The translations under genes were made by a program, and so were the position numbers. A stretch of 64,000 nt of DNA, taken from contig CANLOU010000003.1 in the NCBI GenBank assembly GCA_947492995.1, positions 434,001 through 498,000 on the forward strand, in the 5' to 3' direction. The notes below the pieces were generated by a model. It was not told the DNA's origin. It made no database searches and saw nothing but the letters and a program-made list of their open reading frames with translations. This document shows positions 1-64,000 of this stretch, piece by piece; the stretch's first letter is position 1; every line of letters starts with the position of its first letter. The stretch comes from an uncultured Litoreibacter sp. (GTDB lineage: Bacteria; Pseudomonadota; Alphaproteobacteria; Rhodobacterales; Rhodobacteraceae).

Positions 1-138
1 AAGCAGGAAAGCCTGCTGTCGCCGCAGATCAATTGCGCCTTGGGCCGTTGCCATGTCGCCAAGTTCTGCCGCCGACCAGGGACGCGGGACCGTGAAGCTC
101 AGCCGATGTATCTCGGCCATCTCGTCAAGCGTCAGCAT
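1..138 (-). CDS. rimI: Ribosomal-protein-alanine N-acetyltransferase RimI, N-terminal part
   Basis: Only the first 46 codons lie in the window; the gene runs off the left edge. The start ATG overlaps the tsaB stop by one base (TGATG), so the two are translationally coupled. The residues visible include HRLSF and RPWS, which fit the first helix of the GNAT family RimI, where an H-x-x-x-F ... PWS pattern is usual. RimI acetylates the N-terminal alanine of ribosomal protein S18, and tsaB-rimI is a common gene pair. The acetyl-CoA site is outside the window, so the call rests on the N-terminus and the context. Confidence 0.75.
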   Translation of the reverse strand, partial: MLTLDEMAEIHRLSFTVPRPWSAAELGDMATAQGAIDLRRQQAFLL

Positions 139-788
139 CAGTCCAGAATGATCGGCGCGGGGTCGCGCGGCGGGGCCGCGTCGGCGGGGCGCAGGTAGTA
201 GGGCGTGGGCCGTGCCTCCGGCACCACGTCCATCGCGGCGACATATCTCGCAATGGCCGAAGCCGGGGCGTATTTGGCCGGTCGCGCGGTCAGCCGCAAA
301 TGGTCCGCAACATCATGCGAGCGGTGCCCGATGCAGACGCATTTGGGGTCGGTCGGGGCGGGGATGTCGCCAATCGCCATCTGCTTGGGCGGGGACCGCC
401 AGTCGCGATGAATTTCGCTGACATAGACTTCGTTGCGGGACGCCTGCAGCGTCGCCACAATCGGCAAGGGGGCCGCAACGGTTAGCGCATCAAACAGGTT
501 CACGCCCGTGGCGGGGATGCCCAGCGACAAGCTCAATCCGCGGGCCACCGACACGGCCACACGGATGCCGGTAAAATTGCCGGGCCCAACCCCAACCGCA
601 ATTCCCGTTAGGTCAGAGTAGCTTACCCCCGCTTCTTCAAGCGTTTCGTCGATGAAAGGCATCAGCGCCTCCGCCTGGCCCTTCACCATGTCCTCATATT
701 TGGCCGCGACCACGTCATCGCCAACCAACAGCGCCGTGCCGCAATAGGGGCCGGACGTGTCAAAGCCGAGGATCACCTTGTCAGTCAT
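138..788 (-). CDS. tsaB: tRNA threonylcarbamoyladenosine biosynthesis protein TsaB
   Basis: A 216-residue member of the ASKHA fold family that partners TsaD in making t6A37 on ANN-decoding tRNAs in the cytoplasm. The N-terminal nucleotide-binding motif LGFDTSGPYCGTALL and the VGVGPGNFTGIRVA signature near residues 70-83 are diagnostic. The start chosen is the ATG encoding MTDK; a methionine four codons upstream is possible but less typical. It overlaps the end of the upstream GFA gene by 8 bases and the rimI start by one base, so it belongs to one transcription unit with nfuA. Confidence 0.93.
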   Translation of the reverse strand: MTDKVILGFDTSGPYCGTALLVGDDVVAAKYEDMVKGQAEALMPFIDETLEEAGVSYSDLTGIAVGVGPGNFTGIRVAVSVARGLSLSLGIPATGVNLFDALTVAAPLPIVATLQASRNEVYVSEIHRDWRSPPKQMAIGDIPAPTDPKCVCIGHRSHDVADHLRLTARPAKYAPASAIARYVAAMDVVPEARPTPYYLRPADAAPPRDPAPIILD

Positions 789-1200
789 GTGCCGCCGCAT
801 TCAGCGCGTCTCGCCCGGTTCCATTGGACCCGGGCAAGCCAGCGGCGGGCACCCAATCATGCCGGCGTTCGGCAAAGCAGTGAAATTCCGGCTTAAGGCC
901 GGATGCGTCCTCGATGACGCCAAGCGGCACCCAGGATTGGCCCGGCACATAGTCAAAGCGCCCCACCAGCGGGGAGCCGCACTTGGCGCAATTCCAGCGA
1001 TCCACGCCTTTGGCAAAGGATTTGCCCGGCCCAAGGGCTGCAAGCCCGTCCACCACATCATCGGCAAAGGCCGCAAAAACGGGCGCTGCCGCGCCGGTCC
1101 AACGGCGGCAGTCATCGCAATGACAATAGATGACTTGCAGGGGGTCCGCCATGAAGGACAGCGTGGCTGCCCCGCAATAGCACCGCGCAGAGCGGCCCAT
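781..1200 (-). CDS. GFA-family (glutathione-dependent formaldehyde-activating enzyme-like) zinc protein
   Basis: A 139-residue protein of the GFA/CENP-V fold. The zinc-binding cysteines are visible: CYCG near the N-terminus, CHCDDCRRW near residues 28-36 and a CAKCGSP pair in the middle. The family binds Zn and is named for a proposed glutathione-formaldehyde adduct reaction, but most members have no proven substrate. The ATG overlaps the nfuA stop by one base (TGATG) and the end overlaps tsaB by 8 bases, so it sits inside the nfuA-tsaB-rimI unit. Its cellular role there is unknown. Confidence 0.85.
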   Translation of the reverse strand: MGRSARCYCGAATLSFMADPLQVIYCHCDDCRRWTGAAAPVFAAFADDVVDGLAALGPGKSFAKGVDRWNCAKCGSPLVGRFDYVPGQSWVPLGVIEDASGLKPEFHCFAERRHDWVPAAGLPGSNGTGRDALNAAAHD

Positions 1201-1757
1201 CAGGCCGCGACGGGACGCACTTCCAACACCTCGGGGATGTAGTGGCGCAGCAGGTTTTCGATGCCCATTTTCAGCGTCAACGTGGACGAGGGGCAGCCAG
1301 CGCAAGCGCCTTGCATATGCAAATAGACCACACCGCGGTCAAACCCGTGGAACGTGATGTCGCCCCCGTCTTGCGCCACGGCGGGGCGCACGCGGGTGTC
1401 CAAAAGCTCTTTGATCTGGCCAACAATCTCGCCGTCCTCGCCAGTATGTTCCGCGTGGCCCGACGATGCTTCACCCTCAACCGCTTTCGCGCCCGACTGG
1501 TAATGCTCCATGATTGCGCCAAGGATGGAAGGCTTGATGTGGTCCCACTCAACGCCGTCAGCCTTGGTGACGGTCACAAAATCCAGCCCCATGAACACGC
1601 CGGTGACGCCCTCAACCGCAAAGATGCGCGTGGCCAGCGGCGAGGAGCCCGCCGTGTCAGGCGTCGGGAAATCTGCGGTCCCCACTTCCAGCACTTCCTG
1701 GCCGGGCAGGAATTTCAGGGTCGCGGGGTTCGGTGTGGATTCGGTTTGAATGAACAT
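1200..1757 (-). CDS. nfuA: NifU-family Fe-S cluster scaffold/carrier
   Basis: A 185-residue protein with the two usual parts: an N-terminal Nfu domain (starts MFIQTESTPNPATLKF, residues 1-85) and a C-terminal NifU-like domain with the cluster-ligating CAGCPSS motif near residues 152-158. Nfu proteins receive 4Fe-4S clusters and hand them to apo-enzymes in the cytoplasm. It is the first gene of the nfuA-gfa-tsaB-rimI unit. A sigma-70-like promoter and a palindrome matching the Irr iron-control element lie 30-80 bases upstream, so iron-dependent expression is likely. Confidence 0.93.
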   Translation of the reverse strand: MFIQTESTPNPATLKFLPGQEVLEVGTADFPTPDTAGSSPLATRIFAVEGVTGVFMGLDFVTVTKADGVEWDHIKPSILGAIMEHYQSGAKAVEGEASSGHAEHTGEDGEIVGQIKELLDTRVRPAVAQDGGDITFHGFDRGVVYLHMQGACAGCPSSTLTLKMGIENLLRHYIPEVLEVRPVAA

Positions 1758-1788
1758 GAGCTATGCCAACCTTTTCTGTCAGGATTTG

Positions 1789-1817
1789 AATATGCGCTTT
1801 GAAAGCCCATTCGTCAA
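1789..1817 (-). promoter_or_regulatory. Predicted sigma-70 promoter of the nfuA operon
   Basis: On the minus strand TTGACG (1817-1812) is followed by a 17-base spacer and CATATT (1794-1789). Spacing is ideal and the -35 matches five of six positions. The start of transcription would be about 25-30 bases before the nfuA ATG. The Irr-like box ends four bases upstream of the -35. This is a sequence-only prediction. Confidence 0.6.
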
Positions 1818-1820
1818 GGA

Positions 1821-1837
1821 TTTAGAATTATTCTAAT
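1821..1837. promoter_or_regulatory. Irr-type iron control element upstream of nfuA
   Basis: The 17-base sequence TTTAGAATTATTCTAAT contains a perfect 6+6 inverted repeat TTAGAA-N3-TTCTAA. The published alphaproteobacterial Irr box (iron control element) is a TTTAGAA-N3-TTCTAAA palindrome, so 16 of 17 positions agree. It sits directly upstream of the predicted -35 of nfuA and five bases after the end of the stress-protein gene. Irr binds such boxes under low iron; whether it represses or activates here cannot be read from the sequence. Confidence 0.72.
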
Positions 1838-1841
1838 ATGC

Positions 1842-2294
1842 TCAGCTGATCGCTTCAAGCCGCTCTTTGCTCAGGTCGCCCGGCACAATGGTGATGGGCA
1901 TCGGAAGGTTGCCAGAGCGCCGCGTCATCTCGGTGACCAAGGGGCCGGGGCCGCCGTCGCTGCCTGCGCCCAGCACCAACACGCCGACCTCCGGGTCGTC
2001 TTTGACCTGCGCAAGAATTTCGACCACCGGTTCGCCCTCGCGGATCACAAGTTCGGGGTCGACCCCCTGCTTGTCGCGCATCCATTTGCCGAACACCTCG
2101 AAATGCGCCTCGATCCGCTCGCGGGCTTCTTGGCGCATGATGTCGCCGACGCCGATCCAATGGTTGAACTCCTCGGGCGGGATCACCGCCAGAACCTCGA
2201 CGCCGCCGCCGGTGCGCGCCGCCCGCATCGAGGCGAAACGCATGGCGTTCAGGCATTCCCTGCTGTCATCCAGCACCACCAAAAACTTGCGCAT
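1842..2294 (-). CDS. Universal stress protein (UspA family)
   Basis: A 150-residue single Usp domain. It begins MRKFLVVLDDS, the beta-1/ATP-loop start of the family, and has a GAGSDGGPGPLVTEMTRRSGNLP stretch near the C-terminus that matches the G-x2-G-x9-G-S nucleotide loop. The ATG is preceded by a clear GGGAGG ribosome-binding site. Usp proteins are small cytoplasmic proteins linked to stress tolerance; a ligand cannot be assigned. Confidence 0.85.
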   Translation of the reverse strand: MRKFLVVLDDSRECLNAMRFASMRAARTGGGVEVLAVIPPEEFNHWIGVGDIMRQEARERIEAHFEVFGKWMRDKQGVDPELVIREGEPVVEILAQVKDDPEVGVLVLGAGSDGGPGPLVTEMTRRSGNLPMPITIVPGDLSKERLEAIS

Positions 2295-2391
2295 CGTCCA
2301 CCTCCCTTGCGTTGCGGCATCGCCGATCATGGCTGAAGGGGCCTGACTGCGCAACAGCCATCAAAGCGGCGCGGGCGGGTTCTATACGCGC

Positions 2392-3498
2392 TCAGCCGTC
2401 CTGCATCGGGCCGCCGGCGTCTTTCCACTCGCCGATGCCGCCAATGTTGGTGACGTTGGTGAAGCCCATGTCCTGCAGCGTCTTGCCCGCCAAAGCGGCC
2501 TGTCCGCCCGCGCCGCAGACCAGATACAGCTCCGCGTCCTGTTTCAGCGCGGGGTTGTGGTACTGGTTCTCCGCATCCGCCATAAATTCCAGCATCCCGC
2601 GCGGCACCCAGACGGCCCCCTCAATGGTGCCCGTCTTCGCCATGGCGCTTGAATCGCGCACGTCCACGAACACCGCGCCGGTCCCATGTTTGGCAATGGC
2701 GTCCGCACCCGGAATGCGGGTCACGGCGGCATTTGCCTCCGCCATATAGTCTTTGGAGGTTTTCATTTTGCGTTTCCTTTCGGTTGGAGGGTCAGATCTC
2801 AGTTCGTCAGCCGCAGGCTGTGGCTCCACCCCCAGCCCGGTCACAAAATCGCGGATCACGCGGGCGGCTGCGTCAGGCTGGGCTTGCAGCAGAAAATGGG
2901 GGCCGTCAACGGCGTATACCTCTGCCCCGGCGGCGTCAAAAGGGCGGGCCGCTTTCGCGGGGACCAGCCGGTCGGCCTTCGCCCGCAGGTACAGGCAGGG
3001 CAGCCGGGTGGCCTCAAGCGCCGCGGTTTCATCCACCCTCAGCACCTCCTCCAGCCGCGCCGCAAGGGTCGCCGCAGGCACCGTTTTCAAAGCGGCCCAC
3101 AGCGCCGAGGTAAACGCCCGGTTGGCCCAGCGGCCCATGACGGCGGGCTGCATCATCTGGCAGGCCAGCCGCGACGTCATCGGCAGGACCCGCAGGGCCC
3201 GCGCGGCAAAGGCCGGGGCGGGGCGCGGGGTTTGGGCGAAGCTGGCCACAAACGCCACCCCGCGCAACCCGTCGGGGGCGTCGCGCGCAATTTGTATCGC
3301 CAGCGGGCCGGAGAAGGACTCCGCAATAATGACAAACGGCGTGTCGGGCAGGGCCGCCGTCACATGCCGCCGCAGGTCCGTGTAGCGGGTCAGGTCCGCG
3401 GGGTAGCGCAGGATCTGGCAGTCCATCCCCAGGGCGCGGGCAAATGCGTCATGCAGCGCGCCCGTGCCGTCCAGCCCGGGCAGCAGCAGCGCCTTCAC
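2392..3498 (-). CDS. Alpha/beta hydrolase fused in frame to a rhodanese-like domain
   Basis: One uninterrupted 368-codon frame. Residues 1-235 are an alpha/beta hydrolase: LLLPGLDGTG oxyanion strand, nucleophile motif AESFSG near residue 80 and a PHFLL histidine late in the domain. A linker rich in charged residues follows. Residues 245-368 form a rhodanese-like domain with VFVDVRD and a single candidate active-site cysteine in LVCGAGG. The GTG start chosen lies two bases after the stop of the upstream 27-codon ORF and begins exactly at the first beta strand. An internal ATG at 2766 with a good ribosome-binding site could give a free 124-residue rhodanese, so this may be two genes lacking a stop between them. 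Confidence 0.72.
   Translation of the reverse strand: MKALLLPGLDGTGALHDAFARALGMDCQILRYPADLTRYTDLRRHVTAALPDTPFVIIAESFSGPLAIQIARDAPDGLRGVAFVASFAQTPRPAPAFAARALRVLPMTSRLACQMMQPAVMGRWANRAFTSALWAALKTVPAATLAARLEEVLRVDETAALEATRLPCLYLRAKADRLVPAKAARPFDAAGAEVYAVDGPHFLLQAQPDAAARVIRDFVTGLGVEPQPAADELRSDPPTERKRKMKTSKDYMAEANAAVTRIPGADAIAKHGTGAVFVDVRDSSAMAKTGTIEGAVWVPRGMLEFMADAENQYHNPALKQDAELYLVCGAGGQAALAGKTLQDMGFTNVTNIGGIGEWKDAGGPMQDG
2764..2780 (-). promoter_or_regulatory. Internal ribosome-binding site and ATG for a free rhodanese domain
   Basis: On the minus strand AAAGGAAACG lies just upstream of an in-frame ATG at 2766-2764. The ATG begins MKTSKDYM, a typical N-terminus for stand-alone rhodanese-like proteins of this type. 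It gives a 124-residue product identical to the C-terminal part of the fusion. Confidence 0.5.
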
Positions 3499-3499
3499 G

Positions 3500-3583
3500 C
3501 TAGCCCCGGCGGCCAAAGGCCGCCACATAGACGCCGACAAACACCATCAGCGACAGCGCAATCCAGAAAATGGCGCCGGTCAC
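3500..3583 (-). CDS. Predicted 27-residue single-span membrane peptide
   Basis: A GTG codon overlapping the ilvE stop (GTGTGA) opens a 27-codon frame ending in TAG, two bases before the GTG of the hydrolase-rhodanese gene. The product is a single hydrophobic helix (IFWIALSLMVFVGVYVAAF) with a basic C-terminus (GRRG). The tight overlap on both sides suggests translational coupling rather than chance. No family is recognised. It could instead be a non-functional spacer between ilvE and the hydrolase. Confidence 0.45.
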   Translation of the reverse strand: MTGAIFWIALSLMVFVGVYVAAFGRRG

Positions 3584-4449
3584 ACCGCGCCCTCGGACAG
3601 GGCCCAGTCCCAATACATGTCGCGCACCTGGGCCGTGACCGGCCCCTGCTGGTAATGCGTCCCGTCAAATTCGGTCACCGGGGTGACCTTCATCATGTTG
3701 CCCGACATGAACACTTCGTCGGCCGCGCGGAAGTCGTCAAAGCTCAGCACGTCTTCATGTACCTTGAACCCGTTGTCGCGCAGGTTCTTCATGTGCCGCG
3801 CGCGGGTGATGCCCGCCAAAAAGGTGCCGTTCGGCACGGGCGTGAACACCTCGCCATCCTTCACCATGAAGATGTTGGCGGTGGCGGTCTCGGCCACGTT
3901 GCCAAGGGCGTCGGCCACCAAAGCGTTGCCGTAGCCCTTGTTGCGGGCCTCGATCAGCATCCGCGCGTTGTTGGGGTACAGGCAGCCGGCCTTGGCGTTC
4001 ACCACCGCGTCCTCCATCACCGGCCTGCGGAACTGGGTGGTGGTCAGCGTGGTGGCCTTGCCCTTGGGCGCCATCGGGATTTCTTCCAGGCAGATGGTGA
4101 AGCCCGTTGATCCGGGCTTGGGGTCCACCCCCAGGTCGCCGCCATCCAGCGCCCAATACATGGGGCGGATGTAGACGGTGGCGTCAGAGGCATACATTTT
4201 CAGCCCCTCGCGCACGGCCTCGACAATGTCGTCCGGCGCCATGGTGGGCGTTATCATCAGCGCCTCGGCGGATCGGTTCACCCTTTCGCAATGGGCCTGC
4301 AAATCGGGGCACACGCCTTCAAAATAACGCGCCCCGTCAAAGACCGAGGACCCCAGCCAAGCGCCATGATCCGCCGCCCGCAACACGGGCAGGTCGCCGT
4401 CATGCCAGCTGCCTTCAAAGTAGGTCTTGATGTTGGTGCCGGTCGCCAT
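3580..4449 (-). CDS. ilvE: Branched-chain amino acid aminotransferase
   Basis: A 289-residue class IV PLP aminotransferase. It transfers the amino group between glutamate and the 2-oxo acids of Leu, Ile and Val. The Schiff-base lysine is in VVNAKAGCLYPNN near residue 150, and the cofactor phosphate is bound around NVAETATANIF and GITRARH, all present. Length and start (MATGTNIKTYF) are normal for the family. Its stop overlaps the start of a short membrane peptide. Confidence 0.92.
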   Translation of the reverse strand: MATGTNIKTYFEGSWHDGDLPVLRAADHGAWLGSSVFDGARYFEGVCPDLQAHCERVNRSAEALMITPTMAPDDIVEAVREGLKMYASDATVYIRPMYWALDGGDLGVDPKPGSTGFTICLEEIPMAPKGKATTLTTTQFRRPVMEDAVVNAKAGCLYPNNARMLIEARNKGYGNALVADALGNVAETATANIFMVKDGEVFTPVPNGTFLAGITRARHMKNLRDNGFKVHEDVLSFDDFRAADEVFMSGNMMKVTPVTEFDGTHYQQGPVTAQVRDMYWDWALSEGAV

Positions 4450-4508
4450 GGTCGCATCTCCTCATGCTTGGGTGGCCAAGCCTAAAGGGGCGGGGGGCGG
4501 TGGTCCAG

Positions 4509-5054
4509 CTACAGATAAGGGCTCGGTCGGCTCGGCGCGCGCCGCCCCGCCTCGGCCAGGACCTCCTCCTTCAAAGCGCGCAGTTGCGCGCCCCGCGCAT
4601 CATTGTCAGCCCTCAAAAGGCGAAAGAATTCCGGCGTTTCTTTTTGGGTTATATAGCGGATGACGCCCGCCGCCTCAGGGAAATTGCCTTCGAACTCTAG
4701 GTTTGCTGCGGCCATGTTCCCGTTTTCGAAATAAAGCCGCAACCCGTTGTCATAGGGAAAGACATAAAAGCCCAAAAACCGGTACACCTCACCAGGTTTG
4801 AAATGCCCCATCCGGTTCGGTTCAAGAATTTCGGTGGTGGTGTAAAGCCCTCCGAATTCCAGAATTCCGTAGTCAAGGCTATGCCGGTGCTCCAGCCCTT
4901 CATAGAAGGATGTTATGGATGTGTGGATCGGCATGTAGTCGACCCTGTGCTCTGTTGCGCGGTCCTTTGCATAGGCGCGGACCTGCTCGCTCCACGCCCT
5001 TTGCTCATCTCGGTAATTTGGGTTCTCAGTGACAGGCGGGTCGTCAGGTTCCAT
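4509..5054 (-). CDS. Hypothetical protein, partner of the Kelch gene
   Basis: A 181-residue soluble protein of no family I recognise. The middle (residues 60-130) is rich in aromatic residues and predicted beta strands (YRFLGFYVFPYDNGLRLYF), and the C-terminal 30 residues look like a charged helix ending in a proline-rich tail. There is no signal peptide or membrane span. The ATG overlaps the stop of the Kelch gene by one base (TGATG), so the two are probably made together and may act together. Confidence 0.7.
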   Translation of the reverse strand: MEPDDPPVTENPNYRDEQRAWSEQVRAYAKDRATEHRVDYMPIHTSITSFYEGLEHRHSLDYGILEFGGLYTTTEILEPNRMGHFKPGEVYRFLGFYVFPYDNGLRLYFENGNMAAANLEFEGNFPEAAGVIRYITQKETPEFFRLLRADNDARGAQLRALKEEVLAEAGRRAPSRPSPYL

Positions 5055-5980
5055 CAGTCGTCAATCTCGATGCACTCAATGCTGTCCAGCTCCGGCTCGC
5101 CGCCCCGCGCGCCGCTGCCTGCCGCAATCCACAGCTTGCCGTCATAGACGCAACAATTAGTCCCATGTCTGGATCGCCGCAGCTTCGGCCCCATCGACCA
5201 CTGCTCGACGCTCGGGTCGAACACCTGCATCTCGGGAAAGGTCTCCATCCGGCCAGCTTCGCCGCCCACGTAATGAATTTTGCCCTTCAGCACGCCGGTG
5301 CCGCCTGCCGCCGTCTGGATGGGCAGAGGCTCGGGATGCACCGACCACGAACCGGACGCAAAGTCATACACATCCACATCGCCAATCGTGTCGAAAAACA
5401 GCTGGTTGTAATCGGTGCCGTTGTGCCGCCCCGTCTCGCGTCCGCCAAAGAAATACAGCTTGTCGTTCAAAATGGCGCAGGGCGCGTGGTCGCGCTTGTT
5501 GGGGGCGTCCGGCAGGATCTGCCATTCCCCCGTCTCGGGGTTCAGCCGGTCAAACCAGCACTGCGTGTCGGCGTGGTGCCCGTCCACAATGCCGCCCACC
5601 ACGTAAATCCACCCGTCACTATGCATCGCGCAGCCTGCCGCCCCGCGCCGCCGTCCCTCGGGGATAACAGGCCCCTCGGACCACGTATCCGTCGCGGGGG
5701 TGAAAATATAAACCGTCTCCAACGGTGTTTCCCTCGGAAACACGCCGGTCATGGTTCCCAACATCCACAACTGGTCTTTCACGCGCACGGGCTGGAAATG
5801 ATGTATCTCCATCGGCGGGGGCGAGGCATGGGTCCACGTGCTTGTTTCAGGGTCAAACACATCCACCGGCTGAATGCGCCGCCCGCCAAACAGATAGAAC
5901 TTGCCGTCAAACTCCGCGAAGCCGTTTTCGTGCCGGCAATGCGGGGCGCCGTTGCAGGTGATCGTTTCCCAATTCCGCAT
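5054..5980 (-). CDS. Kelch-repeat beta-propeller protein
   Basis: About 308 residues with at least five Kelch-like repeats: GKFYLFGGR, GWIYVVGGI, DKLYFFGGRE, GKIHYVGGEA and GKLWIAAGSG, each followed by a W-containing strand (STWTHA, DTWSEG, GEWQIL, GSWSVH, EQWSMG). This predicts a six-bladed propeller used for protein or ligand binding. There is no signal peptide, so it is likely cytoplasmic. The start chosen (MRNWETI) has a GGAG site upstream; a start seven codons earlier is open but lacks one. It is co-translated with the downstream 181-residue protein. Confidence 0.82.
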   Translation of the reverse strand: MRNWETITCNGAPHCRHENGFAEFDGKFYLFGGRRIQPVDVFDPETSTWTHASPPPMEIHHFQPVRVKDQLWMLGTMTGVFPRETPLETVYIFTPATDTWSEGPVIPEGRRRGAAGCAMHSDGWIYVVGGIVDGHHADTQCWFDRLNPETGEWQILPDAPNKRDHAPCAILNDKLYFFGGRETGRHNGTDYNQLFFDTIGDVDVYDFASGSWSVHPEPLPIQTAAGGTGVLKGKIHYVGGEAGRMETFPEMQVFDPSVEQWSMGPKLRRSRHGTNCCVYDGKLWIAAGSGARGGEPELDSIECIEIDD

Positions 5981-6177
5981 GACCCGTCGCTCCACTTCCA
6001 TGAATGTATACGAAATGGATCAGTTGTGACCCCTCAGCGCAAGCCTGCTTGGCGGGTGCGCACCATTTTCAATACGCAAGGACCTCAACCGGATGAGCCT
6101 GCCCCTTGAGCCTGCATCTGGAACGGCAATGTGGTTTGCGATAGTGTTCGGTAGAATTTGATCTGAGGACAGCCAAA

Positions 6178-6585
6178 ATGAACCGATACCACCTCGCATC
6201 AGCGCTTGTTGCTCTGTCCACATGCCTGACGCCAGCCTTGGCACAATCAGACTACGAGGGCCCCTTATGCGAGGCCGCTGAAACGGGCCGTGTTGTCGAA
6301 CTTGTTTACGACAAAGACGTCAGCAAGGGCTGTCTGCCACGGGTGATTGATGTCCATCAGGTCGCCATCGGCAATAATGGCCAGCTCTATATGCACGGCT
6401 GGCAAAGCCGTGGTTGCACCAAGGGGCGGGACTATGCCTCCAAGCGGATTTTCCGCTTCGACAAGATCAAGTCGGTGACCCTTGTGGACGGCGCATTTGG
6501 TGAAAAGTCGCAGGCCGTCAAAGCCGAAGGCTGGGACGGATGCATCGGCTCAAACTGCTTCATCAACGAGATGATTTGCGAGTAA
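6178..6585 (+). CDS. Exported WYL-like domain protein
   Basis: A 135-residue protein with a clear Sec signal peptide (cleavage after ALA, residues 20-22). The mature part resembles a WYL ligand-binding domain: LCEAAETGRVVELVYDK, then a strand ending NNGQLYMHGWQ, then the R-I-F-R-F-D-K-I strand-helix near residues 97-104. WYL domains are usually cytoplasmic sensor domains attached to helix-turn-helix regulators; here no DNA-binding part is present. The mature protein has six cysteines, as expected for disulfide bonds in the periplasm. The WYL assignment is by eye. Confidence 0.6.
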   Translation: MNRYHLASALVALSTCLTPALAQSDYEGPLCEAAETGRVVELVYDKDVSKGCLPRVIDVHQVAIGNNGQLYMHGWQSRGCTKGRDYASKRIFRFDKIKSVTLVDGAFGEKSQAVKAEGWDGCIGSNCFINEMICE

Positions 6586-6612
6586 ATAAGTGGTTAACAA
6601 AATTTTGAAAGC

Positions 6613-6653
6613 CTTGTAATTACATGGACTTACAAGATTCGACGCATGCGTCG
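6613..6653. terminator. Paired hairpins between convergent genes
   Basis: Two inverted repeats lie between the exported WYL-like gene and trpS, which point at each other: CTTGTAA (6613-6619) with TTACAAG (6630-6636), and the perfect 14-base palindrome CGACGCATGCGTCG (6640-6653). Neither has a clean T-run, so termination is inferred mainly from position. Confidence 0.4.
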
Positions 6654-6661
6654 GAAACCTC

Positions 6662-7678
6662 CTAGCTGCCCACCATCCCCACGATCTCATAGGTTTTCTT
6701 GAGGATAGGCGACGCCAGTTCCCGCGCCCTCTCGGCCCCTCGGGCCAGAATTTTGTCGATCTCGTCGGGCTGGGTCATCAGCCGCGCCATCTCGGTCGAG
6801 ATAGGCGACAGCTTGTCCACCGCCAGCTCCGCCAGCATCGGCTTGAACTCCGAGAACTGCTTGCCCCCCACGTCCGCCAAAACCTGCTCGACCGAGCAGT
6901 CCTCCAGGGCCGCATAGATATTCACAAGGTTGCGCGCCTCCGCCCGGTCCTTCAGGCCCTCGACCTCAGAGGGCAAAGCATCCGGGTCCGTGCGGGCCTT
7001 CCTGATTTTCTGGGCAATCGCGTCGGCGTCATCCGTCATATTGATCCGGCTCATGTCAGACGCATCAGACTTGGACATCTTCTTGGACCCGTCCCGCAAG
7101 CTCATCACCCGCGTCGCCGCCCCCTCAATCACCGGCTCGGTGATCGGGAAAAAGTCGACGCCATAGTCGTGGTTGAACTTCGCCGCAATATCGCGGGTCA
7201 ATTCAACGTGCTGCTTCTGGTCCTCACCGACCGGCACGTGGGTCGCGTGGTAGACCAAGATGTCGGCGGCCATCAGGGCAGGGTAGGCGAACAGCCCGAC
7301 CGAGGAGTTCTCCCGGTTCTTGCCCGCCTTGTCCTTGAACTGCGTCATCCGGTTCAGCCAGCCCATGCGGGCCACGGTGTTGAAAATCCAGCCCAGCTGC
7401 GTGTGCTCAGGCACCTGGGATTGGTTGAACAAAACGGACTGCTCGGGGTCGATCCCCGACGCGATGAACCCCGCACACAGCTCGCGTGTGTTCTTGCGAA
7501 GGTCCGCCGGGTCCTGCCAGACAGTGATCGCATGTAAATCCACCATGCAGTAGATCGTCTCGAAGTCTGACCCCTGCATGTCCACGAAGCGTTTGATCGC
7601 GCCAAGGTAGTTGCCCAAGGTCAGCCCGCCCGATGGCTGGATGCCGGAAAAGACGCGTTGGGTAAATTCGGTGGCCAT
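6662..7678 (-). CDS. trpS: Tryptophan-tRNA ligase
   Basis: A 338-residue class I aminoacyl-tRNA synthetase. The HIGH-equivalent is in [16 protein letters not shown] near residues 12-27 and the KMSKS loop appears as KKMSKSDAS near residue 204. Length and order of motifs are normal for bacterial TrpRS. The ATG is preceded by GGAGC. It is monocistronic, with a convergent neighbour downstream and a divergent rhomboid gene upstream. Confidence 0.95.
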
Positions 7679-7754
7679 GAGAGCCGCTCCATCTGGATTA
7701 TGTGCGCCTCATCGCTTACCGATGGTCAAAACCGAGGTCAACCGGAGCAGCCCC

Positions 7755-8444
7755 ATGTACGACCCCCACGCCGATGAAAGCCCGTTCAACGCCTTGCCGC
7801 CGGTGGTGGTGCTGTTGGCGATGGTGATGGCCGCTGTTGAGATCGTCCTGCAAGCGGGGGCCAGCGGGTTCGTCGGCGGCCCGCAGGCCGTCGGATGGCG
7901 GCTGGCAGCGTTCGAAGACTACGCCTTTCTCCCCGCCGTATGGGAGTTCATGATCGGGTCCGGGCAATTCCCACTGGAACAGATGAGGCGCTTCGTCACC
8001 TATCCGTTCATCCACGGATCGTTCACCCACGCGGCCTTCGCAATTGTGATCGTGCTGGCGATCGGCAAGGCGGTCGGCGAGATATTCAGCGCTGTCTCGG
8101 TCCTAGCTGTCTTCTTCATATCTTCAATTTTTGGCGCGTTGGTCTACGGATCATTCGTCTCCATCAATGCCCCGCTGCTGGGGGGCTACCCGGGCGGCTA
8201 CGGTCTGATCGGAGCCTTCACCTTTTTGTTGTGGGTGAACCTCGCCGCTGTCGGCGCAAATTCGATGCGCGCGTTTTCGTTGATTGGGGTTTTGATGGGT
8301 ATCCAACTGGTGTTTGGCGTGCTCTTTGGTGCTGGTTACGATTGGATTGCGGACCTGAGCGGCTTCGTTGCAGGGTTCTTGCTGTCCTTCATCGTAAGCC
8401 CTGGCGGCTGGTCGCGGGTGGTCGCGAAGATCCGGCGCGATTAG
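7755..8444 (+). CDS. Rhomboid-family membrane protein, probably catalytically inactive
   Basis: A 229-residue protein with about six hydrophobic spans and the rhomboid layout: RRFVTYPFIHGSFTH in the second part matches the R-x-x-T-x-x-F-x-H-G-S-x-x-H segment. The catalytic GxSG motif is replaced by GGYPGGYGLIG and the catalytic-histidine segment (normally A-H-L-x-G-F) reads ADLSGFVAGF. Both serine and histidine of the dyad therefore seem to be missing, as in iRhom-like pseudoproteases. The ATG has CGGAGC upstream. The stop overlaps the stop of convergent murJ. Confidence 0.78.
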   Translation: MYDPHADESPFNALPPVVVLLAMVMAAVEIVLQAGASGFVGGPQAVGWRLAAFEDYAFLPAVWEFMIGSGQFPLEQMRRFVTYPFIHGSFTHAAFAIVIVLAIGKAVGEIFSAVSVLAVFFISSIFGALVYGSFVSINAPLLGGYPGGYGLIGAFTFLLWVNLAAVGANSMRAFSLIGVLMGIQLVFGVLFGAGYDWIADLSGFVAGFLLSFIVSPGGWSRVVAKIRRD

Positions 8445-9982
8445 CGGCGCAAGGACGCCTTCAACTCCGATGGTTTGAATGCGCCAAGCAGACGCCCAAA
8501 GATGGCATAGCTCGTGCCGCCCACCACAAGCAGAACGGCCAAGGCCGCATAGCGCCAACCATCCGTTTCAAGCAGAGTGCTCAACACGGCTTCCAAGCCG
8601 TAGAGAACCGCACCCATCAACAACGATGCGGCAATGATACGGGGCAGGCGGGTCTTGAACCTTGTGTCAAAGCTGGCGGCCTCGCCAAAGTCTTTAGAGT
8701 AGTGCCACAACAGCCACGCCATCGACCAACCGGCTAACGTCGTGGCAAATGCGGCGGCAAGATAGTCCAGCCACGCCCAAAGCCCCACGGCCACGACCAC
8801 ATTGACGACCATCGAGACCAGCGCGAATTTGAAAGGGCTCTTGGTATCTTCCCGCGCGAAATAGATCGGCTGGAAGATTTTTTGAAGCACGAAGGCAGGC
8901 AGACCCAAACCATAGATGGCAACGGCCAGCGCGGTGGCAGCGGCGTCCTCGCTCGTAAAGAGGCCGCGCTCAAAGAGCACGGATATCATCGGCTGGGGGA
9001 TGACAAACAATGCAACTGCGCAGGGAAGCGTCAGTGCCAAGGCTACTTCCGCCGCGCGGCTCAACGCGTCCTGTCCGCCTTTGACATCATCGGCTTGAAG
9101 GCGGCGCGACAGCTCTGGCAACAGCACGACCCCGATGGCAATGGCGACGACACCAAGTGGCAATTGATACAGGCGGTCGGCATAGTTCACCCAAGCGATC
9201 GCACCTTCGGTCCAGCTGGCCACGTTGCGACCCACCAGCAGGTTGATTTGCACCACACCGCCTGCAAGCGCCGCAGGGGCTGCAATAATTGCAAGGCGTT
9301 TCAGCTCTGGCGTCATACGGGGCATTGTCGGGACAAGGCGATACCCGGCGCGCGATGCCGCGACCCAGACCAGTGCCAATTGCGCAATGCCCGCAATTGG
9401 GACAGTCCATGCGAGGGTCAGCCCAATGTCCCAACCCGCATAGTAGGCCCCCGTCACAGCGGTGATGAAAAGAATGTTCAACAGCACCGGCGCGGCGGCT
9501 GCGGCCATGAAGCGGCCGGTCGCATTGAGAACCCCGGACAGCAATGCCGCAAGCGAGATGAACAGGATATAAGGGAATGCGATACGGCCGAAGACCGTGG
9601 CCAGTTCCAACCTCTCATCCGCCGCAAACCCCGAGGCCATAAGGAGCACCAAGGCCGGCATGAAGATTTGCGCAATGGCGGTGAAGACAATCAGGATTGT
9701 GGCCAGCCCGGTGAACGCATCACGTGCAAATTCCAGCGGCCCTTCGCCACTTTCCACCTTTTTGGAGAACATCGGCACAAAGGCCATGTTGAACGCGCCT
9801 TCGGCAAAGAAGCGTCGAAACATGTTGGGAAGGGAAAAGGCGATCAAGAAGGCCTCGGCCACTGGGCCAGAGCCCAAGAAGCCGGCAATCAGGACGTCAC
9901 GAATGAAACCAAGAATACGGCTGAGCAGCGTCCAGAGCCCGACGGTCGCAAAGCCACGCATCAATCGGCTGGGCTGGCTCAT
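8441..9982 (-). CDS. murJ: Lipid II flippase MurJ
   Basis: A 513-residue integral membrane protein of the MVF superfamily with about 14 spans. The N-terminus (GFATVGLWTLLSRILGFIRDVLIAGFLGS) and the PNMFRRFFAEGAFNMAFVP segment are hallmark MurJ sequences containing the conserved arginines of the central cavity. It moves the peptidoglycan precursor lipid II across the inner membrane. Its ATG overlaps the glnD stop (ATGA), so it is co-translated with glnD, an order common in Alphaproteobacteria. Confidence 0.95.
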   Translation of the reverse strand: MSQPSRLMRGFATVGLWTLLSRILGFIRDVLIAGFLGSGPVAEAFLIAFSLPNMFRRFFAEGAFNMAFVPMFSKKVESGEGPLEFARDAFTGLATILIVFTAIAQIFMPALVLLMASGFAADERLELATVFGRIAFPYILFISLAALLSGVLNATGRFMAAAAAPVLLNILFITAVTGAYYAGWDIGLTLAWTVPIAGIAQLALVWVAASRAGYRLVPTMPRMTPELKRLAIIAAPAALAGGVVQINLLVGRNVASWTEGAIAWVNYADRLYQLPLGVVAIAIGVVLLPELSRRLQADDVKGGQDALSRAAEVALALTLPCAVALFVIPQPMISVLFERGLFTSEDAAATALAVAIYGLGLPAFVLQKIFQPIYFAREDTKSPFKFALVSMVVNVVVAVGLWAWLDYLAAAFATTLAGWSMAWLLWHYSKDFGEAASFDTRFKTRLPRIIAASLLMGAVLYGLEAVLSTLLETDGWRYAALAVLLVVGGTSYAIFGRLLGAFKPSELKASLRR

Positions 9983-12747
9983 TTGGCCGCTCTCTCTGCG
10001 CCTTGGGTAATGGCTTTGCGTAACTTACGTTCGATACCGGCAAGCTTGTCTTTGGAATGAAATTTCAGGCCGAACATATCTTTGACGTAAAACGTATCGA
10101 CCACCTGCTCCCCATAAGTCGCGATAACGGCGGAGGCGATGTAGATGTTGGAATTTGCCAAGGTGCGCGTCAGGTCTGAAAGCAGGCCCGGACGGTCGCG
10201 GGTATCGACCTCAATGATCGTGTAGATTTCCGAGCCATCATTATCGAATGTGATGGAGGTTGGGACCTTGAATTGCGACTCGCGTTTTTTGACCTTGTCA
10301 CGATCTTTCAAGGCGTCGCGCGGCACGACTTCGCCCTTAAGGGTTTTTTCGATCATGTTTTTGAGGCGCGGCAATTTGTTGGCCTCGTAGGGATGCCCCT
10401 CGGCGTCCTGTATCCAGAAGGCAGCCGTCGCGAAACCGTCTTTGGTGGTGTAAGTGCGGGCGTCGACCACATTTGCGCCCACCAATGCCAACGCGCCGCA
10501 CATCCGCGAGAAAATGCCGGGGTGGTCGGCCATTGCGAAGCAGACACGCGTCGCGTCGCGGTCCTCATCGGGCGTAAGAGCAGTTCTGATCTCGTCGGTA
10601 TCTAGCCCGCGTAGGAGCGTTGCGAAATCAGTATGTGCGGTGACATGCAGGCCCTGCCAGTAGGGCGGGTAGTGGCGCTGCGTTTCAAGGCGCAGCAGCT
10701 TAGGCTCCCAGTCCGGGAGTGCCGCACGCAGCTTCTTTTTGGCCTCAGAGCCGCGTTCTTCGCGGTTAAGCGCTTCCATCCCGTCTTCCAAGCCGCGCCG
10801 CGTTTGGCGGTACAACGCGCGGATCAAGGAGGCCTTCCAGTTGTTCCAAGTGTCAGGCCCAACCCCGCGAATATCGCAAACGGTCAACACACAAAGCAGG
10901 TCCAGCCGTTTGACCGTCTTCACCGCTTTGGCAAAGTCCCGCACTGTCCGCGGGTCGGCGATGTCGCGCTTTTGAGCCATATCGGACATGAGCAGGTGAT
11001 AGCGGACCAACCATTCGACAGTTTCGGTTTCCTCGGCATTCAGGCCAAGTCTGGGGCAAATCTGGCGCGCAAGCTTTGCGCCAAGGATTGAATGATCTTC
11101 CTTCTGCCCTTTCCCCAAATCGTGAACCAAAAGCGCCACGTAAATGACTTTCCGGTTCACGCCGCGCTTAAGGATAGATGACGCGATCGGCAGCTCTTCC
11201 ACAAGTTCGGCGCGTTCTATCTGTGCGAGCACCGAAATTGTTTGGATGGTGTGCTCGTCGACCGTGTAGCTGTGATACATATTGAACTGCATCATCGCGA
11301 TGATCTTGCCAAACTCGGGGATGAACGCGCCAAGCACCCCAAGCTCGTTCATGCGGCGCAGTGCTCGTTCGGGGTTGCCGTGCTTAAGAAGCGTATCAAG
11401 AAAGATGCGAGAGGCATCTTTGTTCCACCGCGTTTTTTCGTCCAGCAAGTGCAGGTTTGCCGCGATCAGGCGCATGAGATTGGGATGAATGAGGTAGCCG
11501 GTTCGTAGCGCTTCTTCGAATGCGCGCAATATGTTCAGCGGGTTTTTCAGAAAGGTTTTGGGACCAGCAACGTCAAGGCGGTTCTGGCGCAGTTTGTAAC
11601 CATCTTTCAGCTTCTTGCGGCGCGCGTTGCGAAACATGGTCAGGATCGCAGGCTCTTGCTTGACGTGTTGTGCCTCAAGGTCGGTTAGCAAAATTCTGGT
11701 GAGCTCTCCTACACGCGTTGCGTGGCGAAAATAGTCTTGCATGAAATGTTCGACACCGCGTCTAGCGCTGTGGTCACGGTAGCCCATCCGACTGGCCACT
11801 TCGACTTGAATGTCAAAACTCAAAACTTCGTTGGCCCGGTTGGCGACCAAATGGAGGTGGGAGCGTGTGGCCCACAAGAAATTTTCGGCGGCGGCGAAGT
11901 CATCGCGTTCCTCAGCGGTAAAGACCTTTGCGTCTACCAGTGCGGAAACCGTCTTTACGCGTCGCGTATATTTGGCGATCCAGAACAGGGATTGCAGATC
12001 CCGCAGCCCGCCTTTGCCCTCTTTGACATTCGGTTCCACCAGATAGCGCTGGCCGCCATGCCGCCTGAGGCGCTCCGCGCGTTCTTCCAACTTTGCTTCA
12101 ACGAACTCTGTGGCGGTGTTTTTGAACAACTCCTCCCAAAGCCGTTTGTCCAGCTGCCGGGCAAGAGGCGCATGGCCATCAATCAACCGGTTTTCCAGCA
12201 GTGCCGTTCGTATCGTGAAGTCTTCCCGACCAAGCCGGAGGCAGTCTTTGATCGTTCGCGACGCGTGGCCAACCTTGAGCTTCAGATCCCAAAGTATGTA
12301 GAGCATTGATTCAATAACGCTCTCCGCCCATGGCGTGATTTTGTAGGGTGTCAGGAACAGCAAATCCACATCGGAGAAAGGCGCCATCTCTCCTCTGCCG
12401 TAGCCCCCAACAGCCATGAGGGCCAGGCGCTCTGCTTCCGTGGGATTGGCCAAAGGATGGAGGTGGTCTTGAGCCACATGAAATGCGGCGCGCACCAGGC
12501 CGTCAGTCAGAAAGGTGTAACTACGCGTAAGCTCGTAGGCGGCTTTTGGTTTGCCGACAAAGGCATCCGCAATCGCGGCGCGCCCATCAGCCTGAGCCTT
12601 CTTGAGGATAGCGACAGTTGCAGCACGCGCGGCCTTGGGCCCATCTGCCTTGCCGACAGCAGCGTCCAGCGTTTGGGTCGTCTGCGCGACATCAAAAATA
12701 GCGGACGCCGGGCAGATCAAGTTGCCCGGCGTTGTGTCTTCGGTCAT
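9979..12747 (-). CDS. glnD: PII uridylyltransferase / uridylyl-removing enzyme GlnD
   Basis: A 922-residue bifunctional enzyme that adds UMP to PII proteins when glutamine is low and removes it when high. Domains in order: nucleotidyltransferase with VGGYGRGEMAPFSDVDLLFL near residues 95-115, a helical linker, an HD hydrolase domain with LVHDLGKG near residue 495, and two C-terminal ACT domains (VCFAMADHPGIFSRMCGAL and IIEVDTRDRPGLLSDLTRTL). All catalytic residues look intact. It starts at MTEDTTPGN; the open frame upstream is not needed. Confidence 0.95.
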   Translation of the reverse strand: MTEDTTPGNLICPASAIFDVAQTTQTLDAAVGKADGPKAARAATVAILKKAQADGRAAIADAFVGKPKAAYELTRSYTFLTDGLVRAAFHVAQDHLHPLANPTEAERLALMAVGGYGRGEMAPFSDVDLLFLTPYKITPWAESVIESMLYILWDLKLKVGHASRTIKDCLRLGREDFTIRTALLENRLIDGHAPLARQLDKRLWEELFKNTATEFVEAKLEERAERLRRHGGQRYLVEPNVKEGKGGLRDLQSLFWIAKYTRRVKTVSALVDAKVFTAEERDDFAAAENFLWATRSHLHLVANRANEVLSFDIQVEVASRMGYRDHSARRGVEHFMQDYFRHATRVGELTRILLTDLEAQHVKQEPAILTMFRNARRKKLKDGYKLRQNRLDVAGPKTFLKNPLNILRAFEEALRTGYLIHPNLMRLIAANLHLLDEKTRWNKDASRIFLDTLLKHGNPERALRRMNELGVLGAFIPEFGKIIAMMQFNMYHSYTVDEHTIQTISVLAQIERAELVEELPIASSILKRGVNRKVIYVALLVHDLGKGQKEDHSILGAKLARQICPRLGLNAEETETVEWLVRYHLLMSDMAQKRDIADPRTVRDFAKAVKTVKRLDLLCVLTVCDIRGVGPDTWNNWKASLIRALYRQTRRGLEDGMEALNREERGSEAKKKLRAALPDWEPKLLRLETQRHYPPYWQGLHVTAHTDFATLLRGLDTDEIRTALTPDEDRDATRVCFAMADHPGIFSRMCGALALVGANVVDARTYTTKDGFATAAFWIQDAEGHPYEANKLPRLKNMIEKTLKGEVVPRDALKDRDKVKKRESQFKVPTSITFDNDGSEIYTIIEVDTRDRPGLLSDLTRTLANSNIYIASAVIATYGEQVVDTFYVKDMFGLKFHSKDKLAGIERKLRKAITQGAERAAK

Positions 12748-12760
12748 GTTGAGTGGGTCT

Positions 12761-13933
12761 TTAGAACCCGCCACGGCTGAATGATTTTGGAGCTGGGTCA
12801 ACGATCTGCACCCGGGAATTGGTAACTTGCGCGATGGCCAAGGCACGCTGGATTGTGCCGTCGCCCTTGAAGCGGAATACCCCGTTTACGCCCGCGAAAC
12901 CAGAGGTTTGCGTTAGGTTGCCTGCAGACGCTTTCAGGTTCTTTGCGGCCAGCGCACCCACAGCGGCAACACCATCATAAGCAAGGCCTGCCAGCGGGTG
13001 CGGCGCCTGACCATACGCGCTTTGATAGCGGGCATTGAAATTTGCGGCCAGCTGCGGGTCGGGCAATGTAAACCAACCGCCCTGCAGTCCCGGCAATGCC
13101 AATGTTTGTGGCGGCACGTCCCAGCGGGTCAGTCCAAGTGATTTGATGACGGCGGGATTTACACCTTGCTCGGGTAGCAGTTGCGCCAACAAGGGCAATG
13201 CCCCGGCACTATCATCGGTGAGCATGATTGCATTCGCACCGGTAGACGTGACTGTTTGAGCGATGGTGGGAATGGCGCTGGCGATGCCTTCTTGGCTGAA
13301 CTCGAATGAGCCATCACCAACAACTTGCACATTCGTGCCAGCGGTCGCCTTTACGACAGATGACCTTGCGATCTGACCAACGGGGGTACGCGGATACACA
13401 ACAACAACGCGAGAGCGGCCTTGCGCCCCTGCATAGCGCATCAATCGCTGCGCGATATTGTCAAACGTATTGCCCAGCACGAAAAGATTGCCGCCGGCAA
13501 TTGACGTATTGTTCGAGAAGGCCAGCACATTCACGTTGTCATCTCTGGCCGCCACGGCTGCCGCGTTTGCGGCGTCAGAGCGCAACGGCCCCACGATGAT
13601 TTGCGCACCCTCAGCAATGGCTTGGTCGGTGACTGCCGCCGCAGTGCCGGCTTGGCCCGCAGTCCGGTAAACTTTGATGTCCACTTTGCCACCAAGGTCG
13701 TTGGCAGCAAGACGCGCAGCGTTCTCCAGAGAGCGTGCCAATCCTTCATCTCCGGGCGTTGGGGAGCCGTATGGGACAAGCAGCGCGACGGTGACATTTC
13801 CGTCGCCCAGTTTCTCCCCACCACCACCGATACCGGTCGGCAACGTAATGTCGCAAGCGGCCAATCCGGCGGCGAAGCCAAGCGATGCGATAAGACGCGC
13901 GCCCTTGCGTGCGAATCCCAAAAGGTTGAACAT
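12761..13933 (-). CDS. LpoA/LppC-like penicillin-binding protein activator lipoprotein
   Basis: A 390-residue lipoprotein: the signal peptide ends in a lipobox (GLAAC, cysteine near residue 27). The rest is a type 1 periplasmic-binding fold, with VTVALLVPYGSP at the first strand and SLENAARLAANDL as first helix. The family is annotated both as LppC/LpoA activators of class A penicillin-binding proteins and as branched-chain amino-acid binding proteins; the lipobox, and rsmI-yraN-gshB lying divergently next to it, favour LppC. That gene order recurs in many proteobacteria. A GGAG site precedes the ATG. Confidence 0.82.
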   Translation of the reverse strand: MFNLLGFARKGARLIASLGFAAGLAACDITLPTGIGGGGEKLGDGNVTVALLVPYGSPTPGDEGLARSLENAARLAANDLGGKVDIKVYRTAGQAGTAAAVTDQAIAEGAQIIVGPLRSDAANAAAVAARDDNVNVLAFSNNTSIAGGNLFVLGNTFDNIAQRLMRYAGAQGRSRVVVVYPRTPVGQIARSSVVKATAGTNVQVVGDGSFEFSQEGIASAIPTIAQTVTSTGANAIMLTDDSAGALPLLAQLLPEQGVNPAVIKSLGLTRWDVPPQTLALPGLQGGWFTLPDPQLAANFNARYQSAYGQAPHPLAGLAYDGVAAVGALAAKNLKASAGNLTQTSGFAGVNGVFRFKGDGTIQRALAIAQVTNSRVQIVDPAPKSFSRGGF

Positions 13934-14044
13934 ACTCAAAATCTCCTTGCTCCCCACCGGACCCAGAGCGGATGGCCCAGCACATTCGGCGTCAAACTAT
14001 GCGGTCTGGGGGTTCAAGTAAATGTGAAGGATGGGCAATTCGCC

Positions 14045-14908
14045 ATGACGGCTGCAAATCGCGTAAATCTGGCTCCGGGCCTTTATTTCTTGGCCACGCC
14101 GATAGGAACCGCGCGTGATATAACATTGCGGGCGCTGGATATTTTGGCGTCGGCTGACGTGATTGCCGCCGAAGATACGCGATCTTTGAGACGGCTGATG
14201 GATATCCACGGAATCGCATTGGATGGGCGACAGGTATTGGCATACCACGATCACAACGGTGCCGCGCAGAGACCGCGTTTGCTGAAAGAGTTGGCCGCCG
14301 GTAAATCAGTTGCCTATGCGTCAGAAGCGGGCACCCCTTTGATCGCCGACCCCGGGTTCCAGCTGGGCAGAGAGGTTGCCGAAGCGGGGCACCTTGTGAC
14401 CTCAGCGCCCGGTCCCTCAGCTGTTGTGGCGGCACTGTCCATCAGCGGATTGGCTACCGACAGCTTCTTTTTTGCAGGCTTCGCGCCAACCGCATCGGGG
14501 CAGCGCCAGACATTCTTCAGGTCATTGGATGACGTCCCGGGGACGTTGGTTTTCTATGAGTCGCCCAATCGCGTTGCGAAATCTCTGGCCGATATGGTCA
14601 AGGTTTTTGGCCCTGATAGAGAAGCCGCAATGGCGCGGGAGGTCACCAAAAAGTTCGAAGAAGTTGTGCGAGGCAAGCTGGGAGAACTGGCCGACACCCT
14701 TTCGAGCCGAAAGATCAAAGGCGAAGTCGTACTGCTGGTCTCGCGGGGGCAAGCCGCCCACTTTGACGAGGCCGATTTGGAAAGCCTGCTTGCAGTTGCT
14801 TTGAAAGAAGGCAGCGTTAAGGATGCGGTAGCAAATGTTGTGCAAGAAACAGGCATGCCGCGGCGGCGGGTGTATCAATTGGCGTTGGCTATGGAGAAAG
14901 ACACGTGA
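14045..14908 (+). CDS. rsmI: 16S rRNA (cytidine-1402-2'-O)-methyltransferase RsmI
   Basis: A 287-residue tetrapyrrole-methylase-fold enzyme that methylates the ribose of C1402 in the ribosomal P site. Motifs visible: LYFLATPIGTARDITLRAL near the N-terminus, AEDTRSLRRLM, and the SAM-site strands around YASEAGTPLIADPG and SAPGPSAVVAALSISGL. The start ATG encodes MTAANRVN. It faces away from the lipoprotein gene and overlaps yraN by four bases. Confidence 0.93.
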   Translation: MTAANRVNLAPGLYFLATPIGTARDITLRALDILASADVIAAEDTRSLRRLMDIHGIALDGRQVLAYHDHNGAAQRPRLLKELAAGKSVAYASEAGTPLIADPGFQLGREVAEAGHLVTSAPGPSAVVAALSISGLATDSFFFAGFAPTASGQRQTFFRSLDDVPGTLVFYESPNRVAKSLADMVKVFGPDREAAMAREVTKKFEEVVRGKLGELADTLSSRKIKGEVVLLVSRGQAAHFDEADLESLLAVALKEGSVKDAVANVVQETGMPRRRVYQLALAMEKDT

Positions 14909-15258
14909 GCGGATCGACAAACTACCACGCGGGGTTGAGTGCAGAAGAAACTGTTGCGCGAACCTATGCGATGCGTGGTTTTGATATTGCCGCAAAGCGC
15001 TACCGGGCGTCGAGTGGCGAAATTGATTTAATTGTGCAGAAGGATGGTGCGGTTGTCTTCATCGAAGTGAAAAAGAGCCGTTCCCATGCAGCCGCTGCTG
15101 CGCAATTGAGTGACCGCCAGATGAGGCGGATTTATGCAACCGCATCGGAATACTTAGCATCTCAACCTTTGGGCGCCGATACACCATCACGCTTCGACGT
15201 GGGGCTGGTTGACGGCCAAGGCCGCGTCGAAATTCTGGAAAACGCTTTCGCTGCCTAG
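14905..15258 (+). CDS. yraN: YraN/UPF0102 family nuclease-fold protein
   Basis: A 117-residue protein of the UPF0102 family, with a restriction-endonuclease-like core. The G-x-I-D-L-I ... F-I-E-V-K pattern (SSGEIDLIVQKDGAVVFIEVKK, residues 33-55) supplies the presumptive metal-binding residues. It starts with GTG overlapping the rsmI stop (GTGA). The function of the family is not established, though coupling to rsmI is very widespread. Confidence 0.88.
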   Translation: MSGSTNYHAGLSAEETVARTYAMRGFDIAAKRYRASSGEIDLIVQKDGAVVFIEVKKSRSHAAAAAQLSDRQMRRIYATASEYLASQPLGADTPSRFDVGLVDGQGRVEILENAFAA

Positions 15259-15324
15259 ACCGCAGCGCGCAATAGGTCTGCGCCAATCCGCATTGCCTGT
15301 GGCGGTTCTTGAGGGCATGTAGGG

Positions 15325-15340
15325 CCTGCAGTTATGCAGG
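15325..15340 (+). promoter_or_regulatory. Small hairpin next to the gshB ribosome-binding site
   Basis: CCTGCA-GTTA-TGCAGG forms a 6-bp stem whose 3' arm runs into the AGGAGAG ribosome-binding site of gshB, ten bases before its ATG. It could modulate ribosome access; it may also be chance. Confidence 0.3.
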
Positions 15341-15350
15341 AGAGACCAAG

Positions 15351-16307
15351 ATGGCCCTAAAAGTCGCAATTCAGATGGACCCAATAGATGCGATCGACAT
15401 CGACGGGGACAGCAGTTTTCGCATTGCAGAAGAGGCGCAAGCGCGTGGCCATGAACTCTTCTTCTACACGCCAGACATGCTGGCTTACCGTGAAGGACAT
15501 GTGGTGGCGACTGGCTGGCCACTAACGGTGCGACGGGAAAAAGGAAACCACTTCACCTTGGGGGATCGGCAAGAGATCGACTTGGCGAACTGGGATGTGG
15601 TTTGGCTAAGGCAAGACCCGCCTTTTGACATGGGCTATATCACAACCACGCATATTTTGGACCGCATTCATCCCGCCACTTTGGTGGTGAATGACCCCAC
15701 CTGGGTTCGCAATTGGCCGGAAAAATTGAAGGTTCTTGATTATCCTGATTTGACACCGCCGACGGCAATTGCGCGCGATCTGGATGCCTTGAAAGCCTTT
15801 CGGGAAACACATGGCACAGTGATTTTGAAGCCGCTCTATGGGAATGGCGGGGCCGGTGTTTTCAAGCTGGGCGTGGATGACAGCAATATCAATTCGCTTC
15901 ACGAGCTTTTTGCGGGGATCAACCGAGAGCCGTTGATTATGCAGAAATTCCTGCCGGACGTCGCGAAGGGCGACAAGCGCGTCATCTTGATTGATGGAGA
16001 ACCGGTGGGAGGCATTAACCGTGTTCCCGCTAAGGGGGAGACACGATCGAACATGCATGTCGGCGGCCGGCCGGAGAAAACGACCTTGACGGAACGCGAC
16101 CTAGAGATTTGCGCCCGTATTGGCAAAGACCTAAAGGATCATGGGCAAGTCTTCGTGGGCATCGACATTATTGGCGGCTGGCTGACAGAGATAAACGTCA
16201 CATCACCAACCGGTATTCAGGAGCTTGAGCGGTTTGATGGCGTGAATATCACCGCCCAGATTTGGGACGTGATCGAGGCAAAACGTGCTCAGGCAGCGAC
16301 GCGGTAA
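15351..16307 (+). CDS. gshB: Glutathione synthetase
   Basis: A 318-residue ATP-grasp enzyme that joins gamma-glutamylcysteine and glycine. The family start [19 protein letters not shown] is near-invariant. The ATP-grasp core shows [15 protein letters not shown] near residue 160, [18 protein letters not shown] and the C-terminal metal site [22 protein letters not shown] strong AGGAGAG site precedes the ATG. The 3' end overlaps convergent comM by 19 bases. Confidence 0.95.
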
Positions 16308-17791
16308 CTGACGGCTTCGGCCACGTGGTTCGAGAGCACCTGTTCCGACGCCGCAAGGTCCGCGATGGTTCTCGCAACACGTAAGATGCGGTGGTAGCTG
16401 CGAGCGGACAGTCTGAAATGCTCCGCAGCGCGGGTAAGAAGCTTTGATCCCTCGACATCTGGGGTGGCGACATCCCTGAGAAGCTCGCCCTCCATGTCGG
16501 CGTTTACCCGGACATCGGGATAGTTGGCAAAACGTGCTGTTTGAAGGTCACGGGCTCCGGTCACCCGCGCGGCAATCTCTATGGAAGTGTCGCCAGACGC
16601 TGGCAGGTCAAGATCCGTGAAAGCGACCGGTGGCACATCAATGCGAAGATCAAACCTATCCATAAGCGGGCCTGAGATGCGTCCCATATAATCCTCACCA
16701 CAGTTCGGTGCGCGGGCGCAGGCTTGCGCCGGGTCCGTCATATATCCGCACCGGCACGGGTTGGCAGCCGCGACCAGCATGAATTTGCAAGGGTACCGGA
16801 CATGTGCGTTTGCACGCGCGACCACCACATCTCCAGTTTCAATAGGTTGGCGCAAAGTCTCCAACACTGCGCGCGGGTATTCGGGGAACTCGTCCATGAA
16901 CAACACGCCGTTATGTGCCAAAGAGATTTCCCCCGGTTTTGCGCCGCGCCCGCCACCGACAATGGCGGCCATTGATGCGGTGTGGTGCGGGGTTCTGAAT
17001 GGACGTTCCCTGGAAATGCCGCCCTCGTCCAAAAGCCCTGATAACGAATGTATCATGGACGTCTCCAGCGCTTCTTCGGGCATGAGCGGAGGCAGAATGC
17101 CGGGCAACCGCGCTGCCAACATTGATTTGCCGGACCCCGGCGTGCCGACCAGTAGCAAATGGTGCCGACCTGCCGCGGCGATTTCCAAAGCACGCTTTGC
17201 CCGTTCCTGCCCTTTGACGTCGCGAAGGCATTTGGCATGCAGTTGTTGTGGCACTTCGCCGGGGATCGCTGGTGAAAGCGGCGATTGTCCTGTGAAATGC
17301 TGAATGCATGCATGCAAAGACGGAGCAGCAAGTACTTGGGCTGCATCCACCCAAGCCGCCTCTGAACCGCAGGCCTCAGGGCAAAGCAGGGTGCAATTCT
17401 CTTCTGCAGCAGCAAGTGCGGCGGGCAAGGTGCCGATAACGGGAACGAGCGATCCGTCCAGAGACAGCTCGCCCAGAGATACCGTGTTTTGCACGTCCTC
17501 TTGCGGTAAAATATCGAGGGCAGCCAAAAGAGACAGCGCAATGGGTAAATCGAAATGAGAGCCTTCTTTTGGCATGTCGGCGGGCGACAAATTTACCGTT
17601 ATCCTTTTGGACGGCATTGCAATGGACAAAGAGGTCAAGGCGCTTCTTACGCGGTCACGCGCTTCCGAGACAGCCTTGTCGGCCAGCCCCACAATCGAGA
17701 AGGAAGGCAGTCCAGGCGTCACCGCGCACTGGACTTCGACCATGCGTGCGTCGATCCCCTCGAAGGCGACGGTGTAAGTTCGCGAAACCAT
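16289..17791 (-). CDS. comM: YifB/ComM-family AAA ATPase
   Basis: A 500-residue Mg-chelatase-like ATPase. An N-terminal Lon-protease-like fold domain ([34 protein letters not shown]) is followed by the AAA core with Walker [17 protein letters not shown] near residue 220 and Walker [12 protein letters not shown], then a C-terminal helical domain. In Vibrio and others ComM is a branch-migration helicase that helps integrate DNA during natural transformation; the family also occurs in non-competent bacteria. No competence genes lie nearby. Confidence 0.9.
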
Positions 17792-17840
17792 TTTATGCCC
17801 ATCAATCCGATAACTTGGTTAACGGCTAAGGTCGGAAGGT

Positions 17841-18716
17841 TTACGAGCGGTAAATTTTTATGAATTCAGGCCACGCTTCCGCGTCAGCAACAGTTTTATC
17901 CCTGCAAAATGCATTGCAAAAGCCAAAGGTGCGGCCTTCAACAGATGCAAGATGCGTGACCGGTTTGCCTGAATAAGGACATGCATCGTTTTCCGGCTGG
18001 CCCGTGTCCGTTGCTACAGCGTGTATTGGTTTCGGGCCCGGCCATGCGTCGATAGCGAAGTCGCGCTTGTAGTGGTCAAGTGTCTCACCTGCCGCAAAGC
18101 CCATCGCCCTCCATCTTCGAAATGCAGGGTCTGCAAGATGGGCGTTCACATAGGCCATTGCCTGGTCATTCACGTCCAGACCATATCCCGCGATCCTTGC
18201 AGCGACTGGCGCGTAGAAAGCGTCCGCGACGGAGTAATCACCTGCCAGCCATGGGCCGCAAGGCTCTGTTGCGGTGCGCGCGTCGGCCCAAATGCACTCT
18301 AGCCTGCGAAGATCGGCGGTGACCTCGAGGGGGACCGGCACGTTCTTGTAGGCAAGTCGCAAATTCATCGGACAAAAATCGCGCAGCGGACCAAAGCCCG
18401 CATGCATTTCTGACGAGAGACTGCGGGCGATTGCACGGGCATGTCCGCTTTTTGGCCAAAGGCCTGCATCTGGATGCCGCGACGCCAGTTCTTCCGCAAT
18501 GGCGAGCGACTCAGACACAATCGCTCCATCGTCAAACCGGACCGTTGGAACCGTGCGGGCTGGTGCGACCTCAGCCATTTGTTGCGCGACCCCGGCCGGG
18601 TCTGCAAAGTCCACGAAATGTGAGCGCGCCGGAATACCGAATTTTTCGAACAAGAGCCAACCGCGCAACGACCAGCTTGAATAGGCGCGATCGCCTAGGA
18701 ATAAATCATAAGTCAT
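17841..18716 (-). CDS. Glutathione S-transferase with a C-terminal Cys-rich extension
   Basis: A 291-residue protein. Residues 1-225 form a GST: thioredoxin-like part with RAYSSWSLRGWLLFEK and the glutathione cis-proline segment ARTVPTVRFDDG, then ESLAIAEEL and an all-helical domain. Residues 246-291 add a short module with CPYSGKPV and FGFCNAFC (cysteines near 246, 267 and 271) that resembles YHS/TRASH-type metal-binding motifs. The start MTYDLFLGDR fits the family. The extension is not part of a standard GST. Confidence 0.85.
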   Translation of the reverse strand: MTYDLFLGDRAYSSWSLRGWLLFEKFGIPARSHFVDFADPAGVAQQMAEVAPARTVPTVRFDDGAIVSESLAIAEELASRHPDAGLWPKSGHARAIARSLSSEMHAGFGPLRDFCPMNLRLAYKNVPVPLEVTADLRRLECIWADARTATEPCGPWLAGDYSVADAFYAPVAARIAGYGLDVNDQAMAYVNAHLADPAFRRWRAMGFAAGETLDHYKRDFAIDAWPGPKPIHAVATDTGQPENDACPYSGKPVTHLASVEGRTFGFCNAFCRDKTVADAEAWPEFIKIYRS

Positions 18717-18774
18717 GGGCACAGGGTAGCGATTGATCTTTGCGGAGGGAAATTTCAATTGGTGACGTGCGCTA

Positions 18775-19350
18775 TCAGGGAGAGTGATTGACGACCCCCA
18801 CACGCCATGTGCCGTCCTCATGGGTCAGTTGTGTCACGGACAAAGGATCAATTGTTTGGGCCAAAACGTCATAGGCCGTCTTTTGTGAAGCTCTTTGAAG
18901 TTGCGTCAGGATGATCCCGAAATGGGCAACCACAATAACATCTGGATGATTGGCGAGGTTCATTTCATCAACAACCGGACGAACCCGCGCAGCAGCATCA
19001 TTCCAGCTTTCTCCTTCTGGCGGGCGAACGTCGCCCGGTGCTTCCCAGTACCGTCGGGACAAGTCCGGATCCCGCTCGGCAACCTGAGCAAAGTGCATCC
19101 CGTCCCAAACCCCAAAATCAAATTCGCGCAATGCGCTGGAGTTTTCATGGCGGTGTCGGCGCGATTGAATCGCGTCCCCGGTTTTCACCGCACGTTGAAG
19201 GTCTGACGTCACCATGATTGCCGAAGCGGGAAGATACGCGGAAAGTCGCTGCAGCCGTGCGGTGTCGCTTAGATCAGCCGGGACATCGCGCCAACCGGTG
19301 AAAGCCTTTTCATGCGTTGGCCCGTGTCTTACCCACCACCACCGGGTCAT
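18775..19350 (-). CDS. cobC: Histidine phosphatase family protein, probably alpha-ribazole phosphatase
   Basis: A 191-residue phosphoglycerate-mutase-like phosphatase. The RHG motif with the phospho-histidine is in WWWVRHGPTHEK at residues 4-15, and the second histidine is in VVAHFGIIL near residue 143. The ATG overlaps the cobU stop (ATGA). Pairing with cobU suggests removal of the phosphate from alpha-ribazole phosphate in cobalamin assembly, but general phosphatases of this fold look alike, so the symbol is tentative. Confidence 0.75.
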   Translation of the reverse strand: MTRWWWVRHGPTHEKAFTGWRDVPADLSDTARLQRLSAYLPASAIMVTSDLQRAVKTGDAIQSRRHRHENSSALREFDFGVWDGMHFAQVAERDPDLSRRYWEAPGDVRPPEGESWNDAAARVRPVVDEMNLANHPDVIVVAHFGIILTQLQRASQKTAYDVLAQTIDPLSVTQLTHEDGTWRVGVVNHSP

Positions 19351-19889
19351 TCCTGCGGGCCCGGCAGGTCGCCTTTGAGCACATTCGGGAGGCCCGCGAC
19401 TATTTGCACGACAAGGTTTGCCTTCGCGGCAATGCGTCGGTTCAGGTAGCCTTGTTGCTGGCGAAAGTCCCGCGCCATCCGGTTGTCGGGAACGATACCC
19501 TGACCGGTCTCATTGGTCACGATCACCACCGGGCAATGCGAATTGGCCAAACTGTCCAAAAGCAACTCCGTTTCGTAGGCAATATCGGCACCATCCATAA
19601 TGAGGTTGGTCAACCACAGCGTGGCGCAATCAATCAAGACGGCCCCTGCATCCGTCAGCCCGAGCACCGTTTGGGCAACCTGTCTGGGTTCTTCTACAGT
19701 TGTCCAGCCAGCCTGCGCCCGAGCGGCTTTGTGACGCGCAATTTTGGCGGCCATTTCGTCATCAAACGCCTGCGCGGTTGCAACGTAGATGTGCGGCCTA
19801 CGATCAGCGATCACAAGTTGTTCAGCAAAATCTGATTTGCCAGAAGCGGCACCGCCTATCACCATGCTCAGACGTGGTAGCTCAGACAC
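19347..19889 (-). CDS. cobU: Adenosylcobinamide kinase / adenosylcobinamide-phosphate guanylyltransferase
   Basis: A 180-residue bifunctional enzyme of nucleotide-loop assembly in vitamin B12 synthesis (CobU/CobP). The P-loop MVIGGAASGKSDFAEQL is near residues 9-25 and AQAFDDEMAAKIARHKAAR carries the guanylylated histidine region. A GTG start (VSELPRLS) with AAAGGAAAA upstream is chosen; a TTG seven codons earlier is less likely because it would overlap the rpoH promoter. Other cob genes are not in the window. Confidence 0.92.
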   Translation of the reverse strand: MSELPRLSMVIGGAASGKSDFAEQLVIADRRPHIYVATAQAFDDEMAAKIARHKAARAQAGWTTVEEPRQVAQTVLGLTDAGAVLIDCATLWLTNLIMDGADIAYETELLLDSLANSHCPVVIVTNETGQGIVPDNRMARDFRQQQGYLNRRIAAKANLVVQIVAGLPNVLKGDLPGPQE

Positions 19890-19902
19890 TTGAATTTTCC
19901 TT

Positions 19903-19932
19903 TGATCCAATCGCAGCGATGCTGCGTATCAA
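19903..19932 (+). promoter_or_regulatory. RpoE (ECF)-type promoter of the rpoH gene
   Basis: TGATCC (19903-19908), an 18-base spacer, then TATCAA (19927-19932), about 50 bases before the rpoH ATG. The Rhodobacter sphaeroides RpoE consensus is TGATCC with a TAA-type -10 at about 18 bases, and rpoHII is a known member of that regulon. The site lies between the divergent cobU and rpoH genes. Confidence 0.7.
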
Positions 19933-19980
19933 TCACGATGGTCAAGAAAAAGCCACGTACAAAAACACGGGGGAATTGAT

Positions 19981-20862
19981 ATGGCGTTGGATGCAACCTA
20001 CGACAGAACCTTAACCAGAACCGCGATGAAGGCAGAACTGCTTGACGCGGAAACTGAACTCAAGCTGGCATATGCATGGCGCGACGAGCGCGACGAGGAA
20101 GCACTTCATCGGCTCATCACGGCCTATATGCGCCTTGCGATTTCTATGGCTGCCAAATTCAAACGGTATGGCGCTCCGATGAACGACCTGATCCAAGAAG
20201 CAGGTCTTGGGCTGATGAAAGCTGCGGATAGGTTTGACCCAGACCGCGGCGTCCGCTTTTCGACCTACGCTGTGTGGTGGATCAAAGCCTCTATCCAAGA
20301 TCATGTGATGCGCAACTGGTCCATGGTGAGAACAGGGTCTACCTCTTCGCAAAAGTCGCTGTTTTTCAACATGCGCCGCGTACAAGCTCAGTTAGAACGA
20401 GAAGCCGCATCCCGTGGTGAAACGTTGGACAGGTTCCAATTGCGCGAAATGATTGCGACCGAGGTTGGCGTGCCATTGCACGACGTTGAGATGATGGAAG
20501 GTCGCTTGGCCGGATCGGATTTCTCGCTCAATGCAACTCAATCCACAGAGGACGAAGGGCGCGAATGGATCGACGCCCTGCAGGATGACGCGCCTCAGGC
20601 CGAGGAAACAGTTGCGCACCAGCACGATATCGACGCCCTGCGCGCGTGGCTTGTAAACGCAATGACAAAGCTCAACGAACGCGAGCAATTTATCGTTCGC
20701 GAGCGGAAGCTGCGCGACAAACCTCGCACTTTGGAAGACCTCGGGAACGAACTTGGATTGAGCAAGGAACGTGTGCGCCAGCTTGAAGCTGCCGCCTTCG
20801 TGAAAATGCGCAAGACCCTCGAAACTGAATCCTCCGAAGTCCACGAGTTTCTCGCGCACTGA
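19981..20862 (+). CDS. rpoH2: RNA polymerase sigma-32-type factor, RpoHII group
   Basis: A 293-residue sigma factor of the heat-shock group. Region 2 reads YMRLAISMAAKFKRYGAPMNDLIQEAGLGLMKAADRFDPDRGVRFSTYAVWWIK-like, with the QKSLFFNMRR RpoH box near residue 120 and region 4 helix-turn-helix in the last 60 residues (TLEDLGNELGLSKERVRQLE). Rhodobacteraceae carry two RpoH types; the upstream RpoE-type promoter suggests this one is RpoHII, which drives singlet-oxygen and oxidative-stress genes including glutathione functions. The RpoHI/II assignment is an inference. Confidence 0.88.
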   Translation: MALDATYDRTLTRTAMKAELLDAETELKLAYAWRDERDEEALHRLITAYMRLAISMAAKFKRYGAPMNDLIQEAGLGLMKAADRFDPDRGVRFSTYAVWWIKASIQDHVMRNWSMVRTGSTSSQKSLFFNMRRVQAQLEREAASRGETLDRFQLREMIATEVGVPLHDVEMMEGRLAGSDFSLNATQSTEDEGREWIDALQDDAPQAEETVAHQHDIDALRAWLVNAMTKLNEREQFIVRERKLRDKPRTLEDLGNELGLSKERVRQLEAAAFVKMRKTLETESSEVHEFLAH

Positions 20863-20957
20863 CAGGGCCTGTCGCAAATCGACTCCTTGATAGCGTTATT
20901 GCCCCCAACGGCCTAAGCTCTTACTTATCAGAGGGTTGGTAAGCGAAGGAGCCGGTT

Positions 20958-22151
20958 ATGCTGGCAGGCAAGCGAGTACTTCTCATCATAGGCGGCGGCA
21001 TTGCCGCTTTCAAATCGCTCGACTTGATCCGTCGGCTCAGGGAGCGTGGGGCGACGGTCACCCCCGTCCTGACCAAAGCAGCGGAAGAATTTGTGACGCC
21101 GCTGAGCACATCGGCTTTGGCCGGACAAAAGGTCTTTCGTGACCTCTTTGATCTGACGGATGAAGCGGAGATGGGGCACATCGAGCTGTCGCGCTCAGCA
21201 GACCTGGTTGTCGTTGCACCTGCAACCGCAGACCTTATGGCGAAGATGGCAGGCGGACACGCCAACGACCTTGCCTCGACCATTCTCATGGCAACCGACA
21301 AACGGGTATTGATCGCGCCGGCAATGAATGTGCGCATGTGGGAACATGCCGCCACACAACGCAATATCGAAACGCTGAAGGGGGATGCGATCCTGTTTGT
21401 CGGCCCGGATGAGGGTGAAATGGCGTGCGGGGAACACGGCCCCGGTCGTATGGCCGAACCTTTGGCAATTGTCGACGCGGTTGAGGCGGCGCTATCGAGT
21501 GGTCCGCTCAAGGGCAAGCATGTCCTTGTCACCTCTGGCCCGACGCATGAGCCAATTGATCCGGTGCGCTATATCGCAAATCGGTCGTCCGGGGCTCAAG
21601 GCACCGCAATCGCGCGTTCGCTGTCTGCCTTGGGGGCGCATGTGACCTTCGTCACCGGCCCTGCCGACGTTGCGCCGCCGCCGGGCGTCAGCGTGCGGTC
21701 CGTACAGACCGCGCAACAGATGCTTGACGCCGTCAACAGCGCGCTGCCCGCAGATGCGGCGGTATTTGCGGCTGCGGTCGCAGATTGGCGGGTCGCCAGC
21801 GCTTCTGACAGCAAGATAAAGAAGGGTGATAAGGGCACCCCAACACTAGAATTTGCTGAAAATCCTGACATTCTGGCGACAGTGTCTCAGCTTGAGAGCG
21901 GACGGCCGCAGCTGGTGGTAGGCTTTGCCGCAGAAACAGATGATGTGCTTGCCCACGCTTCAGCCAAACGGGACCGCAAAGGCTGCGACTGGATTATCGC
22001 AAATGATGTGAGCCCCGAGACGGGAATTATGGGCGGCACCGAAAATGCGGTTACTTTAATCAGCGCGGAAGGCCACGAAGAATGGCCCCGCATGACAAAA
22101 GCCCGTGTTGCGGAGCGGATCGCTGCACGGATTGCGGAGGCGTTGAAATGA
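20958..22151 (+). CDS. coaBC: Bifunctional phosphopantothenoylcysteine decarboxylase / synthase
   Basis: A 397-residue two-domain enzyme of coenzyme A synthesis. The N-terminal flavoprotein (CoaC) shows [42 protein letters not shown] and the [10 protein letters not shown] substrate motif; the C-terminal CoaB part begins at [21 protein letters not shown] and has an intact KIKK loop. A strong GAAGGAG site precedes the ATG. The stop overlaps the dut start (ATGA); coaBC-dut is a widespread pair. Confidence 0.95.
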
Positions 22152-22606
22152 CCCCTAATGTGCAGGTCGCATGGGCGGACGACGCCGACAGGTCTTTAGG
22201 CCTGCCTTGCTATGAAACTTCCGGTGCAGCTGGCGCTGACCTGCGGGCAAATTTTCCCGATAAGGCGTCCATTGATCTTGCACCCGGCGCGCGGGCTTTG
22301 GTTCCCACCGGCCTAAAATTAGCAATTCCTCATGGCTTCGAAGCGCAAATCAGACCGCGTTCCGGGCTGGCGCTGAAACACGGCATCAGTTTGCCCAACA
22401 CACCCGGTACAATCGACAGCGACTACCGGGGACCCCTTGGGGTGATCGTCATCAACCATGGCGACGCGAGCTACAAGATTGGCCATGGCGACCGCATCGC
22501 ACAGTTGGTGGTTGCGCCAGTTGTCCAAGCGCATTTTCAGACAGTTGATGCGCTGGATGACACGGCGCGGGGCGAGGGTGGGTTCGGCTCGACGGGACGC
22601 AGCTAG
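22148..22606 (+). CDS. dut: dUTP diphosphatase
   Basis: A 152-residue trimeric dUTPase that hydrolyses dUTP to dUMP. Five family motifs are visible: [52 protein letters not shown] and the C-terminal [10 protein letters not shown] arm. The ATG (MTPNVQVAW) overlaps the coaBC stop by four bases. The stop is directly followed by the moeB ATG. Confidence 0.95.
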
Positions 22607-23647
22607 ATGGTCTTGGTCCTGATAGTTGTCGTCGGGCTTTATGTTCTGGGCGGATATATGGGGGCGTCGCGACAGGCACGGCTCATGCTGCCTGCGGTTG
22701 TTATTCTTGCTGTGATAGCGATCCAACTTACCCTCCCCGCTGGCAATCCCTTGAAAGCGGCGACGGGCGGCAGTTTGGCAAACTGGCTGATCGCTTTCTC
22801 GCTGGGGGCGATATTTGTAGGTTACCGATTTGGCCTGTCAGCCTTGCGCAAGCGCCATGACGAGAGAGAGATGCCAGCGCCTCAGGAAGGGGCCTTTTCT
22901 GACGCGGAACTGGAACGGTATGCCCGCCACATCATCTTGAGGGAGGTCGGTGGGCCCGGGCAGAGGAAACTCAAGGATGCTAGAGTGCTGGTGATCGGCG
23001 CAGGGGGGCTTGGTGCGCCCGCCTTGCAATATCTGGCCGCGGCTGGGGTTGGGACCATTGGCGTGGTCGATGATGACACAGTTTCGGCAAGCAATCTTCA
23101 GCGGCAGGTCATTCACCGCGACGCTGACGTTGACAGGCCCAAAGTCCTTTCAGCCGTTGATGCGCTAAATGCACAGAACCCCTTTGTCACCATTCGCCCG
23201 TATAATCGCCGCCTGACCGAAGACATCGCGCCCGACCTGATTGCAGAGTATGATCTGGTGCTTGATGGCACCGATAATTTTGAAACTCGCTATTTGGTCA
23301 ACCGGGCCTGTGTCGCGGCTGGCGTTCCCTTAATTTCAGCTGCGATCACGCAATGGGAAGGGCAGATCAGCCTTTATCACCCCGCAAAAGATGCGCCCTG
23401 TTACGCCTGCGTTTTTCCACAGGCCCCCGCAGCAGAGCTGGTGCCGTCTTGCGCTGAGGCTGGTGTTATTGGCGCATTACCTGGTGTCATCGGCTCCATG
23501 ATGGCTGTGGAGGCGATCAAGTGGATCACAGGGGCCGGGGAAACTCTTGCCGGTCGGTTGATGATCTATGATGCGGCCTATGGGGATGTACGGGTCATTT
23601 CCGTCAAACGCGAAGCCGACTGTCTCGTGTGCGGCAATCGGGGATAA
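22607..23647 (+). CDS. moeB: MoeB/ThiF-family adenylyltransferase with N-terminal membrane spans
   Basis: A 346-residue E1-like enzyme. Residues 1-80 hold about three hydrophobic segments. The adenylation domain follows: RYARHIILREVGGPGQ, nucleotide loop GAGGLGAPALQYL, DGTDNFETRYLVN and a candidate catalytic cysteine in PSCAEAGV; zinc is held by CYAC and CLVC. No C-terminal rhodanese domain is present. The family adenylates the C-terminal Gly-Gly of sulfur carriers (MoaD or ThiS); which one cannot be told here. It starts on the base after the dut stop. Confidence 0.87.
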   Translation: MVLVLIVVVGLYVLGGYMGASRQARLMLPAVVILAVIAIQLTLPAGNPLKAATGGSLANWLIAFSLGAIFVGYRFGLSALRKRHDEREMPAPQEGAFSDAELERYARHIILREVGGPGQRKLKDARVLVIGAGGLGAPALQYLAAAGVGTIGVVDDDTVSASNLQRQVIHRDADVDRPKVLSAVDALNAQNPFVTIRPYNRRLTEDIAPDLIAEYDLVLDGTDNFETRYLVNRACVAAGVPLISAAITQWEGQISLYHPAKDAPCYACVFPQAPAAELVPSCAEAGVIGALPGVIGSMMAVEAIKWITGAGETLAGRLMIYDAAYGDVRVISVKREADCLVCGNRG

Positions 23648-23841
23648 CTCCCCTAAAACTCAGCCCTTATGCCCAAGCCCGCAACTCAGCTGTGGGTAAC
23701 CCCAAATAAACTCTTTACAGATTCGGCGTTAAAGCACACCATATGTAGTAAGGGTCCGACAACAAAAGTCGACCCTTTGATTGGGACCCAGTGTTTAGCG
23801 GCGGTCAACGCCACAGACACCAGAGCAGACAGGGGCCAGGC

Positions 23842-24345
23842 ATGTCGCAGCTGGAACATTACCTTGAGACCGAGGATATTCACCCCATTGATATGGTGGA
23901 AAACCTTGCGGAACATCACGAGTGGGATTTCGACCGCATAGCGGAAGATCAGATTGCGATGGCCATAGAAGGCCAATGGCGCACCTATTCGATCACGCTG
24001 GCATGGTCCAACTACGACGAGACATTGCGCATGGTCTCCACCTTCGAAATGGAGCCGCCAGAAGAACGTCTGCCCGCGCTCTACGACTTGCTTAACCGTG
24101 CCAATGACACGTGCTGGTCTGGGGCATTCAGCTACTGGCGCGCGCAAAAATTGATGGTCTATCGCTACGGCTTGTTGCTGTCAGGCGGTGCGGGCGCAGG
24201 GGCAGACCAGATTGATCGTATGCTAAGCGCGGCCGTGATGGCATCCGAGCGGTTCTATCCCGCCTTCCAGCTGGTAAGCTGGGGCGACCGCACACCCGCA
24301 GAGGCGATGCAGGTTGCCATTGCAGAGGCCTACGGGCGCGCTTAA
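23842..24345 (+). CDS. YbjN-domain protein
   Basis: A 167-residue soluble protein of the YbjN family, which has a fold related to type III secretion chaperones. The run DRIAEDQIAMAIEGQWRTYSITLAWS followed by FEMEPPEERLPALYDLLNRAN is characteristic of the alphaproteobacterial version. In E. coli YbjN affects motility and stress phenotypes; molecular function is unknown. About 190 bases without a gene separate it from moeB, so it probably has its own promoter. Confidence 0.85.
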   Translation: MSQLEHYLETEDIHPIDMVENLAEHHEWDFDRIAEDQIAMAIEGQWRTYSITLAWSNYDETLRMVSTFEMEPPEERLPALYDLLNRANDTCWSGAFSYWRAQKLMVYRYGLLLSGGAGAGADQIDRMLSAAVMASERFYPAFQLVSWGDRTPAEAMQVAIAEAYGRA

Positions 24346-24373
24346 TCTGCCCCTCTGACCAAGCGGGGGCGTC

Positions 24374-25183
24374 ATGGACCTAACACAGCTAAACGCACGT
24401 GGGCTCGTATTGTTGGGCTGCGGTAAGATGGGCTCTGCGCTATTGCAGGGATGGCTGTCACAGGGCGTGTCGCCGTCCGCGGTCCATGTGATTGACCCGA
24501 AACCGTCGGACTGGCTGAATGCACAAGGCGTTTCAGTGAATGGTCTGCTTCCGATGAACCCCGCAATCGCGTTGATCGCAGTAAAGCCTCAGATGATGGG
24601 GGATGCGTTGGGCCAGCTCCAAGCTCTGAGCGGCGAAACTGTCTTCCTATCTATCGCGGCAGGTACTCCGATCTCGGCGTTCGAGGATGTCTTTGGATCG
24701 CAAGCTGCCGTCATCCGGTCAATGCCAAACACGCCAGCAGCCGTAGGTAGGGGCATCACAGCGATTATCGGGAACGACCATGCCACACCCGCCCAGATGG
24801 ACTTGGCGGAGACTTTGCTCAGTGCGGTTGGTCAGGTTGTCCGGTTGGAAACCGAAGACCAAATTGATGCCGTGACTGGGGTCTCCGGCTCCGGTCCTGC
24901 ATACGTATTTCACCTCATTGAAGCGCTGGCTGCGGCGGGGGAGGCACAAGGCCTTGCGCCCGCTCTGGCGATGCAATTGGCGAAAGCGACGGTTGGTGGT
25001 GCCGGGCATCTGGCAGAGCAGGCGGCGGAAACGCCCACTCAATTGCGCGTCAACGTCACAAGCCCCAATGGCACGACACAGGCGGCTCTTGAGGTGCTGA
25101 TGGACGCTGAGACCGGGTTTCCACCTCTTCTAATGCGCGCCGTAAAAGCCGCTACTGATCGCGGGCGGGAACTCAGGGGCTGA
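24374..25183 (+). CDS. proC: Pyrroline-5-carboxylate reductase
   Basis: A 269-residue enzyme reducing pyrroline-5-carboxylate to proline with NAD(P)H. The Rossmann start LVLLGCGKMGSALLQGWL, the RSMPNTPAAVGRGIT strand and the C-terminal signature around SGSGPAYVFHLIEALAAAGEAQGL and VTSPNGTTQAALEVL are all present. It is followed by csaA after a three-base gap and appears to lead a three-gene unit. Confidence 0.95.
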   Translation: MDLTQLNARGLVLLGCGKMGSALLQGWLSQGVSPSAVHVIDPKPSDWLNAQGVSVNGLLPMNPAIALIAVKPQMMGDALGQLQALSGETVFLSIAAGTPISAFEDVFGSQAAVIRSMPNTPAAVGRGITAIIGNDHATPAQMDLAETLLSAVGQVVRLETEDQIDAVTGVSGSGPAYVFHLIEALAAAGEAQGLAPALAMQLAKATVGGAGHLAEQAAETPTQLRVNVTSPNGTTQAALEVLMDAETGFPPLLMRAVKAATDRGRELRG

Positions 25184-25186
25184 AAC

Positions 25187-25525
25187 ATGACAGAAATTAC
25201 ATTCGACGACTTTATGAAAGTCGACATTCGCGTCGGTCAGATCATCCGCGCTGAACCGTTTCCAGAGGCAAGAAAGCCCACGATCAAGCTATGGCTGGAT
25301 TTTGGGCCTGAACTTGGCGAGAAAAAAAGTTCTGCCCAAATTACAAAGCATTACACCGTAGATGGGCTGCCCGGGAAACGCGTTCTTGCGGTCGTAAATT
25401 TTCCACCACGCCAGATTGGCCCCGTGATGTCTGAGGTTTTGGTTTTGGGCGTCCCGGATGCCGATGACGAGGTGGTTCTGCTGACCCCAGACCAGGACGT
25501 GCCCGTTGGTGGAAGGATGTATTGA
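25187..25525 (+). CDS. CsaA-type tRNA-binding domain protein
   Basis: A 112-residue single OB-fold protein of the tRNA-binding domain family. It opens ITFDDFMKVDIRVGQIIRAEPFPEA and has the KSSAQITKHY and VVNFPPRQIGPVMSEVLVLG strands typical of CsaA. In Bacillus CsaA is an export-related chaperone; in Alphaproteobacteria the role is less clear. It lies between proC and a dehydrogenase, overlapping the latter by one base. Confidence 0.85.
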   Translation: MTEITFDDFMKVDIRVGQIIRAEPFPEARKPTIKLWLDFGPELGEKKSSAQITKHYTVDGLPGKRVLAVVNFPPRQIGPVMSEVLVLGVPDADDEVVLLTPDQDVPVGGRMY

Positions 25526-26475
25526 TGGCTGACCTGTTGATCTCCAAGCTATTGCCGGACGCGGTACTTGCGGCTGCTCGCGCACGGTACAACGTCACAT
25601 TGCGCGATACTGACGCGTCTATGACCGAAGCCGAAGTGACCGCCGCACTTGAAAGCTACGACGCCGTTTTGCCAACCCTCGGGGATTGTTTTACCGGCGA
25701 TGCGATCCGTGCTTGCGGCTCTGTCCGTTGCAAACTTATTGCCAATTTTGGCGTCGGGTATAATCACATTGATGCAGCGGCTGCGAAAGACCGCGGTATC
25801 CTTGTAACAAATACGCCCGGAGCGGTAACCGACGCGACGGCGGACATTGCCTTGACCCTAATCTTAATGACCGCGCGCCGCGCAGGTGAGGGAGAACGCC
25901 TGGTGCGCGCCGGGAAATGGACAGGTTGGCAGCCAACACAAATGCTGGGTCTTCATATTTCAGGCAAGACCGTCGGAATTATTGGAATGGGCCGTATCGG
26001 GCAAGCGATCGCACATCGGTGCCGTGAAGGTTTTGGCTGTCGCATCGTGTACGCCAACAGATCCAAGAAGTCGCTGAACGGCGCGGAACAATTGGACACC
26101 GCTGCAGACGTCGCCAAAAAGGCCGATATTGTGGTAATCGCCACGCCCGGTGGGCCCGAGACGCGACATCTCATCGACGCGCCGATCTTCGATGCAATGC
26201 AATCCCACGCCATCCTTGTGAATATCTCTCGTGGGGACGTGATAGACGAAGCCGCGCTCATTTCGGCATTGGACGCTGGCAAATTGGCGGGCGCCGGGTT
26301 GGACGTGTACGAACAGGAACCGTTGGTCCCGCAGGCCCTGATCGACATGGAGAACGTCACCTTACTGCCCCACCTTGGCACGGCAGCTTTGGATGTCCGT
26401 GAAGGCATGGGAATGATGGCGCTTGCAAATGTGGATGCGTTCTTTGCCGGGAATGAGCCGCCAAACCTGGTCTAG
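25525..26475 (+). CDS. D-2-hydroxyacid dehydrogenase (glyoxylate/hydroxypyruvate reductase-like)
   Basis: A 316-residue NAD(P)-dependent enzyme. The nucleotide loop VGIIGMGRIGQAIAHR is near residue 150, and the catalytic residues are in NISRGDVIDE (Arg), DVYEQEP (Glu) and LPHLGTAA (His). The substrate is probably glyoxylate or hydroxypyruvate, judging from the GhrB-like length and the GVGYNHID segment, but other 2-oxo acids are possible. The ATG overlaps the csaA stop (TGATG). The end overlaps convergent tdk by four bases. Confidence 0.88.
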   Translation: MADLLISKLLPDAVLAAARARYNVTLRDTDASMTEAEVTAALESYDAVLPTLGDCFTGDAIRACGSVRCKLIANFGVGYNHIDAAAAKDRGILVTNTPGAVTDATADIALTLILMTARRAGEGERLVRAGKWTGWQPTQMLGLHISGKTVGIIGMGRIGQAIAHRCREGFGCRIVYANRSKKSLNGAEQLDTAADVAKKADIVVIATPGGPETRHLIDAPIFDAMQSHAILVNISRGDVIDEAALISALDAGKLAGAGLDVYEQEPLVPQALIDMENVTLLPHLGTAALDVREGMGMMALANVDAFFAGNEPPNLV

Positions 26476-27050
26476 CTTTCTGTCGCTTCTCGCCAATGTC
26501 GACGGCAGAGCGATTGATAGGTCTCGTTCCCACCAACAACCACTTGGTCCCCTGAAATCAGGGCCTTGCCGTGTTCATCCTTGCGGATAACCATTGTTGC
26601 CTTGCGACCGCAATGGCAGATCGTGCGAACCTCCCGAAGGTCGTCGGCCAAGGCGAGCAAGGTTGCGGATCCGGGGAAAAGCTCTCCGCGGAAATCAACC
26701 CGAAGCCCATAGCACATTACGGGGACCGTAAGGTCGTCAGCCGCGCGCGCCAATTGCCAGACCTGCGCCTTGCTGAGCCATTGCGCCTCGTCAACCATGA
26801 CGCAAGCCAGCTGGCCCTTGGTTTGGCGCGTTTGGATCATATCGAACAAGTCGTCATCCTTGCCATATGTCGTAGCCTTCTTGGCAAACCCAATGCGGCT
26901 TCCGATCTTGCCTTCGCCGGACCGGCTGTCGAAGTCCGCCGTCAGCAAGAACGTGTTCATCCCCATTTCCTGATAGTTATGGGCGGCTTGCAGCAGCAAG
27001 GTCGACTTGCCCGCGTTCATCGTCGAGTAGTGGAAATAAAGCTTGGCCAT
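26472..27050 (-). CDS. tdk: Thymidine kinase
   Basis: A 192-residue type II thymidine kinase that phosphorylates thymidine with ATP in the salvage pathway. The P-loop YSTMNAGKSTLLLQ is at residues 8-21, the Walker-B/base element VMVDEAQWLSK near residue 85, and the lid and zinc cysteines appear in CHCGRKA and CRRHW. Length is normal. It converges with the dehydrogenase gene. The 294 bases upstream hold no protein gene but several hairpins. Confidence 0.95.
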   Translation of the reverse strand: MAKLYFHYSTMNAGKSTLLLQAAHNYQEMGMNTFLLTADFDSRSGEGKIGSRIGFAKKATTYGKDDDLFDMIQTRQTKGQLACVMVDEAQWLSKAQVWQLARAADDLTVPVMCYGLRVDFRGELFPGSATLLALADDLREVRTICHCGRKATMVIRKDEHGKALISGDQVVVGGNETYQSLCRRHWREATES

Positions 27051-27106
27051 AGCGCGGATTTACCCATGATGCGAAGAACTTACAACAGTGTGAGGGCGTT
27101 ATGGGT

Positions 27107-27245
27107 TCGGGTGAGAAGCAACTTTGGGTGGCCGCAAGGGGATGCAGAACTTCGAGGTCTCCTGCGCAGCGGCCAAATTGATCCTCACCCGAGATGACAG
27201 CAAATACGGTCATTTGTCATCAGGGCTTCGACGAAATAACGAAGC
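27107..27245. ncRNA. Candidate structured RNA between tdk and the HTH gene
   Basis: Three neighbouring inverted-repeat structures fill this gap. The first is nested: a 9-bp outer stem TCGGGTGAG/CTCACCCGA (27107-27115 with 27184-27192), a 7-bp middle stem TGGCCGC/GCGGCCA (27129-27135 with 27169-27175) and a 4-bp GCAG/CTGC stem (27144-27147 with 27162-27165). The second is ATGACA/TGTCAT (27194-27199 with 27215-27220) and the third GCTTCG/CGAAGC (27225-27230 with 27240-27245). No known RNA family was recognised, and the transcribed strand is unknown. It could also be a leader of either neighbour. Confidence 0.4.
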
Positions 27246-27344
27246 TACCCAGAATTTATAGGATGTAATAGGGTGGAGTAGGGGAAAGGATAAATGCTTT
27301 TCCCCCTTTGAAAATGGGGTATTAGAAGAAAAAAGGGTGTTGGG

Positions 27345-27797
27345 ATGACGGAACAGAATAGATACCTCAAAAAGCACACCGAGGCGCTCGTCAAAGACGT
27401 GGGCATCGAGACCGCTTGCAGCCTGACGGGCCGCTCAAAGGCGACGTTGGGGCGCTATTATTCCGACAATGACGAGCATGCCGACCGCTATATGCCCATT
27501 GATGCCGTGGTCGCGTTGGAGGCTGTGTCCAGCTACCCGCATGTCACCACCGCGCTGGCCGAAATCAACGGTAACACGTTGGAAGCAAACAACAATCGGA
27601 CACGCAATTCGACTTCGGTCAACGCGGATATCGTGGCGTTGGCGCAAAGGTTTGCAATGCTGATGGGGGAATATAATACCTCTATCGAGGATGGCATCAT
27701 CACCGCGAACGAGGCAAAACGGATGCTGCAGGAAACCCTCGCCCTGCAGAAGGTTCTGGTCGAAATGAAGCTGCATCTGGAAGACGAAGCAAGCTAG
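27345..27797 (+). CDS. Phage-regulator-like helix-turn-helix protein
   Basis: A 150-residue protein. Residues 1-70 contain a likely helix-turn-helix (ALVKDVGIETACSLTGRSKATLGRYYS), the rest is helical, with a predicted C-terminal coiled coil (MLQETLALQKVLVEMKLHLEDEAS). The overall layout resembles phage CII-type regulators found as single genes in Rhodobacteraceae chromosomes. No other phage gene is next to it. Target and role are unknown. Confidence 0.6.
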   Translation: MTEQNRYLKKHTEALVKDVGIETACSLTGRSKATLGRYYSDNDEHADRYMPIDAVVALEAVSSYPHVTTALAEINGNTLEANNNRTRNSTSVNADIVALAQRFAMLMGEYNTSIEDGIITANEAKRMLQETLALQKVLVEMKLHLEDEAS

Positions 27798-27842
27798 GTT
27801 CGGGCGCTTTTTGGGCCCCGAATCTCACTCAAAATCCAAATA

Positions 27843-27871
27843 TGTATTTGATGTGTATTTCGTATGTATTT
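27843..27871 (+). repeat. Three TGTATTT direct repeats at exact 11-bp spacing
   Basis: TGTATTT occurs at 27843, 27854 and 27865, each start 11 bases from the last, one helical turn apart. The array lies 78 bases before the ATG of the BrnA-like gene. The arrangement suits cooperative binding of a repressor or activator on one DNA face and may be the autoregulatory site of that gene. Confidence 0.6.
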
Positions 27872-27948
27872 CATGCGCACGGTAGGGTTGTACCTCGTTA
27901 ACCATTCTCGGGCAGAATTCACAAAGATTTTTGCCAAAGAGTGACTTT

Positions 27949-28446
27949 ATGAAGACATATGAAACCCGTTCCCTGACGGAACGCCGCCATTCCTCGTTGA
28001 TGGGGGATGCATTAAGCAAGCTCGAGCATGATGTTTTGCGCACCGTGATTGCGGGCGATGGCATCCCCGAGGCGTGGCAAGACATAGCGCAAAGTGGCAC
28101 CGCCTCTGACAAACGCACCCGGGTGACGATGGCGATTGATCGCGATGTGGTGCAGTTCTTTAAAGCGATGGGGCGCGGCTATCAGGAGCGCATGGCCTGC
28201 GTTTTGCGCGCCTGGATGCACGGGCGGCTGGCCAAGGTCATCGACGGGCCTGACACCACCGACATCGTGCTCCGCCCGCTTGATGTGGCCGCACAGGCCG
28301 CCAAAACGACCGAGCAGGTGATGCACGACCTTGAGGCGCGACGCCAGAAAGCGACAACGGATGCAGAGCGGCGCAAGTTGAAGTTTGAACTGCACATGGC
28401 GCTGGCCCGCGTGGGCATCGAGCCGCCCCCATGGGACGAGGATTGA
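27949..28446 (+). CDS. BrnA-like (DUF4415) antitoxin-family protein without a BrnT partner
   Basis: A 165-residue protein. The core TRVTMAIDRDVVQFFKAMGRGYQERMACVLRAWM (about residues 55-90) matches the BrnA/DUF4415 ribbon-helix-helix domain, where a strand precedes D-x-x-V-x-x-F-K-x-x-G-x-G-Y-Q. It carries a 50-residue N-terminal extension and a long helical C-terminus instead of the short antitoxin tail. No BrnT-type toxin gene lies on either side, so it is likely a free-standing regulator. The phased repeats upstream are its probable operator. Confidence 0.7.
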   Translation: MKTYETRSLTERRHSSLMGDALSKLEHDVLRTVIAGDGIPEAWQDIAQSGTASDKRTRVTMAIDRDVVQFFKAMGRGYQERMACVLRAWMHGRLAKVIDGPDTTDIVLRPLDVAAQAAKTTEQVMHDLEARRQKATTDAERRKLKFELHMALARVGIEPPPWDED

Positions 28447-28458
28447 GGTCGGCGGTTC

Positions 28459-28752
28459 TTAGCGGACGGGCACGGAATAGAGGATAAACCCATCCACCCG
28501 CGCCACTTCGACAGCGCCGGTATCCAGAACAAACACGCCGAGGTTCTCGGCATCCTCAGGGCAGCCCACAAGGTCAGCGGCATCGTCGAGGAATTGGTTG
28601 GTGAAGTCGTTCTCGCCGACGCGGCGGCAGGCATCGCCTTTGATGCGGTAACCGTCCCCGAAAAAGGGCAGCGCGGTGCCGGTGACAGGTTCTTGCTGGG
28701 CGCAGGCGGTGAGAGCCGCAGCGGCGGCGAGGGGGATCAATGGGCGTAACAT
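28459..28752 (-). CDS. Small lipoprotein of unknown function
   Basis: A 97-residue protein with a classic lipobox (LTAC; cysteine at residue 17). The mature part is short and has two further cysteines (DACRRVG and VGCPEDA). The start ATG has AAGGAG seven bases upstream. No domain recognised. It converges with the BrnA-like gene. Confidence 0.72.
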   Translation of the reverse strand: MLRPLIPLAAAAALTACAQQEPVTGTALPFFGDGYRIKGDACRRVGENDFTNQFLDDAADLVGCPEDAENLGVFVLDTGAVEVARVDGFILYSVPVR

Positions 28753-28872
28753 GGGCAAACTCCTTTGGTGGGTAATGTGGGGGAGTTTAGCATGGGTATG
28801 GGGTTTTGCTGAGAGTAGTGAGGGAACCTTTGGCCATTAGGCTTCAAGTGTTTTGGCTGGTATTCTTTTCGA

Positions 28873-29694
28873 TTATGTCCACAGTCCAAAGTAACCTAAA
28901 AGTAAAACTGCTAAGAATGCAGCAAAGTACCCTGTGTTCTGAATGTAAGCGACTTGGTTCAAAGATAATTTTGGCTTTGGAATCAAAGGATCCGCTCGGA
29001 ATTTATTGTTGATTATTGGCAATACGTAGTCTTGTAAGTGCTCAAGAGAAGTGCAGGAGGTATGGTCGTTGCTGAACCGATAGTCCTCAACATAGGGGTT
29101 TTCGAAGCCAAATGTCCCTACATGGCTATACCTCTTAGGATTTAAGAAATCTGCAAACGGTGTAACACAGTCTTTGACGCCCACGTGGTTGATGAATTCG
29201 TTGCAATTGTCGCTAATCACTTTCGACCATTTCTTGTGGCAGATACTTCCTAAGAATATCACTTTGTCGATAGTTGTACCCTGTTTGGACAAGTCCTTTG
29301 ACAGCTCCTCAATTATCTCTGCAAGAATTGCTGACCCAAGGCTGTGGGCCACAATGTTTACCTCATTTGCTGAGAGCTTTTCTGCGGTGTCCAGAATCTG
29401 ACGTTTAAACGCCTGTTTGAACGAGCTATTTCTCATGCGAAACACAACGTCCAAGATGTGCATCCTGCTGTTAGGCCCTATGGTATACGCGCTGGTCTCA
29501 TTAGTTTCAGAATAGAATTTGTTCTTTATCTTAAATGAGTGTGCCCATGATCGATCTGATCGGATTCCAGGAATTAAGAATACACATTTTTCAATTGTTT
29601 CTGCGACATAGAGCGTTTCAATTTCTTGCTCTGGGTCTTCATCGAAAAAATCTTTTGTGTCTATCTTTCGTTCGGCAATAGTTCGACTCGTCAT
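28873..29694 (-). CDS. Membrane-anchored alpha/beta hydrolase in an AT-rich cassette
   Basis: About 273 residues. The hydrolase core shows CVFLIPGIRSDRSW as oxyanion strand, AHSLGSA as nucleophile elbow near residue 116 and DHTSC as a possible late histidine region. The last 20 residues (FAAFLAVLLLGYFGLWT) are a hydrophobic tail anchor. Codon use is strikingly AT-rich (AAA, AAT, ATT) compared with its neighbours, pointing to transfer. The first three codons are GTG-ATG-ATG; the third is chosen because it best fits the GGGG site. The start lies in a 13-bp inverted repeat. A lipase-like effector or a phospholipase are possibilities. Confidence 0.68.
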   Translation of the reverse strand: MTSRTIAERKIDTKDFFDEDPEQEIETLYVAETIEKCVFLIPGIRSDRSWAHSFKIKNKFYSETNETSAYTIGPNSRMHILDVVFRMRNSSFKQAFKRQILDTAEKLSANEVNIVAHSLGSAILAEIIEELSKDLSKQGTTIDKVIFLGSICHKKWSKVISDNCNEFINHVGVKDCVTPFADFLNPKRYSHVGTFGFENPYVEDYRFSNDHTSCTSLEHLQDYVLPIINNKFRADPLIPKPKLSLNQVAYIQNTGYFAAFLAVLLLGYFGLWT

Positions 29695-29723
29695 CATCAC
29701 CCCAAGTTAATTGGGGTGATGAT
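29693..29723. repeat. Perfect 13-bp inverted repeat over the hydrolase start
   Basis: ATCATCACCCCAA (29693-29705), a five-base centre, then TTGGGGTGATGAT (29711-29723). It covers the ribosome-binding site and start codons of the minus-strand hydrolase gene and lies 28 bases downstream of the ribbon-helix-helix gene. It can act as an operator or as an mRNA hairpin hiding the start. There is no T-run, so it is not a typical terminator. Confidence 0.6.
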
Positions 29724-29750
29724 ATGTATTCGATCTCCAAATACAACAGC

Positions 29751-30107
29751 TTATTGAGCGGACGCGGCTTGACCGCCGGGTCGGACATCTAATCCTAACC
29801 GCTCTTTACGCTTTTTCGTCGTTTCTGCTGATCTTGCCTTTTCGGCAAGGGCAGCTTCGTAAAGTGGAAACAGGGCAGGGTACACCAGCCGTTCTATTCT
29901 ATCGTTTTCCTCGTCATAGGAAGCGACTCGATTTCCTTTTTCAGACTCGCTTACTGCCCACGCAAATAGAGTCATTGCGTTGTTGAATAGTTCTTTGCGG
30001 GTGGTAAGGCCGCACTTCTGTATTAGAGAGTCCAAGTTTTCCATCTGAGATGGTGTGATTTCTAACTGTAACTTCTTCATCTCCTTCATGGTGTTTGGTT
30101 TGAGCAT
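29751..30107 (-). CDS. Ribbon-helix-helix-type DNA-binding protein
   Basis: A 118-residue protein. KKLQLEITPSQMENLDSLIQKCGLTTRKELFNNAMTLFAWAVSE is the strand-helix-helix pattern of a CopG/Arc-type fold, followed by a 50-residue basic tail (AETTKKRKERLG). A GAGAGG site precedes the ATG. It sits between a 65-residue gene and the hydrolase gene, all on the minus strand and AT-rich. It probably represses its own operon through nearby inverted or direct repeats. Confidence 0.62.
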   Translation of the reverse strand: MLKPNTMKEMKKLQLEITPSQMENLDSLIQKCGLTTRKELFNNAMTLFAWAVSESEKGNRVASYDEENDRIERLVYPALFPLYEAALAEKARSAETTKKRKERLGLDVRPGGQAASAQ

Positions 30108-30145
30108 GGGTAATCCTCTCGGTTTGTGGTACTTAGGCGGTAGTG

Positions 30146-30343
30146 TTATTCTTCAATATTGTCATTGCTTGTAATGATTTTAAGGTCATTTTTGGGTAAC
30201 TTTGTGGTCAATTTATCAGTAGGTGCGTCGTATCTTTCGGTGGCTGAGCTGAACCACTCCTCAACTGGCACTGCTTCCTCTGGTTTGTTAGTTTGAAAAT
30301 CTTTAAGGTTCGTTACATTATTTCTGCCGATTGTATTTTTCAT
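30146..30343 (-). CDS. Small acidic protein of unknown function
   Basis: A 65-residue hydrophilic protein with no family match that I recognise. A strong AAGGAGG ribosome-binding site eight bases before the ATG fixes the start (MKNTIGRNNV). It is the first well-defined gene of the AT-rich minus-strand cassette. The frame stays open upstream into a hydrophobic stretch (about 30352-30450) that lacks a normal start codon. Confidence 0.55.
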   Translation of the reverse strand: MKNTIGRNNVTNLKDFQTNKPEEAVPVEEWFSSATERYDAPTDKLTTKLPKNDLKIITSNDNIEE

Positions 30344-30503
30344 GAGGCCTCCTTCGGAGTTTTTCTCCGCTATCGTCATACAGGCAACGTTTACTTGCAG
30401 GCCGAGCAGCCCTGCGAGCGGTATTATCCCAAGAGCGCCCCACAGCAGAATGGACCACCCCTTATCCCCCCTTTTTTACTAATATATACTCATTATTTAC
30501 TCT

Positions 30504-30532
30504 TTAATCTATCATTTAGATATCATCGTCAA
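30504..30532 (-). promoter_or_regulatory. Predicted promoter of the AT-rich cassette
   Basis: On the minus strand TTGACG (30532-30527), 17-base spacer, GATTAA (30509-30504). The -35 is strong and the -10 weak. The flanking DNA is very AT-rich and contains the direct repeat TATCAT twice, 11 bases apart. The interval 30344-30627 holds no other clear gene. Confidence 0.4.
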
Positions 30533-30627
30533 GCTAAAATTATGGTCCTTGGTTGAAGGAGTGGTATTTACGATCAGACAAAAGAATAGGGCTGGAAAAC
30601 TGAAACAAGATGCGATGAAAGGCAAAA

Positions 30628-33600
30628 CTAATCTTGCAACGCCCTAACCCCAACATCCCCCTCAACCCTGGCCTGCATGGCCATGGCGGCGGCTTGGGAG
30701 CCGGCGGCGGTCGTGTAGTAGGGGATTTTGTCGTAGAGCGCGATGGAGCGGATGTCGCGGCTGTCTTCGACGGCCTGGGCGCCCTCGGTGGTGTTGAAGA
30801 CCAGTGAGATGAGCCCGTCTTTGAGCTGATCGACCACGGAGGGGCGGCCCTCGTAGACCTTGTTTACGGTTTCTACATCCAAACCTGCTTTGGTCAGCCA
30901 AGCCGCCGTGCCGCGAGTGGCGAGCAGCTTGTGACCGAGGCCTGCGACGGTCTGCACGGCCTGCAGCATGGCGGGGGTCTTGTCCTCGTTGCGGATGGAG
31001 ATGAAGACCTTGCCGGTGCCGTTTTGCGGCAGTTCGGTGCCTGCGCCCATCTGCGCCTTGAGGAAGGCGCGCGCGAAGGTGGGATCAGACCCCATGACCT
31101 CGCCAGTGGAGCGCATTTCGGGGCCGAGGATCGTGTCGACGCCGGGGAAGCGGGCGAAGGGGAGGACGGCTTCTTTGACCGCGAAGGTGTCGATCATCGG
31201 GTCGACGAGGTCGAAGTCTTTCAGCTTGGCACCGGCCATGACCTGCGCGGCGATGGCGGCGATGGGGGAGCCGACGGCCTTGGCCACGAAGGGCACGGTG
31301 CGGGAGGCGCGGGGGTTGACCTCGATCAGGAAGATTTCGCCTGATTTGATGGCGAATTGCACGTTCATGAGGCCCACGACGTGGAGGGCCTTGGCCAGCG
31401 CCTCGGTCTGGCGGCGGATTTCCTGGATCACGTCCGCGTCGAGGGAGTAGGGGGGCAGGGAGCAGGCGCTGTCGCCGGAGTGCACGCCGGCCTCCTCGAT
31501 GTGCTGCATGATGCCGGAGACGTGGACCTGTTCGCCGTCGCAGAGCGCGTCGACGTCGAGTTCCACCGCGCCGGAGAGGTAGGAGTCCAGCAGCACCGGG
31601 CTGTCGCCGGAGACGACGACGGCTTCCGAGATGTAGCGTTCGAGTTGCGCCTGATCGCGGACGATTTCCATGGCGCGGCCGCCCAGCACGTAGGAGGGGC
31701 GGATCACCAGCGGGAAGCCGATTTCTTTGGCTTTTTCAAAGGCCTCCGCGTCGGAATGGGCCAGCGCGTTGTGGGGCTGTTTGAGGCCGAGGGATTGCAC
31801 GAGCTGCTGGAAGCGTTCGCGGTCTTCGGCCAGATCGATGGCGTCGGGCGTGGTGCCGAGGATGGGGATGCCCTCGTCTTGCAGCGCTTGGGCAATCTTT
31901 AAGGGCGTCTGGCCGCCGAATTGCACGATGACGCCGTGAAGTTCGCCGCGTTCCTGCTCGACACGCAGGATTTCCATGACGTGCTCAAAGGTCAGCGGCT
32001 CGAAATACAACCGGTCTGAGGTGTCGTAATCCGTCGACACCGTCTCGGGGTTGCAGTTAATCATGATCGTTTCGTAGCCCGCCTTGGTCAGGGCGTAGCA
32101 GGCGTGCACGCAGCAATAGTCGAACTCGATGCCCTGGCCGATACGGTTGGGGCCGCCGCCGAGGATGACGACTTTTTTGGCGTCAGAGGGGCGGGCCTCG
32201 CATTCCACTTCGCCCATCATCGGGGCCTCGTAGGTGGAGTACATGTAGGGGGTTTGCGCCTCGAACTCGGCGGCGCAGGTGTCGATGCGTTTGAAGCAGG
32301 CGACCACGCCCAGATTTTCGCGGGCCTTGCGGATGTCGACCTCAACGCGGCCGGTCAGCTTGGCAAGCCGGGCGTCGGTGAAGCCCAGCATTTTCAGCTC
32401 CCGCAGGCCCTCTTCCGTCATGGGCAACCCGTCGCGGGCGACGGTGGCCTCGGCGGCGATGATTTCGCGGATGCGGGCGAGGAACCATGGGTCGAACTGG
32501 TTGATCTCGTTGATCTCGTCGTTGGAGAAGCCGAAGCGCATGGCGTGGGCGATGACTCGCAGGCGATCTGGCGTGGGCTTGGCCAGCTCGCGGGTCAGGG
32601 TCTTGTCGATGGCGTCCTGGGCGGTGGCGGTTTTGCCGACCACGATGCGTGGGATGATGTCGCCGTCTGCGGCGGGGCCCCAAGTGACGGCGTCCACACC
32701 GGGCATGCCGTCGATGTCGATCTCGTCAAAGCCGGTCAGGCCGGTTTCCATGGAGGCCAGCGCCTTTTGCATGGATTCGTGGATAGTGCGACCGATGGAC
32801 ATAGCCTCTCCCACGGATTTCATGGCGGTGGTCAGGTAGGGCTCGGAGCCCGGGAATTTCTCGAACGCGAAGCGCGGAATTTTGGTGACCACGTAGTCGA
32901 TTGTGGGCTCAAACGACGCAGGCGTGACCTTGGTGATGTCATTGTCCAGCTCGTCCAACGTGTAGCCGACGGCGAGCTTGGCTGCGATCTTGGCGATGGG
33001 GAAGCCGGTGGCTTTCGACGCCAGCGCGGAGGAGCGCGACACGCGCGGGTTCATCTCGATCACCACCATGCGGCCATCGGCGGGATTCACGGCCCATTGC
33101 ACGTTGGAGCCGCCGGTTTCCACGCCGATCTCGCGCAGCACGGCGATGGAGTGGTTGCGCATGATCTGGTATTCTTTGTCCGTGAGCGTCAGCGCCGGGG
33201 CGACGGTGATCGAGTCGCCTGTGTGCACGCCCATCGGGTCCACGTTTTCGATGGCGCAGACGATGATGGCGTTGTCGGCGTGGTCGCGGACCACTTCCAT
33301 TTCGTATTCTTTCCAGCCCAAAAGCGACTGGTCGACGAGGATCTGACCGACGGGGGAGGCGTCGAGGCCGGAATGGCAGATTGCTTCGTAATCGTCGCGG
33401 TTATACGCCACGCCGCCGCCGGTGCCGCCCATGGTAAAGGCGGGCCGGATGATGGCGGGAAGGCCGACCTCTTCCAGCGCGTCGAGGGCGATTTTGACAC
33501 CTTCTTTGACGTCATATTTGCCGTTCTCGTCCTTAGGTGCGGTGACGATGGTGGCTTTCGGGTTTTCGATGCCCAAGCGATCCATGGCTTCACGGAACAG

Positions 33601-33990
33601 CTTGCGATCTTCAGCCATTTCAATGGCTTCGCGTGTGGCGCCGATCATTTCCACGTTGAATTTGTCGAGCACGCCCATCTCTTCGAGCGCCAGCGAGGTA
33701 TTCAGGCCAGTTTGCCCGCCCATCGTGGGCAGCAGCGCATCGGGGCGTTCTTTTTCGATGATCTTGGCGACCACTTCGGGGGTGATCGGCTCGATATAAG
33801 TCGCGTCCGCCATTTCGGGGTCGGTCATGATCGTGGCGGGGTTGGAGTTGACCAGAATGACCCGGTAGCCTTCTTCGCGCAGCGCCTTACAGGCTTGCGC
33901 GCCGGAGTAGTCAAACTCGCAGGCTTGGCCAATGATGATGGGACCCGCGCCGATGATCATGATGGAATTGATATCGGTTCTTTTTGGCAT
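30628..33990 (-). CDS. carB: Carbamoyl-phosphate synthase large subunit
   Basis: A 1120-residue enzyme that makes carbamoyl phosphate for arginine and pyrimidines using ammonia from CarA. It has the internal duplication of two ATP-grasp halves ([24 protein letters not shown] at residue 15 and [24 protein letters not shown] near 590) and a C-terminal allosteric MGS-like domain. It is slightly longer than the E. coli protein (1073), as usual in Alphaproteobacteria. carA is not adjacent. The start [14 protein letters not shown] is conserved. Confidence 0.97.
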
Positions 33991-34158
33991 GATCCGTGTC
34001 CCCAAGTTGTCAGCGCAAATTGTCGTGGCGGCACCGCCGCGCACACAAATTATCAGGGGTTTAAGGAGTCCGCCTTAGGGGTGCAAGTCGATGTAGGGCA
34101 GGGATTTGAGAATCTTTCGGAAGCGCCTATGTGAAGGGTTCTGACCGAAGGGATCGTC

Positions 34159-34803
34159 ATGCTGCGCTGGGCCGAATTTCTTGTTTTCTTTGTGGGGGTT
34201 CCGGTGGCGATTGCCGTGTTCTTCCCGCCGTCATGGATGTTTCCGGCCTTGTTTGCGATGACCTTTGTGGGGCTTGTTTTGCTGGGGTTTACGTCTGGGT
34301 TCGAGTGGCGCTCGCTTTTTGTGGGCTGGACGCGGATATCGTGGGGGCTGATTTTGGCGGTGGCTTTGGCCACGGGCGCTGTGTCCTACGGGGTGTTGTG
34401 GTGGTTCGCGCCGGAGCGGCTGTTCCAGCTGTTTGGCGAGGGCGCGCCGCGCATGTGGGGCGGGTATTCGGTGATCTGGGTGATCGCGCTGTTTTACCCG
34501 TTCGTCTCGGCCCTGCCGCAGGAGATTGTGTTCAGGCCGCTGTTCTTTCGGCGCTACGGGGCGCTGTTTTCTGGTGGGGGGCTGTGGATCAACGCCGCCG
34601 CTTTTTCATTGGCGCATCTGATGTATTGGAGCTGGGTCGTAGCGGTGATGACCTTCTTTGGCGGGCTGCTATTCGCATGGTCCTACGAGCGGCGCGGGAA
34701 TTTCCCGGAGGCCGTGGTGGCCCATTCCGTGGCTGGCGTGGTGCTGTTTGCAGTGGGGATGGGGACGTATTTCTATTCGGGGAATGTCGTCAGGCCATTT
34801 TGA
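34159..34803 (+). CDS. CPBP-family intramembrane metalloprotease-like protein
   Basis: A 214-residue membrane protein with about seven spans. The family motifs appear as PQEIVFRPLFFRR (usual E-E-x-x-x-R; here the first Glu is Gln), SLAHLMY and AHSVAG. CPBP/Abi proteins are related to type II CAAX proteases; only some are proven proteases. The Gln for Glu change leaves activity uncertain. The gene starts 168 bases from divergent carB. Confidence 0.8.
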   Translation: MLRWAEFLVFFVGVPVAIAVFFPPSWMFPALFAMTFVGLVLLGFTSGFEWRSLFVGWTRISWGLILAVALATGAVSYGVLWWFAPERLFQLFGEGAPRMWGGYSVIWVIALFYPFVSALPQEIVFRPLFFRRYGALFSGGGLWINAAAFSLAHLMYWSWVVAVMTFFGGLLFAWSYERRGNFPEAVVAHSVAGVVLFAVGMGTYFYSGNVVRPF

Positions 34804-34809
34804 GCGGGG

Positions 34810-34894
34810 AAGCCTGTTCGAACAGGCTTGAAACCGCCTTGGAAGGCGGTTTGGGCTGGCGCATGCGCGCCAGCAAGGCTCTTCGAACAGCCTT
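34810..34894. terminator. Cluster of four consecutive hairpins between convergent genes
   Basis: Within 85 bases: the perfect 20-base palindrome AAGCCTGTTCGAACAGGCTT (34810-34829); AAACCGCCTT-GG-AAGGCGGTTT (34831-34852); GCTGGCGC-ATGC-GCGCCAGC (34855-34874); and AAGGCT ... AGCCTT (34875-34894), which shares its CGAACAG core with the first. It separates the CPBP gene from convergent cfa and likely ends transcription from both sides. Confidence 0.6.
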
Positions 34895-36146
34895 ATTTCT
34901 TTGGCACAAAACCGTCTGGGAAAGATGAATGGGGCTCCGGCGCACCGTCGACATAGAGGTAGTCGCGGGTGATCGGGACCGTTGTTTGGTGTTTGTGCAA
35001 CTGCACATGGAACAGCACATGGGGCATGTGGGACAGCGACAGCTCGGAGGCGATGAGGTAGTAGCGCCACATGCGGATGAAGCGCTCGTCATAGCCCATG
35101 GCGCGGACCTCGTCCAAGCGGTCCTCGAAGCGGATTAACCACTCGTAAAGGGTGCGATCGTAATGGGTGCGCCAGACCTCGATATCGGCTTGTTCCAGCG
35201 TGGTCTTTTCGACGACTTTGAGAACCTCGGACAGGGCGGGGGTGTACCCGCCGGGGAAGATGTATTTCTGGAACCACGGGCTGAGGTTGCCAGGCGGGCC
35301 GGTCCGGCCGATGAAATGGATCATCGCGATGCCGTCTGCGGCAAGGTTCTTTTCAATCTGCTTGAAATAGGTCGGGTATTGCGGCTGGCCCACATGTTCC
35401 AGCATGCCGACGGAGACAATGCGGTCGAACTGCTCGGTCACGTCGCGGTAGTCTTGCAGGCGGAACTCGACCAGGTGGGACACACCGGCCTCCTCGGCGC
35501 GCAGTATCGCGGCTTTGCGTTGCTCATCGCTGAGCGTCACGCCCACGACCTGCGCACCGTAATCCTTGGCCAGCGTGATGGCCAGCCCGCCCCAGCCCGA
35601 CCCTATGTCGAGGACTTTCATCCCCGGCTTGATAAGCAGCTTGCCGGCAAGATGGGCCTTCTTGGCGTCTTGGGCCTGTTCAAGCGTGTAGGCGGGGTCC
35701 TTGAAATAGGCGCAGGTGTATTGGCGATCCTCGTCGAGGAACAGGTAGTAGAATGGCGTTGAGATGTCGTAGTGGTGCTCGGCATTCTGTTTGGCGGTCT
35801 TGAGCGGGATCCACTGGTCCCAGACGCGTTTGGCGATGCGGATCTGGCGAGCGATTTTTTGGCTGAACGGCAGATTGCCTTGCTGAAAGTTTTGCACGAC
35901 CAGGGTCAGAAAACCGCGGACATCGTCGCCTTCAATGGTGAGGCGTTCGTCCATATAAGCCTCGCCCATGGCGAGTTCGGGGTTCAGGATCAGTTTTCGC
36001 GGCAGGGTGTCATCATGCAAAGAAACGGTGACTTTGGGGGTGGTGCCGTCGCCGGCATGGACCACTTCCCCGGATGGCATGCGCAGCGTCAAGTCGCCCG
36101 TTTTCAGGAGGTGGCGGAGCATCGCCACAAATAACTTGTCCCACAT
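34893..36146 (-). CDS. cfa: Cyclopropane-fatty-acyl-phospholipid synthase
   Basis: A 417-residue SAM-dependent enzyme adding methylene across double bonds of membrane lipid acyl chains. An N-terminal lipid-binding domain (residues 1-110) precedes the catalytic domain with SAM loop VLDIGSGWGGLAITLA near residue 190, HHYDIS ahead of it and the bicarbonate-site region around SVGMLEHVGQPQYP and IHFIGRTG. The start at MWDKLFV is usual; an upstream ATG/GTG in the same frame (to 36179) cannot be excluded. Membrane-stress control is plausible given the regulatory sites upstream. Confidence 0.92.
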   Translation of the reverse strand: MWDKLFVAMLRHLLKTGDLTLRMPSGEVVHAGDGTTPKVTVSLHDDTLPRKLILNPELAMGEAYMDERLTIEGDDVRGFLTLVVQNFQQGNLPFSQKIARQIRIAKRVWDQWIPLKTAKQNAEHHYDISTPFYYLFLDEDRQYTCAYFKDPAYTLEQAQDAKKAHLAGKLLIKPGMKVLDIGSGWGGLAITLAKDYGAQVVGVTLSDEQRKAAILRAEEAGVSHLVEFRLQDYRDVTEQFDRIVSVGMLEHVGQPQYPTYFKQIEKNLAADGIAMIHFIGRTGPPGNLSPWFQKYIFPGGYTPALSEVLKVVEKTTLEQADIEVWRTHYDRTLYEWLIRFEDRLDEVRAMGYDERFIRMWRYYLIASELSLSHMPHVLFHVQLHKHQTTVPITRDYLYVDGAPEPHSSFPDGFVPKK

Positions 36147-36304
36147 AGATCGTCGTCTTCCCGTCATCGTCATTTGCACCCCATAAGGGGCGCGTCTTCG
36201 AACTGAATTGACTTACGCCGCTAGACGCATGCCGGACCACCTAAAAAAACATTAATAAAAACACTGAGGCACTCTTTGCGATTATTTTACCGCTAGGTCA
36301 ATTC

Positions 36305-36322
36305 TTGTGAGCGCGTTCACAA
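36305..36322. promoter_or_regulatory. CRP/FNR-superfamily-like palindrome
   Basis: TTGTGA-GCGCGT-TCACAA is a perfect inverted repeat containing TGTGA-N6-TCACA, the textbook CRP half-site pair. Its centre is about 37 bases upstream of the start expected from the minus-strand TAAAAT element, close to a class II activator position for cfa. Other regulators of this family or GntR types could also bind. Prediction only. Confidence 0.5.
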
Positions 36323-36455
36323 AGATATTGGGGCGTTGCAAAGAAAATTGCGGTCTTCTTGCAGAGTTGTCGCTGAAATCGGCCCGATATGGACCCGAAA
36401 GCCACGGTATGGGCTGCTACCAGTCCATGCCCGCCTTGACTTCCAAGGGGTGGCG

Positions 36456-36485
36456 ATGTGTATCAACACCAAATTCTCGCCGTGA
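36456..36485 (+). CDS. Nine-residue leader ORF upstream of aspS
   Basis: ATG to TGA encoding MCINTKFSP, preceded by AAGGGG five bases before the ATG. It ends 26 bases before the aspS start. The good ribosome-binding site and position suggest a leader peptide that could couple translation to aspS expression. There is no aspartate codon, so classical aspartate attenuation is unlikely. It could be fortuitous. Confidence 0.4.
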   Translation: MCINTKFSP

Positions 36486-36511
36486 GAAAAAGATGTTGAA
36501 GGGTCCCCGAC

Positions 36512-38287
36512 ATGCACGAATTCCGTAGCCATACCTGCGCCGGTCTAAACAAATCCAATGTGGGCGACACTGTGCGCCTGTCGGGCTGGGTCCACAGGGT
36601 GCGCGACCATGGCGGCTTGCTGTTTATCGACCTGCGCGACCACTACGGCATCACCCAAGTGATGGCCGACCCTGACAGCCCCGTTTTCGCCGAGATCGAG
36701 AAAGTGCGCAGCGAGTGGTGTATCCGCATTGATGGCAATGTCATGGCCCGCGACGAGAGCCTGGTGAACCCGAAAATCCCAACTGGCGAGATTGAGGTGT
36801 TCATCCGCGACATCGAAGTGCTAGGCAAAGCGGACGAGCTGCCATTGATGGTGTTTGGCGATCAGGAATACCCTGAAGAAACCCGCCTGAAATACCGCTT
36901 TCTGGACCTGCGCCGCGAGAAGTTGCAGCGCAACATGACGCTGCGCTCGGACGTGGTGGCGTCGATGCGCAAGCGGATGTGGGACCTGCAGTTCAAAGAA
37001 TTCCAGACGCCGATTATCACGGCCTCCAGCCCAGAAGGTGCGCGCGACTTTTTGGTGCCGTCGCGGCTGCATCCGGGCAAATTCTACGCGCTGCCGCAGG
37101 CCCCGCAGCAGTTCAAACAGCTGTTGATGGTGTCTGGTTTCGATAAGTATTTCCAGATTGCGCCCTGTTTCCGCGATGAAGACCCGCGGGCTGACCGTTC
37201 GCCAACTGATTTCTACCAGCTTGACTTGGAAATGAGCTTTGTGACCCAGCAGGACGTGTTCGACACGATCCAGCCGGTTGTGGGCGGCGTGTTTGAAGAG
37301 TTTGGCGGTGGCCGCAAGGTCGACCAGACTTGGGAGCAGATTTCCTACAAAGACGCGGCTTTGTGGTACGGCACTGACAAGCCAGACCTGCGCAACCCGA
37401 TCAAGATGCAGGTGGTATCCGAGCATTTCAAAGGGTCGGGCTTTGCGATCTTTGCCAAAATTCTGGAGCAAGACGGAACTGAGATCCGCGCCATTCCGGC
37501 CCCGGGCGGCGGCTCGCGCAAATTCTGCGACCGGATGAACGCTTTTGCCCAAAAAGAGGGGCTGCCGGGGATGGGCTACATCTTCTGGCGTGACCAAGGT
37601 GAGGGCATGGAGGCCGCAGGGCCGCTGGCCAAAAACATCGGGCCGGAGCGGACCGAGGCCATTCGCCAGCAGCTGGGCCTTGACGTGGGCGACGCGGCGT
37701 TCTTCCTTGGCGGCAAGCCGTCGGCCTTTGAAGGTGTTGCGGGGCGTGCCCGCGTTGAGATCGGCAAAGAGTTGAAACTGACCGATCTGGACCGTTTTGC
37801 CTTTGCGTGGATTGTTGATTTCCCGATGTATGAAGCGGATGAGGAAAGCGGCAAGATTGATTTCTCCCACAACCCGTTTTCCATGCCGCAAGGCGGTATG
37901 GAGGCGCTGCAGGGCGCCCCGCTTGATGTGCTGGGTTATCAATATGACCTTGCCTGCAATGGCTATGAGCTGATTTCGGGCGCGATCCGGAACCACAAAC
38001 CAGAGATCATGTTCAAAGCGTTTGAACTGGCCGGCTACGGCGAGGACGAGGTGCGCAAGCGCTTTGGCGGCATGGTCAACGCGTTCAAATACGGCGCGCC
38101 GCCCCACGGTGGCTGTGCTGCGGGCATCGACCGGATCGTGATGCTGCTGGCTGACGAGGCCAACATCCGCGAGGTGATCTTGTTCCCGATGAACCAACGC
38201 GCCGAAGATTTGATGATGGACGCGCCAAGCGAGCCGCAATCGGATCAGCTGATGGAATTGGGCCTGCGCGTCATTCCGCAGGATTGA
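36512..38287 (+). CDS. aspS: Aspartate-tRNA ligase
   Basis: A 591-residue class II synthetase. The N-terminal OB anticodon domain ([27 protein letters not shown]) is followed by the catalytic core with motif 2 [20 protein letters not shown], the bacterial GAD insertion, and motif 3 [13 protein letters not shown]. Alphaproteobacterial AspRS is often non-discriminating (charging tRNA-Asn as well), but that cannot be decided here. The ribosome-binding site is GAAGGG. Confidence 0.95.
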
Positions 38288-38398
38288 GCCTGTTTCGGGC
38301 GGTTTTGCGCTAGGCATTGCCTCTGCGTGGGACTGCTTTAACCTGCGACGGAAATGGGCACGCCATGCGTGTGATAAGGACGTAGGCAGGAGAACGGC

Positions 38399-39775
38399 AT
38401 GGGTTTTACCCCTGAAATTGCGGCGATCAGGTTTGGCGAAGGGCTGTCCCCGCTGGTGACGGCGCCCGGGTCGGCCTCTGATGTTTTGGCGCAATTGCAG
38501 GGGGCGGATTTGGCCGCAGAGGCCTACCCCATCCCCAGTTTCGCAGACCTGCTGCCCCAAATTGCCAAGGTCGAAAGGCTCAGACGCATTTGGCGCAAGG
38601 CGGCGGGCAAAGCCGAAGAAGCGGAGTTGAGGAAAAACCACCGCGAAGCCCGTGCCGAGATGTCGCGCGCCCAGGTTCAGCATACCCGGCATTTCTACAC
38701 CCGTTCGATCACCACAGAGCAGCCCTTTCGCGAGCGGCTGACCCGGTTTTGGGGCGACCATTTCACCGTTGTGGGCGGCAGCGTCGCGTTTCGGCATGCG
38801 GCTCCGTACTATGTTGAAGGGGCTATCCGGCCCTGGATCACCGGCCGTTTCGTGGACATGCTGAAAGCCGTCGTGACACATCCGATGATGCTGTTGTATC
38901 TGGACCAGATCGCCTCCTTTGGGCCGAATTCCAAAGGGGCGCGGGGGCGGCGCGGGTTGAACGAGAACTTGGCCCGCGAGTTGCTGGAACTGCACACGCT
39001 TGGTGTGGATGGCAGCTATTCTCAAACGGATGTGCGGCAGTTGGCCGAATTGCTAACCGGGCTCAGCAGCACGTTGCGCGACGGGTTTGTGTTCCGGGAA
39101 AACATGGCGGAACCAGATGCGGAGACGGTGCTGGGCAAATCTTACGGCGGTGGTCCGGCCAATCTGGACGATATTTATGCCGTGCTGGAAGACCTCGCTA
39201 TTCATCCGGACACCGCCACCCATCTGGCGCGGAAATTGGCGGTGCATTTCACGTCAGACACGCCAGACGAGGGCATGATCGCCGACATGGCGGCGGCCTA
39301 TTTGGCCTCCGGCGGGGCATTGATGCCGCTTTACGAGGTGATGTTGGAGCACCCGTTTGCCTGGGACAGCTTCGGGCAAAAAGTGAAGCAACCGGTTGAT
39401 TTCGTTATGTCTGCCTTGCGGGTGTTCCCCGTGCCGGTGCGCACCATCGCCAAGATGAACCGCGGCCAGATGCATGCGCTTATGACCGCGCCAATGGCTG
39501 CGATGGGGCAAAACCTGTATCGGCCATTGGGGCCGGATGGGTGGGCGGAAGACGCCGAACATTGGGTGACGCCGCAAGGCGTGGCGGCGCGGTTGCAATT
39601 CGCCATGGCGATGCCATCGGCAATATACCGGTCATTGCCGGACCCGCGTGAATTTGTGACCCGCGCTTTGGGGGATTTGGCCGATGAGCGGCTGCTGTTC
39701 GCGGCCCGCGCTGCGGAAACACGACGCGAAGGGGTCGGGCTGATCCTTGCCTCGCCCGGATTTCAAAGGAGATAG
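38399..39775 (+). CDS. DUF1800-domain protein
   Basis: A 458-residue protein of the DUF1800 family, recognisable from the segment LTRFWGDHFTV, GRRGLNENLARELLELHTLGVDGSYSQTDV and the late FVMSALRVF. Its molecular role is unknown. It is almost always paired with a Tat-exported DUF1501 protein, as here (three-base gap to the next gene). No obvious signal peptide. An AGGAG site precedes the ATG. Confidence 0.85.
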   Translation: MGFTPEIAAIRFGEGLSPLVTAPGSASDVLAQLQGADLAAEAYPIPSFADLLPQIAKVERLRRIWRKAAGKAEEAELRKNHREARAEMSRAQVQHTRHFYTRSITTEQPFRERLTRFWGDHFTVVGGSVAFRHAAPYYVEGAIRPWITGRFVDMLKAVVTHPMMLLYLDQIASFGPNSKGARGRRGLNENLARELLELHTLGVDGSYSQTDVRQLAELLTGLSSTLRDGFVFRENMAEPDAETVLGKSYGGGPANLDDIYAVLEDLAIHPDTATHLARKLAVHFTSDTPDEGMIADMAAAYLASGGALMPLYEVMLEHPFAWDSFGQKVKQPVDFVMSALRVFPVPVRTIAKMNRGQMHALMTAPMAAMGQNLYRPLGPDGWAEDAEHWVTPQGVAARLQFAMAMPSAIYRSLPDPREFVTRALGDLADERLLFAARAAETRREGVGLILASPGFQRR

Positions 39776-39777
39776 CG

Positions 39778-41004
39778 ATGTCAGACCTGAAAACATCCGA
39801 TCTGAGCCGCCGTGGTTTTCTGCTGCGTGGCGGGGCGCTTGGCTGCTCTTTGGCTGCCAGCCCGCTGCTGACGCCGGTCACTTTTGCCGCGACCGGTGGG
39901 GAGAACCGGCTGGTCGTTATTATCTTGCGCGGGGCGATGGACGGGTTGGACGTGGTGCGCCCATATGGTGACCCGCTGCTGGAAAAATACCGCCCGACTT
40001 TGCTGGGCGGCAAAGCGCACGATCTGGACGGGTTCTACGCGTTGCACCCTGCATTGTCGGATCTGATGCCGCTTTGGAAGGCTGGCGAGCTGGGCTTCGC
40101 GCAGGCGGTCTCGACGCCTTACCGCGACGTGCGTAGCCACTTTGACGGGCAAGATCTGCTGGAGGCCGGCACCGGCGAGGACACCGATGTGGTGCGTGAC
40201 GGCTGGCTGAACCGCCTTTTGCAGGTCATGCCGGGGGCGACGTCCGAGACCGCTTTTGCGGTTGGTCACTCTGACATGAAACTGGTTTCGGGGGCGGCGG
40301 CGGTGTCAAGCTGGGCGCCGGATGGGCGCATGGATATGTCGCCGCAGGCGCAGCTGTTGCTGCAAGAGGTTTATCATGACGACCCGCTTTTCCGCGACGC
40401 GGGTGAGGAGGCGTTGGACATCGCCCAAAGCCTTGGCGTGTCGAGTGGCGACAGCTTTGGCGTTTCCAAGCGCGTGCTCCGCGAGCAGGCCAAGCAAGGC
40501 CAGAATGCCAGCAATGCGGATGTTGTGGCCAGTTTTGCCGCCAAGCGGCTGAACGAGACAGCGCGGATCGCCGCCTTTTCGCTTTCAGGTTGGGACACGC
40601 ATCGCGGCCAGCGCAACGGGTTGGCCCGCGCTTTGGGCAATCTGCAGAACGCCATTTTGACGTTGAAGACGGAGCTGGGGACAAACTGGGAGCGGACGGC
40701 GGTCGTGGCGATCACCGAGTTTGGGCGCACGGCACGCGAAAACGGCACACGTGGTACCGATCATGGCACCGGCGGTGCGATGGTTATGGCCGGTGGGGCC
40801 GTGCGTGGTGGCAAAGTCTACGGAGATTGGCCGGGGTTGGACGAAGCGCAGCTTTACGCGCGGCGCGACCTGATGCCGACGGCAGATGTGCGGTCATATC
40901 CTGCATGGATCATGCAAGGGCTGTTCGGCGTGGACGCCACAACCCTGCAAACGACCGTATTCCCGGGCCTTCAGCTAGGCCGCGATCCGGGAGTTTTGGC
41001 GTAA
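39778..41004 (+). CDS. DUF1501-domain protein with Tat signal
   Basis: A 408-residue protein. The N-terminus carries a twin-arginine signal (SRRGFLLRGGALGCSLAASPL, cut after TFAA). The body belongs to DUF1501, related to sulfatase/alkaline phosphatase-like folds (LVVIILRGAMDGLDVVRP, ITEFGRTARENGTRGTDHGTGG). The export route implies folding in the cytoplasm, perhaps with a metal. It forms a two-gene unit with the DUF1800 gene. Substrate unknown. Confidence 0.87.
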   Translation: MSDLKTSDLSRRGFLLRGGALGCSLAASPLLTPVTFAATGGENRLVVIILRGAMDGLDVVRPYGDPLLEKYRPTLLGGKAHDLDGFYALHPALSDLMPLWKAGELGFAQAVSTPYRDVRSHFDGQDLLEAGTGEDTDVVRDGWLNRLLQVMPGATSETAFAVGHSDMKLVSGAAAVSSWAPDGRMDMSPQAQLLLQEVYHDDPLFRDAGEEALDIAQSLGVSSGDSFGVSKRVLREQAKQGQNASNADVVASFAAKRLNETARIAAFSLSGWDTHRGQRNGLARALGNLQNAILTLKTELGTNWERTAVVAITEFGRTARENGTRGTDHGTGGAMVMAGGAVRGGKVYGDWPGLDEAQLYARRDLMPTADVRSYPAWIMQGLFGVDATTLQTTVFPGLQLGRDPGVLA

Positions 41005-41021
41005 GTCGATAGACGGTCTGG

Positions 41022-41210
41022 TTACCAAGCGGCGGCGGCGTCTTCGGCTGCAATAGTTGCGCTCAGCTCGCCTGTCAGGTCTTCCATACCGTTGGAAACC
41101 TGCGCTGTGATTGCAAGGGCAAGGCCCGCCAAGGCTGCCATCAGCATGGTCATGTCTACAACGGATGCACCGTCTTCTTCGGCCAGGAAGGTCATCAATG
41201 CGTTTTTCAT
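41022..41210 (-). CDS. Orphan Flp-type pilin-like peptide
   Basis: A 62-residue protein: short leader, EEDG-ASVVDM at the expected prepilin cleavage (after G), then a hydrophobic helix (MLMAALAGLALAITA). Flp pilins normally have Glu-Tyr at +5/+6; here it is Asp-Met, so processing is uncertain. GGAGAG precedes the ATG. No tad/cpa genes are in the window. Confidence 0.65.
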   Translation of the reverse strand: MKNALMTFLAEEDGASVVDMTMLMAALAGLALAITAQVSNGMEDLTGELSATIAAEDAAAAW

Positions 41211-41392
41211 ATTCACTCTCCGCGAATTGCGTTTTGCCAAAGACGGCTTTGATCCGTCCTTGATATGCTTATCGCGACGAAAGAAGGCAGGATTGTGCCC
41301 ATTTCCCGCTCGACTAAGGGTGATTTCACGCCCATTTTAGATGGAATTGAAACAATCATGGCAGACGTCCATGTGGGTGAGGGTGCAGCGAA

Positions 41393-42112
41393 ATGAGTGC
41401 AGACAACAAATTTGGAGCGCCCGTTCCCAATTGGACGTCCCGCGAACGGCCCGGTCCAGCGACCCTGACCGGACGCTTTGTCGCGTTAGAGCCTTTGAAC
41501 GCGGACAAGCACGCGGCAGACATTCATCGCGCAAATTCTGCCGATGATGCGATTTGGAATTATCTGCCTTACGGGCCTTTCACCTCTGCGGCCAGCTATC
41601 ATCGGTGGGTGCGCGACATGATGGAGGCGGATGACCCCTATTTTTGGGCCGTCAGAAACCTGAGCACGGGCCATTTCGGCGGCGTCGCCAGCTATCTGCG
41701 CATCAATCCAGACATGGGAAGCATCGAAGTGGGCCACATCAATTTCGCCAAGGAATTGCAGCGGACCAAGGAAGCGACCGAGGCTATCTACCTCCTGATG
41801 GAATGGGCCTTTGAGGCGGGCTACCGGCGGTTTGAATGGAAATGTGATGCGCTCAACATCGGCTCGCGCCGGGCCGCGCAGCGCTTTGGGTTCAGCTACG
41901 AAGGGGTCTTCCGGCAGGCGGCGGTCGTGAAGGGCCGCAACCGCGATACCGCTTGGTTTGCCTGCATTGACAGTGAATGGCCAGCATTGCGAGAGGCGTA
42001 TCGGGCTTGGTTCGATCCGACCAATTTTGACAAGGACGGGCGGCAGATCGAAAGCCTGGCATCGTTGACGCGGCTGGTCCGGATTTCATCTGATCCGGTG
42101 CTTGAGGCTTAG
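41393..42112 (+). CDS. GNAT-family N-acetyltransferase (RimJ/RimL type)
   Basis: A 239-residue acetyltransferase-3 family protein. LTGRFVALEPLNADKHAADIH opens the fold; the acetyl-CoA region is around INFAKELQRTKEATEAIYLLMEWAFE, followed by the C-terminal NIGSRRAAQRFGFSYEGVFRQ signature. Substrate unknown; relatives modify ribosomal protein N-termini or small molecules. It overlaps the convergent response regulator by four bases. Confidence 0.87.
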   Translation: MSADNKFGAPVPNWTSRERPGPATLTGRFVALEPLNADKHAADIHRANSADDAIWNYLPYGPFTSAASYHRWVRDMMEADDPYFWAVRNLSTGHFGGVASYLRINPDMGSIEVGHINFAKELQRTKEATEAIYLLMEWAFEAGYRRFEWKCDALNIGSRRAAQRFGFSYEGVFRQAAVVKGRNRDTAWFACIDSEWPALREAYRAWFDPTNFDKDGRQIESLASLTRLVRISSDPVLEA

Positions 42113-42831
42113 ACCGGCTCTGCATTGGCCAATCTGTCGCGGATCAGGCCCCTTATATTGGCAATCGGCAAGGTAACGTCTGATCCTTTGGTGAACCCTT
42201 CTGACAAGGCGTCAGAGGCCGATTTCAGAGCTTTGTCGCCCGCAAGCCGGGCCAGACCTTGCAGAAAAGGTGCGACATAGCCAAGCGAGTCCGGCTCGGA
42301 GCTGAGCAGCTCGTCAAGATGGGACAAATCTTCCCTGAGCGACAAGGTGTCAGGTTGCACGACCTCATCACTCAGCAGTCGGGGGCCGGACGGGCGCAGA
42401 TCCTTGGGCAGATGTTGCAAAATGGCGTGCTGGAACGCGCTGACAGTGTCGATCGGCTTGGGCAAGAACCCATCGGCGCCCGCAGCGAGGGAGGCTGTTT
42501 CCTGCCCCTCACCATCCGCGCCGGTTGTGGCGATGATGACAGGGCGATCCGCCTTGTCCCCCTTGGCGATCTCCGCGATCAGGTCCATGCCGGAGCCATC
42601 CGGCAGGCCAAGGTCAACGATCACCGCAGAAGGGCGATACAGCTGCAAGTGCCGGTGGGCGGCCGACAAGCTGTCAGCGCGGCGGATGCGTGCGCCGGAC
42701 CGGATACACAAGAGCCGAACCGCCTCGGACGCGAAGCGGCTGTCTTCTACGACCAATATGGTTAGGCCCAACAAGGGGCGCATTGCGGTCGGGTTCACCT
42801 GCATCGACAGGTATCCAAGATCTTCGGGCAT
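42109..42831 (-). CDS. Response-regulator receiver protein
   Basis: A 240-residue protein. The receiver domain (residues 20-140) has the acidic pair in ILVVEDS, phospho-acceptor Asp in AVIVDLGLPDG, the Thr in ATTGADG and Lys in FLPKPID. The C-terminal 100 residues are helical with no DNA-binding motif I can recognise, so it may pass the signal by protein contact or as a phosphotransfer-like domain. No histidine kinase lies next to it. AGGAG precedes the ATG. Confidence 0.85.
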   Translation of the reverse strand: MPEDLGYLSMQVNPTAMRPLLGLTILVVEDSRFASEAVRLLCIRSGARIRRADSLSAAHRHLQLYRPSAVIVDLGLPDGSGMDLIAEIAKGDKADRPVIIATTGADGEGQETASLAAGADGFLPKPIDTVSAFQHAILQHLPKDLRPSGPRLLSDEVVQPDTLSLREDLSHLDELLSSEPDSLGYVAPFLQGLARLAGDKALKSASDALSEGFTKGSDVTLPIANIRGLIRDRLANAEPV

Positions 42832-43005
42832 GGCGGCTTCTCCTTAGCACGGGGGCGAGTCGGGGTTGGCCGCTCAAACTTGACGTAACTTGCCTAACAG
42901 TTCGTAAACTCCGCCCGCATTCGTGCCTGCGGCACCTCATCCCCTTTGCAAGCAGTGCGCAGCATCGCATAAGAGCGCAACACGAGAACAAGTAGGATAT
43001 GAGCC

Positions 43006-43410
43006 ATGATCGGACGCCTGAACCACGTAGCCATTGCTGTCCCCGACCTGGAGGCCGCGTCGGCCATGTACCGCGATACATTGGGCGCGCAGGTGGGCGC
43101 GCCGCAGGATGAGCCGGACCACGGCGTCACCGTGGTATTCATCGAATTGCCCAACACCAAGATCGAGCTGCTATACCCGCTGGGCGACGCCAGCCCGATA
43201 AACGGCTTTCTGGAGAAGAACCCCTCGGGCGGCATTCACCACATCTGCTACGAGGTGGACGACATCATGGCTGCGCGCGACAAGCTGCAGGCCGATGGCG
43301 CCCGCGTTTTGGGCTCTGGCGAGCCGAAGATCGGCGCGCATGGCAAGCCGGTTCTGTTCCTGCACCCAAAGGATTTCACCGGGACCCTGGTTGAGCTGGA
43401 GCAAGCGTAA
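43006..43410 (+). CDS. mce: Methylmalonyl-CoA epimerase
   Basis: A 134-residue VOC-fold enzyme that inter-converts D- and L-methylmalonyl-CoA in propionate metabolism. LNHVAIAVPDLEAASAMYRDTLG at the start, IELLYPLG and GGIHHICYEVDDI supply the metal-binding His and Glu residues. The stop overlaps the next ATG by one base (TAATG). Confidence 0.92.
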   Translation: MIGRLNHVAIAVPDLEAASAMYRDTLGAQVGAPQDEPDHGVTVVFIELPNTKIELLYPLGDASPINGFLEKNPSGGIHHICYEVDDIMAARDKLQADGARVLGSGEPKIGAHGKPVLFLHPKDFTGTLVELEQA

Positions 43411-43685
43411 TGGCGATCACCTCTATGGGCGTTGTGTTCGCCGTTGTCTGGTTCATGACGCTGTTTGTGGTGCTGCCTTTGGGCATGCGCTCGCAAGGCG
43501 ACGCGGGCGAGGTGGAGGCAGGGACGCCGGCCTCCGCGCCATCTGGATATGTCATGCGGCGCAAGTTCAAGATCACCACCATTGTGGCGATTATTATCGC
43601 AGTGCCGGTGATCGTTGTCATCAATTACGGCCTCATCAGCATCGACGACATCGACCTGTTCAAGCGGTTCGGGCCGGGCAGCTAG
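43410..43685 (+). CDS. DUF1467 family membrane protein
   Basis: A 91-residue protein with two membrane spans (VVFAVVWFMTLFVVLPLGMRSQ and TTIVAIIIAVPVIVVINYG). The N-terminal WFMTLFVVLPLGMRSQG is the DUF1467 signature, a family restricted to Alphaproteobacteria and typically next to mce. Function unknown. Confidence 0.88.
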   Translation: MAITSMGVVFAVVWFMTLFVVLPLGMRSQGDAGEVEAGTPASAPSGYVMRRKFKITTIVAIIIAVPVIVVINYGLISIDDIDLFKRFGPGS

Positions 43686-43694
43686 ACGCGTTTG

Positions 43695-44384
43695 CTAGGC
43701 TGGTTTCAACCGGTGAAACAGGTGGGTGAAGGCGGCGACCCCGATGATTGGCATCACCAGGTTCATCACCGGGATGGTCAGAGGAACTGCCATGCAGATG
43801 CCCGCCAGCCAGATCGAGGTGGAGTGGCGTTTGCGAAAGACGCGGACCTCGGCGGGGGCCATGCGGCGGCGCGCGACCATGGTGGCGAATTCGCGCCCCA
43901 ACATCAGCCCGTTCACGCCCCAAAAGATGAAGGGCGCGATCGGCGCGAAGATCAGCGCGATGACAAGGGCCACGATGTTCACGCCCAAAAGCAGGCCCAG
44001 AAATTTGATGGTCTCGCCAAGGGTCTCGGAAAATGGAACACGGGCCACGGGCGGTTGGCCGGGGTAATGTTTGGCCTCCACCGCGTCAGCGATGCTGTCG
44101 AGAAAGATGCCGCTGAAGGCGGAGGCGACGGGGATCATCAGGAAAACGGATGCAAACAGCATCACCGGCACCACGGCCCAGGAGGCGACGTTGTCAATCC
44201 ATGTGATCTCCCCGATCCAGGGGATCGAAAAGCTGTCTGGCACGATCAGGCCGATGGTCCAGGCGAAGGCAACGGTGAAGGCAAACAGCAGCGCGATTGT
44301 CAGGCCGATGCCGAGGATGAGCACCCGCAGAAAGCGGTTGTCGCCGATTTGGCCCACGGCTTTGAGATAGTCACCGATTATCAT
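43695..44384 (-). CDS. EI24/CysZ-like membrane protein
   Basis: A 229-residue membrane protein with four or more spans, of the EI24 domain family that includes the sulfate transporter CysZ. It contains FLDSIADAVEAKHYPG and the GLMLGREFATMVARRRM segment typical of the alphaproteobacterial branch. The ATG at 44384 overlaps the stop of the nitroreductase gene (ATGA); another ATG four codons upstream is possible. Whether it transports sulfate is not shown. Confidence 0.8.
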   Translation of the reverse strand: MIIGDYLKAVGQIGDNRFLRVLILGIGLTIALLFAFTVAFAWTIGLIVPDSFSIPWIGEITWIDNVASWAVVPVMLFASVFLMIPVASAFSGIFLDSIADAVEAKHYPGQPPVARVPFSETLGETIKFLGLLLGVNIVALVIALIFAPIAPFIFWGVNGLMLGREFATMVARRRMAPAEVRVFRKRHSTSIWLAGICMAVPLTIPVMNLVMPIIGVAAFTHLFHRLKPA

Positions 44385-44959
44385 GCGCTCAGCCATGTGG
44401 TGATGGCGGCTAGGTCGGGGCGCGGCCTGTCCGGTGGCGTCGATGTCTCGCAGCCCAGGTGAATAAATCCTGCTACGAATTCGTGGTTTTCGAGGCCCAG
44501 GCCCTCGCTCAGGAACGGCCGGTCGAAAGCGGTCCAACCCGTAAGCCAGTTCGCGCCCCAGCCAGCGGCAAGGGCCGCGTTCAGCAGCGCAAGGCAGACC
44601 GCGCCGGAACTGAGCGTTTGTTCAATTTCGGGAATTTTGTCGCTTGGTTTGGGAGAGGCCACGACCGCGACAGACAGGGGCGCGTTTTCGAACATGACGC
44701 CGATCTTGTCTATTTTGTCGGTATCAAAGCCCAGATCCGCCCCGCGTGTGCGGGCCAGTTTGCCCAGCCGCTGTAAGGCGGCCTGTTCGAGCACGACGAA
44801 GCGCCACGGCTCCAGCTTGCCATGATCGGGCGTGCGGGCGGCGGCGGTAAGCAGCGTGTCGAGCGTTTCCCGGTCAGGCGCGGGCGCGGCCAGCGTTTTG
44901 GCAGGGCGCGACCGGCGGGTGAGTAGGAAGTCGAGCGCGGCTTGGTTGGTGTCAGGCAT
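44381..44959 (-). CDS. Nitroreductase family protein (YdjA-like)
   Basis: A 192-residue flavoprotein of the nitroreductase fold. FLLTRRSRPAKTL provides the phosphate-binding arginines and AARTPDHGKLEPWRFVVL and GWGANWLTGW the FMN contacts. YdjA-type enzymes have a small active site and unknown physiological substrate. The start MPDTNQAAL has AAGGGA upstream. Confidence 0.88.
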   Translation of the reverse strand: MPDTNQAALDFLLTRRSRPAKTLAAPAPDRETLDTLLTAAARTPDHGKLEPWRFVVLEQAALQRLGKLARTRGADLGFDTDKIDKIGVMFENAPLSVAVVASPKPSDKIPEIEQTLSSGAVCLALLNAALAAGWGANWLTGWTAFDRPFLSEGLGLENHEFVAGFIHLGCETSTPPDRPRPDLAAITTWLSA

Positions 44960-45113
44960 ATCGGTCCCTTTGGTTGCGCTATATGTCGGGTATCGCGGCT
45001 TGGTCTTCAAGGGGCGTGACCTGCTCGCACCGAAGATGAGGCGCGTTCCGCGCCGCGATATTATTTTGTGCAGCGCTGGTTGGGAGGTCGGTGTCAGGCA
45101 GGGCTGTTGCGCC

Positions 45114-45251
45114 TTAGGTCTGTGATGGGTTTTTGGATATTTGTGGAACAGTGATGGGGAAGGGGTGCGCACCCGCTGGTGCCATCTTGGCCCAGAACAA
45201 CAGCGCCACCAGAAAAAAGAACAGCCCGAAGAAGATCGCAACGCCTTTCAT
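45114..45251 (-). CDS. Small membrane protein downstream of topA
   Basis: A 45-residue protein. Its ATG overlaps the topA stop (TGATG). Residues 4-20 are a very hydrophobic helix (AIFFGLFFFLVALLFW); the rest is a short polar tail. No family recognised. Strict overlap with topA suggests it is translated. Confidence 0.55.
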   Translation of the reverse strand: MKGVAIFFGLFFFLVALLFWAKMAPAGAHPFPITVPQISKNPSQT

Positions 45252-47848
45252 CATTTCTTGGCGGCGGTTTTCTTCTTGGCGGCGGGTTTTTTCTTGGCTG
45301 GAGCTTTGCGTTTGCGCCCGCCTTTCTTGGCCGCTTTTTCCTCAATCAGCTGGACCGCTTGGTCGATGCTCAGATCATCGGGCTCGGTGCCCTTGGGCAG
45401 CGTTGCGTTGACTTTTTCCCATTTCAGATATGGCCCGTATTTGCCTTCCATGATGGCAATGGGGCCGCCCTGATCGGGGTGATCGCCCAGTTCCTTGAGC
45501 GTTTTGGCAGCCCCGCCGCGACCACCGCGTGAGGCGACCTTGGCCGCCAGCAATTCAACCGCGTGGTTCATACCCACAGTGAAGACATCCTCCATCGTGG
45601 GCAGGTTGGCATTGGTGCCGCCGCGCTCGGAGGTGGATTCGGCGTGTTTAAGGTAGGGACCATAGCGGCCGATATTTGACCAGACATTCACCCCGTCCTC
45701 GGGGTGCGGGCCGATGAGGCGGGGCAGGGATAGCAGTTTCAGCGCGTGGTCCAGCGTCAGGTTCTCAAGGGCAAAGCCTTCTTCGGGCCAGTCTTTGGGC
45801 ACGGATTGGCGCTGGGGTTTCTTGTTTTCTTCGGTCACGTCGCCGCGCTGCACGTAAGGCCCAAACCGGCCCTTGTGGATCCAGATCTTGTCGTCGCCAT
45901 CCATGCCAAGCATCTTGCCCTCGGGCGGGATGCCGGTGTCTTCGTCGCCGCCGGGCGGGCCGAACGCGCGGGTGTAGCGGCAGTCCGGGTAGTTGGAGCA
46001 GCCGATAAACGCGCCGCCTGCGCGGGCCGTGCGCATGGATAGCCGCCCTTCGCCACAGTTCGGGCAAAGGCGCGGGTCGGTGCCGTCTTCGTTTGGCGGG
46101 AAGATGTGGGGGGCCAGCGCCTCGTTGATCTTGTCCAGCACTTCAGTGATGGACAGATCCATCGCCTCCGAGATGGCAACGGCGAAGTCGCGCCAGAAAC
46201 GGTCGAGCACGTTCTTGTAATTCCGCTCGCCGGCGGAGACGTCGTCGAGTTCTTCCTCCAGGGCGGCGGTGAAATCATATTCCACGTAGCGCTTGAAGAA
46301 GTTGGTCAGGAAGACCGTCACCAACCGGCCTTTGTCTTCGGGGATCAGGCGGTTCTTTTCCTTGCGGACGTAGTCGCGGTCTTGGATGGTCGTCACGATT
46401 GAGGCGTAGGTGGAGGGACGCCCGATGCCGAGTTCCTCCATGCGTTTGACCAGCGTGGCCTCCGTGTAGCGGGGCGGGGGCTGGGTGAAATGCTGCTCAG
46501 GCGTGACGGTTTTCTTGGTTGTGTTCTCGCCTTCGTTGATCTGGGGCAAGGACTTGTCGTCGTCGTCCAAGACGGCGTCGTCACGACCTTCTTCATAGAC
46601 GCGCAGGAAGCCGTCAAAGAGCATCACTTGGCCAGAGGCGCGCAGTTCCACTTGGCTGTCATCCGAGCCGATAATGGCCGTGGTGCGTTCCATCTTGGCG
46701 GCCGCCATTTGGCTTGCGATGGTGCGTTTGTAGATCAGGTCGTAGAGCTTGTACTGGTCCTTATCCATGATCTTGAGGCTGTCCGCATCCGCCATCATAT
46801 CCGTGGGGCGGATACATTCATGCGCCTCTTGCGCGTTTTTGGCCTTGTTTTTGTACATGCGCGGGCTGTCTGGCACGTAGTCGCCGCCGAACTTGGTTTT
46901 GATCGCGTCGCGGGCGGCATGCACGGCCTCAGGCGCCATGTCGATGCCGTCGGTCCGCATATAGGTGATATGACCCGCCTCATAGAGCCGCTGGGCGCTG
47001 CTCATGGTTTGGCGCGCGCCCATGCCGAATTTGCGGGACGCCTCCTGTTGCAGGGTCGACGTCATGAAGGGGGCCGACGGGTTGCGCGACGCAGGCTTGG
47101 CCTCGACCGATTTGACGACCATGTCGCGGGAGTTGATGGCTTGCACGGCCAGTTCGGCCGCCGTTTCATTGGCGAGGTCAAACTTGTCCAGCTTGTCGCC
47201 GCCCAGAACGGTCAGGCGGGCCTCGAAATCCTTGCCGCGCGGGGTGGTCAGCATGGCTTTGACGGACCAGTATTCCTGCGCGTTGAATTTCTCGATCTCC
47301 ATCTCGCGGTCGACGATGATGCGCAGGCAGACCGACTGCACGCGGCCTGCGGACTTGGCCCCGGGCAGACGGCGCCACAAAACGGGGCTGAGTTTGAAGC
47401 CAACCAGATAGTCCAGCGCGCGGCGGGCGAGGTAGGCGTGGACCAGAGGCTCGTCGACCTGGCGCGGGTTTTTCATCGCTTCGGTCACCGCCGCCTTGGT
47501 GATCGCGTTGAAGACGACGCGGCTGACAGGCGTGTCCTTCTTGATGGACTTGCGCTTGCGCAGGGCCTCTTCAAGGTGCCACGAAATGGCCTCGCCTTCG
47601 CGGTCGGGGTCGGTTGCGAGGATCAGTTCGTTGTCGTCTTTCAGGGCGTCGGCGATGGCTTTGACGTGCTTTTTGCTGTCGGAGGCGACCTCCCACAGCA
47701 TCTCGAATTCGTTGTCGGGGTCGACCGATCCGTCCTTGGGGGGCAGGTCGCGTACATGGCCGTAAGAGGCCAGAACCGTGTAATTGTCGCCCAGATATTT
47801 GTTGATTGTCTTCGCTTTTGCGGGGGATTCGACAACAACTACGGGCAT
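45251..47848 (-). CDS. topA: DNA topoisomerase I
   Basis: An 865-residue type IA topoisomerase relaxing negative supercoils. TOPRIM domain at the start (VVVESPAKAKTINKYLG), the catalytic tyrosine in HITYMRTDGIDM near residue 320, a C-terminal zinc-ribbon region (CPNCGEGRLSMRTA, GCSNYPDC), repeated topo-C domains with GRFGPYVQ/GRYGPYLK/GKYGPYLKW, and a lysine/alanine-rich tail (about 30 residues). The conserved start MPVVVVES has AGAGG upstream. Confidence 0.95.
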   Translation of the reverse strand: MPVVVVESPAKAKTINKYLGDNYTVLASYGHVRDLPPKDGSVDPDNEFEMLWEVASDSKKHVKAIADALKDDNELILATDPDREGEAISWHLEEALRKRKSIKKDTPVSRVVFNAITKAAVTEAMKNPRQVDEPLVHAYLARRALDYLVGFKLSPVLWRRLPGAKSAGRVQSVCLRIIVDREMEIEKFNAQEYWSVKAMLTTPRGKDFEARLTVLGGDKLDKFDLANETAAELAVQAINSRDMVVKSVEAKPASRNPSAPFMTSTLQQEASRKFGMGARQTMSSAQRLYEAGHITYMRTDGIDMAPEAVHAARDAIKTKFGGDYVPDSPRMYKNKAKNAQEAHECIRPTDMMADADSLKIMDKDQYKLYDLIYKRTIASQMAAAKMERTTAIIGSDDSQVELRASGQVMLFDGFLRVYEEGRDDAVLDDDDKSLPQINEGENTTKKTVTPEQHFTQPPPRYTEATLVKRMEELGIGRPSTYASIVTTIQDRDYVRKEKNRLIPEDKGRLVTVFLTNFFKRYVEYDFTAALEEELDDVSAGERNYKNVLDRFWRDFAVAISEAMDLSITEVLDKINEALAPHIFPPNEDGTDPRLCPNCGEGRLSMRTARAGGAFIGCSNYPDCRYTRAFGPPGGDEDTGIPPEGKMLGMDGDDKIWIHKGRFGPYVQRGDVTEENKKPQRQSVPKDWPEEGFALENLTLDHALKLLSLPRLIGPHPEDGVNVWSNIGRYGPYLKHAESTSERGGTNANLPTMEDVFTVGMNHAVELLAAKVASRGGRGGAAKTLKELGDHPDQGGPIAIMEGKYGPYLKWEKVNATLPKGTEPDDLSIDQAVQLIEEKAAKKGGRKRKAPAKKKPAAKKKTAAKK

Positions 47849-48037
47849 GAAAAACCTCTGATTCAACGACTGCTCTGGCGGCGATACATGTGGCGTGTCG
47901 GCGGGAGATGTCAACAGGGCGTGACAGTATAGCCGCCGATTGCAGGCGATAAACTGGGGGGAATCTTTGGCAAAGTGACGCAAGGTCGACGCAGCTTGGT
48001 GATGAAATGGTCATTGTTTGGTACTAGGTAAATGGTC

Positions 48038-48838
48038 ATGAAATATGCATTGGCCTTCCTGTTTCTGTTCCCGTCCGTTGCTGCGGCGGATTGTGTGGTG
48101 CTGCTGCACGGTCTCGCGCGGACCTCCTTTTCGCTGAGCGTGATGGAGGAAAGCCTGCAGGCGAACGGGTACCAAACGGTGAACCCGGATTATCCGTCCA
48201 CCAGCGACACCATTGGCGATCTGGCGGAGGCGACAATACCGGCGGCGATTGCCGAATGTGACACCAACATCCCAATTCATTTTGTCACCCATTCCATGGG
48301 CGGCATATTGGTGCGGGCGTGGTTGGCCGAAAACGAGCTGCCCACGCTGGGCCGCGTGGTGATGCTGGCCCCGCCCAATCAGGGGTCGGAGCTGGTGGAT
48401 CAGCTGGGCACGATCGACGCGTTCGAGTGGGTGAACGGGCCTGCCGGGCTGCAGTTGGGAACCGGCCCGGACTCGGTGCCGCGACAGCTTGGCCCCGTTG
48501 ATTTCCCCTTGGGGGTGCTGGCGGGCAATAAGACGCTCAACATCGTCTATTCCGCCATCATTCCGGGCGAAGACGATGGCAAGGTGTCCGTCGCCAGCAC
48601 GCGGGTCGATGGCATGTCGGATCACATGGTGTTCAACGTCACGCACACGTTCATGATGAACGCGCCTTTGGTTGTGGGGCAAACGGTGCGCTTCTTGCAA
48701 AACGGGGCGTTCGACCGGGACCTGACGCTGGCCGACATCGTCACGGAGGTCGCCGAAGAAGTTGGCGAAACGGTGGGCGAGGTTGCGGAAGAGGTGACAG
48801 AAACAGTCACCGAAACGATCAACAGCGTCACCGACTAA
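48038..48838 (+). CDS. Secreted lipase-like alpha/beta hydrolase with a C-terminal heptad tail
   Basis: A 266-residue protein with a signal peptide (cut near AAA-DCV). [13 protein letters not shown] is the oxyanion strand and [12 protein letters not shown] the nucleophile elbow near residue 86; a late HTFMM region may supply the histidine. The last 35 residues are a repetitive Val/Thr/Glu stretch ([12 protein letters not shown]-like) with no charge-neutral hydrophobic core, likely a coiled or extended tail. Related proteins are triacylglycerol or PGAP1-like lipases. Divergent from topA. Confidence 0.82.
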
Positions 48839-48847
48839 GGCGCAGCC

Positions 48848-49921
48848 TTAGCTTTTCGGGGTGATCCGGTTGAAATGCCCCATCTTGCGGCCCGCCTTGA
48901 CGTCCGCCTTGCCGTAAAGATGCAACGCGACGCCTGCGTCGGCTGACAATTCGGCCACGCGGTCTATGTCGTCACCGATCAGGTTCTCCATCACCGCGTC
49001 GGCATGGCGCGACCCGTCGCCCAAGGGCCAGCCCGCGACGGCGCGGATATGCTGCTCGAACTGGTCGATGACGCAGCCGTTTTGGGTCCAGTGGCCGGAA
49101 TTATGCACGCGCGGCGCGATCTCGTTGACGATCAGGCCCTGCGGGGTGACGAACAGCTCGACCCCCAAGACGCCCACGTAATCCAGCGCATTCAAAATGC
49201 GGCCCGCCATCAGCACCGCGTCGGTGCGTTGTGCGCCGTTCAGGTTGGCGGGCACTGTGGTGGTGTGCAGGATGCCGTTTCGATGGACATTCTCGCCGGG
49301 GTCGAAGCAGGCCACTTGCCCGTCCAACGCGCGCGCACCGATGACAGACACTTCGTGGCTGAAGTCGATGAACCCTTCCAGCACGCAGGGCGCGTCGTTC
49401 ATGTCGGCCCAGATGGCCGCCAGATCGTCGCCCTCTTTGATCCGTGTCTGCCCCTTGCCGTCATAGCCCAGCTCTTGCGTCTTCAGGATGGAGGGCGCGC
49501 CGATCCGGGCAACTGCGTCGCGCAGCTCTGCCTCAGACGTCACGGCGGCGAAGGGGGCGACTTTCAGCCCCAGCCCTTCCAGAAAGGTCTTTTCAACAAT
49601 GCGGTTCTGCGAGGTCGACAGCGCCAAGCGGTTGGGCCGTATCGGCGCGCCGCTTTCCAGCAGGTCCAAAGCCGATGCGGGCACGTTCTCGAATTCATAG
49701 GTGATGACATCAACCGACGCGGCAAAGGATTTCAGCGCCTCCGCGTCGTCATAGCCTGCCTTGAAATGGTAGTTGGCCACATGGCTTGCGGGGCAGTCGC
49801 CGCCCGGCTCGAACACGCAGGTCTTAAACCCAAGGCGAGATGCGGCAACCGACAACATGCGGCCCAGCTGGCCGCCGCCAAGAATGCCAATGGTGGCCCC
49901 GGTGGGCAGCGCCTCAGTCAT
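48848..49921 (-). CDS. purK: 5-(carboxyamino)imidazole ribonucleotide synthase
   Basis: A 357-residue ATP-grasp enzyme of purine synthesis that carboxylates AIR using ATP and bicarbonate. [18 protein letters not shown] is the N-terminal signature, [10 protein letters not shown] and [15 protein letters not shown] are further diagnostic segments. It overlaps the end of purE by eight bases. Confidence 0.96.
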
Positions 49922-50402
49922 TGGACGGCTCGTCAGGAATAGAGGCGGACAGATCGCTGCGCCACTTGTCCAGCCGCGCGGCCAAGGCGTCGTCTTGCAG
50001 CGCCAGAATGCCAGCCGCCATCAGCCCCGCATTCGCGGCACCCGCCGCCCCAATCGCCATGGTGGCGACCGGAAACCCGCGCGGCATTTGCAGGATGGAA
50101 TAGAGGCTGTCCACGCCCGACAAGGCGTTGGTCTGCACGGGCACGCCCACAACCGGCACCCGCGTTTTCGACGCCATCATGCCGGGAAGATGCGCAGCCC
50201 CGCCGGCGCCTGCAATAATAACCTGAAGGCCGCGATCCACGGCGGTTTTGCCATAGTCCCACAACCGGTCAGGCGTGCGGTGGGCAGAGACAATCTTGGC
50301 CTCATAGGCCACGCCCAAAGCGTCCAACATGTCGGCGGCTTCTTTCATGGTGGGCCAGTCGGACTGGCTGCCCATGATGATGCCCACTTTGATCTCTGCC
50401 AT
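49914..50402 (-). CDS. purE: 5-(carboxyamino)imidazole ribonucleotide mutase
   Basis: A 162-residue class I Pur[22 protein letters not shown] and [14 protein letters not shown] form the substrate site; [12 protein letters not shown] and GVPVQ complete it. The active-site histidine in SAHR is present. It starts at MAEIKVGI; the frame upstream is unused. It is the first gene of purEK. Confidence 0.96.
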
Positions 50403-50456
50403 GACAAACGCGCTTTCAGCCGTAAAAGGAAGCGGCACTATAGCCAGCCGCCGCCC

Positions 50457-50675
50457 TTACGCAATGATATCCGGCGTCAGTTGGTCCTCAAGCGCCTGAA
50501 TGCGGTCCTTGAGGCCCAGTTTTTGCTTCTTCAGCCGCTTCACGGTCAGCTGGTCGGGCAAAAGACGTTCCTGCAGCGCCTCAATCGCCTCGTCCAGATC
50601 GCGGTGCTCGCGGCGCAATACCTCCAGTTTGACACGCAAGACGTCTTCTTGGGACATGTTTGAGGGGCTGTTCAC
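50457..50675 (-). CDS. YdcH/DUF465 family protein
   Basis: A 72-residue helical hairpin protein. LRREHRDLDEAIEALQER and VKRLKKQKLGLKDRIQALE match the DUF465 two-helix pattern, probably a coiled coil. The GTG at 50675 is used here; an ATG six codons later is equally possible. Function unknown; often near purE in Alphaproteobacteria. Confidence 0.8.
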   Translation of the reverse strand: MNSPSNMSQEDVLRVKLEVLRREHRDLDEAIEALQERLLPDQLTVKRLKKQKLGLKDRIQALEDQLTPDIIA

Positions 50676-50760
50676 GGGCTTTTCGGGTCCATTTTGCGGG
50701 GCGGAGCGCCCAGATTAGGGGGATTCTGTCTCTCTACCAACAGTTTAGATCATCAAAGGG

Positions 50761-50788
50761 TTGCATGGCAGCTAGTCGCACCCCATCT
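50761..50788 (+). promoter_or_regulatory. Sigma-32 (RpoH)-type promoter of hsp20
   Basis: TTGCAT (50761-50766), 14 bases, then CCCCATCT (50781-50788). The -10 matches the sigma-32 consensus CCCCATNT exactly; the -35 matches TTGAAA partly. About 65 bases separate it from the hsp20 ATG. Confidence 0.62.
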
Positions 50789-50855
50789 TTTTATCAAGAG
50801 GCCGCCGTAAAGGGGCCGCTACCGGCAAAGTCGCTTAAAGATAAAGGGCTGTCGC

Positions 50856-51269
50856 ATGACAAAATTGACCTTGGGATCGCATCCCTTTCTGCTGGGGTTT
50901 GACCAGCTGGAACGCCTCGTGGAACGGACCGCCAAGTCCGGCAATGATGGCTACCCGCCTTTCAACATCGAACAATCGGACCGCAATGCGTTCCGCATCA
51001 CGCTGGCCGTCGCGGGCTTTGGCATGGATGATATGTCGATCACCGTTGAAGACCGCCAGTTGGTGGTCCGTGGCAAACAGCCTGACGCGCCGGAGGATCG
51101 GGTCTTTTTGCATCGCGGCATCGCCGCGCGGCAGTTTCAAAAGGCCTTCGTCTTGGCCGACGGCGTCGACGTGGCCGGGGCCATGACCGAAAACGGCCTG
51201 CTGCACATCGACCTGGAACGCGCGGTGCCCGAAACCGTGGTGCAAACGATCCAAATCAAGAAAGGATAA
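50856..51269 (+). CDS. Small heat-shock protein (Hsp20/alpha-crystallin)
   Basis: A 137-residue chaperone of the IbpA type. The alpha-crystallin domain (residues 35-125) begins YPPFNIEQSDRNAFRITLAVAGF and contains the conserved A-x-x-x-x-G-L-like NGLLHIDLER. It holds unfolded proteins in the cytoplasm for DnaK/ClpB. The RpoH-type promoter upstream and the DUF1150 gene four bases downstream indicate a heat-inducible pair. Confidence 0.93.
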   Translation: MTKLTLGSHPFLLGFDQLERLVERTAKSGNDGYPPFNIEQSDRNAFRITLAVAGFGMDDMSITVEDRQLVVRGKQPDAPEDRVFLHRGIAARQFQKAFVLADGVDVAGAMTENGLLHIDLERAVPETVVQTIQIKKG

Positions 51270-51273
51270 TGCG

Positions 51274-51501
51274 ATGAACACCCCATTTGATCTCAACACC
51301 GGAATGGCGGAACGTATTGTCTATGTGCGCTCCGTCGATGTGGCCGAGCTGCCCGAAGAGGTCCGCAAGGAATCCCAAGGGCTTGAGACGCTTTACGCGG
51401 TGCATGCCCCTGACGGCGAGCGGCTGGCCTTGGTGCTGGACCGCGACATGGCCTTCGCGCTGGCCCGCCAAAATGATTTTGCGCCAGTGACCGTGCATTA
51501 G
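51274..51501 (+). CDS. DUF1150 family protein
   Basis: A 75-residue protein restricted to Alphaproteobacteria and typically next to hsp20. IVYVRSVDVAELPEEVR and GERLALVLDRDMAFALARQND are the family signature. Function unknown. It is co-transcribed with hsp20 and followed by a strong terminator. Confidence 0.88.
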   Translation: MNTPFDLNTGMAERIVYVRSVDVAELPEEVRKESQGLETLYAVHAPDGERLALVLDRDMAFALARQNDFAPVTVH

Positions 51502-51544
51502 ACGTCATGGTTTGCCCGCTGAAAGAGGTTTCAGCAAAATAACA

Positions 51545-51580
51545 AAGGGCGCGGCAGGTCTGATCTGCCGCGCCCTTTTT
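51545..51580 (+). terminator. Intrinsic terminator of the hsp20-DUF1150 operon
   Basis: A perfect 13-bp stem AAGGGCGCGGCAG / CTGCCGCGCCCTT with a seven-base loop, followed by a T-run (TTTTT overlapping the stem end). It starts 43 bases after the DUF1150 stop. Confidence 0.88.
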
Positions 51581-51776
51581 CAATGTGAATTGGGCGATCT
51601 TAGAAGCCCAGCCCAGCGTCAAAGCCGTTGCCGCAAAGCTCTGCGTGTTTCGGGTGGTGCGTCAAAGACTCAAACCTCCAGCTGCAGGATTGCAAGGGAT
51701 TCACAAATGCAAGCCATGCGGCTATCGTGCGGCCAACAGATCAATAACGGCCAAAAAAGGCCGAGGATACAGGCAG

Positions 51777-52415
51777 ATGGCTCGACCAGAAACAAGGCCC
51801 GTCAAGGGCGACACCTATTATGGGAAAATCGCGCGCAATTATGAACAACGCCGCGCGCGTCAGGACTGGTGGCATGTCGAAAACACCGAGATGGAGGCGC
51901 TGCTGGACAGGCTGCCGCCAAACCTGCGGGTGGTCGACATCCCGTTCGGCACGGGGCGTTTTGTGCCAATGTACCTGGCGCGGGGCTATCAGGTCCACGG
52001 GCTGGACGCGTCGGCGGCAATGATTGCGCAGGCTCAGGAAACGCTGGGGGAGGACTTCCGCAAATGCCGCGCCGAGACCGGCACCGCGACAGCCTTGCCA
52101 TATCAGGACGCGGAATTTGACCTGCTCGTGTCCACCCGCTTTTTGCGCGACATTATCGTCTACAAAGATGCCAAGCAGGCGCTGGCGGAATTTGCCCGCG
52201 TCACCCGAAGCCACGCGATCATCCAGCTGGGCCAGACCATGGCCTCGAAGGGCGCGCAGCCGCAGGCTGGCGAAGCCATGGGCAGCAAGATGTCTGCCGC
52301 GCAGATCAAGACGTTGCTCAAAGCCGTCGGGTTCGAGATCGTCGAGAAGCGCTTGGTCAAGCAAGACGAGGCCGCCCAATCCGAGATTTATCACATCTTA
52401 TGTAAGAAGGTCTGA
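51777..52415 (+). CDS. Class I SAM-dependent methyltransferase
   Basis: A 212-residue enzyme. DIPFGTGRFVPMYLARGY is the SAM motif I loop (residues 55-72), GLDASAAMIAQA motif II and LPYQDAEFDLLVSTRFLRDI motif IV. The substrate is not evident; the fold is that of small-molecule or lipid methylases. It ends five bases before the next start, which suggests one operon with the P-loop gene. Confidence 0.82.
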   Translation: MARPETRPVKGDTYYGKIARNYEQRRARQDWWHVENTEMEALLDRLPPNLRVVDIPFGTGRFVPMYLARGYQVHGLDASAAMIAQAQETLGEDFRKCRAETGTATALPYQDAEFDLLVSTRFLRDIIVYKDAKQALAEFARVTRSHAIIQLGQTMASKGAQPQAGEAMGSKMSAAQIKTLLKAVGFEIVEKRLVKQDEAAQSEIYHILCKKV

Positions 52416-52420
52416 CGCCG

Positions 52421-53152
52421 GTGTTGGTCGAACTCCTTGGCCTTCCGGGCGCCGGGAAATCGACGCTGCTGCGCGCGCTGCTGCCGCACCTCAGAGGGCA
52501 GGGGGTCAAGGTGTGCAGTGCCGAAAAGCTGGAAGACACGGCCTGCGCCGATGCCGATGCGCCGCGGTATTTGACCAGCCATCCCGGCCGGACCATGCTG
52601 TACCGCGCCACGGCTTTTCGGGCCGCGCATCCCGACCTTCTGCGCCACATCGAAACCAAGCTCGATATGGATCATCGCCAGCAGTTTTTGTTCTCATACA
52701 CAACGACGCTGTTTCAGGCCGCTCACGAGCACAGGCACAAATATGCGGCAACCTTCTTGGACGAGGGGTTCATGCATCGCGGCACATTTGCGCATCTGGA
52801 TGCCGATGATGCGCTCTATGCCCGGTATCTGGATTTGATTCCGCTCCCCGATCTTATATTGAACCTCTGCCCGCCTCCGCGCACCGCGTTCAGGCGCGCA
52901 ATTCATCGGCGTAAAGCAAAGCCTGCGACCCGCAAAAAGGTCTTCGCCAAGTTGGGTGACCAGACGGTGTTTCGCCGCCGTCACAGGCTGATCGAGATGG
53001 GGCTTGATGCGCTCAAGGCGCGGGGCGCGCCGGTCTTGGATGTGGATACTTCGCAAGAGCTGGAGGCGTGTATCGAGGCCGTGTCGCCTGCCATTTTGGA
53101 TCATGCGCAACAAAAAACGGCGGCGCTCGGGATGAGCACCGCCGCTGAGTAG
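52421..53152 (+). CDS. P-loop kinase-like protein
   Basis: A 243-residue protein starting with GTG. The Walker A VELLGLPGAGKSTLL is at residues 3-17, FLDEGF near 110 may be the Walker B and RRAIHRRKAKPATRKK near 165 an Arg/Lys-rich lid as in nucleoside or sugar kinases. No exact family recognised. Its 3' end faces the ATP sulfurylase/APS kinase gene, 18 bases away. Confidence 0.7.
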   Translation: MLVELLGLPGAGKSTLLRALLPHLRGQGVKVCSAEKLEDTACADADAPRYLTSHPGRTMLYRATAFRAAHPDLLRHIETKLDMDHRQQFLFSYTTTLFQAAHEHRHKYAATFLDEGFMHRGTFAHLDADDALYARYLDLIPLPDLILNLCPPPRTAFRRAIHRRKAKPATRKKVFAKLGDQTVFRRRHRLIEMGLDALKARGAPVLDVDTSQELEACIEAVSPAILDHAQQKTAALGMSTAAE

Positions 53153-53170
53153 TGTTTTGCCTTTGGCCGT

Positions 53171-55243
53171 TTAGCCAGAGATCAGCCCCATCGATTCCAG
53201 CTTCAGGATCACCTGGTGCGCGCAGTTGTCGACTTCGACATTTTCGGTCTCGACGGACAGTTCAGGGTTCTCAGGCACGTCGTAGGGGTCTGAAATGCCG
53301 GTGAATTCCTTGATCTTGCCTTCGCGCGCCAGCTTATAAAGGCCCTTGCGGTCGCGCTTCTCGCATTCCTCGATGGATGTGGCGACGTGGACCTCGATGA
53401 AAGCACCGAACGCTTCGATGTCCTCACGCACGGCCCTGCGGGTCGAGGCATAAGGCGCAATGGGCGCACAAATGGCGATCCCGCCATTCTTGGTGATTTC
53501 CGAGGCAACGTAGCCGATGCGGCGGATGTTCAGGTCACGGTGTTCCTTGCTGAACCCCAGTTCCGAGGACAGGTTTTTGCGCACAATGTCGCCGTCCAGC
53601 AGCGTCACAGGGCGGCCACCCATTTCCATCAGCTTGACCATCAACGCGTTGGCGATGGTCGATTTGCCGGAGCCGGAGAAGCCGGTGAAGAACACGGTAA
53701 AGCCTTGGCTGGCCCGTGGCGGGCGCGATTTGCGCAGCTCTTCAACCACCTGCGGGAAGGAGAACCATTCAGGGATGTCCAGGCCTTCCGCCAACCGGCG
53801 GCGCAGCTCGGTGCCGGAGATGTTCAAAACAGTGACGTCGTCCTTGTCTTCGATCTCGTCGGCAGGCTCGTATTGGGCGCGGTCCTGCACATAAACCATG
53901 TGCTTAAAGTCGACCATTTCGATGCCCATTTCTTCCTGATGCTCGCGGAACAGCTCTTGTGCGTCATATGGCCCGTAGAAATCTTCGCCAGCCGAGTTCG
54001 AACCGGGGCCCGCGTGGTCGCGGCCAACGATGAAATGCGTGCAGCCGTGGTTTTTGCGGATCAGCCCGTGCCAAACCGCCTCACGAGGACCCGCCATGCG
54101 CATGGCAAGGTTCAAAAGGCTCATGGAGGTGGTGGAGGCGGGGTATTGGTCCAGCACCGCCTCATAGCAGCGAACGCGGGTGAAGTGGTCGATGTCGCCC
54201 GGTTTGGTCAGGCCCACAACGGGGTGGATCAGCAGGTTGGCCTGCGCTTCTTTGGCGGCGCGGAAGGTCAGTTCCTGATGCGCGCGGTGCAGCGGGTTGC
54301 GGGTTTGGAACGCCACCACTTTGCGCCAACCCATCTTGCGGAAGTAAGCGCGCAGCTCGTTGGGCGTGTCGCGACGGGCGCGGAAATCGTAATGCACCGG
54401 CTGTTGGATGCCTGTTACAGGCCCGCCCAGATAGATCTTGCCCGCTTGGTTGTGCAGGTAGTTCACTGCAGGGTGGGCGCTGTCATCTGCGCCGAAGACC
54501 TTTTCGGCCTCTTTCGATTTGTTTGGCTCCCAACGGTCGGTGACCGTCATGGTGCCAAGGATCACGCCCTCTTGGTCGCGCAGCGCGATGTCTTGGCCGA
54601 TCTCAAGGGAGTTCGCGAAATCTTCCGACACGTCCAGCGTGATGGGCATTGGCCACAGCTCGCCGGTGGTCAGGCGCATCGTGTCCAGGACGCTGTCGTA
54701 ATCGGCCTCGGACAGGAAGCCTTTGAGCGGGTTGAAGCCGCCATTCATCAGCAGTTCCAGATCGCAGATCTGGCGCGGCGTCAGATCGTGCGAGGTCAGG
54801 TCGGCGGCCTCCAGCTTCATCTTCTGGGCGCTGTCATAAGAGACATAAAGCTCCGGGATCGGGGCGAGGTTGTTTTCCATTTGTTTAATCCTGTTACTAA
54901 ACGGTGTTAGGCCGGTATTTGCGCCGGTCAGTTCGGCATGAAGCGCGTCATATTCCGCAAATTTGCGCGTCAGAAACGCAGTGGTCAGGCGGTTCTTTTC
55001 AGACGCGCCGCGGGTGGTCAGGGCGTAGGCAAAACGCTGGCGTTTGTCGGGGCCAGCACGGTCGCTGACCTTCACAAATCCAGCATCCGCCGCCGCCCTT
55101 AAAAGAGCATTAAGTTTGCCAAGCGAGACCCCCACGGCCTCCGCCGTCGCCCGCTGAGAGGCATCCGAGGCCAGATCCAACTGGCGCAGAAGTCGGAAGC
55201 GCAGGTCTTCCTCCTCTTGTATGGGTTTCGGTTTCGACGTCAT
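53171..55243 (-). CDS. Fusion of an EPS-associated MarR-type winged helix with ATP sulfurylase and APS kinase
   Basis: One open frame of 690 codons. Residues 1-110 match the exopolysaccharide-associated MarR family: LRFRLLRQLDL, VSLGKLNALLRAAADAGFVKV, FAYALTTRGASEKNRLTTAFLTRKFAEYDAL. A 12-residue link leads to residue 122, the usual first Met of ATP sulfurylase, with FQTRNPLHRAHQEL and GRDHAGPG. The APS kinase part has P-loop GFSGSGKS at 521-528 and ends at the stop. Together the enzymatic parts turn sulfate into PAPS. An internal ATG with an AGGA site at 54880 could also yield the enzyme alone. A 14-bp palindrome precedes the gene. Strain-level sequencing error removing a stop is possible. 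Confidence 0.85.
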   Translation of the reverse strand: MTSKPKPIQEEEDLRFRLLRQLDLASDASQRATAEAVGVSLGKLNALLRAAADAGFVKVSDRAGPDKRQRFAYALTTRGASEKNRLTTAFLTRKFAEYDALHAELTGANTGLTPFSNRIKQMENNLAPIPELYVSYDSAQKMKLEAADLTSHDLTPRQICDLELLMNGGFNPLKGFLSEADYDSVLDTMRLTTGELWPMPITLDVSEDFANSLEIGQDIALRDQEGVILGTMTVTDRWEPNKSKEAEKVFGADDSAHPAVNYLHNQAGKIYLGGPVTGIQQPVHYDFRARRDTPNELRAYFRKMGWRKVVAFQTRNPLHRAHQELTFRAAKEAQANLLIHPVVGLTKPGDIDHFTRVRCYEAVLDQYPASTTSMSLLNLAMRMAGPREAVWHGLIRKNHGCTHFIVGRDHAGPGSNSAGEDFYGPYDAQELFREHQEEMGIEMVDFKHMVYVQDRAQYEPADEIEDKDDVTVLNISGTELRRRLAEGLDIPEWFSFPQVVEELRKSRPPRASQGFTVFFTGFSGSGKSTIANALMVKLMEMGGRPVTLLDGDIVRKNLSSELGFSKEHRDLNIRRIGYVASEITKNGGIAICAPIAPYASTRRAVREDIEAFGAFIEVHVATSIEECEKRDRKGLYKLAREGKIKEFTGISDPYDVPENPELSVETENVEVDNCAHQVILKLESMGLISG
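54878..54893 (-). promoter_or_regulatory. sat-cysC: Internal ribosome-binding site and ATG for ATP sulfurylase/APS kinase alone
   Basis: On the minus strand CAGGATTAAACAA precedes an in-frame ATG (54880-54878). AGGA lies eight bases from the ATG. The resulting 569-residue protein starts MENNLAPIPELYVSY, the standard family N-terminus. Both the fused and the short form may exist. Confidence 0.6.
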
Positions 55244-55262
55244 CACTCGCGACTCAATGTAT

Positions 55263-55276
55263 GTTCATGCGTGAAC
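55263..55276. promoter_or_regulatory. Palindrome upstream of the regulator-sulfurylase gene
   Basis: GTTCA-TGCG-TGAAC, a perfect inverted repeat 16-20 bases upstream of the start codon. The position is typical of an autoregulatory operator for a winged-helix repressor. No independent evidence. Confidence 0.5.
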
Positions 55277-55509
55277 GCATCGCATAGCGCCACCAGTTCT
55301 CAAAGGGGAAATTTGGAGATGAGGCGGCAAAACGCCGTGAATTTAGGAAACACTGTGTCTCTGAGGACGCGCACCGGTCAGGTCTGCTCAAAACAGCGGA
55401 AACCGTGACAGCTACCAATTTTGGCAGGCGTCAGGGATTTTTCGTTTGGGGTCAGCAAAACGCCGGTTAACCCGGCCCGTTTGTGAAAGTCTCACCAGGA
55501 ATTTGCCGC

Positions 55510-55905
55510 TCACTCGCCCAAGTCGCAGGCACCGTCCTTCAAAGGCAAGTTCACCGCGCTGGCGACATAGGTTTGGGTCTCACCAATCTCGGGACCGTAA
55601 AATTCCAACTGTAAGCGCACCACAGAGACCTCCGGCGCGCCGTCCAGTTTGCTGGCAAAGTCCAGGTAGGGTGGTAGATAAGTGTCGCAAAACTCCGGCA
55701 CGATGGTCTGATAGTCCGCCTCTTTCAAAAGCCGGTCGGCGCGCACATGGACCGACAACCCCGACGCGGTGCCGCCGCCTTCAGGTTCGATTTCGAAAAA
55801 TCCAAATTCAGGCGTGTCCCACTCCATTTTGGCGGCGTCAGCGCTGGCGCTGGCCGTGGCAAGCAGCAGCTCGGCAATCGTTGCGGTCAGGATGCGGTGT
55901 CTCAT
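55510..55905 (-). CDS. Exported protein of unknown function
   Basis: A 131-residue protein with a Sec signal peptide (ATIAELLLATASASA, cut near residue 22). The mature part is acidic, with beta-strand character and two cysteines (EFCDTYL and GACDLGE) that may pair. No family recognised. Confidence 0.7.
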   Translation of the reverse strand: MRHRILTATIAELLLATASASADAAKMEWDTPEFGFFEIEPEGGGTASGLSVHVRADRLLKEADYQTIVPEFCDTYLPPYLDFASKLDGAPEVSVVRLQLEFYGPEIGETQTYVASAVNLPLKDGACDLGE

Positions 55906-55956
55906 CGGGGCCGGCCTTTTGGTCTGGGGCGGATGTCTTGCACTCAGCCTAGCGGC

Positions 55957-56898
55957 TCAGTCGTCCTCCGCCAAGAACCGCTCCGCTTCCAACGCGGCCA
56001 TGCAGCCCATCCCGGCGGAGGTCACCGCTTGGCGGTATTTGTGGTCGGTCAAATCGCCAGCCGCAAAAATGCCCGGGATCGAGGTCTCGGTGCTGTCGGG
56101 TTTGGTCACGACGTAGCCACCCATATGGGTTTCCAGCACGTCCTTGACCAGCTCGTTCGATGGCGCGTGGCCGATGGCCACAAAGACGCCCTTGCAGGCG
56201 ATCTCGGTGATTTCGTCGGTCTTGACGTTGCGGACCTTCACGCCTTCGACGGAATTGGGGTTCTCGGTGCCGATCACTTCTTCCAACTGGTGGAACCACA
56301 AGGGTTCGATCTTGGGGTTCTTCATCAATCGGTCTTGCAGGATCTTCTCCGCCCGCAATTCGTCGCGGCGGTGGATCAGGGTGACTTTGGAGGCGAAGTT
56401 GGTCAGGAACAGCGCTTCCTCAACGGCGGTGTTGCCGCCGCCGATGACCACAATTTCCTGTCCACGGTAGAAGAAGCCGTCGCAGGTGGCGCAGGCGGAG
56501 ACGCCGAAGCCTTTGAACTTCTCTTCCGATGGCAGCCCCAGCCATTTCGCCCGCGCGCCCGTTGCCAAAATCACGGCGTCGGCGGTGTAGACGGTGCCAC
56601 TGTCGGATTGGCAGGTGAAAGGGCGTTTGGTGGTGTCGATGCTGGAGATGATGTCGCTCACCACCTCGCAGCCCATCGCCTTGGCATGGGCTTCCATGCG
56701 GACCATCAGGTCGGGGCCTTGCACTTCGGTGTCGCCGGGCCAGTTCTCCACCTCGGTGGCCGTCGTCAGCTGGCCGCCGGGCTCGATGCCTTGCACGAGA
56801 ATCGGCTCGACCATGGCGCGGGCCGCGTAGACGCCGGCTGTGTAGCCTGCGGGGCCGGAGCCGATAATCAGAACTTTGGTGTGACGTGTCTCGGCCAT
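55957..56898 (-). CDS. trxB: Thioredoxin-disulfide reductase
   Basis: A 313-residue FAD/NADPH enzyme. FAD loop IIGSGPAGYTAGVYAARAM, redox pair in SACATCDGFFY near residue 135, NADPH loop VIGGGNTAVEEALFL and the C-terminal GIFAAGDLTDHKYRQAVTSAG motif are intact. It reduces thioredoxin and so supports ribonucleotide reductase, PAPS reduction and disulfide repair. Divergent from an lrp gene across 170 bases. Confidence 0.96.
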   Translation of the reverse strand: MAETRHTKVLIIGSGPAGYTAGVYAARAMVEPILVQGIEPGGQLTTATEVENWPGDTEVQGPDLMVRMEAHAKAMGCEVVSDIISSIDTTKRPFTCQSDSGTVYTADAVILATGARAKWLGLPSEEKFKGFGVSACATCDGFFYRGQEIVVIGGGNTAVEEALFLTNFASKVTLIHRRDELRAEKILQDRLMKNPKIEPLWFHQLEEVIGTENPNSVEGVKVRNVKTDEITEIACKGVFVAIGHAPSNELVKDVLETHMGGYVVTKPDSTETSIPGIFAAGDLTDHKYRQAVTSAGMGCMAALEAERFLAEDD

Positions 56899-56995
56899 GG
56901 TGATCCCCTGAGGTCTTAAGATGCAGCCAGACCGATATAAGTCGGAGCGCGGGCGGGTGCCAGAGGCATCGCCGCAATTCTTTGAGCAGGTTAAA

Positions 56996-57024
56996 TGTTG
57001 CGCGGACGTGAAATATTGTTGCGC
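56996..57024 (+). repeat. Two TGTTGCGC direct repeats, 21 bp apart, before lrp
   Basis: TGTTGCGC at 56996-57003 and again at 57017-57024, exactly two helical turns apart; the second overlaps the small palindrome TTGCGCAA. Located 45-73 bases before the lrp ATG and 100-125 from trxB. A candidate Lrp-family binding site. Confidence 0.45.
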
Positions 57025-57068
57025 AAAGCCGCTGCGTTTCGTAAGTTATTGCCAGCTAAGGGGACGAC

Positions 57069-57569
57069 ATGGCCATTTCTAAACTTGACGATATTGATCG
57101 TAAAATTCTTGCCGAATTGCAGGCCAATGGGCGCATGACCAATGTTGAATTGGCCAAGCGGGTGGGCATCTCTGCGCCGCCTTGCCTGCGCCGCGTGCGC
57201 ACATTGGAGGAAAGCGGGTTCATCAAAGGCTATCACGCCGAGGTCGAGGCCCGGGCGCTGGGGTTTGAGGTGCAAGTTTTCGCGATGGTGGGTTTGCAAA
57301 GTCAGGCCGAGGCCGACCTGTCGGCATTTGAGGCCCGTTGCAACGGCTGGCCGCTTGTCCGCGAATGCCACATGCTCAACGGCGAGGTCGATTTCATCCT
57401 GAAATGCGTGGCCCCAGACCTGTCCAGCTTCCAGAGCTTCCTGACGGAAGAGCTGACCTCGGCAGACAATGTGGCCAGCGTGAAAACGTCGTTGGTGATC
57501 CGCGGCTCGAAAGACGAGCCGGGCGTGCCCTTTGATGTGGTGGAAGAGCGTCTCAGCCAGATCAGCTAG
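57069..57569 (+). CDS. Lrp/AsnC-family transcription regulator
   Basis: A 166-residue regulator. The N-terminal helix-turn-helix (LDDIDRKILAELQANGRMTNVELAKRVGISAPPCLRRVRTLE) is followed by the ligand-binding RAM domain (GFEVQVFAMVGLQSQAEADLSAFE, NGEVDFILKCV). Target genes unknown, but it faces trxB. GGGG precedes the ATG. Confidence 0.92.
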   Translation: MAISKLDDIDRKILAELQANGRMTNVELAKRVGISAPPCLRRVRTLEESGFIKGYHAEVEARALGFEVQVFAMVGLQSQAEADLSAFEARCNGWPLVRECHMLNGEVDFILKCVAPDLSSFQSFLTEELTSADNVASVKTSLVIRGSKDEPGVPFDVVEERLSQIS

Positions 57570-57589
57570 GGGCGCGTGGATTGGGGCGT

Positions 57590-57613
57590 AAAATTTTTCG
57601 ATCGAAAAATTTT
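57590..57613. terminator. Perfect 24-bp AT-rich palindrome between convergent genes
   Basis: AAAATTTTTCGA followed by its exact reverse complement, between the ends of lrp and the Hint gene. It gives an A/T-run on both strands, as expected for a bidirectional terminator, though the stem is not GC-rich. Confidence 0.5.
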
Positions 57614-57629
57614 CCCACAGCGCCCGGCT

Positions 57630-58454
57630 TCAGCCGCCTTCGCGCAAGGCGCGAACCTCAAACGAGGTCAGCCGCTGCGTCAGCTGCGGTCCGAAACTTT
57701 CCAGAGATCGTGCCTGCGGGAACAGGCGCAGCAGCGAATAAAGCATCTCGTCATCCAGCAAGGTTTCGGCAAAGGGGCCGGGGTGGAAACTTTCCACCTC
57801 CACCCCGTTGGCCAGAATGGTCGCCTGACGGTCAAAGGCCAGATTGAACAGCGAGATCGACGAAATCGGAGTGATCGAGATCACCTGCACCCCGTCCTCA
57901 AAGGCGCGGACCGGCGCAAACGCCAGGTCCACGCCAAACAGCGCCTTACAGGCAGCATGGCGCATCAGGATATGAGACCGGGGGGCCAACATCAGGTCAG
58001 AGGCGGGCTTTGCAAGCCCGAACGCATCGCTGGTCACCCGGAATAGCTTGCCGCGTTCGCTGGTCTGCGCGTCGCGCGGCGTCATGTCATAAGAGCCGAC
58101 CCATTGGAGGGGCAGGGGGCCGTATTCACTGGTTAACACGCCCATACCGGGCGCCAGATCTTCGACAGCAACTGGCCCTTGGGTGGTCGAAATCAGCGTG
58201 CCACGCGCCACATTGGCGCAGGCGCTTTCGATCACCGGAACAGAGGGGGCCATGATGGTGTCGTAGGAAACCTCACCGGGATGCGACATCCAGGCGATAT
58301 TGTAGGGGCGCGACATAACATGCGCCCGCACTGGCGCGTGGGGCAGAGGACCCCGCAGAGGCGCGCGCGACGTGGAGGAGGGAGCGGAACCGAAATCCGG
58401 GTTGGAGGCCATCTGCTGGTCAACGCCGAAGCGTGGGGCGGGTGAGTAGGTCAT
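57630..58454 (-). CDS. Hedgehog/intein (Hint) domain protein
   Basis: A 274-residue protein. The Hint fold starts near residue 78 (ACANVARGTLISTTQGPVAVEDLAPGMGVLTSEYGPLPLQWVG), with a cysteine as potential splice or cleavage nucleophile and LAPRSHILMRH as the His motif. Residues 1-75 are low complexity with no calcium-binding repeats visible. Hint proteins of this type are common in Rhodobacteraceae and may cleave themselves; role unknown. Confidence 0.82.
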   Translation of the reverse strand: MTYSPAPRFGVDQQMASNPDFGSAPSSTSRAPLRGPLPHAPVRAHVMSRPYNIAWMSHPGEVSYDTIMAPSVPVIESACANVARGTLISTTQGPVAVEDLAPGMGVLTSEYGPLPLQWVGSYDMTPRDAQTSERGKLFRVTSDAFGLAKPASDLMLAPRSHILMRHAACKALFGVDLAFAPVRAFEDGVQVISITPISSISLFNLAFDRQATILANGVEVESFHPGPFAETLLDDEMLYSLLRLFPQARSLESFGPQLTQRLTSFEVRALREGG

Positions 58455-58768
58455 GCGTCGTCCCTTTCAGGGCTTGCTGGCCTGCACGGTCCCCACCGCT
58501 ATGCAGATGTTTCACTTAACTTGCGCCAACAATGGCCATGATCCAGCCGCAAAGTCAAAGAAATGGGGGTAATGGGTGCGGCTGCGTGGACAATCTCATG
58601 TTCGCGGACAGGACTGTTTCTTAGGCGCTGGGCAGTGCTGCCACATTTCCACAGGCGGCTTGTCACAAGCTCTGCGAATCGCTGGTCGCCCCTGATGCTG
58701 GTTGCGCGTGGATTTGCGTGTTACTCACGCCTTAACTCCACCTTCAGCGCGCGAAGAGGGCAACCACC
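58455..58768. other. 314-base gap between divergent Hint and sulfotransferase genes
   Basis: No gene fits. It must hold the promoters of both divergent genes. Small perfect inverted repeats GGCAG/CTGCC and GCTTGT/ACAAGC are visible in the right half; no clear operator. Confidence 0.5.
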
Positions 58769-60412
58769 GTGCTCAGCAACGACCAAATCAAATCCCGCTT
58801 CGCCAAGGCCCGCAAGGCGCAGGCCGCTGGCCGCCTGACCGAGGCCGCCGCGGGCTACCGCGCCCTCATCAAACAGGCCCCAAATCTGGCGGAGGCTTAT
58901 TTCAATCTGGCGGAAATCTTCTCCACCAAAGCGATGTTCGGCGAGGCGGGGCCAAATTATGAAGCGGCATTGAAGCTCCGCCCGCAGGAGCCCGCGATCT
59001 GGCTGTCCTACCTTAATATGGCTGAACGCCACCCCAACACCGACAATCTGGCGCGTTTGCTGACCCGCGCGCAGCCCGTGGTTGGGCATTTGCCCGCCTT
59101 CGGGTTTCTCAGCGGTATGGTCTGTGTCCGGCGCGGGGCGACGGAAGACGCGTTGCCGTTGTTCAAATCCGCCATCGCAAAAGGCTTCAACGCGCCGCGT
59201 GCATATGTGGAATATGGGGTGGCGCTGGCCGCGCTGGGACGCAATGACGATGCCTTGGTGCAGTACCAGCACGCGCTGGCCAAACAACCCAACAACTCGT
59301 TTGCCTTGGCGCGCAAAAGCGAATTGCTGCGCGACATGGGGCAGTTTGAGGAGGCGCTTGCCACAGCCCGCGGCGCGATCGCGTATACGCCGGAGTCGGC
59401 GCCACTGTATTATACCTACTGCTCCATCGCGAAGGTGCAGGCGGGCGATCCGATGATTGCCAACATGGAGACGCTGGCGAAGAAGCCCGCACTTGATGAT
59501 CCGTCGAAGACGTTTCTTGGCCACGCGTTGGCCAAGGCTGCGGAAGACACTGGCGATAAGGCCAACGTTTTTGGCTACCTCAAGATGGGCAATGACGCCA
59601 ACCTGCGCGCGCATCCGTTCGATATTGAACAGGACCGCCGCAGTGTGGCGGAGTTTCAGGCGGCGTATTTGAAAATGGAGGGCGGGGCGTCTGACGATGC
59701 GTCAGATGTCGCGCCGATTTTTGTGACGGGGCTGCCGCGGTCGGGCACCACCTTGGTGGAGCAAATCCTGAGCACGGATGCGGGCATTGAAGGCGGTGGA
59801 GAGTTGGGCATCCTGGGTGACATGTTCGCGGCCTCTTGGGACGGGGCCATTTCACCGCAGGCTTTGAGCAAGATAGGCCATGACTATGCGGCACAATTGG
59901 TCAAACGCTTCCCCGATGCGCGGCAGGTAACCGACAAATCTATCAGCACCTATGCCCAGATCGGCTTCGTCAAGCGGGCGCTGCCCAACGCCAAGATCGT
60001 GGTGGTGCGGCGTGATCCGGCTGATAATGCGCTGTCGATCTACAAGAACATGTTTGCGCCGGGCACGCATCGGTACGCCTCCAGCCTGACCGGGATCGCG
60101 CAGTTCATGCGGCTGTTTGAAAGCCAGCTGGATTTTTGGCGGCAGCATTGCCCCGATGATTTTGTCGAGATCAGTTACGAGACCTTGACCACGGAGCCGG
60201 AGCCGCAAATACGCGCTTTGGTGGATGCGGTGGGGCTGGAGTGGGATGATGGCTTCCTCGCGTCGCATGAAAATACGCGCAAGATTACGACCTTGTCGGC
60301 GGCGCAGGTGCGCCAGCCGATTTATGCGTCCTCGGTGAAGGCCTCCGCGAAATATGAGACGGAGTTGGAGCCGTTTCTGACGGAATACGCGAAACTGGAC
60401 CCTTTGAAATAA
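58769..60412 (+). CDS. TPR-containing sulfotransferase
   Basis: A 547-residue protein starting at GTG with AGAGGG upstream. Residues 1-280 hold tetratricopeptide-like helix pairs (AGYRALIKQAPNLAEAYFNLAEIF, ALVQYQHALAKQPNNSFALARKS). Residues 310-540 are a sulfotransferase-3 type domain: the PAPS 5'-phosphosulfate loop VTGLPRSGTTLVEQIL near residue 318 and the 3'-phosphate strand VVVRRDPADNALSIYKNMF. Relatives sulfate proteins or glycans. It would use PAPS made by the sulfurylase/kinase at 53-55 kb. Confidence 0.88.
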   Translation: MLSNDQIKSRFAKARKAQAAGRLTEAAAGYRALIKQAPNLAEAYFNLAEIFSTKAMFGEAGPNYEAALKLRPQEPAIWLSYLNMAERHPNTDNLARLLTRAQPVVGHLPAFGFLSGMVCVRRGATEDALPLFKSAIAKGFNAPRAYVEYGVALAALGRNDDALVQYQHALAKQPNNSFALARKSELLRDMGQFEEALATARGAIAYTPESAPLYYTYCSIAKVQAGDPMIANMETLAKKPALDDPSKTFLGHALAKAAEDTGDKANVFGYLKMGNDANLRAHPFDIEQDRRSVAEFQAAYLKMEGGASDDASDVAPIFVTGLPRSGTTLVEQILSTDAGIEGGGELGILGDMFAASWDGAISPQALSKIGHDYAAQLVKRFPDARQVTDKSISTYAQIGFVKRALPNAKIVVVRRDPADNALSIYKNMFAPGTHRYASSLTGIAQFMRLFESQLDFWRQHCPDDFVEISYETLTTEPEPQIRALVDAVGLEWDDGFLASHENTRKITTLSAAQVRQPIYASSVKASAKYETELEPFLTEYAKLDPLK

Positions 60413-60413
60413 G

Positions 60414-60447
60414 AAGCGCCCGCATGTGGGAGGACATGCGAGCGCTT
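60414..60447. terminator. Hairpin between convergent sulfotransferase and small gene
   Basis: Outer stem AAGCGC/GCGCTT (60414-60419, 60442-60447) and inner stem CGCATGT/ACATGCG (60421-60427, 60434-60440) with one mismatch between. The minus-strand copy is followed by CTTATTT, so it mainly suits the minus-strand gene. Confidence 0.6.
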
Positions 60448-60470
60448 GGCTTTCGGTCGTCGGAGGCTGC

Positions 60471-60629
60471 TCAGGCTGATTTCAGCTCTGTGTAGTCCAG
60501 CTCTGGTGCCTCGACGGCCAAACGGTTTTTCCACGAAGCGCTGCGCTTGCCGCGCGTCCAAGGCATCACCACATCCACTTTGGCGCTCTCTTCGAGGACC
60601 CAGTCCATCATGCGTGCGTTCTTAGCCAT
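60471..60629 (-). CDS. Small protein of 52 residues
   Basis: Starts MAKNARMMDW and ends in ELKSA; Trp-rich for its size, no membrane span. CGGAGC precedes the ATG. I do not recognise the family. Its upstream region is strongly structured. Confidence 0.6.
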   Translation of the reverse strand: MAKNARMMDWVLEESAKVDVVMPWTRGKRSASWKNRLAVEAPELDYTELKSA

Positions 60630-60937
60630 GGTATCGCTCCGTTTCTTGTTAGTGGCCCGAGCCTGCTGCCTTGGGTTGCAGCGTCATTTGGCCCGAGCCG
60701 GGTAAGTCGTGTCCCGCTTGGGACGCCCTCTTTGTCGCAATCCATTCGGGCGACAGCGTGGCCATGGTTAATTTTTTCTAAATTTTTTTGCTGTGGATTG
60801 TGGCCACACGCGGGCAGCCGTTCAAACCAGCTTTTGCGGGGGTTTCGCGCCGAAACAGACAAGCCCGCGCCCAATCTGAGGCAGGATTAAGATGATATTT
60901 GCCCAGATATTGTCACGAATAGCGAAACAATCGCGGC
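60630..60937. other. 308-base gap with hairpins, a direct repeat and T-runs
   Basis: No protein gene fits. TGGCCCGAGCC is repeated (60653-60663, 60689-60699). Hairpins GCTGC/GCAGC (60665-60682), GTCCC/GGGAC (60711-60724) and TGTCGC/GCGACA (60733-60755) follow, then TTTTTT and TTTTTTT runs near 60772-60790. This could be the structured 5' leader of the 52-residue gene, or a plus-strand small RNA ending at the T-run. Confidence 0.5.
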
Positions 60938-61693
60938 TCAAATGCGGATTGTTGCGATAAGCCGACCGTAGTCGGGATCCTTGTGATGCACCGACCGCCG
61001 ATAGGAATAGAACCGCGCCTCGTCGGCATAAGTGCAATGCCGGGTCCATTCGGCCTGCACGCCCGCGCCGCGCAGACGCATCAGCCCGTAGCCTTGCAGG
61101 TCAAACTGGTATTTGTCCGCTGACACGCCTTGCGCAAAGAAGCGGGCATTGTCGGGGTCGTCGTCGAGGAAACGCTCGAAATACTCTTGGCCAACCTCGT
61201 AGGACGCTTGGCTGATCGACGGGCCAATCACGGCTTGAATGTTGTCCCGCGCGGCCCCCAATGCCTCCATGGCGTCGACGGTCGCCTCCAGGATGCCGCC
61301 CACGGCGCCGCCCCATCCCGCATGTGCCGCACCTACAACGCCCGCCTTTGCGTCGGCAAAAAGCACCGGTTGGCAGTCGGCGGTCAGAATGCCCAGGGCG
61401 ATGCCCGGCGTGGCCGTCACGATCCCGTCGGCCTTGGGGCGGTCCTGTCTTGGCTCGGTCAGGGTCACCACCTCGGCGGAATGGAACTGATGCACGGACA
61501 CCAGATGATCGACATCTACCTCCATTGCCTCCGCCACGCGGGCGCGGTTGGTGGCCACGGCGTCCTTCTGGTCGGACGAGCCATGGCCGCAATTCAGTCC
61601 TTTGAAGATGCCCGAGGAGGCGCCGCCGCGGCGGGTGAAAAACCCGTGCCGAAACGGGGCGAGGCTGTCGGCTGTGATGATCTCTAGGGTCAT
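60938..61693 (-). CDS. pgeF: Peptidoglycan editing factor PgeF (YfiH/LACC1 family)
   Basis: A 251-residue protein. The zinc/catalytic residues appear in VHQFHSAEVV, TADCQPVLFAD and AAHAGWGGAVGGIL. In E. coli it corrects misincorporated amino acids in muropeptides; relatives act on purine nucleosides. The ATG eight bases after the upstream stop is chosen. Confidence 0.93.
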   Translation of the reverse strand: MTLEIITADSLAPFRHGFFTRRGGASSGIFKGLNCGHGSSDQKDAVATNRARVAEAMEVDVDHLVSVHQFHSAEVVTLTEPRQDRPKADGIVTATPGIALGILTADCQPVLFADAKAGVVGAAHAGWGGAVGGILEATVDAMEALGAARDNIQAVIGPSISQASYEVGQEYFERFLDDDPDNARFFAQGVSADKYQFDLQGYGLMRLRGAGVQAEWTRHCTYADEARFYSYRRSVHHKDPDYGRLIATIRI

Positions 61694-61700
61694 GCGGGCG

Positions 61701-62762
61701 TCATGGGTCAAATCCGGGTGGGGGTGTCGCGCCCTTCGGGTAAAGCGCGATGGCTTTGAAAAGACTCCCCATTTCCGACGGCTCCGTCAAGCGCCTGTAG
61801 GCGGCAAGATGCTGGTCCAAGGCGCTTTGGTCGCCCGCGTCGTCCAGCTTTTCGGCCAAAGCCTGCGCGCGCGGCCCGATGCCAAGCGCATAAAGCAGGG
61901 CGGCCTGCGTGGTCATTTTGGATGTCGCGCAGCCGCTGGCGTCGCAGATTGCTTTGAAATCCACATGCGCGGTCAGGTCGGCTTGGCCCGGGCTGTCCAA
62001 TGGGTCGCACGGCGCATGGTCCTTCACGGCCTGAAACGTATCGCCTTTGGAGGCCCAGTCGCCGTAATCCACAATGATCCCCGCGCCACCATGGCGCTGA
62101 ATGCGATCCGACACCTCCGCCACGATCTGCGGGGCGGCGGGGCAAAGCTCCACCACGTCACCATCGCCTGTGTCTTGCAGGCGATGCGCCAGCGCCTCCA
62201 TCGGGACTGGCTCGCTGAGGCCAAAGGTAAGTGCGTCGCCGTCGCGGCCCACCCGCCGCTCCGCCCAGCCGCGCCCCTGCCGGAGGAACTGTCGGATGGG
62301 CAGAGCGTCGAAAAACTCGTTGGCCACAAGGAACAAGGGCGTTTCAGGCAACTCCGCCACGCTGTCATGCCAAATCACGTCAACGCCCTTGAGCGTCGCG
62401 CGCTGAATGTCGCGCAGCGCGGGGCTGGCCTCGACCAGATGTATCTCGGGCGCAAAGCCGGGCACGGCTTTGGTTGCGCGCAGCATGTCGGCCATCAACG
62501 TCCCGCGCCCGGGGCCCAGCTCCACCAAGGCGCATGCACCACCGCCCTGATCCATCCACGCCTGTGCAAGGCACAGGCCCAACAGCTCGCCAAACATCTG
62601 GCTGATCTCCGGCGCGGTGATGAAATCGCCGCTTTGCCCAAAGGGGTCGCGGGTGGCGTAGTAGCCAAATTCGGGGTGCAGCAGGCAGGCCTGCATATAG
62701 TCGGCAAGGCTCATCGGGCCGTCGACCTCGATTTGCCGGATCAGCTGCGCCTTCAGGCTCAT
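61701..62762 (-). CDS. MidA/NDUFAF7-family SAM-dependent methyltransferase
   Basis: A 353-residue protein. The SAM loop [17 protein letters not shown] is near residue 80; [18 protein letters not shown] and [19 protein letters not shown] are family signatures. The mitochondrial relative methylates an arginine of complex I subunit NDUFS2; a bacterial equivalent is plausible. The ATG overlaps the lgt stop (ATGA). Confidence 0.9.
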
Positions 62763-63649
62763 GACGCGCGGCGGCGCGCGCCCATGATAATCAGCAGCCC
62801 GACGATAATCATTGGCGTGGACAGCAACTGCCCCATTGTCAGCCCCAGCTCCCCAAACTGCCACGCATAGCCCAGCGGGTTGGTGTCGGAGGTGAATTGC
62901 GCATCCGGCTGGCGCACAAATTCGACCACGAAGCGCGCAATGCCGTAGCCTGCCAGGAAGGCGCCAATCAATGCGCCCGGCGTTTTCAACCAGCCTTTGC
63001 GCAGCGCCAGATAGATCAGCACGGCAAAGAGGATCAAACCCTCTAGCAGCGCCTCATAGAGCTGCGACGGGTGGCGGGCACACATCTGTTCAACCGTGGC
63101 GCAGGCCTGTGCTGCGTCTCCGGGGAAGATCACCGCCCATGGCAGCTCGGTTGGGCGGCCCCAAAGTTCAGCGTTGATGAAATTGGCGATGCGGCCAAGG
63201 AAGATGGCGGGCGGGGTGGCCACCACGATGGCGTCCCCAACGCTGAGCGGCGAAAACTTGTTCTTCCAGCAGAAAATCAGCCCGGCTATCAGCACGCCCA
63301 ACGCCCCGCCGTGAAACGACATGCCGCCCTGCCAGATTTGCAAAATCTCGCCGGGATTGGCGAAGTAATAGGCCGGTTGGTAGAACAGCACGAAGCCGAA
63401 GCGGCCCCCCAAGACCACGCCCAGGATGATCCATGTCACTAGATCGGACGCGTTCTCCGACGTCATGGGGGACTTGTTGTCGGGCCATAGCCGCGCCCGT
63501 TTGAACAGCTGCACCGCGATGAACCAGCCGATGACGATCCCCACGATATAGGCCATCGCGTACCAGCGCAGCGAGAACTCGCGGCCGAACAGCTCCAGCG
63601 TGAAAATGTCGGGGCCGATATCGGGGAAGGGAAGAAGCGCTGCTAACAT
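62759..63649 (-). CDS. lgt: Phosphatidylglycerol-prolipoprotein diacylglyceryl transferase
   Basis: A 296-residue inner-membrane enzyme with seven spans that adds diacylglycerol to lipobox cysteines. [41 protein letters not shown] and [14 protein letters not shown] are the family motifs. It serves the lipoproteins in this window among others. Start at [13 protein letters not shown]. Confidence 0.96.
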
Positions 63650-63742
63650 AGCCGCATGGGTGCGACGCCCCTGCGACGATGTCAACCTTGAGAAATGGCC
63701 AAAGCCTCCCCATATAGAGGTCAGGCAAGCACGAGGTACGAT

Positions 63743-64000
63743 ATGCAAACCCGCAACAAATTCTTCGACGACATGTCGCAAATGATGACCAACGCCATGG
63801 GCGTGGCCCAGGGCGCCAAGTCCGAGGCCGAGAACGCCATGAGCTCCATGGTTGACCGCTGGCTGGCGGACCGCGATTTTGTGACCCGCGAGGAATTCGA
63901 CGCCGTCCGGGCCATGGCCCAGAAGGCCCGCGAGGAGAACGAGGCCCTGAAGGCCCGCCTGGATGCGATGGAAAAGAAGCCGGCCAAAAAGGCGGCACCC
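63743..64000 (+). CDS. ubiK: Ubiquinone biosynthesis accessory factor UbiK, N-terminal part
   Basis: The first 86 codons; the gene leaves the window. [25 protein letters not shown] and a C-terminal coiled coil [27 protein letters not shown] are typical of UbiK (YqiC/BMFP family), which assists the ubiquinone complex. GAGG precedes the ATG. It is divergent from lgt. Confidence 0.88.

Follow-up and report, generated by a model that had tools for sequence, protein, structure and literature searches.

A MarR-type winged helix fused to a sulfate-activating enzyme in Rhodobacterales, with a predicted operator and an internal start: a probable self-regulating gene

Bifunctional sulfate adenylyltransferase/adenylylsulfate kinases of the PRK05537 type include the Aquifex aeolicus enzyme 2gks, which has the same entire enzyme part and the same domain order as the fusion protein described here. 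With 546 residues, however, 2gks leaves no room for a DNA-binding domain, whereas the fusion has about 120 extra N-terminal residues and a predicted operator. The MarR_EPS family (TIGR04176) shares with the fusion its winged helix, recognition-helix residues and palindrome half-sites, but its members are free-standing and, in genomes G056 (by Pfam) and G011 (by eye), lie beside polysaccharide-type genes, while the fusion occupies a housekeeping locus. A winged helix is also part of BirA, for which we know of no conserved internal start that would yield the enzyme without its DNA-binding domain. PMC4861984 presents BirA as a biotin ligase that represses its own pathway, and as an enzyme doubling as a repressor it offers a functional analogy to the fusion, although the enzyme is unrelated. 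BzdR-type regulators, as described in PMC3602430, likewise join a DNA-binding domain to an enzyme-derived domain; BzdR is a regulator, whereas the enzyme motifs of the fusion look complete. The two-domain layout of the fusion's enzyme part recurs in Penicillium ATP sulfurylase (1i2d), its best match by sequence in the PDB. PMC3734648 and PMC4220642 describe the Penicillium enzyme as a hexamer under PAPS control through an APS-kinase-like domain, which according to the former is inactive and allosteric. The Penicillium enzyme has no DNA-binding domain.

Here we describe a gene in which, by its sequence, a MarR_EPS-type winged helix is genuinely fused to a Sat-CysC enzyme. It lies in a window of 64,000 nucleotides (the whole stretch of DNA analysed) from an uncultured Litoreibacter sp. 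We consider it probable that the gene constitutes a self-regulating sulfate-activation unit, the long form of which would repress its own promoter while the short form would serve as plain enzyme. If this is true, a sulfate-activating enzyme of the Rhodobacterales, a major marine group, would be linked directly to its own gene. In the open PMC literature (subscription papers being outside this scope), no description of the fusion was found in titles or abstract starts among the matches listed, and the combination of a sulfate-activating enzyme with a polysaccharide-type regulator domain and with a private operator and an internal start, both conserved, appears to be new. The features of the locus, in window coordinates, are as follows:

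53171..55246, minus strand: long open reading frame of 691 aa comprising winged helix, ATP sulfurylase and APS kinase (ORF translation and profile matches)
53207..53716, minus strand: APS kinase domain, residues 511-680 (TIGR00455; P-loop GFSGSGKST in the translation)
53729..54835, minus strand: ATP sulfurylase domain, residues 138-506 (TIGR00339)
54878..54880, minus strand: internal start codon of the predicted short (569 aa) form (start codons only at this place)
54881..54925, minus strand: linker, residues 108-122, the end of the long helix followed by predicted disorder from 113 (ELTG, AF2)
54890..54892, minus strand: AGG codon, core of the predicted internal Shine-Dalgarno (AGG conservation, synonymous diversity)
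54926..55213, minus strand: MarR_EPS-type winged helix with long C-terminal helix, residues 12-107 (TIGR04176, AF2, PDB folds)
55085..55123, minus strand: predicted recognition helix, residues 42-54 (AF2 helix H42-54)
55263..55276, no strand assigned: palindrome GTTCA-N4-TGAAC, predicted operator, directly upstream of the long-form start (conservation with the domain)

The long reading frame begins at GTG 55246, with an alternative ATG at 55243, and is open over 691 codons to the stop at 53171-53173 (minus strand). Residues 121-690 score 1039 bits with the PRK05537 profile, the cut-off of which is 669 (NCBIfam), and so belong to that family of bifunctional sulfate adenylyltransferase/adenylylsulfate kinases. 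QTRNPLHRAHQ, GRDHAGPG and the P-loop GFSGSGKST are all found in the translation, and we take them to be ATP sulfurylase and APS kinase active-site motifs. Judged by profile and motifs, the PAPS-making part is complete, as an earlier sequence-only reading of this DNA had proposed, and catalysis is predicted.

The N-terminal part scored alone reaches 88.9 bits with TIGR04176, above the cut-off of 88, and the entire protein 84.2 bits, below it (both NCBIfam). An AF2 model of the winged helix has a mean pLDDT of 83.8, with a helix at 78-112 and pLDDT under 50 at 113-120 and 123-126; its top Foldseek matches in the PDB are MarR-family regulators (E 5.7e-5, TM 0.53). As modelled, the domain has the MarR fold, a winged helix with a long C-terminal helix. 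Across 58 sequences, both fused and free-standing, neither S41, directly before the predicted recognition helix, nor G43, within that helix, varies. A full-length AF2 model was poor (mean pLDDT 59.6, with values under 50 at 115-140) and was set aside, only the winged-helix model being used here.

That a MarR-like domain runs in frame and without a stop into a PAPS-making enzyme had been suggested from the window's letters alone, and a search of databases for the same fusion finds it in many Rhodobacterales relatives. Among 21 congeneric genomes, the junction is fully open in 11 and present at the edge of a contig in a twelfth; in seven the enzyme lacks a winged helix, and the fragmentation of the last two allows no judgement. 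Both parts stand in one open frame in 79 of 80 public contigs, the 80th being cut by the contig end, and the titles of these contigs include Litoreibacter, Roseovarius, Shimia, Phaeobacter and Leisingera; because the 80 are the best of 123 by similarity to the MarR part, and not a frequency sample, they establish that the junction is real without giving its frequency. A sequencing error or hidden stop is ruled out by the open junction in congeners, public contigs and genomes of the order.

Across 244 Rhodobacterales genomes, fused MarR_EPS domains occur in at least 75, one per genome (listed rows of 71 bits or more, counted by hand). These 75 rows score 71-99 bits in open frames of 690-788 aa, the 23 listed free-standing MarR_EPS rows score 125-155 bits in frames of 111-199 aa, and below both groups the listed matches have about 32 bits or less. 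The TIGR04176 cut-off is passed by 29 of the 75 listed fused rows, which counts against our explanation; an E-value of 0.001 taken alone is unspecific for the family, as 7 of 14 control genomes match at that level, none of them above the cut-off. Sat-CysC was found in 181 of 196 genomes of the order, and the best 150 of these 181 comprise 66 fused and 84 unfused enzymes. Since so many relatives (84 of the 150 listed) do without it, the winged helix is dispensable, a second point against our explanation. In 289 genomes across the class, fusion-length frames were seen only in the window's genome and in G021, of the same family, among the 51 matches listed. Neither a second Sat-CysC nor a CysD above its cut-off was seen in the 21 genomes of the genus, which marks the fusion product as the main sulfate-activating enzyme.

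An internal start able to supply the enzyme alone had also been anticipated, and it is found at ATG 54880, from which 569 aa would be translated. Its predicted Shine-Dalgarno reads ACAGGA in the window and in most relatives. All 85 unique fused loci use AGG for the Arg codon 12 nt upstream of this start, whereas elsewhere in the same ORFs AGG makes up 40 of 4371 Arg codons (0.9%); the start residue itself is encoded by start codons only (ATG 76, GTG 8, TTG 1; n = 85). The AGG codon shows a synonymous diversity of 0.00 and the codon preceding it 0.02, compared with 0.54 for winged helix plus linker and 0.47 for the first enzyme part. Unfused enzyme genes start at about the same residue (by eye). 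By these patterns the internal start is under nucleotide-level selection, from which we predict two forms, one long and one short; a silent relic is unlikely, since it would not preserve the constraint on the AGG and start codons, and the 569-aa enzyme is very probably made alongside the long form.

The long form, we argue, is made too, because the winged helix is constrained as protein, with an amino-acid diversity of 0.25 versus a synonymous diversity of 0.54. The opposite reading, that only the short form is made and that the upstream frame is a chance-open remnant of a separate MarR gene, would accommodate the strong internal start and the enzymes that lack the domain in seven congeners and in 84 of 150 listed rows of the order. 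We regard it as highly improbable: the frame is open in 79 of the best 80 of 123 contigs and is at least 690 aa long in all 75 listed fused rows, the diversity values of the domain speak for a constrained protein, the linker has a fixed length (ELTG precedes the internal start by exactly 18 codons in 86 of 86 fused loci), and the operator is kept before the long start.

The upstream palindrome of which the sequence-only reading spoke is present at 55263-55276, equivalent to G000:C3:489263-489276 in the window's own genome. Of 92 fused rows (a number that includes duplicates, 85 being unique), 91 carry an exact GTTCA-N4-TGAAC ahead of the long start, and the remaining one, L077 (Nereida), differs by one mismatch. 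The palindrome begins 387-415 nt ahead of the internal start in fused rows; where the long frame offers an in-frame ATG (73 of 85 loci), the first such ATG follows the beginning of the palindrome by 27-49 nt. Within 650 nt upstream of 47 unfused Sat-CysC loci no exact copy was found, three having a one-mismatch match, and the seven congeners without winged helix likewise have no exact copy. By sequence, then, the predicted operator is conserved where the domain is encoded and missing where it is not. In the set of sequences used for a Sat tree it accompanies 62 of 63 fused and 0 of 47 unfused genes; over nine supported independent contrasts it follows the domain in a mean of 8.9 and never does the opposite (p ~0.004), a joint loss that is partly mechanical because operator and domain adjoin.

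A second, one-mismatch palindrome lies about 32 nt (three helical turns) further upstream at L004, L006, L007, L008, L067, L081, L095, L105 and other loci, and this doubling suggests cooperative binding at those loci. The window's locus has no second upstream copy.

Repression is assumed from the position of the palindrome. MarR-type repressors usually act close before the start codon, and the distance of 27-49 nt to the first in-frame ATG corresponds to this usual place. It argues against a different role, in which the winged helix would be an activator of its own gene, or a roadblock or antitermination factor. Such a role seems unlikely to us, but mapping of consensus hexamers upstream of fused genes placed no promoter relative to the palindrome, and free-standing MarR_EPS genes adjoin NusG-like genes (in G056 by Pfam, at L219 and L123 by eye), both of which are consistent with it.

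In the self-regulating unit that we favour, one gene would give rise to two proteins, and we infer that both are translated. The long form likely binds GTTCA-N4-TGAAC in its own promoter or leader and most likely represses, rather than activates, transcription, whereas the short form, from the internal Shine-Dalgarno and ATG, would be a plain bifunctional enzyme. As both forms contain the enzyme part, they would probably make mixed oligomers, in which case operator occupancy would track the enzyme level and possibly the APS/PAPS ligand state.

A metabolite-gated trigger enzyme, in which APS or PAPS at the enzyme would switch DNA binding by the long form and the promoter would thereby read pathway output, goes further, and we entertain it as a possibility that falls somewhat short of an even chance. 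The solved structures closest by sequence are the ATP sulfurylases 1i2d and 1m8p, which we take to be fungal, and the PAPS control of the Penicillium enzyme indicates that this fold can couple PAPS to conformation, as it might in the fusion; the active-site motifs, moreover, are kept in the fusion translation. Against such gating stand a linker predicted to be disordered, the lack of any residue or model sign of coupling between enzyme and winged helix, and the fact that simple concentration feedback accounts for the data equally well.

The palindrome is also found in the wider MarR_EPS family. Up to 400 nt upstream of free-standing MarR_EPS genes of the order, an exact N4 palindrome occurs at 12 of 22 loci (1 of 4400 shuffles). 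A separate count that scores L123 as a miss gives 11 exact and 16 of 22 within one mismatch; the L123 locus does carry an exact palindrome. Twenty of these 22 loci come from the 23 strong free-standing rows and the other two from genomes of the genus, and the rows are not all independent, L114 and L115 being near-copies. In the wider phylum (L228-L243; of 14 loci placed, two are from the window's class), 13 of 16 free-standing MarR_EPS genes have an exact GTTCA-N5-TGAAC (2 of 3200 shuffles), and one of the 16 has an exact N4 palindrome within 400 nt upstream. Among 22 weaker relatives of the winged helix in the class (L149-L170), 21 have the exact N5 form (2 of 4400 shuffles). Six strong free-standing genes of the class have exact N4 in none, N5 in two and GCTCA-N4-TGAAC in three.

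From these counts the half-site is widely conserved, and the N4 spacing is common to fused genes and to free-standing ones within the same order. Outside the order the spacing is mostly N5, and this mismatch counts against our explanation. The half-sites shared by fused genes and free-standing MarR_EPS are a feature found here and not part of the official family definition. They amount to a predicted operator for MarR_EPS, with spacing one base shorter in Rhodobacterales, and add to a family named in just two papers of the open literature searched. The weaker relatives L149-L170 have open frames of about 200-340 aa, and L165 has an APS-kinase-like gene nearby.

Five exact palindromes occur in the window's genome, compared with two for a reversed-pattern control. 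Besides the fusion's own site, three are inside ORFs and one lies between the ends of two convergent ORFs (by eye), so that no further promoter-like exact site was found in this genome, and regulation of further sulfur genes through such a site is not seen there. In the 4.6 Mb of G163 the sat promoter holds the only exact site, although that genome also has a free-standing MarR_EPS gene. Five other genomes have 16 exact sites in total versus 8 for reversed-pattern controls: five at sat promoters, two at free-standing MarR_EPS promoters, seven in or across ORFs, one intergenic (L227) and one at G011:C50. Of these genomes, G001 has two exact sites versus three controls.

An exopolysaccharide-gene neighbourhood, the location associated with MarR_EPS, was not found around the fusion within flanks of up to 6 kb. 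Its neighbours are instead a trxB-like gene (76 of 79 contigs), an AsnC-type regulator (74 of 79), and purE-like (42 of 79) and purK-like (41 of 79) genes, named by eye except for Pfam matches. The fusion is apparently, on this genomic evidence, a housekeeping sulfate-activation gene that regulates itself. The sequence-only reading had seen in it a direct link to the control of polysaccharide genes; for this genome, the housekeeping locus and the want of another promoter-like exact site speak against that claim. More generally, the fused regulator might control polysaccharide genes in addition to its own, since the same operator precedes free-standing MarR_EPS genes, G011 and G214 have exact sites at both sat and free-standing MarR_EPS so that cross-talk could occur there, the MarR_EPS gene of G056 adjoins sat-cysC in a polysaccharide cluster, and a TPR-sulfotransferase gene lies in the window at 58769-60412. 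We nevertheless rate such wider control as improbable, given the single exact site in G163, the absence of a promoter-like one beyond the fusion's own in the window's genome, and a sulfotransferase gene close to the fusion in just 6 of 79 contigs.

That TPR protein, encoded on the plus strand about 3.5 kb from the fusion, has a sulfotransferase domain (PF13469, PF00685) and may use PAPS. A Hint-domain protein (PF13403) is encoded in the window at 57633-58454 (minus strand).

The Sat tree comprises 110 enzyme sequences and requires 18 changes of the fused state, nine of these being forced by supported branches. It contains 63 fused rows, left after removal of nine loci that were duplicated or truncated, of short loci and of rows more than 96.5% alike, and 47 unfused rows, namely 40 of the 84 listed unfused rows of the order and the seven congeners. 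In a tree of winged helices (37 fused and 21 free-standing rows, without L123, the locus of which is cut short), all fused domains fall on one side of a 100/100 branch from the free-standing ones. This branch and the identical junction argue for one origin followed by repeated loss; separate gains of the fusion are not favoured, the fused domains forming one side of that branch.

As to where the fusion arose, G056 may provide a model. Its polysaccharide cluster includes Polysacc_synt_2, UDP-glucose dehydrogenase, UDP-GlcNAc 2-epimerase and glycosyl transferase genes (Pfam). Within the cluster a free-standing MarR_EPS gene and a NusG-like gene are arranged head to head, and between them lies an exact palindrome, which falls inside the longest reading of the NusG-like ORF. 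A second, unfused sat-cysC lies 258 nt past the MarR_EPS gene. The features of this locus (L244, G056:C5:12000-31999), in its own coordinates, are:

8000-9709, minus strand: sat-cysC
9971-10291, minus strand: MarR_EPS

Among the 22 free-standing loci of the order, that of G056 alone has Sat within a 1.5-kb flank; by eye, the setting of a second sat-cysC in G211 is similar. No free-standing regulator is on average closer to the fused set than that of G056 (46% identity), though the winged-helix tree does not single it out. It is a reasonable guess from this arrangement that the fusion was born in a polysaccharide cluster like that of G056.

Taken to its furthest extent, the gene could encode a trigger enzyme of a new class: a PAPS synthetase would sense its product and directly switch its own promoter, with the conserved internal start setting the ratio of regulator to enzyme. 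The fusion would have arisen once, from a polysaccharide-cluster regulator and the neighbouring sat-cysC, and would have been lost many times together with its operator. We put this forward tentatively and think it doubtful as a whole. The elements of the proposed self-regulating unit, namely the protein, the 14-bp site and the internal start, are all open to ordinary bench testing, and because the unit has been lost repeatedly, genes that have it can be compared in nature with genes that lack it.

Beyond G056, free-standing MarR_EPS genes at L219 (G011) and L123 (G224) lie head to head with or near NusG/RfaH-like genes (by eye), and at L219 the palindrome is placed between the MarR_EPS gene and the NusG/RfaH-like gene.
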